Origin: Bacteroidota bacterium
Lineage (GTDB): Bacteria; Bacteroidota; Bacteroidia; Flavobacteriales_C; GCA-002722245
Length of the DNA stretch: 36,397 nucleotides
NCBI GenBank assembly: GCA_026390935.1
Contig: JAPLEZ010000091.1
Location: 1 to 36,397 of the forward strand
Direction: 5' to 3'
Positions 1 to 36,397 of this stretch are shown in pieces; position 1 is the first letter of the stretch, and each line of letters begins with the position of its first letter. Under the pieces are notes generated by a model, which was not told the DNA's origin, did not search any database, and saw only the letters and a list, made by a program, of their open reading frames with translations. A program made the translations under genes and the position numbers.

Positions 1-639
1 GAATTTTTTGGAATTGTTGGTACTTCAGGTGCCGGTAAAAGTACGCTGCTGGATATTATGCTTGGAATACTCGAACCTACAGATGGAAAAGTTGAAGTTT
101 CTGGATTACCTCCAAGAGTTGCAATTCAACAATACTCTGGAGCTATTGCTTATGTACCTCAAGAAGTAATCCTATTTGGTGGGACAATAGCCGAAAATAT
201 ACGTTATGGAAAACCCGATGCGAGCGATGAAGAAGTAAATGAAGCTGCAAAAAAAGCCAATGCACATCAATTCATTAGCGGATTTCCAGAAGGATATAAA
301 ACATTGGTTGGGGATAGAGGAATTCAACTTTCTGGCGGACAAAAACAACGCGTTGCAATAGCTCGAGCAGTATTAAAAAATCCATCTATATTAATATTAG
401 ACGAAGCTACGAGTGCATTGGATTCTGAATCAGAACACCTTGTGCAAGAAGCATTGGATAATTTGATGCAAAACAGAACTTCCATTGTGATTGCTCACCG
501 CTTGTCGACCATCAAAAAAGCCAATCAGATTTTGGTGATCAACGACGGCTATATTGCTGAATCAGGAACTCATATGGAACTCTCCCAAAAAGAAAATGGC
601 TTGTACAAAAAGTTGAGCGAGTTGCAGTTTAAGAATTGA
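1..639 (+). CDS. ABC exporter, C-terminal ATP-binding domain (5' end outside window)
   Basis: The reading frame is open from base 1, so this is the last 212 residues of a longer protein. It is a complete nucleotide-binding core: Walker A GTSGAGKST at fragment residues 7-15, the Q-loop segment YVPQEVILFGGTIAENI, the signature LSGGQKQRVAIARA, Walker B ILILDEATSALD and the H-loop IVIAHRLSTI. The TIAENI and DEATSALD wording is typical of MsbA/ABCB-type exporters, in which a six-helix membrane domain precedes the ATPase on the same chain; that part would lie upstream of the window. It would power export of a lipid, peptide or drug at the inner membrane, but the substrate cannot be told from the ATPase. 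An internal ATG at 58 lies after Walker A and is not the start. Confidence 0.93.
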   Translation, partial: EFFGIVGTSGAGKSTLLDIMLGILEPTDGKVEVSGLPPRVAIQQYSGAIAYVPQEVILFGGTIAENIRYGKPDASDEEVNEAAKKANAHQFISGFPEGYKTLVGDRGIQLSGGQKQRVAIARAVLKNPSILILDEATSALDSESEHLVQEALDNLMQNRTSIVIAHRLSTIKKANQILVINDGYIAESGTHMELSQKENGLYKKLSELQFKN

Positions 640-667
640 TTTCACAAATAGCTAGTCAACCGTTAGC

Positions 668-704
668 AAAAAAAAAAACGCCTGTACTTTTTCAAACACA
701 GGCG
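668..704 (-). terminator. Rho-independent terminator of the RRM gene
   Basis: A 7-bp perfect stem (CGCCTGT at 679-685 with ACAGGCG at 698-704, 12-nt loop) is followed, reading on the minus strand, by a run of 11 T (A-run 668-678 on plus). It lies just downstream of the minus-strand RRM gene and between convergent genes, so it may also slow plus-strand transcription from the ABC gene. Confidence 0.85.
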
Positions 705-726
705 ATCAATTAATATTAATTTCTTA

Positions 727-1176
727 CTAGTAGCTTGATCTTTTTGATCCACCAGGTTTGTTGTAACCCCCACTACCTTTTCCGCTATATCCGCCTTTGT
801 TACCGCCAAATCCACCTTTGAATCCACCGCCACCTTTTGGTTTATCTGCATTACGGAATTTACCTTTTCCTCCGCCACCGCCAGAAGATCCACCACCGCT
901 ATATCCGCCGCCACCGCCGCCGCCGCCTGATCCACCTCTGTCTTGTGACTGGCTTACTGCAATTGCTCTACCCATCACTTCCATACCATTCATCGCGTCA
1001 ATTGCTTTTTGTGCTTCTTCATCATTAGGCATCGTAACGAAAGCAAAACCTTTGCTTTGACGCGTAATTTTATCCATAATGATTTTACAAGACGCAACAG
1101 TGCCGTGATTTTCAAACAACTGTGTTAATTCATCTTCTTTTAATTTAAACGGCAAGCTACCTACAAAAATGTCCAT
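727..1176 (-). CDS. Glycine-rich RNA-binding protein with one RRM domain
   Basis: This 149-residue protein has an RNA recognition motif over residues 1-80, with RNP2 IFVGSLPF at 3-10 and RNP1 KGFAFVTM around 42-49. A low-complexity tail of Gly, Ser, Lys and Asn runs to the C-terminus. RRM plus Gly-rich tail is the architecture of the small RNA-binding proteins of cyanobacteria and Bacteroidota, often tied to cold or stress responses; that role is inferred from the family. The tail is basic (GGNKGG, GKGSGG, PGGSKRSS), which suits RNA contacts. It stands alone with its own terminator. The GC-rich tail codons produce long proline-rich shadow frames on the other strand, which are not genes. Confidence 0.93.
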   Translation of the reverse strand: MDIFVGSLPFKLKEDELTQLFENHGTVASCKIIMDKITRQSKGFAFVTMPNDEEAQKAIDAMNGMEVMGRAIAVSQSQDRGGSGGGGGGGGYSGGGSSGGGGGKGKFRNADKPKGGGGFKGGFGGNKGGYSGKGSGGYNKPGGSKRSSY

Positions 1177-1251
1177 AATGAGTTTTAATTGATTTGTGGT
1201 AAATGTAAACTTAGTTTTTAAGGAATATGGTATTTACAGAAAAAGAATTGG

Positions 1252-1959
1252 CTATAATGTCAATCGCGCCAGATACATACCTTCCTCTTCCTGATAAAGG
1301 ATTTCGAATTTATAGCCCCTTTGTTCGGCCATCGCTTTTATCATATCTGCAGAGATAAAGAGCCATGGAAAAGGATTTCCTTTGCTTTTTTTATGCGACA
1401 TAGTGTACACCACTTCTCCATAGTATTTAGCATTCAAGTCAATACTTACGCTACCATCCTCATTTTCGAACATGTACAGAATATCACAAGAATCGAAAAT
1501 AATTTGCCCACCTTGGTTCAGCATTTTTTTACTCTTTTCAAGAAAAACGTCCAAACCATTTAATGTCCCCGAAATACCAATGCCATTCATTAATAGCAAT
1601 ATCGTATCAAAATTATGATCAGAGAAATTTTCCAGTTTTTCATGTACAACTTTAGCGACTCCCCTTTTTAAAGCAATTTCGCAGCACAAAGCAGAACTGT
1701 CTAACAAAGTAACATCGAGTCCACTTTTTTGCAATTCCAAGGCATGAGAACCTACTCCACCACCTAGCTCCAAAATTTTTCCTTTGCATAATTTTAGTGC
1801 GGTTTTTTCCAGCTCAGGCATCTCCTCATAAGATCGAAAAAGGTAGGAAACCGGAATGTGTGATTTTTCGGGAATACTGCTCGTCACTATGATTTTCGCT
1901 TCTTTTTGAGAAACAAAATAATCCATGCACGCTGCTCCTATAATATCTTTCTCCATCAT
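1252..1959 (-). CDS. Class I SAM-dependent methyltransferase
   Basis: This 235-residue protein has the SAM-binding motif I GKILELGGGVGSHALEL near residues 80-96, an acidic residue ending strand 2 (LLDSS), and a motif-IV-like stretch DTILLLMNGIGI. These define a Rossmann-fold methyltransferase. The substrate is not recognisable; the ending (EGMYLARLTL) is shared by many small-molecule methyltransferases. Its ATG overlaps the stop of the upstream radical SAM gene by 4 bases (ATGA), so the two are translationally coupled and probably work on the same pathway. A second ATG follows immediately and could be the start. It is the last gene of an nth / radical SAM / methyltransferase run. Confidence 0.85.
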   Translation of the reverse strand: MMEKDIIGAACMDYFVSQKEAKIIVTSSIPEKSHIPVSYLFRSYEEMPELEKTALKLCKGKILELGGGVGSHALELQKSGLDVTLLDSSALCCEIALKRGVAKVVHEKLENFSDHNFDTILLLMNGIGISGTLNGLDVFLEKSKKMLNQGGQIIFDSCDILYMFENEDGSVSIDLNAKYYGEVVYTMSHKKSKGNPFPWLFISADMIKAMAEQRGYKFEILYQEEEGMYLARLTL

Positions 1960-4106
1960 AATATCAATAATCCGTGTTGCTTTAAAATCATTATTTGCAC
2001 CTGATCAAAAATCGACGAAAATTCTTTTTCCAATTCTGAATAAAGCGCTGTTTTGGCACCGTATACTGAAGTACGTTGAGTTAAATCGATTAGCGATTGC
2101 GCCGTTTTTTCGTTGCTTTGAAAAACAACATCCTGCTTTTTTGAAGAAATCACCACATCCATTTTTCCTTTTTTTGAAGATGGCTTAATAGAAATAGCAT
2201 TGCCCAACCAAACGATTTTTGAATTGGGTTTTAGTTTTTTCTCATCTTGCACAGATAAAGCATCTTCAATAAAATTGGGATCGACAGTAGTTTTCGGCAC
2301 TTTAAAATCAAACCATTTTTGCAATTCAAATTCAAAACAAACGCCGTGCATGTAATTGAATAATGATTTTTTCAAACCATCGCTAAAGGCATCGTGATCC
2401 GCGCCGACTTTATCTACGTATAGCAAATCATTATTGGCAAAAGTTCCTTCCACCACACTTTCTCTTTCCACTTTAAAAGCTTTCGGATTCAAGCCCACCG
2501 GACTGTGCGCCGTCATGGCAAACTGATGCCAGAAGCCCGATTGTATCACACCATGTTGCAACAACTGCCTAACCACCTCCAGCGAATCAATGGTTTCCTG
2601 AGCGCTTTGCGTTGGAAATCCATACATCATGTAAGCGTGCACCATAATACCCGACTGAGTGAAATTACTGGCCACTTTGGCCACTTGCGATACCGTTACT
2701 CCTTTATCAATTAATTTCAACAAACGATCCGAAGCCACTTCCAATCCGCCTGACACAGCAATGCATCCAGAAGCACTCAACAAAACGCAAAGATCTTGTG
2801 TGAAGCTTTTTTCAAAGCGAATGTTGGTCCACCAAACTACAGTAATTTTCCTTCTGATGATTTCCAGCGCCAGCTCTTTCATCAATGCTGGTGGCGCAGC
2901 CTCATCAACAAAATGAAATCCATTTTGTCCGGTTTGACGAATAATTTCTTCAATCCTATCGCAAAGCAATTGTGCTGTGCTTGGCTCATAGTTTTTAATG
3001 TAATCCAAAGTAATGTCACAAAAAGTGCACTTCCCCCAATAACAACCATGGGCCAACGTGAGCTTGTTCCAGCGACCGTCGCTCCACATGCGGTGCATAG
3101 GATTTACAATTTCAATGACAGAAATATATTTATCTAATAACAAATCTGAATAATCAGGTGTCCCCACTTCCAACTGAGAATAATCTTTTTCATTGGAACC
3201 GTTGAAATAAGTTACCTCGTCATTGTACAAAGCAAAAGTTCTTTTTAAATCTTGCAATGAACGTTGACCCCGCAAGTGTTCAATCAAATGAAAAACGGGA
3301 GCTTCTCCATCATCCAGCGTAATGAAATCGAAATAAGAAAACACGCGCACTTCTTTCAGCGATCGCAATTCTGTATTCGGAAATCCGCCACCCATCGCAA
3401 TTTTTATTGATGGATGATGTTTCTTAATCCATTGTGCTGCTTTAAAGGCACTGTATAAATTTCCAGGAAATGGAACTGAAAATGCTATTAAATCAGGGGC
3501 TTCCTGTTGTATTTTAGTGCTCAACAAAGCAATCATCAATTCATCAATAAAGGAATTCTTTTTATTTAATTCTTTGTGAAGTTCATTAAAGGAAGAAGCC
3601 GATCGTCCTAAGCGTTCAGCGTAGCGACTAAAACCGAAATGAGGGTCAACAGCCTCTACTATTAAATCGCTTAAATCCTCTAAATAAAGTGTTGCCAAAT
3701 GCTTTGCTTTGTCCTGTGTACCCATTGTTCCAAAGGCCCAAGACAAATCATCTAATTGCGCAAATCGTGAGGCTTCCGGCAAATATGTTCCATCGCAAAT
3801 GATGTGTGCCAGTGAAGGATTTTGATCTTGCAAAAAGGAAACTACAGCATCTATTGTTTTTATATAATCGTTCCTGAGATTGAAAATACGTTGCGCATTC
3901 TCAGACAACTTTTTTCTATTTTTTTCTACTTCCGAAAACATGGATGTCAATCCAGACTTAGAGAACAACACCAAGATCACCTCAATCCCCAAATCGCATT
4001 GATAAGATGCAATGCCTTTCGTATTTAAAAATCCTTTTAAGTACGCCGTTGCCGGATAAGGTGTATTGAGCTGCGTGAAAGGAGGAGTAATGAGTAGCAA
4101 TTTCAT
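1956..4106 (-). CDS. Radical SAM protein with N-terminal B12-binding-like domain
   Basis: The ATG at 4106 was chosen because MKLLLITPPF is the usual first strand of this family and lies 2 bases after the nth stop; an upstream in-frame ATG at 4145 would overlap nth. The protein has 716 residues. The N-terminal half resembles the cobalamin-binding fold (PDLIAFSVPFPGN, IKIAMGGGFPNTE) but I see no DxHxxG cobalamin motif. The radical SAM cluster motif CYWGKCTFC (CxxxCxxC) gives Cys355, Cys359 and Cys362. Later segments (FHFVDEAAPP, VSGGLEVASDRLLKLIDKG, HAYMMYGFPTQ) are typical of B12-binding-domain radical SAM enzymes of unknown substrate. It is coupled to the methyltransferase downstream. Confidence 0.88.
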   Translation of the reverse strand: MKLLLITPPFTQLNTPYPATAYLKGFLNTKGIASYQCDLGIEVILVLFSKSGLTSMFSEVEKNRKKLSENAQRIFNLRNDYIKTIDAVVSFLQDQNPSLAHIICDGTYLPEASRFAQLDDLSWAFGTMGTQDKAKHLATLYLEDLSDLIVEAVDPHFGFSRYAERLGRSASSFNELHKELNKKNSFIDELMIALLSTKIQQEAPDLIAFSVPFPGNLYSAFKAAQWIKKHHPSIKIAMGGGFPNTELRSLKEVRVFSYFDFITLDDGEAPVFHLIEHLRGQRSLQDLKRTFALYNDEVTYFNGSNEKDYSQLEVGTPDYSDLLLDKYISVIEIVNPMHRMWSDGRWNKLTLAHGCYWGKCTFCDITLDYIKNYEPSTAQLLCDRIEEIIRQTGQNGFHFVDEAAPPALMKELALEIIRRKITVVWWTNIRFEKSFTQDLCVLLSASGCIAVSGGLEVASDRLLKLIDKGVTVSQVAKVASNFTQSGIMVHAYMMYGFPTQSAQETIDSLEVVRQLLQHGVIQSGFWHQFAMTAHSPVGLNPKAFKVERESVVEGTFANNDLLYVDKVGADHDAFSDGLKKSLFNYMHGVCFEFELQKWFDFKVPKTTVDPNFIEDALSVQDEKKLKPNSKIVWLGNAISIKPSSKKGKMDVVISSKKQDVVFQSNEKTAQSLIDLTQRTSVYGAKTALYSELEKEFSSIFDQVQIMILKQHGLLIL

Positions 4107-4108
4107 AG

Positions 4109-4735
4109 TTACGCGTTTACACCATATTTGGAACATACAGGACATTGTTCGGGATTGTGCCCTCTAGCTGGACAATATTCCCTACCGAAATAAATAATTT
4201 GCAAATGGAGCTTGATCCATTTTTCAATGGGGAACAATTTCTTGCAATCGCGTTCTGTTTGGGTAACTGAGCTACCATCCGATAAACCCCAGCGGTAAAT
4301 GAGTCGGTGAATATGAGTATCCACCGGAAAAGCTGGTACTTGATACGCCTGAATCATCACTACCGACGCAGTTTTGTGTCCCACGCCAGGCAGTTCTTCC
4401 AGCTCGTCCATAGTGCGAGGAACTTTCCCTTTGTACTTATCAATTAATATTTGAGAGAGATTGAAAATCGCCTTTGATTTGGCTGGTGACAAACCGCATG
4501 GTTTTATTATTTCTCGAATTTCTTCGATCGTCAACTTCACCATGTCGTATGGATTATCTGCCTTTTTGAACAAGAGTGGCGTAATGAGATTAACTCTTAC
4601 ATCAGTACACTGAGCCGAAAGCAAAACCGCAATCAGCAAGGTATATTCATCTTTATGATCTAGAGGAATGGGAGGATTGGGATACAATTTCTCCAGGATT
4701 TTGGTGATCGACTTAGCCTTCTCTTTTTTAGTCAT
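4109..4735 (-). CDS. nth: Endonuclease III (DNA glycosylase/AP lyase)
   Basis: This 208-residue protein has the length and motifs of Nth, which removes oxidised pyrimidines and cuts AP sites in base excision repair. The helix-hairpin-helix LPGVGHKTA carries the catalytic Lys (K121), and VDTHIHR carries the catalytic Asp (D139). The family normally ends with four Cys holding a [4Fe-4S] cluster (CX6CX2CX5C). Here only Cys188, Cys198 and Cys201 are present; the first spacing is nine residues and the protein ends SKYGVNA without a fourth Cys. The core enzyme should still be active, but the cluster may be altered or absent. It is the first gene of a run with the radical SAM and methyltransferase genes. 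Confidence 0.95.
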   Translation of the reverse strand: MTKKEKAKSITKILEKLYPNPPIPLDHKDEYTLLIAVLLSAQCTDVRVNLITPLLFKKADNPYDMVKLTIEEIREIIKPCGLSPAKSKAIFNLSQILIDKYKGKVPRTMDELEELPGVGHKTASVVMIQAYQVPAFPVDTHIHRLIYRWGLSDGSSVTQTERDCKKLFPIEKWIKLHLQIIYFGREYCPARGHNPEQCPVCSKYGVNA

Positions 4736-4750
4736 GGTGCTAAAATAAAG

Positions 4751-4786
4751 AAAGGTGTTCTGATAACCCTTATTCAGAACACCTTT
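4751..4786 (-). terminator. Terminator downstream of the sigma factor / small-protein genes
   Basis: A perfect 13-bp inverted repeat (AAAGGTGTTCTGA at 4751-4763, its complement at 4774-4786, 10-nt loop) is followed on the minus strand by the T-rich stretch CTTTATTTTA. It lies between the minus-strand small gene and nth, so it ends the sigma-region transcript and separates it from nth. Confidence 0.75.
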
Positions 4787-4807
4787 AAAACTACATCAAC
4801 CAATTTT

Positions 4808-5002
4808 TTAATTCAAAATGAAGCTAATCTTATCCAACATATCAGAATTTCGAATGCTTAACGCTTTTGAATAATTAATGATGTTGTCTACAAAATCATC
4901 GCCGGGTACCTCGTCTTCATTGATTTCGTTATTACCAATAAGCGCTTTCAGTTCGGCGTCAAATTTTTCACTAAGATTTTTTTGAGTAAACATTTTGTCC
5001 AT
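4808..5002 (-). CDS. Small acidic protein downstream of the sigma factor
   Basis: This 64-residue protein is not recognised. It starts at ATG 5002 (MDKMFTQKN); an in-frame TTG at 5008 is possible but less likely. The middle is rich in Asp and Glu (NNEINEDEVPGDDFVDNI) and the rest is predicted helical, with no membrane segment or Cys. It follows the ECF sigma gene by about 70 bases on the same strand and is ended by its own terminator, which supports it as a real gene. The place is one where an anti-sigma factor might sit, but the protein lacks the transmembrane helix or HxxxCxxC motif of usual anti-sigma factors, so a regulatory role is only a guess. Confidence 0.6.
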   Translation of the reverse strand: MDKMFTQKNLSEKFDAELKALIGNNEINEDEVPGDDFVDNIINYSKALSIRNSDMLDKISFILN

Positions 5003-5071
5003 AAGCAATATAAAGTTTGATTTACAAGGATAACGACACCCATAAACTACATATTGCGGAAGACGAAAAAT

Positions 5072-5671
5072 TTAATCCATGGATAAAACCATATTGTTGT
5101 CTTTTACCAGCTTTCTCAAATTGATCAAAGCATAACGCATTCTTCCAAGAGCGGTATTGATACTGATATTTTTCATTTCAGAGATTTCCTTAAAACTCAA
5201 ATCTTCAAAATGACGGAGCATCACTACTTCTTTTTGTTCTTCAGGCAGATAGTCGATCAACTTCAATACATCAGCCTTGATCTGACTATCCACCATTTGC
5301 TGCTCCACATTCATTTCTTTGGAATCAATTCGGTCGAAAATATCCAACTCCTCGTTGTCTTTTGATCGCACATTCACTTTTTGCATGTTTTTCTGCTTGC
5401 GGAAATGATCAATCATCAGATTGTGCGCAATACGCATCACCCATGGAAGAAATTTTCCTTTTTCATCATAGCGACCCAATTTCAATGTATTGATGACCTT
5501 AATAAAGGTGTCCTGAAAAAAATCGTCGGCTAAATCTTTATCCTTAATGGTAAAACGGATATAAGAGTAGATTTTAGATCTATGTCTTTTGATTAGTACT
5601 TTAAGGCTTTCTTCATTGCCTTTGATATATGACTGCACAAGTTCGTGGTCACTCAAATTAGTTAAAAGCAT
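5072..5671 (-). CDS. ECF-type RNA polymerase sigma factor
   Basis: This 199-residue protein has sigma region 2 (DLADDFFQDTFIKVINTL and FLPWVMRIAHNLMIDHFRK, about residues 45-95) and region 4 (LPEEQKEVVMLRHFEDLSFKEISEM with helix-turn-helix INTALGRMRYALINLRKL, about residues 140-190). A charged linker joins them. It would direct RNA polymerase to a set of promoters. The close match of region 2 to a sigma factor widespread in Bacteroidota suggests a conserved, perhaps constitutive, role rather than a nutrient-specific SigW type. No FecR-like anti-sigma gene sits beside it. The only neighbour on its transcript is the small acidic gene downstream. Confidence 0.94.
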   Translation of the reverse strand: MLLTNLSDHELVQSYIKGNEESLKVLIKRHRSKIYSYIRFTIKDKDLADDFFQDTFIKVINTLKLGRYDEKGKFLPWVMRIAHNLMIDHFRKQKNMQKVNVRSKDNEELDIFDRIDSKEMNVEQQMVDSQIKADVLKLIDYLPEEQKEVVMLRHFEDLSFKEISEMKNISINTALGRMRYALINLRKLVKDNNMVLSMD

Positions 5672-5763
5672 ACGCTACAGGGTTTTAATTCAACATTTTA
5701 AACACGAGTAGATATACTTTCTATAGGCAATTATTTTTTAGATTGTTAATGATGCAACGAACT

Positions 5764-5771
5764 CAAATATA
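5764..5771 (-). promoter_or_regulatory. Candidate -7 element (TATATTTG) for the sigma gene
   Basis: On the minus strand this reads TATATTTG, an exact match to the Bacteroidota TAnnTTTG element, about 93 bases upstream of the sigma start. No clear TTTG was seen at the -33 position. Confidence 0.4.
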
Positions 5772-5841
5772 TGTTATTGTGTGAAGAATAAAAAATATCC
5801 TTCTGGAGATTAGACGCAAAATGTGTTAAATGGTTGCTTTA

Positions 5842-6756
5842 CTAAAAAATAGAAATTCCTGTTTTAGTGGTAAACAACTCCAAAGCCTTCATTCCCAGTA
5901 CTGAATTCCCTTTTTCATTGAGTTTAGGACTCCATACTGTTATGCTGAACTGATCGGGCTGAACTGCAACAATTCCACCTCCTACTCCACTTTTTCCAGG
6001 CAATCCTACTTTATAAGCAAATTCACCCGACTCATCGTAAAACCCGCACGAAAGCATAACTGCATTAATACGTTTTACTCTACTCTTTGTGAGTATCGGT
6101 TCAGGCAAATGGTAAGCCTCACCATGAGTTGCAAAAGGCAAAAAGGCCTTACTCATCTCGGCACAAGTCATTTCAATGGAACATTGGTGGAAATAAAAAT
6201 CTAAAACAACATCTACGTCGTTTTCAATATTGCCGTAAGACTTTATCATATTTGCCAGCGATGCATTTTTGTAACCAACCGATTTCTCTGATTTAGCAAC
6301 CTTTTCGTTGTACTGCAGATTTTTATTTCCTGAAAGAATTCTTAAGTAATTTAAAAACTCCTTTTTTGGATCTTTAAGATGCGTAACCAAAATATCTGCA
6401 AGAACTAAGGCTCCCGCATTAATAAAAGGATTTCGAGGTTTGCCTTTCTCATACTCCAGCTGAACGATAGAATTGAAAGGGTTTCCCGAAGGCTCCACCC
6501 CTATCCTGTCCCATACTTTCTCCCCTATGATCGACATCACCAACGAAAGAGACAAAACCTTGGAAACACTTTGAATGGAGAACTTTTCATTGTAATCACC
6601 AACACAATACTCCTTGCCATCGGTGCTTAGCAAATGAATTCCAAATTTACAGGGATCAACTTTGGCCAACTCAGGAATGTAGGCAGCAAGTTTACCTTCC
6701 GAATTTCTATTTTTTAACTTATCGTGTATTTCATTTAAAACAAGAGAAAAATCCAT
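5842..6756 (-). CDS. glsA: Glutaminase A (L-glutamine to L-glutamate plus ammonia)
   Basis: This 304-residue protein is full length for the serine-dependent glutaminase family. The catalytic Ser-x-x-Lys dyad is in FSIQSVSK (S63, K66). Other family segments are EPSGNPFNSIVQLE, RNPFINAGALV, the VGYKNASLANMIKS region, and the glycine-rich GLPGKSGVGGGIVA near the C-terminus. It acts in the cytoplasm, providing glutamate and ammonium; in acid-stressed bacteria the ammonia can also buffer the cell. It is a single-gene unit, divergent from the usp gene, with no hairpin terminator visible in the 170 bases before the sigma gene. Confidence 0.95.
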   Translation of the reverse strand: MDFSLVLNEIHDKLKNRNSEGKLAAYIPELAKVDPCKFGIHLLSTDGKEYCVGDYNEKFSIQSVSKVLSLSLVMSIIGEKVWDRIGVEPSGNPFNSIVQLEYEKGKPRNPFINAGALVLADILVTHLKDPKKEFLNYLRILSGNKNLQYNEKVAKSEKSVGYKNASLANMIKSYGNIENDVDVVLDFYFHQCSIEMTCAEMSKAFLPFATHGEAYHLPEPILTKSRVKRINAVMLSCGFYDESGEFAYKVGLPGKSGVGGGIVAVQPDQFSITVWSPKLNEKGNSVLGMKALELFTTKTGISIF

Positions 6757-6849
6757 AACTTATCAGATATATTAAAACAGCGAAAGTATAAAAAAGCAAG
6801 TCCAAATATTTTATTAAAAATTAATTAGTGCAAAAGTCACATTTTGCTG

Positions 6850-6857
6850 TACTTTTG
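6850..6857 (+). promoter_or_regulatory. Candidate -7 element (TACTTTTG) for the usp gene
   Basis: TACTTTTG matches TAnnTTTG exactly and lies 20 bases before the ATG at 6877. That placement implies a very short leader and argues against the upstream in-frame TTG at 6844 as start. The -33 region (TTAG near 6826) is a poor match. Confidence 0.45.
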
Positions 6858-6876
6858 TCCAAAATTTAAAGTCAGA

Positions 6877-7770
6877 ATGTCTGTCATTAAAAAAATTCTT
6901 TTAACCACCGATTTATCTCAGGCAGCTGTAAACGCTACAGATTTCGCCGTATTCTTTGCCAATAAAACCGGTGCCGATCTTCATTTACTTTACTGCTACA
7001 AACCGAAATACGAAGAACACATCGCCAAAAAAATTGCCGAGCTCGATGCCGAGCAACACATTTATGGCGAAATCACTGATTATAAGCACGCCGCTGCCTT
7101 CTTATTAAAAAGATACACGGCTGATCTTAGAATGAAAGTAAAAACCTCCCTGCATGAGCACATTGTTGAAGGTTCTTTTCAGGATATAGTATTTGAGTTT
7201 ATTGAACAAAAAAACATTGATTTAGTGGTGATGGCTTCTCAAGGGATCAACTCCATTGAAGATCGTATTTTTGGATCCAACGCGCTAAAAATATTAAGAA
7301 GTTCAGCATCACCAGTTTTAATTGTTCCGCACAACTATTCAACGGTTGGTGTCAATGATATTTTGTACCCAACAGCCATCAATAATAAAGACAAGGCCAT
7401 TGAACATTATTTGGCCGGCTTTGCTGAAATGTTTGAAGCTCAACTGACCTTATTACATATTGACGATGGTCGGCACGTGATTAATGCCAAGGACATTGTA
7501 AATTTTAAAAGAAAAGCCCTCAACTTTCAATACGCGAATGTTATTTCCGAAATTGAACCCAACATAAGCGTTGCTGACGGCATCAATGAATACATTGAAA
7601 ATCATAAAATAGATCTACTTTGTATCACTTCTCACACCACTACTTTTATTGATCGCTTCTTGAAACGAAGCACAGTAAAAAGTACGCTTTCCAAAATCAC
7701 CATTCCAGTGCTCGGTTTTAATGAAACATGTTTGGAAGTGATAGAAAAGAAAATGGCGAAGATGAAGTAA
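6877..7770 (+). CDS. Universal stress protein, two tandem UspA domains
   Basis: The start at ATG 6877 gives MSVIKKILLTTDLS, the standard first strand of a UspA domain, and 297 residues. Domain 1 spans about residues 1-145 and ends with the nucleotide-loop-like ASQGINSIEDRIFGSNALKI and the final strand PVLIVP. Domain 2 (about 150-285) begins with NDILYPTAINNKDKAIEH and ends ITIPVLGF. The nucleotide-binding glycines (GxxGxnG(S/T)) are recognisable only in domain 1; domain 2 has TSHTTTFIDRFLKRSTV instead and probably does not bind ATP. Such tandem proteins act in the cytoplasm in stress adaptation; the precise role is unknown. A strong hairpin terminator follows. Confidence 0.9.
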   Translation: MSVIKKILLTTDLSQAAVNATDFAVFFANKTGADLHLLYCYKPKYEEHIAKKIAELDAEQHIYGEITDYKHAAAFLLKRYTADLRMKVKTSLHEHIVEGSFQDIVFEFIEQKNIDLVVMASQGINSIEDRIFGSNALKILRSSASPVLIVPHNYSTVGVNDILYPTAINNKDKAIEHYLAGFAEMFEAQLTLLHIDDGRHVINAKDIVNFKRKALNFQYANVISEIEPNISVADGINEYIENHKIDLLCITSHTTTFIDRFLKRSTVKSTLSKITIPVLGFNETCLEVIEKKMAKMK

Positions 7771-7796
7771 AATGCAAATCAAGTTGACACAAAAAA

Positions 7797-7828
7797 GCCG
7801 TTGCGAAAAATCGCAACGGCTTTTTTTT
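7797..7828. terminator. Bidirectional terminator between usp and nagB
   Basis: A perfect 10-bp stem (GCCGTTGCGA at 7797-7806, complement at 7811-7820) with an AAAA loop is flanked by an A-run before (7791-7796) and a run of eight T after (7821-7828). It can therefore stop transcripts from both sides, fitting the convergent usp and nagB genes. Confidence 0.93.
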
Positions 7829-7846
7829 ATATCAATTATGCAATGC

Positions 7847-9748
7847 CTACAACACTTCTCCTGCCTGGAAATTCCACCTTCTGAAAGCTTCCATCGCTTC
7901 ATATTCAGGCAATCCTAATACGTCATACAAATGCGCTGTTTCCTCATTTCTCTCTTTTGCACGTTGCCAGAATTCACGACTGTCGTTACCAGGGAAAACC
8001 GGAACGTCTTTTTGAGACTGGTGTTTGAAGATCGCCATTTTTTTACGGGTTACTTCATTCGGACTCAATGGCACTGCCATGTGGATTTCGTGGATTGGCC
8101 ATTCGTGCCATGCACCTCTGTACATCCACACATAACAATCCTGCATGAATTTTTCGCCTTTCAAACGGTTCACTGATTCAATGATGATGTCCAAACAAAC
8201 CTTATGTGTTCCATGTGGATCGGCTAAGTCGCCAGCCAAATAAATTTGATGCGGTTGAATTTTACGAATCAAATCCATTGTGATTTTAATGTCTTCCTCA
8301 CCAATGCCATTCTTTTTCACCTTACCTGTTTCGTAAAATGGCAAGTTCATGAAATGTGCATTTTCATCAGGAATACCACAATATCTGCAACCAGCTTTAG
8401 CTTCCATTCTTCTGATGGCACCTTTCATCTGACGAACATAAGCGGCATCATCAGCACCAATTTCTTTTTTATTGAATAAGGTTTTTACTTTATTGTAAAA
8501 CTCTTCTGCTTTGTCTTTAGGCATTCCAATGATTTCGGCAGCTTCTTGCATGAAATCAGCATAACAAATAACATCATCATCATGAACAGCAATGTTACCG
8601 GAAACCTGGTAAGCCACGTGCACTTCGTGACCCTGATCCACCAAACGGATGAAAGTTCCACCCATCGAAATTACGTCGTCATCTGGATGCGGCGAAAAGA
8701 TAATTGCGCGTTTGTATTGCGGTGATGGTCTTTCAGGACGGTTTTGTCCTTCAGTACCAGGTTTTCCACCTGGCCATCCTGTAATGGTATATTTAATTCT
8801 TTCGAAAGCTTTGATGTTGATTTCATAAGCTGAACCAGCTTTAGAAACCAAGTCACCCATGCTGTATTTATTGTAATCCTCGTCGGTCAGTTTCAAAATT
8901 GGTTTTTTCAAATGCTGAGCCAACCAAATCACCGCGTTGTATGTCAATTCTTCTGTCCAATCGCAAGTCCCAACCAACCAAGGTGTTTTTGTTCTTGCCA
9001 ATTCATCAGATGCAGCTTTATCCACGATAAAGGTTGTATCAGGGTGATTTTGCAAGAAAGTAGCAGGTACTTGGTGAGAAACCGAACCTTCTACAGTTCG
9101 TTCAATGATAGAAGCCTTACCAATTCCCCAAGCCATTAAATATACAGTGCGTGCTTTGAAAATACTTCCAACACCCATTGTAATGGCTGTTCTTGGTACG
9201 TTTTCCTCACTAAAGAAATCAGAAGCAGCATCACGACGAGTGATTCTGTCGAGAGTAACAATTCTGGTTTTAGATTGAACAGCAGATCCCGGCTCATTGA
9301 AACCAATATGACCTGTTCTACCAATACCTAACAATTGAATATCAATACCTCCCGCTTTGTCGATTTCCTCTTCGTATTTCTGACAAAGGTTTTCAACTTC
9401 GGAAAGATCCACGTCGCCAGCAGGAATATGAATATTTTCTTTTTTTATGTCGATGTGATTGAACAAATTCTCGTGCATAAAGCGATGGTAGCTTTGAATC
9501 GCTTTTGGCTGCATCGGATAATATTCATCAAGATTGAATGTGATGACATTAGCAAAGCTCAAGCCCTCTTCCTTGTGCATTCTAATTAACTCATCATAAA
9601 GCTTTAAAGGAGTTGTCCCTGTAGCTAAACCCAATACTGTTTTTTCTTTCTTCTTATTGCGGGCTTCAATAAGATTGCGGATTTTATCGGCAACAAATTT
9701 TGATCCGGCATCCGCATCATCGTACACAAGTGTTTTAATGTTTTCCAA
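7847..9748 (-). CDS. nagB: NagB-like glucosamine-6-phosphate deaminase fused to a PIG-L deacetylase-like domain
   Basis: This 633-residue protein has two domains. Residues 1-270 are NagB-like: phosphate loop LATGTTP (41-47), NLDEYYPM with Asp74, and GIGRTGHIGFNEPGS with His147 and Glu152. NagB converts glucosamine-6-phosphate to fructose-6-phosphate and ammonia. In E. coli NagB the equivalent motif reads NDGHIAFNEP; here the Asp of the His-Asp-Glu set is replaced by Thr145. Residues 345-600 are PIG-L/LmbE-like with the zinc motif HPDDD (354-358) and LAGDLADPHGTH, as in GlcNAc de-N-acetylases. The fusion is known in Bacteroidota. It has its own promoter-like element 98 bases after the lipoprotein operon and would feed chitin sugar to glycolysis. 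A combined deacetylase/deaminase activity is inference. Confidence 0.9.
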   Translation of the reverse strand: MENIKTLVYDDADAGSKFVADKIRNLIEARNKKKEKTVLGLATGTTPLKLYDELIRMHKEEGLSFANVITFNLDEYYPMQPKAIQSYHRFMHENLFNHIDIKKENIHIPAGDVDLSEVENLCQKYEEEIDKAGGIDIQLLGIGRTGHIGFNEPGSAVQSKTRIVTLDRITRRDAASDFFSEENVPRTAITMGVGSIFKARTVYLMAWGIGKASIIERTVEGSVSHQVPATFLQNHPDTTFIVDKAASDELARTKTPWLVGTCDWTEELTYNAVIWLAQHLKKPILKLTDEDYNKYSMGDLVSKAGSAYEINIKAFERIKYTITGWPGGKPGTEGQNRPERPSPQYKRAIIFSPHPDDDVISMGGTFIRLVDQGHEVHVAYQVSGNIAVHDDDVICYADFMQEAAEIIGMPKDKAEEFYNKVKTLFNKKEIGADDAAYVRQMKGAIRRMEAKAGCRYCGIPDENAHFMNLPFYETGKVKKNGIGEEDIKITMDLIRKIQPHQIYLAGDLADPHGTHKVCLDIIIESVNRLKGEKFMQDCYVWMYRGAWHEWPIHEIHMAVPLSPNEVTRKKMAIFKHQSQKDVPVFPGNDSREFWQRAKERNEETAHLYDVLGLPEYEAMEAFRRWNFQAGEVL

Positions 9749-9776
9749 AGTAGTAGTTTTTATTAGTAAGTAAGCT

Positions 9777-9784
9777 CAAATATA
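9777..9784 (-). promoter_or_regulatory. Candidate -7 element (TATATTTG) for nagB
   Basis: Read on the minus strand this is TATATTTG, an exact TAnnTTTG match 29 bases upstream of the nagB start. It suggests that nagB can be transcribed separately from the chitinase operon upstream. A -33 TTTG is not clear. Confidence 0.45.
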
Positions 9785-9846
9785 ATTCAGATTCTTTAAT
9801 GTTGCATAGAAATAGAATATACTTTTCGTAGTACTAAAATCATTTT

Positions 9847-10920
9847 TTAATAGTTACGTTTTTGCACTTCTTTGTAAGGAGCATCTACTGTAATAATTAA
9901 AAAATCAATCAAAGCTTTAGACTTCTTGTTTTGTTCAGGACCCGCTCCCAAACCAAAACCTAAATTAGTGATGTTGCTGTTGGTTGCAGAATTGTAAGTT
10001 GATGTAAAAGGGTGTAAATTCACAAACTCAGAGAATTTAATGGAAACCATTTTCCAGCCGTCCCAGTCCAGATTTAAATTATACAATTTAAATTCAGATG
10101 CAGGTGTGCCACTCTCTGTTTCTTCTGTGATGCCTTCTAGCGACAATTGTAATTGCGTATTTGGATAATCGCTAAGGTAACCTCTCACATACATATTCAA
10201 ATAAATTCGGTCGGGATCAGTGATTCCATATGTATTTTTCAATGCAGCAATTTGAGTAGCTATTGAATTTGTAAAACCACCATAGTACCACAATTTAACT
10301 GGAGGCGTTGAAATAGAATCTTTTGCAAACCCATAATAAAGCATTGCTTTTCCTCCTTGTGGAGATGGATCAACAGTGATATTATTCACTTTCATCACCG
10401 ACTTATTTACATCATTCCCCCAACCACCAGCAACGCTGTACGAACCTGTTGATGGAAAACCATCAAAATCATTCAGCAACATTCCGAAATTGATATTGTG
10501 TAAAGTTGGTTTTCCTGTGTAGGTAAAGCTTTTAGTTGTTCCGCCTTCCTTTCCACAACCCAACTCAAACTTCACTTGTACGTTTTCGTTTTTCTTGAAG
10601 AAATGGTCGTTTTCGGAGTTTCCATAAAAATCGATATTGATAGAATCAGATTTCCCTGTGTAGGATTTTACACCCAAACTATCTCCTTTGATGGTGATCC
10701 ACCACTCTACAACTTCTGTAAATCCAGCTTTCATAGTGAGTTTATCTGTAGCCGGATTCACCGAAGTAAGATTCAACTGAAAAGGAGTTGTCACTTTAAA
10801 AGCTGCGGAAGGACAAACCTCCGAACCTAGCGTATCCTTCTTGTGACAGCCATTAAGTGCTGCCGACGCAAGAAGCAGCAATGCAAGTTTGGAGGATGTA
10901 TTTTTAAATATACTTGTCAT
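9847..10920 (-). CDS. Lipoprotein of the chitin locus, second of two related copies
   Basis: This 357-residue protein has a lipoprotein signal peptide with lipobox LNGC (Cys25), followed by HKKDTLGSE. The charged residues after the Cys resemble surface-export signals of Bacteroidota lipoproteins. The middle (NFGMLLNDFDGFPSTGSYSV) and the C-terminal stretch LNLDWDGWKMVSIKFSEF look like a galactose-binding-like sugar-binding fold (CBM11-like wording); I do not recognise a named family. The neighbouring upstream lipoprotein has the matching stretch INVNWEGWKLVSVPYSQF and a similar end (DFLIITVDAP versus DFVVLSEGGP), so the two are tandem paralogues. The gap between them is 11 bases, so they share an operon. 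A role in binding chitin or its oligomers at the cell surface is inferred. Confidence 0.85.
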   Translation of the reverse strand: MTSIFKNTSSKLALLLLASAALNGCHKKDTLGSEVCPSAAFKVTTPFQLNLTSVNPATDKLTMKAGFTEVVEWWITIKGDSLGVKSYTGKSDSINIDFYGNSENDHFFKKNENVQVKFELGCGKEGGTTKSFTYTGKPTLHNINFGMLLNDFDGFPSTGSYSVAGGWGNDVNKSVMKVNNITVDPSPQGGKAMLYYGFAKDSISTPPVKLWYYGGFTNSIATQIAALKNTYGITDPDRIYLNMYVRGYLSDYPNTQLQLSLEGITEETESGTPASEFKLYNLNLDWDGWKMVSIKFSEFVNLHPFTSTYNSATNSNITNLGFGLGAGPEQNKKSKALIDFLIITVDAPYKEVQKRNY

Positions 10921-10931
10921 AAAACTTAATT

Positions 10932-12065
10932 TTAATATTTTGGAACAAAGGGACCACCTTCAGATAAAACCACAAAATCCACATCAGCTGCAACTTCAAA
11001 TCCGTAGGAAGGATCCGACAATAAGGAAACAGCCATAGCAGTAATTTTCCAAGGTTCTTGAATGTGATTTCCTGCGCCACCTTTTGTTAAATCATTGTCG
11101 ACACGGAATTGAGAATATGGAACACTCACCAGTTTCCAACCTTCCCAGTTTACATTGATGATGTAAATCCAACCATCGTTTTTAGCTTGCATTGGAACTG
11201 TATACACAAAATTCGCATTGGTTACTTTGCTTACCAACTCCTTACGAGTGCTTGCTGAATCGTATTCGTACATCTTCAACCCCACTGCCGAATTAACTTT
11301 ACCAGTTCCACGGATATAAATGTTCACATAAAATTCTTCTGGATTAGTCGACTTGATATTTTTGTTGGTATCAGAGCTCACCATCTCCACCAAATCTTTA
11401 TGATTCATACTAAAAATCCAACCGTTGTTGTTGATGTCGGTTCCTTCAATATGAAAAGCAGTACTTCCGTTGATTCTATGATCTTTAGTAGTCAAATACA
11501 AGTTGTTACCATTATCCGCAACGTCAGCCGAAAAACCTTGTATTCCTTTCGTACCCATGTGGTTTCCATCGTAGTCGTCTACCACTAAATACCTCACGCC
11601 ATCCACAGTACGCAAATGATATGAAAGCATTTTCTTGATAATGATTTGAGGTACGGTGGCAATCGCTGTATCAATCCCTTGCACATAAAGAGATGCTTTA
11701 CAAGTATCGCCCTGCATGAAAAACTGAATGCTGGTTGCATCACCTTCCCAAGTAGAATTAAGGTTATAGATAAACTTTCCAGTCCCCTTAATTTCCTTGT
11801 ATGCTTTGGAAGATTTTCCTTCAATTAAAATTTTCCAAGAAACATCTTCTTTAAATGCAGCTACAAAACTCACCGCTGTTCCAACAGTTTTATTGGACGC
11901 ACTGAAATCAGGATTTGCATTATTTACCGTCAATCCTGTATTGGCAAGCAAAGGATTTTCGCTAACAAAAAACACTTCCTCGCCAACCATCTCTTTTCTT
12001 TTACAAGCAACCGATCCTAGCAGAATCAGGAGTGAAAGAACTGTATATATTCTTTTTGTATACAT
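10932..12065 (-). CDS. Lipoprotein of the chitin locus, first of two related copies
   Basis: This 377-residue protein starts with a signal peptide ending in lipobox GSVAC (Cys21), followed by KRKEMVGEEVFF. Its paralogue has CHKKDTLGSEV at the same place, so even the post-Cys segment (basic cluster, then GxE) is conserved. The C-terminal third carries INVNWEGWKLVSVPYSQF, which resembles the conserved strand of CBM11-like beta-sandwich domains, followed by ITAMAVSLLSDPSYGFEVAADVDFVVL. It sits 11 bases after the second barrel gene. It has no SusD-type TPR helices, so it is not a SusD homologue. It probably binds glycan at the surface; the exact function is unknown. Confidence 0.85.
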   Translation of the reverse strand: MYTKRIYTVLSLLILLGSVACKRKEMVGEEVFFVSENPLLANTGLTVNNANPDFSASNKTVGTAVSFVAAFKEDVSWKILIEGKSSKAYKEIKGTGKFIYNLNSTWEGDATSIQFFMQGDTCKASLYVQGIDTAIATVPQIIIKKMLSYHLRTVDGVRYLVVDDYDGNHMGTKGIQGFSADVADNGNNLYLTTKDHRINGSTAFHIEGTDINNNGWIFSMNHKDLVEMVSSDTNKNIKSTNPEEFYVNIYIRGTGKVNSAVGLKMYEYDSASTRKELVSKVTNANFVYTVPMQAKNDGWIYIINVNWEGWKLVSVPYSQFRVDNDLTKGGAGNHIQEPWKITAMAVSLLSDPSYGFEVAADVDFVVLSEGGPFVPKY

Positions 12066-12076
12066 AGTAGACTCTA

Positions 12077-13801
12077 TTAAAATTTGCCTGTGTATGATAA
12101 CAGCAATTGAGAAATATTATAAGATCCTGCAGTCACTAAAGTATTGGTGTAACCAACATTATTGTAATGAACAGTGAAAGATTGCATAGGAGAAAAGCGT
12201 ACCTGAACACCTGCTGAAACAATTCCTTCAGTGGAGTTGATACTCACTCCGTTGATACTTGCTACAGAATTGTAAGCATCTCTCACTGATCGGAATTCAT
12301 TACCATTAGCAGTCAGCATTTTGTAACCGAACAACAAATCCACTTTTTTAATTACTTCAAAGGAAATTCCAGCATCAGCAACTGTGCTTGTTAATGCAAT
12401 TGAACCTGCTCCATCTCTTGCCGTTTTCTCCATTCTACCGCCTACTGAGAAATCCAGTTTACGCGTTAAGCCAATGAATTTTCCAATTTCAATTTTAGCA
12501 CCTCCTTTAAGCACCACAAAGTTTCTCAGCTCAGCTGTTCCTTCACCAACAATCTCTTTCAAATAATCAAAGCCAACTTCAAAATTCACATTTTTCATAG
12601 AGGTATCAGATGCAACAGCAATTGACATTCCGCTTCTATTTGGAGTTGCTTTACCATAAGGTTGAGCATTGTTGAACTGATTCAAGAAAGGAGTTAAAGT
12701 GTATGCAATTTTGCTATTGTACAATTGCTCTGAAGTTAATCTATCGAACAACAATGGCGATCTCAACACACTTGCATTATTTACCATTCCAAATAAAGCA
12801 GGATTTTGGTTATCGGAAACTCTTCTGGTTTGAGCAGTTGGACTGTTGTAGTATTGACCAACGTCAGTAAGTCCTAAAGTGAATTTAAGTCCACGACCTT
12901 TTAAAACAAAACTAGCTTTAAGATCTAAGAAATAATCTTGAAAAGATTTTGCTGAATCATTTAACGGCGACGGCACCACTTTTTTGTATGCAAAACTAGA
13001 AGCACCACCTTCAAATCTCACCTTAGCTACATAGGAATCAGAATTCATGATATACTCAATATCACCAGTTCCAACATTGTTTTTGTAAGAATATTGAGCC
13101 GATTGAATATCAACATCATTCAACCCAACATAAGTTGCACCCAATTTAATTGATTCTCCAAAGTTTGCACTCACTCTTCCACCTGAAAGCAATCTGTCGG
13201 AAACACTCATTTCATTAGTCGACGAAGTTCTGGTCACAAAACCATAAGCTCCGATTCCCCATTTTTCAAAATCGTGATGATGTTGTAAGTGCGCACCTTG
13301 CAATAACCAGCTGTTGCCCATATTCATGTTTTCATATTCCGTAATGCTTCTTCTTGTTTGAAAAATTTCAGCCTCGTACTTGTGGTAAGTATCGCAGAAA
13401 TTATAAACGGTGAAAGGAGTCAACTCCACGCGGATATCACCGATTTCATATTTGAAATCTTTGATTTTCCCCATAATTTTAAACTGACGGAATTTGAAAG
13501 AGTTGTTGCTTCCGTAAAAAGCACCAAACTCACTTCTCACCCTGTATTGAGCCATCGCCTGGAAGGCAGAATCCACTCCTAAGTTGTTTTGAAGGTCGAA
13601 TAAATTGTAACCACCAATTCCCTTGTTATGGGTTTTGGTGTCACCATCCATAATATTCCCGCTCAAATTGTTATTAGTAATGTAAGATCGACCCAAACCA
13701 TTCAAAGAAAATTTGGTCGTTTGTCCCATCATTTGTGCTTTGGGAGTTACTCCTAAAGCTACTATTAACGCCGACGTAAGTAATAATTTTTTGTTTTGCA
13801 T
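12077..13801 (-). CDS. Outer-membrane beta-barrel protein of the chitin locus (second copy)
   Basis: This 574-residue protein has a cleavable signal peptide (MQNKKLLLTSALIVALGV, cut near PKAQ). The rest shows alternating hydrophobic and polar strands and ends with Phe in LLLSYTGKF, the usual barrel end signal. No TonB box, plug domain or carboxypeptidase-like domain is present, so it is not SusC. It is distantly related to the next gene upstream: GDIRVELTPFTVYNF matches AGEVLWVKMSKFTMGQA in position, and WGIGAYGFVTRTSST matches WQVGVRGMFGRTSSS. It lies 13 bases after that gene. A channel or adhesion role for chitin fragments is inferred from the operon. Confidence 0.82.
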   Translation of the reverse strand: MQNKKLLLTSALIVALGVTPKAQMMGQTTKFSLNGLGRSYITNNNLSGNIMDGDTKTHNKGIGGYNLFDLQNNLGVDSAFQAMAQYRVRSEFGAFYGSNNSFKFRQFKIMGKIKDFKYEIGDIRVELTPFTVYNFCDTYHKYEAEIFQTRRSITEYENMNMGNSWLLQGAHLQHHHDFEKWGIGAYGFVTRTSSTNEMSVSDRLLSGGRVSANFGESIKLGATYVGLNDVDIQSAQYSYKNNVGTGDIEYIMNSDSYVAKVRFEGGASSFAYKKVVPSPLNDSAKSFQDYFLDLKASFVLKGRGLKFTLGLTDVGQYYNSPTAQTRRVSDNQNPALFGMVNNASVLRSPLLFDRLTSEQLYNSKIAYTLTPFLNQFNNAQPYGKATPNRSGMSIAVASDTSMKNVNFEVGFDYLKEIVGEGTAELRNFVVLKGGAKIEIGKFIGLTRKLDFSVGGRMEKTARDGAGSIALTSTVADAGISFEVIKKVDLLFGYKMLTANGNEFRSVRDAYNSVASINGVSINSTEGIVSAGVQVRFSPMQSFTVHYNNVGYTNTLVTAGSYNISQLLLSYTGKF

Positions 13802-13814
13802 TGCTTATAAATTA

Positions 13815-15881
13815 TTAGAAGAAAATTTTAAATTCAAAAGTTGTTTCGTTGCCCTGGAATACATCCTTAGTAAAGTTGGTATCAGAATGCGTAAAGTATC
13901 TGCGACGCAAGTGGATGTTCATGTTTCTGCTGATATCGTAATCAATCCCGAAAGCAACTGTTTTACCCAATTGATTAATTACTCTGTCTTCATCAGCTGC
14001 CGTTGGTTTATCTGGTGACAAATCAACCATGGTGCTGCCTTTTACAGTTTCAAATCCTACCTCACCCACTACCGATAAGTTTTTAAGTAAGCTGAATGCT
14101 ACCGTTAAATCTTCGTAGAAAACATTGATGAGCATTGTTTTTGAATCCATGCTTGGCAAAGGAGAAAATCCTTTTTGTACCGAGTTAAAGCTGTTGTAGT
14201 TCAACACTACCAATTTGTGTTTTCCGATGTTGAACTGACCTTTCAACAATAACTCAGCAGCATTGAATCCTTTTAAATATCCAGATCCAGCTTTAGCGGT
14301 ATCAATGGTAATGGTTTCATAAGTTCTGAACCATGATGATTTTACGCGGTGGTAAGGACCATTGGCTTGAAACCACGGACGCATTCTTGAACGAGAGAAA
14401 TCATTCACACGGTGTTGAATCGTGATCTGATTACTGATGTTTTCCTTCTCACCACTAAAAGCATAACCAAACTGAACTCTCACATATTTACCAATTCCAC
14501 CTTCTGCTCTGAAGTTCACTCCCTGACGGTTGTTGGCGATTTGTCCAACTTCCTGAGCGATGTTCGGTAAATACAATGCATCGTAAACTTTTTCTGTTCC
14601 GTATCCTCCCTGACTCAATGTTGGATTAGAGTTCAGGATTGATCCATCTAAACTTGCCATTCCTTTATTGATGTTATAGTACTCTACAGAGAAAGGAACC
14701 AAAACAATGCGTTTGTCAAATTCCGTTTTGAAATAATAAGCTTGTCCTAGCGGATTTGAAGAAGGTGATCCCGGATTAACAATTTTACCCAATCCGAATT
14801 CTCCCGACACCAATACCTTTTTAATTTTAAAATTGAAATCTAAAGTAGTTACCGTGTTGTTATCGGGTCTCTTGTCTTCAAATCCAACTTGCGCGCGTTT
14901 AGCGTAAAAGTTCAAACCAGCCATTCCCGACATGAATCTTTCAAACACCACTTTTTCCAAACGCACCACTCCTGTATATGAAGGGAAAAAATTGATGCCC
15001 TCCGAAATATTTACACTTGATGAAGTTCTACCAAACATCCCTCTCACTCCAACTTGCCATGGCAAATAGTTGGTTTCGTAAACCACACCAGTTACAGCGT
15101 TACCGCCCAACCCCTGATTACCAATATTGGTTGATTGAGAAAAATATTCTTCAAATCTTTCAAATGATCTTCTGTACCAATCCCATGGCAAACGATTGAA
15201 ATAGTTGTCTCTGTATTCCGCCTGACCCATGGTAAACTTGCTCATTTTTACCCACAACACCTCACCTGCTGTGATGCTGGTTTCAAACAAACCATTTCTG
15301 ATTCTTCCTGAAAAGTTGATGTTTTGACGAGCACTGATTGATCTGCTTCCTCCATTTTGAACATCACCAGTGAAAATCGGCGATAAGGAATAACCTACAT
15401 TAAAATCAATTTTCGATTTGTACTTGGATGAAATATTCAACTCTAACATCGGATATCCTCCCCCATTGGCTGTAGAAATATTAGCTGTTGGGTAATCGGA
15501 AAAAGCAATGCTTTTTTCACTGGTGATCATGTCGTCATACGACTTTTGCATATCGCGGTACACCACCAATGCACGCATCACTCCCGAAATCACTACATCG
15601 TCGCCAAACAAGGCCTTGCCTTGATTCATGCTTCCGAAATAATCATTCAATTTTTTCCCTTCGTATTGTGAATACGTAGGATTCAACATCAATGTAGTAG
15701 TTCCTGCGAAAGGAATTTTTCTCGACTGGCTGAAAATGTAATTTTCACGCAGTTCGAGTGAATCTTTGGCGCTCTGAATGGAATCCGTTGGATTGCCCGC
15801 GAAAACTGTTCCGCAACTCAACAACATTCCGAAAGTGCCCATCAAGCGAATTTTACGCTTACTTGAAATCTTTTTAATCAT
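13815..15881 (-). CDS. Outer-membrane beta-barrel protein of the chitin locus (first copy)
   Basis: This 688-residue protein has a signal peptide (about residues 1-28, ending GTVFAG) and a long barrel-like body with frequent aromatic girdle residues and a C-terminal FEFKIFF. It carries the WQVGVRGMFGRTSSS segment shared with its paralogue. It has no TonB box or plug. The region RDNYFNRLPWDWYRRSFERFEEYF is rich in aromatic and charged residues and could form an extracellular loop. The gene follows the chitinase by 48 bases on the same strand. The family is not recognised; it resembles large unannotated outer-membrane proteins of polysaccharide-degrading Bacteroidota. Transport, adhesion or assembly of the surface chitinase complex are all possible. 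Confidence 0.82.
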   Translation of the reverse strand: MIKKISSKRKIRLMGTFGMLLSCGTVFAGNPTDSIQSAKDSLELRENYIFSQSRKIPFAGTTTLMLNPTYSQYEGKKLNDYFGSMNQGKALFGDDVVISGVMRALVVYRDMQKSYDDMITSEKSIAFSDYPTANISTANGGGYPMLELNISSKYKSKIDFNVGYSLSPIFTGDVQNGGSRSISARQNINFSGRIRNGLFETSITAGEVLWVKMSKFTMGQAEYRDNYFNRLPWDWYRRSFERFEEYFSQSTNIGNQGLGGNAVTGVVYETNYLPWQVGVRGMFGRTSSSVNISEGINFFPSYTGVVRLEKVVFERFMSGMAGLNFYAKRAQVGFEDKRPDNNTVTTLDFNFKIKKVLVSGEFGLGKIVNPGSPSSNPLGQAYYFKTEFDKRIVLVPFSVEYYNINKGMASLDGSILNSNPTLSQGGYGTEKVYDALYLPNIAQEVGQIANNRQGVNFRAEGGIGKYVRVQFGYAFSGEKENISNQITIQHRVNDFSRSRMRPWFQANGPYHRVKSSWFRTYETITIDTAKAGSGYLKGFNAAELLLKGQFNIGKHKLVVLNYNSFNSVQKGFSPLPSMDSKTMLINVFYEDLTVAFSLLKNLSVVGEVGFETVKGSTMVDLSPDKPTAADEDRVINQLGKTVAFGIDYDISRNMNIHLRRRYFTHSDTNFTKDVFQGNETTFEFKIFF

Positions 15882-15929
15882 CAGATTGAAAATATTAATT
15901 TCTAAATTTTTTGATTTTTTTATGGAAGA

Positions 15930-17240
15930 TTAATTCCAACGTTTTTTGATGCGCGGACGAACCACTTGGTTGGTACCAAAAGCGTTCACCAACTCATCCA
16001 CCAGTGGAGTACCTGTAATGAGTAACGATCCTGGTTTTTTCTCCATATAGTCGCCAAACACATCCCAGATAATAGCTCCGGCACATTTGTTTTTAACGAT
16101 ATACTCGGCTTTTAGCTTTACAGATTTCGGATTGTCGTAAGAGACGAATGATTTCTCATCTTCGCTCACCAAATAAGGAACCTGTGCAACATCATCCCAG
16201 TATTCTTTGTAACCATGTTTTTTATATTCTTCCATGATATTGAAATACTGAGGCATTCCTTCGTGCTCTACAAATATAGTTCTGTCATCTGTTTTCTTGT
16301 GGCCAGTTCTGTAAATGGTAATTGGTGCATCTCCCTCAAAACCGCGAAGAGTTCTTCCATAAAAAGCAACACCCATGTTCAGTTTGGTGCTCGGCACTTT
16401 GTATTTCTCAGTCATTAAATGGAAAGCTTCATCTAAACTTCCTTTATATCCTTTCGCCGGATTGTACAAAGGAGAGTTGTGATTGGCATCGTCGCTCCAT
16501 GTACCGTTAAAATCGTAAGTCATCATATTGATGTAATCCATGAAAGGTGAAACCACATCCCACTTGATTTGATCCATTTGAGGAATGTTAGCGCCGTAAG
16601 CCCCAGTTAACAGAAATTTATAGTTTATTCTTTCTCCGTAGGCATCAATAGAGTCGCGGATTTCCTTCATAAACAAAGGATAGTTGTCTCTGTCCTGAGG
16701 AGTACCGCTATGCTCAGCATAACCTGGATATTCCCAATCGATGTCAATTCCATCAAACTGATAATGTCTCAATAATCGCACGCACTCCTGTGCAAAATGC
16801 GCTCTCTTTTTAGGCGATGCCGCAATCATAGGAAAATTGTCGGAAAGCGTCCAACCACCAATTGACACCATTACTTTCACACCGTATAAATGCGCATAGT
16901 CCACTAAACTTGAATTTGGATAATAAGCTGGCTGAGGTTTACTCCAGTCGATCCTTCCTTTTAACAAAATAGTATCTGCCCAAGGATCGGTACCTTCAAT
17001 GTTCGCCTCTTTATCAGGAGCGTAAAATGAGTAATTCAAAATAGTATAACGACTATAATCCAAAACTTCAGGCACAACACAGCCATTGCGTTTGTACATC
17101 TGCCAAGATGGAAAATAAGCGATAATTTCTTTTGGATTGCCTTGTGTTTGAACGGGTGTTTCTGTGGTTTTTTGTGCATTCAAGGATTGAAATACACCTG
17201 CAACAAGCAGCACTAAAGTTAGTAGAGTTAGTTTCTTCAT
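15930..17240 (-). CDS. Secreted GH18 chitinase
   Basis: This 436-residue protein has a signal peptide (MKKLTLLTLVLLVAGVFQS, cut after LNAQ). The GH18 barrel starts with KEIIAYFPSWQMYKR, has the substrate strand VMVSIGGWTLSDNF, and carries the catalytic motif DGIDIDWEYPGY with acid Glu170 (D163, D166 and D168 also present). MMTYDFNGTW and the late GAIIWDVFGDY are conserved barrel strands. GH18 chitinases cut beta-1,4-GlcNAc chains by substrate-assisted catalysis with retention. There is no chitin-binding module and no T9SS C-terminal domain; the chain ends VRPRIKKRWN just after the barrel. It is the first gene of a five-gene operon with two barrels and two lipoproteins, and has the clearest promoter of the region. 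Confidence 0.95.
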   Translation of the reverse strand: MKKLTLLTLVLLVAGVFQSLNAQKTTETPVQTQGNPKEIIAYFPSWQMYKRNGCVVPEVLDYSRYTILNYSFYAPDKEANIEGTDPWADTILLKGRIDWSKPQPAYYPNSSLVDYAHLYGVKVMVSIGGWTLSDNFPMIAASPKKRAHFAQECVRLLRHYQFDGIDIDWEYPGYAEHSGTPQDRDNYPLFMKEIRDSIDAYGERINYKFLLTGAYGANIPQMDQIKWDVVSPFMDYINMMTYDFNGTWSDDANHNSPLYNPAKGYKGSLDEAFHLMTEKYKVPSTKLNMGVAFYGRTLRGFEGDAPITIYRTGHKKTDDRTIFVEHEGMPQYFNIMEEYKKHGYKEYWDDVAQVPYLVSEDEKSFVSYDNPKSVKLKAEYIVKNKCAGAIIWDVFGDYMEKKPGSLLITGTPLVDELVNAFGTNQVVRPRIKKRWN

Positions 17241-17263
17241 GTTTCACATTTTACGATCAGCAG

Positions 17264-17291
17264 ATTTAATTTCAACCCCTTGAAATTAAAT
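17264..17291 (-). promoter_or_regulatory. Perfect hairpin in the chitinase mRNA leader
   Basis: A 12-bp perfect inverted repeat (ATTTAATTTCAA at 17264-17275, complement at 17280-17291) with a 4-nt C/G loop lies 23 bases upstream of the chitinase start, inside the predicted leader. It lacks a T-run, so it is not a terminator; it could be an operator palindrome or an mRNA stability or translation element. Confidence 0.5.
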
Positions 17292-17317
17292 TCACTTCAC
17301 ATTTAATATTAATTCGA

Positions 17318-17325
17318 AAACGTTT
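17318..17325. promoter_or_regulatory. Candidate LacI-family operator upstream of the chitinase
   Basis: AAACGTTT is a perfect palindrome with a central CG, embedded in TCGAAAACGTTTACA, a layout typical of LacI/GalR-type operators. It sits between the predicted promoter and the chitinase start, where a bound repressor would block transcription. No LacI-type gene is in the window, so the assignment is tentative. Confidence 0.35.
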
Positions 17326-17358
17326 ACAAGAAAAGTAAAACGAAACTCCCAATGGTTC

Positions 17359-17391
17359 CAAATATATGGAAAAATAATTTCCACTTCCAAA
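17359..17391 (-). promoter_or_regulatory. Promoter of the chitinase operon
   Basis: On the minus strand TTTG (17388-17391) is followed after 21 bases by TATATTTG (17359-17366), a good match to the Bacteroidota -33/-7 pair. An A9T7 tract at 17410-17425 lies upstream, where an UP-like element would be. The predicted leader is about 110 bases. Confidence 0.6.
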
Positions 17392-17544
17392 TAAATAATG
17401 CAACGCCTGAAAAAAAAATTTTTTTCCAAACATTGCATTACTTAGTAGATACCCTCTTGTTAGGTCGCTTTACTGTTATGAGCAGAAAGATGTTACATGA
17501 TTTGAGAAATATTCAGCAATCAATAGATCCTGAATTCACTTCCC

Positions 17545-17687
17545 TCCGCGAAGTTTTCAACTTCGCGGAATCTTTTCTTCAAGATTTCATCTTGCTTAAT
17601 TAAAGAAGCTGGAAGCTTCAAGAAAAGATTCCGCTAAGTTACGCTGCGCTAAACTTAGCGGAGCGAGGCTAAACTTAGCAGAGCGAG
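17545..17687. repeat. Cluster of intergenic hairpins and a 20-bp tandem repeat
   Basis: Much of the 530-base gap between pfkA and the chitinase is this cluster. Hairpin 1: TCCGCGAAGTT (17545-17555), 3-nt loop, complement to 17569. Hairpin 3: TCCGCTAAGTT (17630-17640), 11-nt loop, complement 17652-17662; its stem equals that of hairpin 1 with one paired base change. Between them GCGGAATCTTTTCTT (17565-17579) pairs with 17620-17634, enclosing two smaller hairpins (CAAGAT/ATCTTG and GAAGCT/AGCTTC). Then GCTAAACTTAGCGGAGCGAG (17648-17667) is repeated at 17668-17687 with one change. The rest of the gap (17400-17540) holds only the A/T tract and no convincing gene. Confidence 0.8.
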
Positions 17688-17712
17688 TTCTATTCTCCTT
17701 CAAGTCACAAAA

Positions 17713-17742
17713 AAAACCTGTTTAATTTCTTAAACAGGTTTT
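17713..17742 (-). terminator. Terminator of the gapA-pfkA operon
   Basis: A perfect 13-bp stem (17713-17725 with 17730-17742, TTTC loop) is followed on the minus strand by a T-run (A-run 17709-17716 on plus). It lies 31 bases downstream of the pfkA stop. Confidence 0.92.
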
Positions 17743-17772
17743 AAAATTTTTCTTGGGTATAGTCTCAAATCA

Positions 17773-18768
17773 TTATATCGATAGGATATTTGCTACTCGC
17801 AAAACTTCTTCATCAACATAATCTTTCTCAATGATGGCATCTTTAAATGAAGTGTAAACAACTTCATTTTTAATCAATCCCGCCATTACATTCTTTTTGC
17901 CGGCAATCAAACCTTCCACCGCAGCAACACCTAAGCGACTTGCTAAAATACGATCGAAAGATGTTGGATTTCCTCCTCTTTGAATGTGTCCGAGAATAGT
18001 CACTTTAGCATCAAAGTAATTCATTTTCTTGCAAACCTGTTGTGCAATATCAGCCGTTGAGCCTAACTTACAACCTTCTGCAACCACTACTATACTTGAT
18101 GTTTTTTTACGCAAACGACCTTTTTCCAGTTTTTCTACAATAGCATCAATGCTTCCTTCTCTTTCGGGAATTAAAATATCTACTGCACCAGAAGCCAAAC
18201 CTGTGTTGGCTGCAATAAAACCAGAATTTCGGCCCATCACTTCCACAAAAAACAAGCGGTTGTGCGACATAGCTGTGTTACGGATATTGTCAACTGCGCT
18301 AATAGCTGTATTGGTAGCGGTATCAAAACCAACGGTATAATCTGTTCCGTTCAAATCATTATCAATAGTTCCCGGAATACCAATGATTGGAATTCCGTGT
18401 TCCTGCGATAATAATTCAGCACCAGTAAAAGTACCGTTACCACCAATGGCAACCAAAGCGTCAATTTTACGCGCTTTCAAATTTTTGTAAGCTTTCAATC
18501 GGCCTTCTGGAGTTCTAAACTCCTCGCAGCGTGCCGACTCAAGAATAGTACCGCCTTTTTGCAAAATCTGATTGACAGAACGAACATCCATTTCATCAAT
18601 AATGTCATTGTCGATCATCCCTTCATATCCACGGTAAATTCCAGACACCGTTAATCCGTAATACACCGATGAACGAACGACTGCCCGAATGGCAGCGTTC
18701 ATTCCCGGTGAATCTCCTCCTGAAGTATAAACTCCTATTTTCTGTATCTTCTTCAATGCTTCAGCCAC
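17773..18768 (-). CDS. pfkA: 6-phosphofructokinase
   Basis: This 331-residue protein is a bacterial PFK of normal length, phosphorylating fructose-6-phosphate in glycolysis. It has the nucleotide loop GVYTSGGDSPGMNAA (12-26), the catalytic GTIDND (Asp136), VGFDTATNTA, the substrate strand EVMGRNSGFIA and LGHIQRGGNPTSFDR. The usual GGDG motif, whose Asp binds Mg-ATP in E. coli PfkA (Asp103), reads GGNG here (Asn111, codon AAC). The Gly after it is kept, which argues for ATP rather than pyrophosphate (pyrophosphate enzymes usually have GGDD). It starts 2 bases after gapA and ends in a strong terminator, so gapA-pfkA form an operon. Confidence 0.95.
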   Translation of the reverse strand: MAEALKKIQKIGVYTSGGDSPGMNAAIRAVVRSSVYYGLTVSGIYRGYEGMIDNDIIDEMDVRSVNQILQKGGTILESARCEEFRTPEGRLKAYKNLKARKIDALVAIGGNGTFTGAELLSQEHGIPIIGIPGTIDNDLNGTDYTVGFDTATNTAISAVDNIRNTAMSHNRLFFVEVMGRNSGFIAANTGLASGAVDILIPEREGSIDAIVEKLEKGRLRKKTSSIVVVAEGCKLGSTADIAQQVCKKMNYFDAKVTILGHIQRGGNPTSFDRILASRLGVAAVEGLIAGKKNVMAGLIKNEVVYTSFKDAIIEKDYVDEEVLRVANILSI

Positions 18769-18770
18769 AA

Positions 18771-19799
18771 TTATTTTTTACCTGTGAAGATAAGCGCCAA
18801 CTCAGCCATACGGTGAGAGAAGCCCATTTCGTTATCATAGAAACTTGTCATTTTAACAAGTGTATTTCCATTACTAGGAACAACCAATACGTCGTTCATG
18901 ATCATTGAAGAATAAGGCTCTCCAACGCAGTCTCTTGAACACTCGTAGAAATCACCGAAGTAAGCAGTTTGTTTCAAAATTGAACCGCTGTTGATTTTAG
19001 CAACGTTAGCTGTCATTGCAGCAGAAATTTCTTCTTTCGTTACATTTCCTTCAATTAAGTAAACCGCTTCAACTACTGATCCAGTATCGGTTGGAACTCT
19101 TAAAGCAGTACCATTTAATTTGCCATTTAAGTGAGGCAATACTTTACCTACTGCTTTCGCAGCTCCTGTAGATGCAGGAATAATGTTGTTCAAAGTTGCT
19201 CTGTTTTTTCCACCACCAAAAGCATCAGCTACTTTTTGAGTTGCTGTTGCAGCGTGAGTTGTAGAAATCAAACCAGAGATTACTTTATAAGTATCATCCA
19301 AAGCTTTAGTCATTGGAGCCAAGCAGTTGGTAGTACAAGATGCGTTAGAAACAATTTTGTCATCAGCGCTGATTGAATCGTGGTTCACACCAACAACTAC
19401 AGTTTTAGTAGCATCGTTACATGGAGCAGATACAATTACTCTTTTTGCACCAGCATTGATATGCGCTTGAGCTTTTTCAGTAGTTAAATAAAAACCAGTA
19501 CACTCAAAAACCACATCAACATCATGAGCACCCCATTTAATGTTGTTAGCGTCTTTTTCAGCGTATACAGTGATTTTATGTGTTCCTACTTGGATTACAT
19601 TGTCAGAAACCAATTTAACATCTACCGGAAATCTTCCAAAGATTGAATCTTTAGGTAAACCGCTAGCAATTTCAGAAGCCGGCACTAAGTCGTTCCCCGC
19701 TACGATTTCAATTTGATCGTTGAATTTTTCAACAATAACTCTCATTACATTTTTGCCGATTCGGCCCATTCCATTGAAAGCAACTTTAATTTTAGCCAT
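18771..19799 (-). CDS. gapA: Glyceraldehyde-3-phosphate dehydrogenase
   Basis: This 342-residue protein has the NAD-binding FNGMGRIGKN and the active-site SNASCTTNCLAP with its Cys nucleophile. AGNDL ends the second strand with the Asp that favours NAD over NADP. The protein differs from common GapA at well-kept places: FNGMGRIG instead of INGFGRIG, STTHAATATQ for TTxHAYTATQ, and SFYDNEMGFS in place of WYDNEWGYS. It therefore belongs to a divergent branch, but the catalytic Cys and the following His (TTHAA) are kept. It oxidises glyceraldehyde-3-phosphate with phosphate to 1,3-bisphosphoglycerate. It is the first gene of the gapA-pfkA operon. Confidence 0.95.
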   Translation of the reverse strand: MAKIKVAFNGMGRIGKNVMRVIVEKFNDQIEIVAGNDLVPASEIASGLPKDSIFGRFPVDVKLVSDNVIQVGTHKITVYAEKDANNIKWGAHDVDVVFECTGFYLTTEKAQAHINAGAKRVIVSAPCNDATKTVVVGVNHDSISADDKIVSNASCTTNCLAPMTKALDDTYKVISGLISTTHAATATQKVADAFGGGKNRATLNNIIPASTGAAKAVGKVLPHLNGKLNGTALRVPTDTGSVVEAVYLIEGNVTKEEISAAMTANVAKINSGSILKQTAYFGDFYECSRDCVGEPYSSMIMNDVLVVPSNGNTLVKMTSFYDNEMGFSHRMAELALIFTGKK

Positions 19800-19860
19800 G
19801 ATGATTAGAAATTTTAATTGAACATTGTTATTTTTTCTCTCCTCTTTAAAAGCGAAGCCG

Positions 19861-19868
19861 CTAAAATA
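19861..19868 (-). promoter_or_regulatory. Weak candidate -7 element for gapA-pfkA
   Basis: On the minus strand this reads TATTTTAG, one change from TAnnTTTG, 62 bases upstream of the gapA start. TTG lies about 23 bases further upstream. The match is imperfect. Confidence 0.3.
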
Positions 19869-19947
19869 GGATTTTCTACAGAATAGAAAAGCAATTTGAA
19901 AAAAAATGTTGGGAATTAATAATTTAATAATGTGGCGAGCCTAAAAA

Positions 19948-20019
19948 AAATCAGAGTGAGTGTGGGAGTGAGTTTTGATCGCATTTTCTCAAAACTCACT
20001 CCCACACTCACTCTGATTT
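19948..20019. repeat. Long perfect inverted repeat between gapA and bshB1
   Basis: Two 31-base arms (19948-19978 and 19989-20019) are exact complements around a 10-base loop. The arms contain repeated GAGTG units (CAGAGTGAGTGTGGGAGTGAG). The structure lies between two divergent genes, 31 bases before the bshB1 start, so it is not a normal terminator between gene ends. A TATATTTA element (20022-20029), one change from TAnnTTTG, follows directly, so the right arm would cover the -33 region of bshB1. Confidence 0.9.
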
Positions 20020-20050
20020 ATTATATTTACCGCTCATTAAAACTCCTCTC

Positions 20051-20758
20051 ATGAGTGAAATACTAGATATTTTGGCCTTTGCCGCACATCCCGACGATAT
20101 TGAACTCTCTTGTTCAGGCACCTTGATCAAACATATTGAACAAGGATTTAAAGTAGGCATCGTTGACCTCACCGAAGGGGAGCTTGGCAGTAGAGGCAAC
20201 AAAGAAATTCGCAAAGAAGAAGCCGACAAGGCCGCAAAGCTCATGAATCTCTCTGCACGCGAAAACCTAAAAATGCCCGACGGTTTTTTTGATTTATCAG
20301 AAGCCAACAAAATCAGCATCATCAAAATGATCCGCAAATACAAACCGAGGATGGTATTTGCCAATGCCGTTACCGACCGACATCCCGATCACGGGAGAGC
20401 TGCGCAACTGGTAAGCGAAGCGAGCTTTCTTTCGGGATTAATTAGAATTGACACCGGACAAGCACCACATCGTCCTGAAACAGTATATCACTACATACAA
20501 GACAGATTCACACAACCCGATTTCATTGTGGACATCACAGGATATTTCGAGAAAAAAATGGAATGCGTAAAAGCTTTCCGATCTCAATTTTACAATCCCG
20601 ATTCCAAAGAAATCCTCACTCCTATTTCCGGTCCGGAATTTTTCGATTATCTGCAAGGACGCGCAATTGAATACGGTCGCCTAATAGGAAAACTCCACGG
20701 AGAAGGCTTCACCACCGAACGCCCAATTGGAATATCTTCTCTCAAATCTTTGATTTAG
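20051..20758 (+). CDS. bshB1: Bacillithiol biosynthesis deacetylase (PIG-L family)
   Basis: This 235-residue protein matches BshB1 throughout. It has the zinc motif AAHPDDIE (His13, Asp15, Asp16), VDLTEGELGSRG, and DRHPDHGRAA with His111 and His114. The C-terminal segment FFDYLQGRAIEYGRLIGKLHGEGF is typical of BshB1 rather than of other LmbE proteins. It removes acetate from GlcNAc-malate during synthesis of bacillithiol, the low-molecular-weight thiol of Bacillota and many Bacteroidota. The bshA and bshC genes are not in the window. It is 1 base from ccmB downstream, so the two are likely co-transcribed. Confidence 0.95.
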   Translation: MSEILDILAFAAHPDDIELSCSGTLIKHIEQGFKVGIVDLTEGELGSRGNKEIRKEEADKAAKLMNLSARENLKMPDGFFDLSEANKISIIKMIRKYKPRMVFANAVTDRHPDHGRAAQLVSEASFLSGLIRIDTGQAPHRPETVYHYIQDRFTQPDFIVDITGYFEKKMECVKAFRSQFYNPDSKEILTPISGPEFFDYLQGRAIEYGRLIGKLHGEGFTTERPIGISSLKSLI

Positions 20759-20759
20759 T

Positions 20760-21665
20760 TTGAATTTCCAGGAAGTAAAATATTTATTTTTAAAAGAGTT
20801 CCGCATGGAACTCCGCCGCAAATCGGGCATCAACAGCATTTTGCTATTTGTGGTGGCCACCACTTTCATTAGTTTTTTGGCACTGGAAACCATTGATCAC
20901 GCACCAACATGGAATGCCTTATTCTGGATCATCACACTCTTTGCCTTTATTAATGCAGCGAACAACACTTTTCGCAACGATAGCGAAAGCACGCAATTGT
21001 ACCTAAATCAACTCGCCCATCCGCAATCCATACTTTTTGCAAAAATATTGTACAACGCTTTATTGATGGTCACTACAGGGATTTTAAATTATCTCTGCTA
21101 CTCCTTTTTTGTTGGCAACCTGATCCAAAACCATGCGCTCTTTATTTTATTGGTAATCATCGGAGGAACAGGATTCGCCAGTGTTTTATCACTCACCAAT
21201 GCTATTTCATCTAAAGCATCTTTCAACAATACACTGATGCCCATTTTAAGTATTCCGGTGTTGATTCCCTTCTTTATTATTTTAGTGGCGCAAACCAATC
21301 ACTTGGTGGGAAGTAAGGAGTACAAAGACTTTCATTATGCTTCTGAAAGAGAAGGGATGGAAGTAGAAGTTTTGTGCTATTCGATTGGTTCCCAACATTC
21401 CGATTCTATTTGCAATACCTACTTAGCAAGAGATGTAAAAAGAAAACGAATGCCAATGGTTTTCTGTGGTAAAATGATTAGTAGCGCTGGACATATTGTA
21501 GTCAAAGGAAAAATGGAAGGACAAATATTTTACGCCTCATCCATATGGGAAAAGCCTGAAACAACTGTACGCTCCTCTTTGAAATATTACGGAGCGCTTA
21601 CGCTGTTGACTTTGATTGTGCTGCTACTTGGTTTGTTTTTGTACCCTAAGATTGCGAAGTTTTAA
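20760..21665 (+). CDS. ccmB: Heme exporter subunit CcmB with an extra soluble insert
   Basis: The TTG at 20760 was chosen as start because MNFQEVKYLFLKEFRMELRRKSG matches the amphipathic beginning of CcmB and follows the bshB1 stop by 1 base; the next ATG (20805) would cut this off. CcmB is the membrane subunit of the CcmABCD complex, which moves heme or energy to CcmE during cytochrome c maturation. Five hydrophobic segments lie in residues 20-180 and a sixth at about 275-297. Bacteroidota CcmB proteins usually have about 220 residues; this one has 301. The excess is residues 185-271, a soluble block containing HIVVKGKMEGQIFYASSI, which resembles the CcmE segment NITLTGKMVNEIFHAETI. No ccmA is in the window. 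Confidence 0.85.
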   Translation: MNFQEVKYLFLKEFRMELRRKSGINSILLFVVATTFISFLALETIDHAPTWNALFWIITLFAFINAANNTFRNDSESTQLYLNQLAHPQSILFAKILYNALLMVTTGILNYLCYSFFVGNLIQNHALFILLVIIGGTGFASVLSLTNAISSKASFNNTLMPILSIPVLIPFFIILVAQTNHLVGSKEYKDFHYASEREGMEVEVLCYSIGSQHSDSICNTYLARDVKRKRMPMVFCGKMISSAGHIVVKGKMEGQIFYASSIWEKPETTVRSSLKYYGALTLLTLIVLLLGLFLYPKIAKF

Positions 21666-21704
21666 TACAAATCCCTCTTGCCAACACACATTAATGCCCT
21701 CACA

Positions 21705-21918
21705 CTCTCCCATTTTTCAAAGGGAGAAGAGCTACCTCATCCATTTCCAAACACATTCGTCAGTGAGTGGGCCACTAACTTCGTGCGGGGGCCCGAGCTA
21801 AGAGGCGAGGGTGCGAAAGGTTTTTCGTGTGGTGGCAGCATCTCTTAGCTCTTGAATTTTTTTGCTTACTTTTTTGTTTCAAGACAAAAAAGTGAGTCTT
21901 TGCTTCTTTGAAAAGAAG
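21705..21918. repeat. Intergenic hairpin array between ccmB and ccmC
   Basis: The 326-base gap holds no gene but several inverted repeats: TCTCCC/GGGAGA (21706-21711 with 21722-21727); GAGCTAAGAG (21795-21804) with its complement at 21842-21851, 37-base loop; CTTACTTTTTTGT (21865-21877) with a near-perfect complement at 21884-21896 (12 of 13); CTTCTTT/AAAGAAG (21903-21909 with 21912-21918). The third resembles intergenic repeats I remember from other Bacteroidota, which I cannot verify. TAAATTCG at 21967-21974 is one change from TAnnTTTG and may be the ccmC promoter. Confidence 0.65.
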
Positions 21919-21991
21919 AAGAAAAGTTAAAATCAAATTTCTCTCTATTTCTCAAACTTTTATGGCTAAATTCGCACGGTAAAAAAATTGC

Positions 21992-22651
21992 ATGCGTCAA
22001 ATTTGGTGGAAAATACTTTGCAGTCTGCTACTGATCTACACTGTAGCATACGGAATGATAACCGAGGTTCCGGCCTTGCACACGCTTCATGAAACCATCA
22101 GGAATTTATTTTACCATGTACCCATGTGGTTCACCATGATTTTTCTGCTGCTGATTTCCATGATTTACAGCATCAAATTTCTAAAGACAAAAGATTTAAA
22201 ATACGACATCTATGCTTCTTCCATCGCGCATGTAGGTTGCTTCTTTGGTGTTTTGGGTTTCGTTACCGGAATGCTTTGGGGCCAATACACTTGGGGTTCT
22301 CCCCTTCCGCAAGATCCTAAAATCATTGGTGCTGCCATAGCCATCCTCATATATTTCGCTTATTTTATTTTGCGCGCTTCAGTGAACGACGAAGAAAAGA
22401 AAGCGCATTTAGCCGCAGCCTTCAATGTTTTTGCTTTTATAATGTTATTGATTTTCACCGGAGTTTATCCGCGAATGGTGGATTCTTTGCACCCTGGCAA
22501 CGGCGGAAATCCGGGCTTTAACGTGTACGACAGAGATTCTCGTTTGAGTGCTGTTTTTTACTCAGCGGTGGCAGGATGGATTTTACTGGGCTTGTGGATC
22601 AGTACAATCCGCATACGCATTTCATTACTTAAAAAAGACAATTCTATATAA
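21992..22651 (+). CDS. ccmC: Heme-handling membrane protein CcmC
   Basis: This 219-residue protein has six hydrophobic segments. The tryptophan-rich loop reads LWGQYTWGSPLPQDPKIIGA, the Bacteroidota form of the WWD heme-binding motif. It is flanked by heme-ligand histidines in FYHVPMWF and DSLHPGNGG. CcmC presents heme to CcmE on the periplasmic side. It starts a run of seven genes with gaps of at most 12 bases or overlaps (ccmC-ccmD-ccmE-ccmF-kdsC-ubiA-maf). The 326-base repeat-rich gap separates it from ccmB. Confidence 0.92.
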   Translation: MRQIWWKILCSLLLIYTVAYGMITEVPALHTLHETIRNLFYHVPMWFTMIFLLLISMIYSIKFLKTKDLKYDIYASSIAHVGCFFGVLGFVTGMLWGQYTWGSPLPQDPKIIGAAIAILIYFAYFILRASVNDEEKKAHLAAAFNVFAFIMLLIFTGVYPRMVDSLHPGNGGNPGFNVYDRDSRLSAVFYSAVAGWILLGLWISTIRIRISLLKKDNSI

Positions 22652-22652
22652 C

Positions 22653-22817
22653 ATGGGAGAACTTAAAGAACAAGGGCCGGAGATGGCCGATATGCTTTAC
22701 CAAAACGGAAAAATATACGTAGTGGTGGGCGTTTTAGTAATTATCCTTATTGGTGTTTTAGGCTATCTTTTTTTCTTGGATAGAAAAATCAGCAAAATCG
22801 AAAAAAATAAAATCTAA
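22653..22817 (+). CDS. ccmD: Small single-span CcmD-like protein
   Basis: This 54-residue protein starts at ATG 22653, 1 base after ccmC, and its TAA overlaps the ccmE ATG by one base. A longer in-frame start at 22548 would lie inside ccmC. It has one membrane helix (IYVVVGVLVIILIGVLGYLFF) followed by a charged tail DRKISKIEKNKI. Size, topology and place match CcmD, which binds CcmC and CcmE and helps release holo-CcmE. Confidence 0.85.
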   Translation: MGELKEQGPEMADMLYQNGKIYVVVGVLVIILIGVLGYLFFLDRKISKIEKNKI

Positions 22818-23236
22818 TGAACAAAGGAGCTATTGTTGGACTTTCTATTGTTGTAATTGCTGTTGTTTTGCTTTTATTGGCCTTGGATGGTGCAGGCACC
22901 TACTCTACTTTTAGAGAAGCTGAACAAAATCCCGACAAAGTAATTACCATCATTGGAACACTTAACAAATCAAAACCTGTGGTGTATGATCCGGTAAAAA
23001 ACACTGATCTCACTACCATGTTTGTTAGCGACAAAGAAAATGTAGAACGTGAAGTTTATTTTCATGGTGCTAAGCCTCGTGATATTGAGAAATCGGAAAA
23101 CATTACCCTTACCGGAAAAATGGTGAATGAAATTTTTCATGCAGAAACCATTCTGGTAAAATGCCCTTCCAAATATGAGAACGGCAAATTAAATCCAGCA
23201 ACACTGGAAGATCAACAATTCGGCACAGGCCGCTAA
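22817..23236 (+). CDS. ccmE: Heme chaperone CcmE, cysteine (CxxxY) type
   Basis: This 139-residue protein has an N-terminal membrane anchor (residues 4-24) and an OB-fold domain ending NITLTGKMVNEIFHAETILVKCPSKY. In most CcmE proteins the covalent heme ligand is a His in HxxxY; here it is Cys116 in CPSKY (CxxxY). The Cys form is known from archaea and some sulfate reducers, where it goes with a simplified maturation system lacking CcmH. CcmE receives heme from CcmC and hands it to CcmF. The start overlaps ccmD by one base and the stop is 2 bases before ccmF. Confidence 0.92.
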   Translation: MNKGAIVGLSIVVIAVVLLLLALDGAGTYSTFREAEQNPDKVITIIGTLNKSKPVVYDPVKNTDLTTMFVSDKENVEREVYFHGAKPRDIEKSENITLTGKMVNEIFHAETILVKCPSKYENGKLNPATLEDQQFGTGR

Positions 23237-23238
23237 TT

Positions 23239-25941
23239 ATGGAAATAAGCTACTACGCAGGCGAAAATTTACAGTTTGGAAAATGGGGCCATGTTTTTGT
23301 GCTCATTGCCTTTGTTTTTGCGATACTATCCTCTGTAGCTCATTATTTTGCAGTTGAAGGTCCTGACCATGAAAAAGAAGGTTGGAGAAAAATTGGCCGC
23401 TGGTCATTTTTCACTCATGCCATAGCAGTAGCAGGCATTGTGGCCTTGCTTTTTGCGATGCTGTACAATCATCGTTATGAGTACCATTACGTGTGGAAGC
23501 ATTCCAACAACATCATGCCTTTGCGCTACATTCTTTCTTGTTTCTGGGAAGGTCAGGAAGGCAGCTTTTTACTGTGGACGATCTGGCACGTGGTGCTAGG
23601 AAGCATTTTGTGCTTCACTGCAAAAAAATGGGAGAGTCCGGTAATGGCCATCTTTTCAGCCGTTCAGGTTTTTTTAATTTCTATGTTGTTGGGCATTCAT
23701 ATTCCTGAGGGTCCTTATGCCGGCATCATGATCATCACCGTTGGCTTGTTCATTTTGTTTTTGATTTGGAACAGATTATCCAATATAGAAAAATACACCA
23801 TTGGTGGAGCCATCGTGGTGATTGGCGGATTCATTGCCAACAAAAATATTCCCGGCTTTCACATTGGTAGCAGTCCGTTCAACGTATTGACGCGCGAATA
23901 CCCGCAATTTGCAGATGATCTTCTTTTTAAAGACAAGGATTATTTGAAGGTTTTGGATGGCAATGGCTTGAATCCTTTGCTGCAAAATTATTGGATGACC
24001 ATTCACCCACCCATGTTGTTTTTGGGCTTTGCTTCTACCTTGGTTCCATTTGCATTTGCGATTGCCGGCTTGTGGACGAAAAAACTCAATGAATGGATGA
24101 ATCCCGCATTGCCATGGATTTTCTTTGGCGTTGCTGCTTTGGGCACCGGAATTTTAATGGGTGGCGCTTGGGCTTACGAAGCCTTAAGTTTTGGCGGTTT
24201 TTGGGCTTGGGACCCTGTGGAGAACGCATCACTTTTTCCTTGGTTAACCTTTGTCGGCGCGGCACACGTAATGATCATTCAGCGCAAAAAAGGGAAATCA
24301 TCTTACGTTACTTTTCTGCTCACCATGGTTTCGTTTTTATTGGTGCTCTACTCTACTTACCTCACCCGAAGCGGAATTTTAGGAGAAACTTCAGTTCACT
24401 CTTTTGCTGATGGATTGCCCGGACAATTGCTCATCTTCCTCTTTTTCTTTTGGTGGCTGGCGGGTTATTTAGTGGTATGGAACAAAATGCTGCGCATCGT
24501 TTACACAGTTGTTTCACTTTGCTTTTTCGTGATTCAGTTTTATGTAAAAGATTTGAAAGTACTGTCCATTGTATTGATTTCGGCCTACATCGCGATTTTT
24601 GTTTTCTCTTATCTTAAATACTATCCAAAAGACAAAGATGAAAAAGAAGAAAGCATCACTTCTCGCGAGTTTTGGATGTTCATTGCTGCCATCATGTTAT
24701 TGATTTCATGCTTGCAAATACTCATCTCCACTTCTTTACCTGTGGTCAATAAAATCTTTGGAACCAAATATGCCAGCGCTAAAGATGTTTTTGAATCGTA
24801 CGTGCAATACCAAATACTTTTCGGCTTCATTATTTGCTTGCTCATGGGCAGTGGCTTGTACCTCAAATACACAAAAACTCCTGGTAAAAAATTGTTGCGC
24901 GATTTTACCACCAGCTTTTTCATCACTTCCATCCTCTGCTTGATTGTTGCTTTGTCTTACCAATTCGATTACGAAAACAGCATTTTCAGACTGGTTATTT
25001 ATTGGCTGTTTTTCTTCTCTGCCATATTTGCTATTGTTGGTAATGTTGGATATTTCATCACTGTGCTCAAAGGAAAAATAAAATCCTCGGGCGCGCCTAT
25101 CGCGCATTTGGGCTTTGGAATGATTATGCTGGGCGCTTTTATTTCTACTTCTCAAAGCGAAGTGATTTCCGAAAACACTTCTAAATTCGACTTGGAAAAA
25201 GCCAGCGACAACACGATGAAAAATAATGAAAATATTTTTCTGAGCAGAGGCGACACCTTGCCAATGGGGCCGTATTACGTGACCTTCAATAAAATTTTTC
25301 AGGACGGAAAAGATCTTCACTTTGATGTAGAATATTTGCGCAAAAAAGAGGACTCTACTTTTGAAAAAGATTTTACTTTGAGTCCGTTTTTTCAATTGAA
25401 CGAAAAAATGGGAAAGGTTCCTGAACCCGACACCAAACACTATTTACACAAAGATATTTACACGCATTTGCAGACTTACAAAGTTGCCGAGCACAAAGGT
25501 CTTCGTTTAGGGAAAGGTGATACCGTAACCATCAACAACGCCATCTTGTACTTTAAGGCAGCGCAGATCAGCATCACTCGTCCGAACAAAACCGACTCCG
25601 CTTTCAACGTTGGTGCGGTGTTAGAAGTGTACTATCCCGGCAAAGCAAAAGACGAATTTGTGGTGATGATAAACGACGTCAGCGGAAAAAACATGAGCTC
25701 ACCTGAAACTCAGGTGGAAGGCCTTAAAGCGAAATTCAAGCTCGTTAATATCAATTACAAAGAAGAGTATTTTGAATTTGAAATGACGGATTATTCCGGC
25801 GGTGAATTCATCGTGATGAAAGCCATTCAGTTTCCATTAATTAATATTCTTTGGGCTGGTTGTATAGTGATGATCATAGGAACTGTGATCGCTATTGTTC
25901 ACCGCACAAAAAACTCTAAAAGATTAGAAAATGCAGGATAA
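23239..25941 (+). CDS. ccmF: Cytochrome c heme lyase subunit CcmF
   Basis: This 900-residue protein has many membrane helices. The signature GGFWAWDPVENASLFPWL (from residue 319) is the WWD heme-binding domain, and WEGQEGSFLLW (from 103) is the second conserved tryptophan loop. TIHPPMLFLGF and LTRSGILGETSVHSF are further CcmF hallmarks with histidines. After about residue 650 a long periplasmic domain (SEVISENTSKFDLEKA through to YSGGEF) precedes a last helix (NILWAGCIVMIIGTVIAIVH). CcmF attaches heme to apocytochrome c. Proteobacterial CcmF proteins have about 650 residues; the greater length is usual in Bacteroidota. The end overlaps kdsC by 11 bases. Confidence 0.95.
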   Translation: MEISYYAGENLQFGKWGHVFVLIAFVFAILSSVAHYFAVEGPDHEKEGWRKIGRWSFFTHAIAVAGIVALLFAMLYNHRYEYHYVWKHSNNIMPLRYILSCFWEGQEGSFLLWTIWHVVLGSILCFTAKKWESPVMAIFSAVQVFLISMLLGIHIPEGPYAGIMIITVGLFILFLIWNRLSNIEKYTIGGAIVVIGGFIANKNIPGFHIGSSPFNVLTREYPQFADDLLFKDKDYLKVLDGNGLNPLLQNYWMTIHPPMLFLGFASTLVPFAFAIAGLWTKKLNEWMNPALPWIFFGVAALGTGILMGGAWAYEALSFGGFWAWDPVENASLFPWLTFVGAAHVMIIQRKKGKSSYVTFLLTMVSFLLVLYSTYLTRSGILGETSVHSFADGLPGQLLIFLFFFWWLAGYLVVWNKMLRIVYTVVSLCFFVIQFYVKDLKVLSIVLISAYIAIFVFSYLKYYPKDKDEKEESITSREFWMFIAAIMLLISCLQILISTSLPVVNKIFGTKYASAKDVFESYVQYQILFGFIICLLMGSGLYLKYTKTPGKKLLRDFTTSFFITSILCLIVALSYQFDYENSIFRLVIYWLFFFSAIFAIVGNVGYFITVLKGKIKSSGAPIAHLGFGMIMLGAFISTSQSEVISENTSKFDLEKASDNTMKNNENIFLSRGDTLPMGPYYVTFNKIFQDGKDLHFDVEYLRKKEDSTFEKDFTLSPFFQLNEKMGKVPEPDTKHYLHKDIYTHLQTYKVAEHKGLRLGKGDTVTINNAILYFKAAQISITRPNKTDSAFNVGAVLEVYYPGKAKDEFVVMINDVSGKNMSSPETQVEGLKAKFKLVNINYKEEYFEFEMTDYSGGEFIVMKAIQFPLINILWAGCIVMIIGTVIAIVHRTKNSKRLENAG

Positions 25942-26470
25942 TTATTTATTCCTACTGAACAATATCACCACCTTCGTTTTTGATGTAGATGGCGTGATGA
26001 CCAACAACACCATTACCATCACTCCCGATGGCGAACAGCTGCGTACAATGAATATTCGCGATGGATTTGCTTTGCAGTATGCAGTTAAAAGAGGCTACAA
26101 AATCGCCATCATTTCGGGTGGAAAATCGGAAAGCGTAAAATCGCGATTTACAAAATTAGGTGTCACTGATATTTATTTGGGTGTTGCCGACAAAAGAGAA
26201 AAACTGGAAGAACTTATTTCAGCTTACAGCATTGATCCGAAAACAATTTTATACATGGGTGATGATCTTCCCGATTACGAAGTAATGACGATGGTGGGCT
26301 TGCCCACTTGTCCGAATGACGCCACCTATGAAATTAAAAATATAGCTACTTATGTTTCGCCCGTCAAAGGCGGCGAAGGCTGTGTAAGAGACGTAATTGA
26401 ACAAACCCTTAAAGCACAAAGCAAATGGTTTGATGCTTCAAAAATCAACGACAAAGATTTCATATGGTAA
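25931..26470 (+). CDS. kdsC: KDO-8-phosphate phosphatase (HAD family)
   Basis: This 179-residue protein is full length for KdsC, which makes KDO from KDO-8-phosphate for lipopolysaccharide. HAD motif I is FVFDVDGVMT (Asp18, Asp20), motif II IAIISGGKS, and motif III GDDLPDYEVM. The C-terminal GGEGCVRDVIE is the KdsC-specific tail. It is cytoplasmic and lacks a cap domain, so it would form the usual tetramer. The start overlaps the ccmF end by 11 bases and the stop overlaps ubiA by 7. The kdsC-ubiA-maf order is common in Bacteroidota and says little about ccm function. Confidence 0.93.
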   Translation: MQDNYLFLLNNITTFVFDVDGVMTNNTITITPDGEQLRTMNIRDGFALQYAVKRGYKIAIISGGKSESVKSRFTKLGVTDIYLGVADKREKLEELISAYSIDPKTILYMGDDLPDYEVMTMVGLPTCPNDATYEIKNIATYVSPVKGGEGCVRDVIEQTLKAQSKWFDASKINDKDFIW

Positions 26471-27426
26471 TGAACTATTTAAAACTTATTCGCTGGACGA
26501 ACCTCGTCATCATCGCTTTACTTATGGCGATCGTTCGCTTGTTTATCTTTGAAAAAGGTTTACAAAACTCGGGCTTGCTTTTCAATTTACAATTTCCTGA
26601 AAGTAGTTTTTGGATACTGGTAGCTTCCGTGGTTTTAATTGCGGCGGGAGGAAATGTGGTGAATGATATTTACGATCAGGAAATTGACAGCATCAATAAA
26701 CCCGACAAAAAAATTGTGGGAAAACACATCAGCGAAACTATGGCTTGGGTGCTATTTTTCCTTTTCAGCTTGAGCGGCGTAGGAATGGGCTATTATCTTG
26801 CATTAGAAGCCAACGACACTTCTTTTACCTTATTCCATTTGTTTACGCCACTATTGCTTTGGATTTACGCAGCGCAACTTAAAAAATCACCTGTAATCGG
26901 GAACCTCGCCATTGCTGTGCTTGCTGCCTGCGTTCCCTTGGTGCAACTCACTTTTGAGTATGGCAGTATGCTTTTTACTTACCACGACATTTTGGATATT
27001 GATGTGTATGGAAATCCGCTTTTATTCATGCCTGAATGGGGACTCTATCTCGCTGTGTTTGCATTTTTATCTACTCTTATTCGGGAACTCATCAAAGACA
27101 TTGAAGATGTTGAAGGAGATAAAAAATATGGCGCACGAACATTGCCTGTCATCATAGGAATTGTAGATGTAAAAAAAGTAGTGGTGATACTATCCATGTT
27201 TTTCATTGCACTTCTTTATCTGGCTTTATTTCAATTGTCAATTTTTTCAAAAAACACCATTGTGTATTTTGCATACCAATCGTTAAGCATTGCATTGCTG
27301 GTAGGTTCTGCAATGTTGAAACTAGTGAAAGCTAACGATAAAAAAGATTTTGAAATGCTGAGCAAACTCTGGAAACTCATTATGCTGGCCGGATTTGGAA
27401 CTTGTGTGATTTACGGTTTTCTATAA
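26464..27426 (+). CDS. UbiA-family prenyltransferase
   Basis: This 320-residue protein has eight or nine membrane helices. The first Asp-rich motif is NDIYDQEID (N67, D68, D71, D75) and the second is KDIEDVEGDKKYGARTLPV. These bind Mg-prenyl diphosphate. In Bacteroidota the copy next to kdsC and maf is usually annotated as a geranylgeranylglycerol-phosphate geranylgeranyltransferase-like enzyme, but the substrate cannot be read from sequence; menaquinone or other isoprenoid synthesis is possible. An alternative ATG at 26470 follows by two codons. Confidence 0.88.
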   Translation: MVMNYLKLIRWTNLVIIALLMAIVRLFIFEKGLQNSGLLFNLQFPESSFWILVASVVLIAAGGNVVNDIYDQEIDSINKPDKKIVGKHISETMAWVLFFLFSLSGVGMGYYLALEANDTSFTLFHLFTPLLLWIYAAQLKKSPVIGNLAIAVLAACVPLVQLTFEYGSMLFTYHDILDIDVYGNPLLFMPEWGLYLAVFAFLSTLIRELIKDIEDVEGDKKYGARTLPVIIGIVDVKKVVVILSMFFIALLYLALFQLSIFSKNTIVYFAYQSLSIALLVGSAMLKLVKANDKKDFEMLSKLWKLIMLAGFGTCVIYGFL

Positions 27427-27438
27427 AAAACTACTCCT

Positions 27439-28029
27439 ATGATTGCTCAAACAAAAAAAATAATATTAGCATCAAAATCGCCACGCCGACAACAATTGCT
27501 CAAGGAATTGCACCTGGAATATGAAATCCGTGGCAAAGACATAGAAGAAATTTATCCGCCACATTTAAAAGGTCCGGAAGTCCCAATTTTCCTAAGTCAG
27601 CTCAAAGGCGAAGCCTTTAAAGACGAATTGAAAGACGATGAATTGGTCATCACTTCCGACACCATTGTTTGGTTTCAGGATGAAATAGTAGGCAAACCAG
27701 AAAGCAGAGACGACGCCATAAAAATTTTACAAAAATTGAGCGGTAACATGCACCGTGTAGTTACTGCGGTGACCTTGCAGGAAAAAAATCGCAGCACTAC
27801 TTTTCATGAAATTACCGAAGTGCATTTCAACAAAATCAGCGACGCCGAAATCATCTTTTACATTGATAATTTTCAACCACTCGATAAGGCAGGATCCTAT
27901 GGAATCCAGGAATGGATAGGATATGTTGGCATTGAAAAAATCAACGGCTGCTTTTACAATGTGATGGGATTACCACTATTCCGACTCAACCAACATTTGA
28001 AAAAGTTGGGGATTATTGAGGTGAGGTAA
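27439..28029 (+). CDS. maf: Maf-like nucleotide pyrophosphatase
   Basis: This 196-residue protein has the phosphate-binding IILASKSPRRQQLL at the N-terminus, the acidic motif ITSDTIVWF, GKPESRDDA, and the C-terminal DKAGSYGIQEW. These define Maf/YhdE, which hydrolyses dTTP and UTP (and modified nucleotides) to monophosphates. The Q in GIQEW fits the YhdE-type subfamily. It ends the ccmC-to-maf run and converges on the YwqK-like gene with only 14 bases between the stops and no clear terminator. Confidence 0.92.
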   Translation: MIAQTKKIILASKSPRRQQLLKELHLEYEIRGKDIEEIYPPHLKGPEVPIFLSQLKGEAFKDELKDDELVITSDTIVWFQDEIVGKPESRDDAIKILQKLSGNMHRVVTAVTLQEKNRSTTFHEITEVHFNKISDAEIIFYIDNFQPLDKAGSYGIQEWIGYVGIEKINGCFYNVMGLPLFRLNQHLKKLGIIEVR

Positions 28030-28043
28030 TTGAAAATATTAAT

Positions 28044-29111
28044 TTAATACCTCTTGATGTATTCCGCTAGTTTTCCTTTTTGCTGAAGCGCCAATAACTT
28101 TTCCATTTTTTCACTCGTTTGAGTTGCATCAATTTTCTTCAATTGCAGATAATAATTGATCATGAATTCAGCACCCATTTGATGATATTTATTAAGGTCG
28201 ATTATCTTCCCCTTATTTTCCAAAAAATATGAGCCTAATCCAAGCATATACATCTTACTCATTAGATCTGCATACTTATATTCATTGCCAAAACCTATAG
28301 TGTTTTCAACCATAAACTTAGTAGCCTGAACTTCAAATTTACCCAGGTAAGGACAGTTGGTAAGCCAAATCATTGTATAAGGATATACCAATTGATTGAC
28401 ATTGAAATCAACGGAAATTTGTAAAAAGAATAAATTATCTTTTATCAAAGGTTCCACCAGCTTATATTCTTCCTTAGTTTTATAATCTACATAAGGAACC
28501 AATTTACTGCTGTACGCAGAATCCACCTCTGTGTAATATTCTGTCAATCCTTCTGAAGCATCCAACAACTCAATCGCTGTCATTGCGCCTTCTTTGTATT
28601 CTTTTTTAAGGTAGTATTTCCCTGCAATTCCATAAATTTTCCATAAACCGCTTTTTTTACCCATTGAATACATCCCTACCATTCTCAATTTTCCATTGCT
28701 ATAATAATCTTTCCATTCACCCGTCAAAACGTTATTTTGCACCAAGCCCTCTTGCATCATTTGCCCATTCTCATACCACTGCTTATAATAGCCATTTTCC
28801 TTGCCATTGACGTACTTTCTGAAAGTCATTACTTTGCCGCTTTTAAAAAAATAACGGGTATTTCCATCCATGATTTCAGGATCAACAGAAGTCATTTCTG
28901 ACTCCATTTGAATTTGCCCGCTGATATAAAAATCTTTCACGAGAAAATGATCTTTTTTACTGGAGTCGGATTCAACTTTCCTATAAAAACTTGCATTTTC
29001 CTTACCCTGAATGACCTTCCAATTGGCGTCGTAATAAATGATGTTAGGTTCTTGAGAATAAACATTAGTCCCAAAAAGGACTACAAATAAGAATAAAATT
29101 TTTCTCTTCAT
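28044..29111 (-). CDS. Secreted protein with YwqK/MORN-like repeats
   Basis: This 355-residue protein has a signal peptide (MKRKILFLFVVLFGTNVYSQ). About residues 85-165 contain three to four repeats of the form G-x-W-x-x-Y-x-x-N-G-K/Q (GYYKQWYENGQMMQEG, GEWKDYYSNGKLRMVG, GLWKIYGIAGKYYLK), the MORN-like motif labelled YwqK in Bacteroidota. The C-terminal half is unlike known families and ends with helices (LQLKKIDATQTSEKMEKLLAL). Although some YwqK proteins are called antitoxins, this one has a signal peptide and no toxin partner, so that label does not fit. It is probably a periplasmic or envelope protein of unknown function. Confidence 0.8.
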   Translation of the reverse strand: MKRKILFLFVVLFGTNVYSQEPNIIYYDANWKVIQGKENASFYRKVESDSSKKDHFLVKDFYISGQIQMESEMTSVDPEIMDGNTRYFFKSGKVMTFRKYVNGKENGYYKQWYENGQMMQEGLVQNNVLTGEWKDYYSNGKLRMVGMYSMGKKSGLWKIYGIAGKYYLKKEYKEGAMTAIELLDASEGLTEYYTEVDSAYSSKLVPYVDYKTKEEYKLVEPLIKDNLFFLQISVDFNVNQLVYPYTMIWLTNCPYLGKFEVQATKFMVENTIGFGNEYKYADLMSKMYMLGLGSYFLENKGKIIDLNKYHQMGAEFMINYYLQLKKIDATQTSEKMEKLLALQQKGKLAEYIKRY

Positions 29112-29184
29112 GATGTAAATAAATTATCCATTATGCATACAGAATGGCAAATATAAAAGAATTATCATCAATCATTTTTAAGCA

Positions 29185-29232
29185 CAGCGCGACCATGGTT
29201 TTCAACCATCTCATCTTGAAAAGATAACGCTG
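29185..29232. repeat. Cloverleaf-like hairpin pair in the intergenic region
   Basis: A closing stem CAGCG/CGCTG (29185-29189 with 29228-29232) encloses two perfect hairpins: ATGGTT-TTC-AACCAT (29195-29209) and ATCTT-GAA-AAGAT (29213-29225). The first uses the same GTTTTCAAC turn as the hairpin at 17553-17561. It lies between the divergent YwqK-like gene and the plus-strand small gene. Confidence 0.55.
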
Positions 29233-29328
29233 ACTTTACATTCCCATCACTTATAAGCTCTAGCTTTACTGTGGATTTACAAAAAAGGGTCAGTTGTATA
29301 GTTGTATATCCACCTAATTTTTGCTGCA

Positions 29329-29703
29329 ATGAAAGTCTGTTTTACTTTATTGTTATTGTGTTTCACGTCGCTATGTTTCGGTCAAAACCTGAACTACCAA
29401 AGCGTCACCTATTTCAATGAAGACATCGAAGCCAAAACAAAAACCGAACAACACTACACACATTGCGGATTGATAAAAGTGTTGGAAAGCGACAACAAAA
29501 TATTCACTCCAACAGGTTCCTACTCCATCAACAGCAAATCAATTGAAAATGGAATTGTAATTTACTATTGCACCGGAAAAGACATTTATTTAAACGAAAC
29601 CCCCTTTGTCATTGAATACGACAGAAACTATAGGAAGGTGAAAATTCATCAGGTGAGCGCCGAAACATCCAACACTTACTCTGTTTATTTTTTAGTGCAA
29701 TAA
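29329..29703 (+). CDS. Small secreted protein, unknown function
   Basis: The ATG at 29329 gives MKVCFTLLLLCFTSLCFGQ, a clean signal peptide; an in-frame TTG at 29302 would precede it and is less likely. The mature part has about 106 residues with an even number of Cys (two), rich in beta-type patterns (GSYSINSKSIENGIVIYYC, PFVIEYDRNYRKVKIHQV). I recognise no family. It could be a small periplasmic beta protein. It is followed by the 195-residue secreted protein after 65 bases. Confidence 0.6.
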   Translation: MKVCFTLLLLCFTSLCFGQNLNYQSVTYFNEDIEAKTKTEQHYTHCGLIKVLESDNKIFTPTGSYSINSKSIENGIVIYYCTGKDIYLNETPFVIEYDRNYRKVKIHQVSAETSNTYSVYFLVQ

Positions 29704-29768
29704 GCCTCTCATTTCTATTCAAGATATTAAGCGCTTTTTTTTACCTTTAGCCTTGTAACAAATAAAAA

Positions 29769-30356
29769 ATGCGCACCCCTGTACTTGCTTTTATTTTATT
29801 CAGCTTTATTGCCACTGCGAATGCCCAGGTGTATAAATACGTTGAAAAAATTCCTGCTTTCTCCTTGTCAGTTGGATCGTCATATTTAGTGGACTCCAAA
29901 GACTTCGGTGCTTTTTTAAAATATTATTTACCCACCAATAACGGATTTTCATTTTACGCTCAAGGTGTTTCGCTTTTTCCACAAAGTTCCAGCTATAGAG
30001 AATACCGTATTGAGACTGGAATGGAATTGGTATTTTTTAAAGTGGGTGGATTTTCCACCCATGCTTTATTTGGCGTCAACTACGGCTATTGGCAGCGAGA
30101 AAATGAATTTTCTCTTTATTTCAAACGCAATGTTCCAAAGAGTGACGGTGGAAGTCATTACCACAAAGACAATTCCTATTTTGTAGGAGGTGGAATCGAC
30201 TTTGAATTCAATAAAAACGTTAGTCTGTATGCCTCTTGGAAAGGATATCCAGAAATTTTTGTCTCCTATGCTGAAGCAGGAGTTCGCTTTAATGTTTACC
30301 CTAGCGATAAACCGAAGAGACGCGCCAGCAGAAGATTAAAGTCAATGATCAAATAA
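29769..30356 (+). CDS. Small outer-membrane barrel-like protein
   Basis: This 195-residue protein starts with a signal peptide (MRTPVLAFILFSFIATANAQ). The body shows short alternating strands with aromatic ends (FSLSVGSSYLVDS, GAFLKYYLPT, FSFYAQGVSLFP, ALFGVNYGYWQ, VGGGIDFEFNKNVSLYASWKG, AEAGVRFNVYP), the look of an eight-stranded barrel. It ends with a basic tail (KRRASRRLKSMIK), so it lacks the usual terminal Phe. TACCTTTA at 29742-29749, one change from TAnnTTTG, is a possible promoter. Its TAA overlaps the bioA ATG by one base, so bioA is translationally coupled. Confidence 0.7.
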   Translation: MRTPVLAFILFSFIATANAQVYKYVEKIPAFSLSVGSSYLVDSKDFGAFLKYYLPTNNGFSFYAQGVSLFPQSSSYREYRIETGMELVFFKVGGFSTHALFGVNYGYWQRENEFSLYFKRNVPKSDGGSHYHKDNSYFVGGGIDFEFNKNVSLYASWKGYPEIFVSYAEAGVRFNVYPSDKPKRRASRRLKSMIK

Positions 30357-31636
30357 TGATGTCGATTCTTCCAACCGATATACAAAACATCTGGCACCCA
30401 TTCACGCAAACTTACGGCAGCACTCCTCCTCTACCCATTGTTAAAGGAGAAGGATTGTACCTTATCACTGAAAATGGCGACAAAATTATGGATGCTGTTT
30501 CGTCGTGGTGGACTAGCATTCACGGTCATTGTCATCCTTACATAGCGCAAAAAATTGGCGAGCAGGCTGCCACTTTGGACCATGTAATTTTTGCAGGCTT
30601 CACTCACCCAAAGGCTGTTGAACTTTCGGTAGGATTAAAAAAATTATTGCCGCAAAATTTCACTAAAATATTTTTCTCCGACGATGGTTCTACTTCCGTA
30701 GAAGTGGCCATAAAAATGGCTTTGCAATTTTGGCACAATCAGGAAAAACCAAAAAACAGAATCATCGCTTTCAGGGAAGCCTACCACGGCGACACCTTTG
30801 GCGCCATGGCTGTTGGTGGAAGAGGATCTTTCAACAAGGCTTTTGAATCGCTGTTGTTTGAAGTCGATTTTATTGATGCTCCACTTCCAGGCAAAGAAGA
30901 AGGTACTTTGCTTCAATTACAAAAAGCCATTGGCGAAAATACAGCTGCATTTATTTTCGAGCCGCTACTATTGGGAACAGCAGGAATGCAAATGTACTCG
31001 GTGGAAGTTCTTGAAAAAATGATGGCATTGTGCGCAAAAGCAAAAGTGCTAACCATTGCCGACGAAGTACTCACTGGCTTTTACCGCACAGGGAAATGTT
31101 TTGCCACCAGCAATTTAAAATCGGGAACTGATATTATTTGCATGTCTAAAGGAATAACCGGTGGCACCATGGCTTTGGGCGTTACAGCCTGCAGTCAGTA
31201 TATTTTTGATGCCTTCGTATCAGAAGACAAATTCAAAACCTTTTTTCACGGACACTCCTACACCGGAAATCCAATCGCCTGTGCTGCAGCCTGCGCCAAT
31301 ATTGAAATACTGGCCGAAGAAAAAACCTTGCAAAACATCGCAAATCTCTGCGCGCAACAAAAGCAATGGATGGAGAAATTCAAGAACCATCCAGCTTTAA
31401 TAGATGCCAGAAACATAGGCACCATCAATGCTTTTGAGATCAATACAGAAAACGGATCTTCGTATTTCAATACTCTACGCGACGATATTTATAATTTTTT
31501 TCTGCAAAAAAATATTTTGCTGCGACCCTTGGGAAACATCATTTACGTGATGCCTCCCTATTGCATTACCAACGAGGAATTAAAAATTATTTATACTCAA
31601 ATTGATTTATTTTTACAAACAATAAAACAACACTAG
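30356..31636 (+). CDS. bioA: Adenosylmethionine-8-amino-7-oxononanoate aminotransferase
   Basis: This 426-residue protein is a class III, PLP-dependent aminotransferase. IWHPFTQ near the start, SSWWTSIHGH and HVIFAGFTHPKAVELS are BioA hallmarks. FFSDDGSTSVEVAIKMALQ is the phosphate and SAM side, ADEVLTGFYRTG the Asp that holds the pyridine N, and SKGITGGTMALG the PLP lysine (K265). It converts 8-amino-7-oxononanoate to diaminopelargonate with SAM as amino donor, a step of biotin synthesis. The start overlaps the upstream stop (TAATG). A second ATG follows directly. No other bio genes are in the window. Confidence 0.95.
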   Translation: MMSILPTDIQNIWHPFTQTYGSTPPLPIVKGEGLYLITENGDKIMDAVSSWWTSIHGHCHPYIAQKIGEQAATLDHVIFAGFTHPKAVELSVGLKKLLPQNFTKIFFSDDGSTSVEVAIKMALQFWHNQEKPKNRIIAFREAYHGDTFGAMAVGGRGSFNKAFESLLFEVDFIDAPLPGKEEGTLLQLQKAIGENTAAFIFEPLLLGTAGMQMYSVEVLEKMMALCAKAKVLTIADEVLTGFYRTGKCFATSNLKSGTDIICMSKGITGGTMALGVTACSQYIFDAFVSEDKFKTFFHGHSYTGNPIACAAACANIEILAEEKTLQNIANLCAQQKQWMEKFKNHPALIDARNIGTINAFEINTENGSSYFNTLRDDIYNFFLQKNILLRPLGNIIYVMPPYCITNEELKIIYTQIDLFLQTIKQH

Positions 31637-31639
31637 TTG

Positions 31640-32200
31640 ATGAAAAATATTGGTAAAAACATTTTATATACCGAAGACAAAAATGAGTTGTACATTGAAA
31701 TAAAACCAACGTACGACAAAAATAAATACAACTTAGCCCTTATATGGTTTATCGCATGGAGCTTTTGCGGAGTGGCAGTGATCGCACAGTTTTTTTTCGA
31801 CATGGATAGAAACCAAAAATTATTCCTCGTCATCTTTCTTGTTTTCTGGGCTTACTTTGAATATCAAGTGATGCAGGCGCTGCGATGGAGAAAATCCGGA
31901 CAAGAAAAAATAAAAATCAAAGAAGGGAAATTGCATTACGTAAAGGAAATCAGCGGTCGCGGACTGGAGAAAATTTATGAAGAAAAAACGCTGTCGCCTT
32001 TTACCTATCAGGCCGACGCCAATGAAGGATTTTTCAATGTTCTCAACCAATCCAGCTGGATGCCCGGAAATGAAGTAATAGAATTTAAAGCAGGCGACAG
32101 AAAGCGTCGTTTAGGAATTCAACTAAATAAAAATGATGCAGAAGTGCTGGCTAAGAAAATAAATTCCTATATTAATAGGAACCTTTTACAGCAAGCATAG
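31640..32200 (+). CDS. Membrane protein with two N-terminal helices, unknown function
   Basis: The ATG at 31640 follows the bioA stop by 3 bases; the in-frame TTG before it is less likely. The 186-residue protein has two membrane helices at about residues 33-53 and 62-80 (LIWFIAWSFCGVAVIAQFFF and LFLVIFLVFWAYFEYQV) and a cytosolic beta-rich domain (KIKIKEGKLHYVKEISGRG, EVIEFKAGDRKRRLGIQL). The layout is PH-domain-like, as in small membrane proteins that bring a PH-like domain to the inner membrane. No function is known. It may be co-transcribed with bioA. Confidence 0.65.
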   Translation: MKNIGKNILYTEDKNELYIEIKPTYDKNKYNLALIWFIAWSFCGVAVIAQFFFDMDRNQKLFLVIFLVFWAYFEYQVMQALRWRKSGQEKIKIKEGKLHYVKEISGRGLEKIYEEKTLSPFTYQADANEGFFNVLNQSSWMPGNEVIEFKAGDRKRRLGIQLNKNDAEVLAKKINSYINRNLLQQA

Positions 32201-32258
32201 GTTACCCACAAGCAAAAAAGAATTAAAACCAAAATAGCCGATTATTTGGCTGTTAAAA

Positions 32259-32927
32259 ATGTGCGAAACAAACAATATGAAAAGAGCAATTTATTGGTGC
32301 AATGTAGACCAGTTTCCTGATACCATTCAAAAAGAAAAGATGATGGATCAGCTTCCAGTTTTTCTTCAAAAAAACATAAAAGAATACAAGAATGAACGTG
32401 ATTTCGCAAGGAGCTTGATAGGAAAATCATTGCTTCGAAAAGGTCTTGAAAAACTAGGTAAATCGCACCTCATGCTCGAGATCGAACGCAACAATTTTGG
32501 CAGATATGTTTGTCCGAAAGGAGAAGTCGATTTCAACATCTCCCACTCCGGAAATGCCGTTGTTGTTGCATTTGAAACGGAAGGAAAAGTAGGCATCGAT
32601 ATTCAAGAAAAAAGCAAAGGAAGCTTGCTCATTGCCGAGCGTTTCTTCGCCGAAGAAGAAGTGGAATGGATGAAAAAACAAAAAGACTTTAACCATGCCT
32701 TCACCCATGTTTGGACCCGTAAGGAAGCTGTAGTAAAAGCTACAGGCACAGGAATTAGAATTGCACTCAATTCATTCTTGGTATTGAACGACGAACTGGA
32801 AATGCAAGGCGAACCATTTTATTTGCAAAGTGATTTAACCCATTCGTCGGATTACTTTTTAACGGTGTGCAGCAATTTAAATCTGCCGTACGAAATTCAG
32901 CAAATATCTCTTGTAGAGCTACTGTAG
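32259..32927 (+). CDS. 4'-phosphopantetheinyl transferase (Sfp-like)
   Basis: This 222-residue protein activates carrier proteins by adding the coenzyme A arm. It has the three Sfp-family motifs: FNISHSG (residues 92-98), GIDIQEKS (112-119, with the Mg-binding Asp and Glu) and WTRKEAVVKATGTG (152-165, with Glu and Lys). The size matches the Sfp/EntD class rather than the short AcpS. The start is either ATG 32259 or ATG 32277 (MKRAIYWCNV), the latter being the usual first strand. No polyketide or peptide synthase gene is in the window, so the substrate is probably fatty-acid acyl carrier protein or a distant cluster. Confidence 0.92.
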   Translation: MCETNNMKRAIYWCNVDQFPDTIQKEKMMDQLPVFLQKNIKEYKNERDFARSLIGKSLLRKGLEKLGKSHLMLEIERNNFGRYVCPKGEVDFNISHSGNAVVVAFETEGKVGIDIQEKSKGSLLIAERFFAEEEVEWMKKQKDFNHAFTHVWTRKEAVVKATGTGIRIALNSFLVLNDELEMQGEPFYLQSDLTHSSDYFLTVCSNLNLPYEIQQISLVELL

Positions 32928-32947
32928 GGGCGAAATGCTTTTCGCCC
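32928..32947. terminator. GC-rich hairpin after the phosphopantetheinyl transferase gene
   Basis: GGGCGAAA and TTTCGCCC form a perfect 8-bp stem with a 4-base loop, starting directly after the stop codon. No T-run follows, so it may be an RNA-stabilising hairpin or a small dispersed repeat rather than a true terminator. Confidence 0.45.
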
Positions 32948-33049
32948 GCCACTAAGCGTGATTAATCGGTTTTTGAACGAAAAGTTTTTCTCCCTTACTA
33001 GCAATGCAAAATTTCGCTATGAACGTACTGGATTTAGACTAACTATTCT

Positions 33050-33057
33050 TAGATTTG
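33050..33057 (+). promoter_or_regulatory. Candidate -7 element (TAGATTTG) for the hexosaminidase
   Basis: TAGATTTG matches TAnnTTTG and lies 19 bases before the ATG at 33076. It overlaps the TTG at 33055, an alternative start that would then be untranscribed. Confidence 0.45.
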
Positions 33058-33075
33058 ATTTCTACTCAACTGAAT

Positions 33076-35661
33076 ATGAAGAATTTGTTTTTTATCTTTT
33101 TTATTGCTGTTTTACTTACAGCATGCGATGAACCAGTAGTGAAAATTGCTGCTCCAGCAACAGCCAAGGATTTGGTGCTCACCTATGAAATGGTCACCAA
33201 CACCTATCAGAAAAAAGACCAGTCGCTCAACAAATTCACCATTCAAAACAATAGCGAAGGAAGTTGGGGTGCCAACTGGACCATCTACTTCAATCAAACC
33301 AGAAGCATTGTCGACAACACCATAAAAGGCGATGTTAAAATCACCAACATCAACGGCGATTACTACAAAATTGAACCTGCAAAAACTTTTAAAACCATTC
33401 CTTCCAAAGGAAAGTTGACTTTTACTTTTGAAACTGGAGCATGGATCATAAAAAACGCCGATTTCCCTTGTGGATTCTATATTGTATTTAAAGATTCCAC
33501 CGGCAAGGATTTAGCGCCCGAACTGCTTTCAAACGTTATTTATGCGCCATTGAATAAAGCAGAACAAACAAACAGAATTCCCAACGACAGCATTCCTGTT
33601 CCAACAGCGGAAAGCAGATATGAAAAAAATCTACTGATTAGTGATTTGAATGAAGGCGAATATTGTCCGATCATCCCCACTCCTACCTCTTACAAAAAAG
33701 AAAACGGAGAGTACAAAATCACTGGTAACACAATTCTATTTTACGATAAAAATTTAAAAACAGAAGCCATCTCGTTGCAAGCAACACTCACGAAATTTTT
33801 ACGTACCGAGCTAGAAATACGTGAAGGAAAAGGCTCTGGTATTGAATTGAGAACTGGCGCTAAATCGGTGAAAGGAGCTTATTCTTTAAAGGTTTCCGAC
33901 AAAGGTATTGTGATTTCGGCCTTTACTCCTGAAGGTATTTTCTACGGTGCGCAGAGTTTGAGAGCTTTAATTCCAGTGGCCGACTTCAAAAGAAATTTAG
34001 GCTCGGTGATCATTCCGGCATGCTCCGTAACTGATGTTCCAAAACTGGAATACCGAGGAATGTTTTTAGATGTTGCGCGCAACTTCCATTCAAAAGAAAG
34101 TGTTTTAAAATTGCTCGATTTAATGGCCTTTTACAAACTCAACAAATTCCATTTTCACATCATGGACGATGAAGGCTGGCGACTTGAAATTGCAGCTCTG
34201 CCTGAGTTAACCGAAGTAGGTTCAAAACGCGGACACACTAAAGATGAAACTGACATGCTCAATCCTACTTGCGGATCGGGCCCATTTGCCGATGCTGCAA
34301 AAAGCAATGGAACTGGGTTTTATACTAGAAAAGATTTCATTGAAATATTGACATACGCCGCCGATCGCCATATTGAAGTGATACCTGAAATGGATTTTCC
34401 TGGTCACGCCCGCGCTGCCATCGTTTCTATGAAAGCGCGCTACAACAAATACATTAAAACCGATGCTGCAAAAGCCAATGAATATTTGCTGCACGATCCT
34501 AATGACAAATCGAAATACAGTACCGAACAACATTACAACGACAACGTAATTTGCGTTGCTCAGGAATCGGTTTACAAATTCCTCGATACTGTTGTCACTG
34601 AAATTAGCGATATGTTCGACGAAGCTGGCGTTGAACTTACAACAATACACACGGGAGGCGATGAAGTTCCTCATCCAACATTAAAAAATCCGGAAGAAGG
34701 CGCATGGGTGAAATCTCCTATATGCATTGATTTCATGAACAAATCGGAGCAGTACAAAACTCCACGCAGCTTGTTCTACTACTACGTTTCACGATTCAAT
34801 AAAATTCTTTCCGACAAAAACATCATCACTGCAGGATGGGAAGAAATGGGTTTACTAAAACAATTACAGGATAGTGTTGAAACCATTGAACCCAACATGG
34901 AATTTGCAAATAAAACAGTTGTGCCTTACATATGGAACACCGTGTGGGGCTGGGGCAATGAAGACAGAGGATATAAGTTGGCCAACGCAGGCTTCAAAGT
35001 GGTTTTATCTAACGTGAGCAATCTTTATTTCGATTTAGCCAACGACAAAGATCCACTAGAAAACGGCTACTATTGGGGCGGATTTATTGATTTGAAAAAA
35101 ACGTGGTCCTTCACTCCTTTTAATATCGGCAACGGAATCAGTCAGGACAGAATGGGTCATTCCCTCGCTCCTGATTATATGAAAACACTAACACCTCTAA
35201 GCACAAAAGGCAAAAGCAATATTTTAGGGATTCAAGGACAGCTTTGGAGTGAAACCGTAAAAGGCAAAGAACTCATGGAGTACATGATATTCCCAAGAAT
35301 GATTGCCTTAGCCGAAAGAGCTTGGAATGGCGATCCTTCATGGAAAACCCAAAGCGAACAAGACCTTGCATGGAATCAGTTTGTGAATACTTTAGGAAAA
35401 AGAGATTTGCCGCGCTTGGAATACCTCACTAAAAACAACTCCATAAATTACAGAATTCCATTGCCTGGCGCTAAAATTGAAAACGATCAATTGTATGCCA
35501 ACATGGAAATTCCAGGTTTTACAATTATGTATTCTACAGACAATAAAACGTGGACGAAATACAGCGCTCCTGTTGCGGTGAAGAAAGGCAGCACAATTTA
35601 TCTTAAGGCTTCGAATAGCAAAGGAAGAGATGGCAGGGTGGTGACTATTACAGCACCCTGA
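33076..35661 (+). CDS. GH20 beta-N-acetylhexosaminidase lipoprotein with CHB_HEX domain
   Basis: The ATG at 33076 gives MKNLFFIFFIAVLLTAC, a lipoprotein signal with Cys17; the TTG at 33055 would precede it. The 861-residue protein has a CHB_HEX domain (about 30-170; NWTIYFNQTRSIVDN, IKNADFPCGFYIVFKD), a GH20b lead-in (YGAQSLRALIP near 300), the GH20 barrel (from YRGMFLDVARNFHSKESV) and a C-terminal beta-sandwich (GFTIMYSTDNKTWTKY). The catalytic pair is in HTGGDE (Asp529, Glu530), with WGWGNEDRGYK and GIQGQLWSE as further barrel strands. It would release GlcNAc from chitin oligomers at the cell surface or in the periplasm, using substrate-assisted catalysis. A paralogue follows. Confidence 0.95.
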   Translation: MKNLFFIFFIAVLLTACDEPVVKIAAPATAKDLVLTYEMVTNTYQKKDQSLNKFTIQNNSEGSWGANWTIYFNQTRSIVDNTIKGDVKITNINGDYYKIEPAKTFKTIPSKGKLTFTFETGAWIIKNADFPCGFYIVFKDSTGKDLAPELLSNVIYAPLNKAEQTNRIPNDSIPVPTAESRYEKNLLISDLNEGEYCPIIPTPTSYKKENGEYKITGNTILFYDKNLKTEAISLQATLTKFLRTELEIREGKGSGIELRTGAKSVKGAYSLKVSDKGIVISAFTPEGIFYGAQSLRALIPVADFKRNLGSVIIPACSVTDVPKLEYRGMFLDVARNFHSKESVLKLLDLMAFYKLNKFHFHIMDDEGWRLEIAALPELTEVGSKRGHTKDETDMLNPTCGSGPFADAAKSNGTGFYTRKDFIEILTYAADRHIEVIPEMDFPGHARAAIVSMKARYNKYIKTDAAKANEYLLHDPNDKSKYSTEQHYNDNVICVAQESVYKFLDTVVTEISDMFDEAGVELTTIHTGGDEVPHPTLKNPEEGAWVKSPICIDFMNKSEQYKTPRSLFYYYVSRFNKILSDKNIITAGWEEMGLLKQLQDSVETIEPNMEFANKTVVPYIWNTVWGWGNEDRGYKLANAGFKVVLSNVSNLYFDLANDKDPLENGYYWGGFIDLKKTWSFTPFNIGNGISQDRMGHSLAPDYMKTLTPLSTKGKSNILGIQGQLWSETVKGKELMEYMIFPRMIALAERAWNGDPSWKTQSEQDLAWNQFVNTLGKRDLPRLEYLTKNNSINYRIPLPGAKIENDQLYANMEIPGFTIMYSTDNKTWTKYSAPVAVKKGSTIYLKASNSKGRDGRVVTITAP

Positions 35662-35681
35662 AAAAACTCTTCATCATAAAA

Positions 35682-35771
35682 ATTGTCTGAACCTTGATTC
35701 ACTTGATGAAAGGATTTAAGGATCTGCAATCAAGATCATCTTTTAATCATGTGAATCAAGGTTCAGACAAT
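35682..35771. repeat. Long palindrome between tandem hexosaminidase genes
   Basis: Two 21-base arms (35682-35702 and 35751-35771) are exact complements, around a 48-base spacer whose ends also pair partly (TGATGAAAGGAT against ATCTTTTAATCA, with mismatches). The whole forms a hairpin of about 90 bases. GATT/AATC units recur through it. It lies 20 bases after the hexosaminidase stop, with no T-run following, so it is a repeat element or RNA-end structure more than a standard terminator. Confidence 0.85.
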
Positions 35772-35808
35772 CCCCCTCAATTTTTCTTTTATCCTTCCCT
35801 AATATTGC

Positions 35809-35816
35809 TAAATTTG
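35809..35816 (+). promoter_or_regulatory. Candidate -7 element (TAAATTTG) for the second hexosaminidase-like gene
   Basis: TAAATTTG matches TAnnTTTG, 28 bases before the ATG at 35844. The -33 region is T-rich without a clean TTTG. It suggests the second gene has its own promoter. Confidence 0.45.
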
Positions 35817-35843
35817 AGCTTCTATTACTATAAAAAAAAGATC

Positions 35844-36397
35844 ATGAGAAAAATACTTTTTGCTCTGCTTAGCATTACTCTTTTTGCAAGTTGCGCTGAT
35901 GAAGAAACTACAGCTTCAACGCGTCCCACAGGTGCCGACATTGAAATTTTATATGAAATGCTTGGCAATCGCTACCAAAGCAAAAATCAATACATGAACG
36001 AGTTTGTGATTCAAAATCACAGTAAATTCGAATTAAGTTCCAACTGGACCATCTACTTCCATCAGCCTTACCGCTTAATCGACAATAGTGTAAAAGGGCC
36101 GGTGACCATCAACCACATTAGCGGCGACTACTATAAAATTGAGCCATCGAAGGAATATGTTGCTGTGAAGCCTGAAGGCGAAATGCAATTTTCATTTCTG
36201 AACAGAGATGCAATGATTAAAAATGCTGATTTCCCATGTGGATTTTACATCGTTTTTAAAGACTCCTTGGGCGTTGAATCTCTTCCAGAAACAATTAGCG
36301 AAATCACTTACGGACCATTAATTAAAGCCGAACAACTTTCTAGAGCGGCTGGCGACAGTGTTGCTGCACCCACCGCAGAAAGTCGCTTTGCAGCCAA
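35844..36397 (+). CDS. Second CHB_HEX lipoprotein, probable tandem GH20 hexosaminidase (3' end outside window)
   Basis: The frame is open from the ATG to the window end (184 residues). It starts with a lipoprotein signal (MRKILFALLSITLFASC, Cys17) followed by acidic ADEE. The rest is a CHB_HEX domain closely similar to that of the preceding gene: SNWTIYFHQPYRLIDN, GDYYKIEPSKEY, IKNADFPCGFYIVFKDS and APTAESRF all have counterparts there in the same order. A GH20 catalytic domain is expected beyond the window but not seen. The pair arose by tandem duplication; the first 170 residues differ enough to rule out a recent copy. Confidence 0.85.
   Translation, partial: MRKILFALLSITLFASCADEETTASTRPTGADIEILYEMLGNRYQSKNQYMNEFVIQNHSKFELSSNWTIYFHQPYRLIDNSVKGPVTINHISGDYYKIEPSKEYVAVKPEGEMQFSFLNRDAMIKNADFPCGFYIVFKDSLGVESLPETISEITYGPLIKAEQLSRAAGDSVAAPTAESRFAA

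Follow-up and report, generated by a model that had tools for sequence, protein, structure and literature searches.

A chitinase-linked operon of two plug-less barrels and two lipoproteins as a putative paralogue of the Cytophaga chu_1276-1280 cluster

Introduction

How might a bacterium that lacks SusD bring chitin across its outer membrane? The question is raised by a 36,397-nucleotide stretch of Bacteroidota DNA (the window), in which a chitinase gene is followed by genes for two barrels and two lipoproteins. A sequence-only reading of this locus had proposed a surface or pore system analogous to SusCD but made of different parts. A point of comparison is the chu_1276-chu_1280 cluster, an atypical polysaccharide utilization locus (PUL) for cellulose in Cytophaga hutchinsonii (PMC12016534), which has been described in only three cellulolytic species, C. 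hutchinsonii itself and its close relatives C. aurantiaca and S. myxococcoides (PMC12016534, the 2025 CHU_1279 paper). Normal cellulose use needs chu_1276, chu_1277 and chu_1279, the products of which are found in the outer membrane (PMC12016534). That paper describes CHU_1276 and CHU_1277 as outer-membrane proteins and CHU_1280 as an endoglucanase. Which proteins move cellulose fragments across the Cytophaga outer membrane is a stated open question (PMC6247017).

Results

Operon anatomy

The five tightly packed minus-strand genes described in the sequence-only reading are present (Table 1). Transcription runs from the GH18 gene through barrel A, barrel B and lipoprotein C to lipoprotein D, the successive gaps being 48, 13, 11 and 11 bp. 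A NagB/PIG-L fusion gene starts 98 bp downstream on the same strand. This fusion also adjoins the barrel-lipoprotein cassette in loci L032, L037, L043, L045, L047 and L048, and its presence is conserved across the window's family. Of the six gene products, only the GH18 and the fusion were assigned a Pfam or NCBIfam family. A GH20 gene with a lipobox is also in the window (33055-35661). A palindrome upstream of GH18, for which there are no functional data, occurs at an equal distance only in L049 and L054, and our search for an upstream operator common to all cassettes found none.

Table 1. Features of the operon and its flanks (positions within the window)
Feature	Position	Strand	Assignment and basis
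Palindrome TGTAAACGTTTTCGA	17314..17328	-	LacI-type-looking operator, ~80 bp upstream of GH18
GH18 chitinase, 436 aa	15930..17240	-	Pfam Glyco_hydro_18 / PF00704, E 2.2e-69; Sec signal peptide
Barrel A, 688 aa, no plug	13815..15881	-	Homologue of CHU_1276-position outer-membrane barrel
Barrel B, 574 aa	12077..13801	-	Homologue of CHU_1277-position outer-membrane barrel
Lipoprotein C, 377 aa, SGBP-like	10932..12065	-	CHU_1278-position family; lipobox SVAC in translation
Lipoprotein D, 357 aa	9847..10920	-	Second copy of lipoprotein C family; occupies CHU_1279 place
NagB (GlcNAc-6-P deaminase)/PIG-L deacetylase fusion, 633 aa	7847..9748	-	NCBIfam PRK02122, E 0

Barrels and lipoproteins

Neither barrel matched a Pfam or NCBIfam family above cut-off, including Plug, TonB_dep_Rec and SusD, and no Plug or TonB_dep_Rec was detected in either one at Pfam E-values up to 1. 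The lipoproteins also lack a Pfam or NCBIfam family above cut-off and gave only sub-threshold matches to CBM_11 (E 0.0015 for lipoprotein D) and SGBP_B_XBD. The inference that the barrel and lipoprotein genes encode neither a TonB plug nor SusD was borne out in these searches.

Kinship of the barrels had been proposed from common motifs. Because their likeness in plain BLAST is unconvincing (E 0.02), short motifs alone are thin support, and we did not accept the BLAST match as proof of paralogy but used a controlled comparison of profiles from 73 and 74 homologues. The A and B profiles aligned along their length (hhalign prob. 98.6, E 5e-16, 487 columns), with the WxxGxxGxxxRTSS and GD/E..FT segments at corresponding places, and the match disappeared with a reversed or column-shuffled profile. 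Judged by their profiles, barrels A and B are paralogues, and on this footing the proposed kinship stands. For the lipoproteins, the proposed relationship was apparent from BLASTP alone (E 2e-9, 22% identity over about 369 columns).

AlphaFold predicted a beta-barrel without a plug for both A (pLDDT 80.5, pTM 0.78; residues 20-91 disordered) and B (about 22 strands; pLDDT 91.5, pTM 0.86), and a PYGxATPNR loop is strongly conserved in barrel B. Searching the sequences of solved structures yielded no useful relative; a match of barrel B to a fragment of OprF (E 0.00045) was set aside because it looks barrel-general. Foldseek returned only weak, generic barrel matches, with query-length TM-scores that did not exceed about 0.43. 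Given such low scores and the mixture of families, we did not take the matches to chitoporin, AlgE, MtrB and TonB receptors as membership. Chitoporins (E. coli/Serratia ChiP, Vibrio ChiP) are, like the proposed system, outer-membrane barrels linked to chitin, and Foldseek ranked E. coli ChiP first for barrel B (E 3.5e-9), but at a TM-score of only 0.37 and 10% identity. Chitoporin barrels have 16 strands, whereas barrel B is larger and has a partner barrel and lipoproteins. Any sequence match of the barrels or lipoproteins to SusC, SusD, a known porin or a secretion family would have refuted the sequence-only reading, and no such match was found.

Lipoproteins C and D resemble SGBP-B surface glycan-binding proteins as CBM-like outer-membrane lipoproteins with weak SGBP_B_XBD/CBM_11 similarity. 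However, they fall below Pfam cut-offs, have no PDB sequence match and are apparently main rather than accessory binding proteins.

Relationship to the Cytophaga cellulose cluster

In C. aurantiaca DSM 3654 (L084), we found the genes A(747)-B(605)-L(379)-CBM tandem(374)-GH9(589), which is the published order. Profiles based on the window matched A at E 5e-189, B at E 5e-187 and the lipoprotein (L084 gene 9) at E 6e-70. The L084 CBM-tandem protein carries Y253, F256 and F343 exactly where CHU_1279 has its cellulose-binding aromatics, the residues replaced in the binding-deficient variant Y253A-F256A-F343A (PMC12016534). L084 was equated with the published cluster by gene order, sizes and these three residues, without direct comparison to the CHU sequences. 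Since L084 carries matching genes, order and Y/F/F positions, the window's cassette is, as far as homology can tell, a paralogue of the chu_1276-1280 cluster.

In both clusters, a pair of adjacent homologous barrels precedes a homologous CHU_1278-type lipoprotein, both include a glycosidase without a T9SS tail, and neither contains SusC or SusD. They differ in that the window has GH18 upstream, whereas the Cytophaga cluster has GH9 downstream, and in that the window's cassette is followed by NagB/PIG-L and has chitin as its inferred target. The binding part also differs because lipoprotein D, a CHU_1278-type copy, replaces the CHU_1279-type CBM tandem; comparison of the lipoprotein D family with the CBM tandem family gave an hhalign prob. 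of only 16%.

Cassettes within the window's genome and family

Homologues of barrels A and B form four adjacent pairs in the window's genome (contigs 32, 48, 58 and 107), each followed by a C-family lipoprotein and each with a different enzyme set: GH18 in the window, GH16 and GH3 in contig C48, GH9 with a CHU_1279-type CBM-tandem protein in contig C58, and GH13 with GH97 in contig C107. SusD (PF07980, PF14322) was not detected in this genome, although a control genome was positive, and PF07980 (SusD_RagB) was found in 0/10 genomes of the window's family, all ten of which encode barrel A. Like a SusCD PUL, such as the Flavobacterium johnsoniae chitin utilization locus (PMC5127042), the window's operon combines a barrel, a surface lipoprotein and a glycosidase for one polymer, but it has two plug-less barrels, no TonB plug and no SusD genome-wide. 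The cassette cannot be a substitute for SusD in every carrier, as SusD is co-present in 3/5 sampled distant carriers.

Related loci across the Bacteroidota

Scanning a barrel B alignment against 84,980 species genomes gave 141 relatives, from which 79 loci were kept; the assemblies are labelled Flavobacteriales, Cytophagales, Chitinophagaceae, Saprospiraceae and Bacteroidales. The cassette is uncommon, since only 6/396 genomes of an even phylum sample have it, the window's own counted. Barrel A lies directly upstream of barrel B on the same strand for all 80 B genes that have an upstream neighbour, and a C-family lipoprotein lies directly downstream of barrel B in 73/76 cases, the remaining three having a relative of the CBM-tandem protein. 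This gene order is far beyond chance and recurs in several Bacteroidota lineages; had it been unique to the window's genome, the sequence-only reading would have failed.

Enzymes adjoining the cassettes include GH18; GH9; GH13 with GH31 or GH97; GH16 with GH3; GH30, GH43 and GH67 (xylan); GH5, GH31, GH2 and an FGGY kinase (xyloglucan); and a pectate lyase. Other neighbours are SSF and MFS permeases and regulators of the two-component-propeller type, and MFS and HGSNAT/NagX-like genes lie near the chitin cassettes of some relatives. Substrates were assigned by inference from the neighbouring enzyme families, which gives cellulose, starch, laminarin, xylan, xyloglucan, chitin and pectin versions.

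We compared these assignments with quick trees, under a simple model, of 75 A-B pairs labelled from genes within six positions (26/75 rows unlabelled). In both the A and B trees, a single branch sets apart all 14 GH18 cassettes plus the enzyme-less paralogue L053, and the six enzyme classes require five label changes, the minimum possible; on the B tree, none of 200 label shuffles needed fewer than 23. The distances of A and B correlate (r 0.89; best of 500 permutations 0.11), and their trees have 48/72 splits in common. The four cassettes of the window's genome sit in four different clades, with its alpha-glucan cassette grouping with GH13 cassettes of Chitinophagaceae and Cytophagaceae assemblies. 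These results show cassette and enzyme behaving as one unit but do not by themselves prove that specificity is borne by the barrels, as an operon moving as a block could instead explain the sorting of clades by enzyme.

Location of the cassette chitinase

The window's GH18 has an intact catalytic DGIDIDWE (DxxDxDxE motif) and, besides its signal peptide, no T9SS tail, and the GH18s and GH9s directly in cassettes end without one. In L048, and in L055, which has the same gene, the cassette GH18 carries a fused OmpA peptidoglycan-binding domain. Because of the missing tail and this fused relative, a periplasmic location is more likely, and we conclude that the window's GH18 is probably periplasmic; the sequence-only reading had called it secreted, which in the sense of extracellular is probably wrong. 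This placement matches the periplasmic location reported for CHU_1280, as cited in PMC6247017, where the protein was also found outside the cell. Five of the seven other GH18s in the window's genome have a Por_Secre_tail above cut-off and one has a match left incomplete by the locus edge, which points to outside chitinases exported by T9SS and one periplasmic GH18 tied to the cassette.

Discussion

We consider it likely that the operon is a chitin-dedicated, SusCD-free PUL that imports chains in a SusCD-like manner with other parts, the transport itself being inferred. The parallel to SusCD drawn in the sequence-only reading fits all of the evidence, including the absence of a match to a SusC, SusD, porin or secretion family and the recurring gene order. 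We observed homology of the barrels and the lipoprotein family to chu_1276-1280, the A-B-lipoprotein order, no SusD in the window's family and enzyme-linked clades. Outer-membrane location and a need for growth are known from the literature for the cellulose version only and would extend to the window by analogy, and for this operon chitin binding, as well as transport and what powers it, are inferences. In the proposed mechanism, extracellular T9SS chitinases would open crystalline chitin, and lipoproteins C and D would keep the released chains or oligomers bound to the cell surface. Transfer of the chains across the outer membrane would fall to barrels A and B, probably in complex with C and D, with the drive in the absence of a TonB plug unexplained. 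The periplasmic GH18 may then cut the imported chains, and GH20, an inner-membrane permease and the NagB/PIG-L fusion, at the cytosolic end of the pathway, would complete chitin use.

The main rival, which we regard as unlikely, is that the barrels are surface scaffolds that arrange enzymes and lipoproteins for adhesion to insoluble polymer, while ordinary porins or TonB receptors let the oligomers in. Such a role is possible because loss of CHU_1277 also lowers cell-associated beta-glucosidase activity (PMC5553014). Scaffolding would also accommodate the greater importance of the presence of CHU_1279 than of its cellulose binding (PMC12016534), and 12 TonB plugs are encoded elsewhere in the window's genome. 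However, cassettes also adjoin enzymes for soluble polymers (GH13/GH97, starch-like glucans), inner-membrane sugar permeases adjoin some of them, and the cassette GH18s and GH9s have no surface-anchoring tails, one being fused to a periplasmic OmpA domain. Far less credible is the idea that the barrels export or present something, such as a polysaccharide or a glycosidase, in the manner of AlgE or ushers; although AlgE, Wzi and ushers are among the weak Foldseek matches, no polymer synthase, co-polymerase or chaperone is nearby, the surrounding genes encode degradative hydrolases, permeases and catabolic enzymes, and cellulose-version mutants fail to grow on cellulose (PMC12016534). An ordinary SusCD PUL diverged past recognition is highly improbable too, for despite the similar operon logic and reported matches of CHU_1276 models to TonB-dependent transporters (PMC12016534), there are two barrels rather than one, neither with a plug even at the relaxed Pfam threshold and A with a disordered N-terminus, the lipoproteins are CBM-like rather than TPR, and TonB receptor structures match no better than porins.

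The import reading may apply more widely. We lean, with limited confidence, toward a second general outer-membrane polysaccharide importer in the Bacteroidota, consisting of twin plug-less barrels and CBM-like lipoproteins, in which long chains are cut in the periplasm, with versions for chitin, cellulose, alpha-glucan, laminarin, xylan, xyloglucan and pectin and with SusCD fully replaced in the window's family. The system is not entirely new, as the homologous cellulose cluster chu_1276-1280 is known genetically in Cytophaga. Relative to the open-access literature that we searched, in which no chitin, starch or xylan version turned up, its breadth appears new, with many enzyme versions, including four in one genome. 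What was one odd locus becomes a family with one barrel clade per enzyme class, so that specificity can be compared and tested, also with soluble starch and chitin oligomers, substrates that are easy to use in transport assays. Locus definitions based on a susCD pair would miss all such cassettes, and polysaccharide use by SusD-free Bacteroidota is therefore presumably under-counted.

Genomic neighbourhood of the chitin operon

The chitin operon directly adjoins phosphofructokinase and GAPDH genes (Table), a neighbourhood that is conserved in both genera of the window's family, as seen in the related loci L032, L037, L043, L045-L048. The GH20 beta-hexosaminidase is likely a member of the same chitin pathway, though it is encoded outside the operon. 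In several relatives (L043, L045, L047, L048), an extra, unfused NagB gene lies between the cassette and the NagB/PIG-L fusion. The palindrome TGTAAACGTTTTCGA occurs at an equal distance from the GH18 gene in L049 and L054 and was not present in more distant relatives. Its sequence looks like a LacI-family operator, a putative assignment for which function is untested.

Features surrounding the chitin operon
Feature	Window position	Strand	Remarks
NagB-PIG-L deacetylase fusion	7847-9748	-	
Palindrome TGTAAACGTTTTCGA	17314-17328		~80 bp upstream of GH18
Phosphofructokinase and GAPDH genes	17773-19799	-	Directly upstream of chitin operon
GH20 beta-hexosaminidase	33055-35661	+	Lipobox, CHB_HEX domains

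Barrel cassettes in other genomes

L053 (and L042) carries a chitin-clade cassette of barrel A, barrel B and two lipoproteins without a GH18 neighbour, and a GH18 cassette is also found in the same genome. In cellulose and alpha-glucan cassettes, a protein with a T9SS tail is encoded 5' of barrel A (L029:13330-14412, L030:12640-13722, L044:7349-8323), the tail being Pfam-supported in the L029 and L030 proteins; no such protein was found upstream of barrel A in the chitin cassette. The cassette-bearing assemblies of L051, L083, L118 and L127 are titled Chryseobacterium gleum, Bifidobacterium breve and Chitinophaga pinensis. At minimum, the Bifidobacterium label cannot be right, because the locus encodes outer-membrane barrels. 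Sensor-regulators with Reg_prop, Y_Y_Y and GerE domains adjoin GH16 cassettes (L094:1988-4888 and relatives), which suggests HTCS-like control of these SusCD-free loci.
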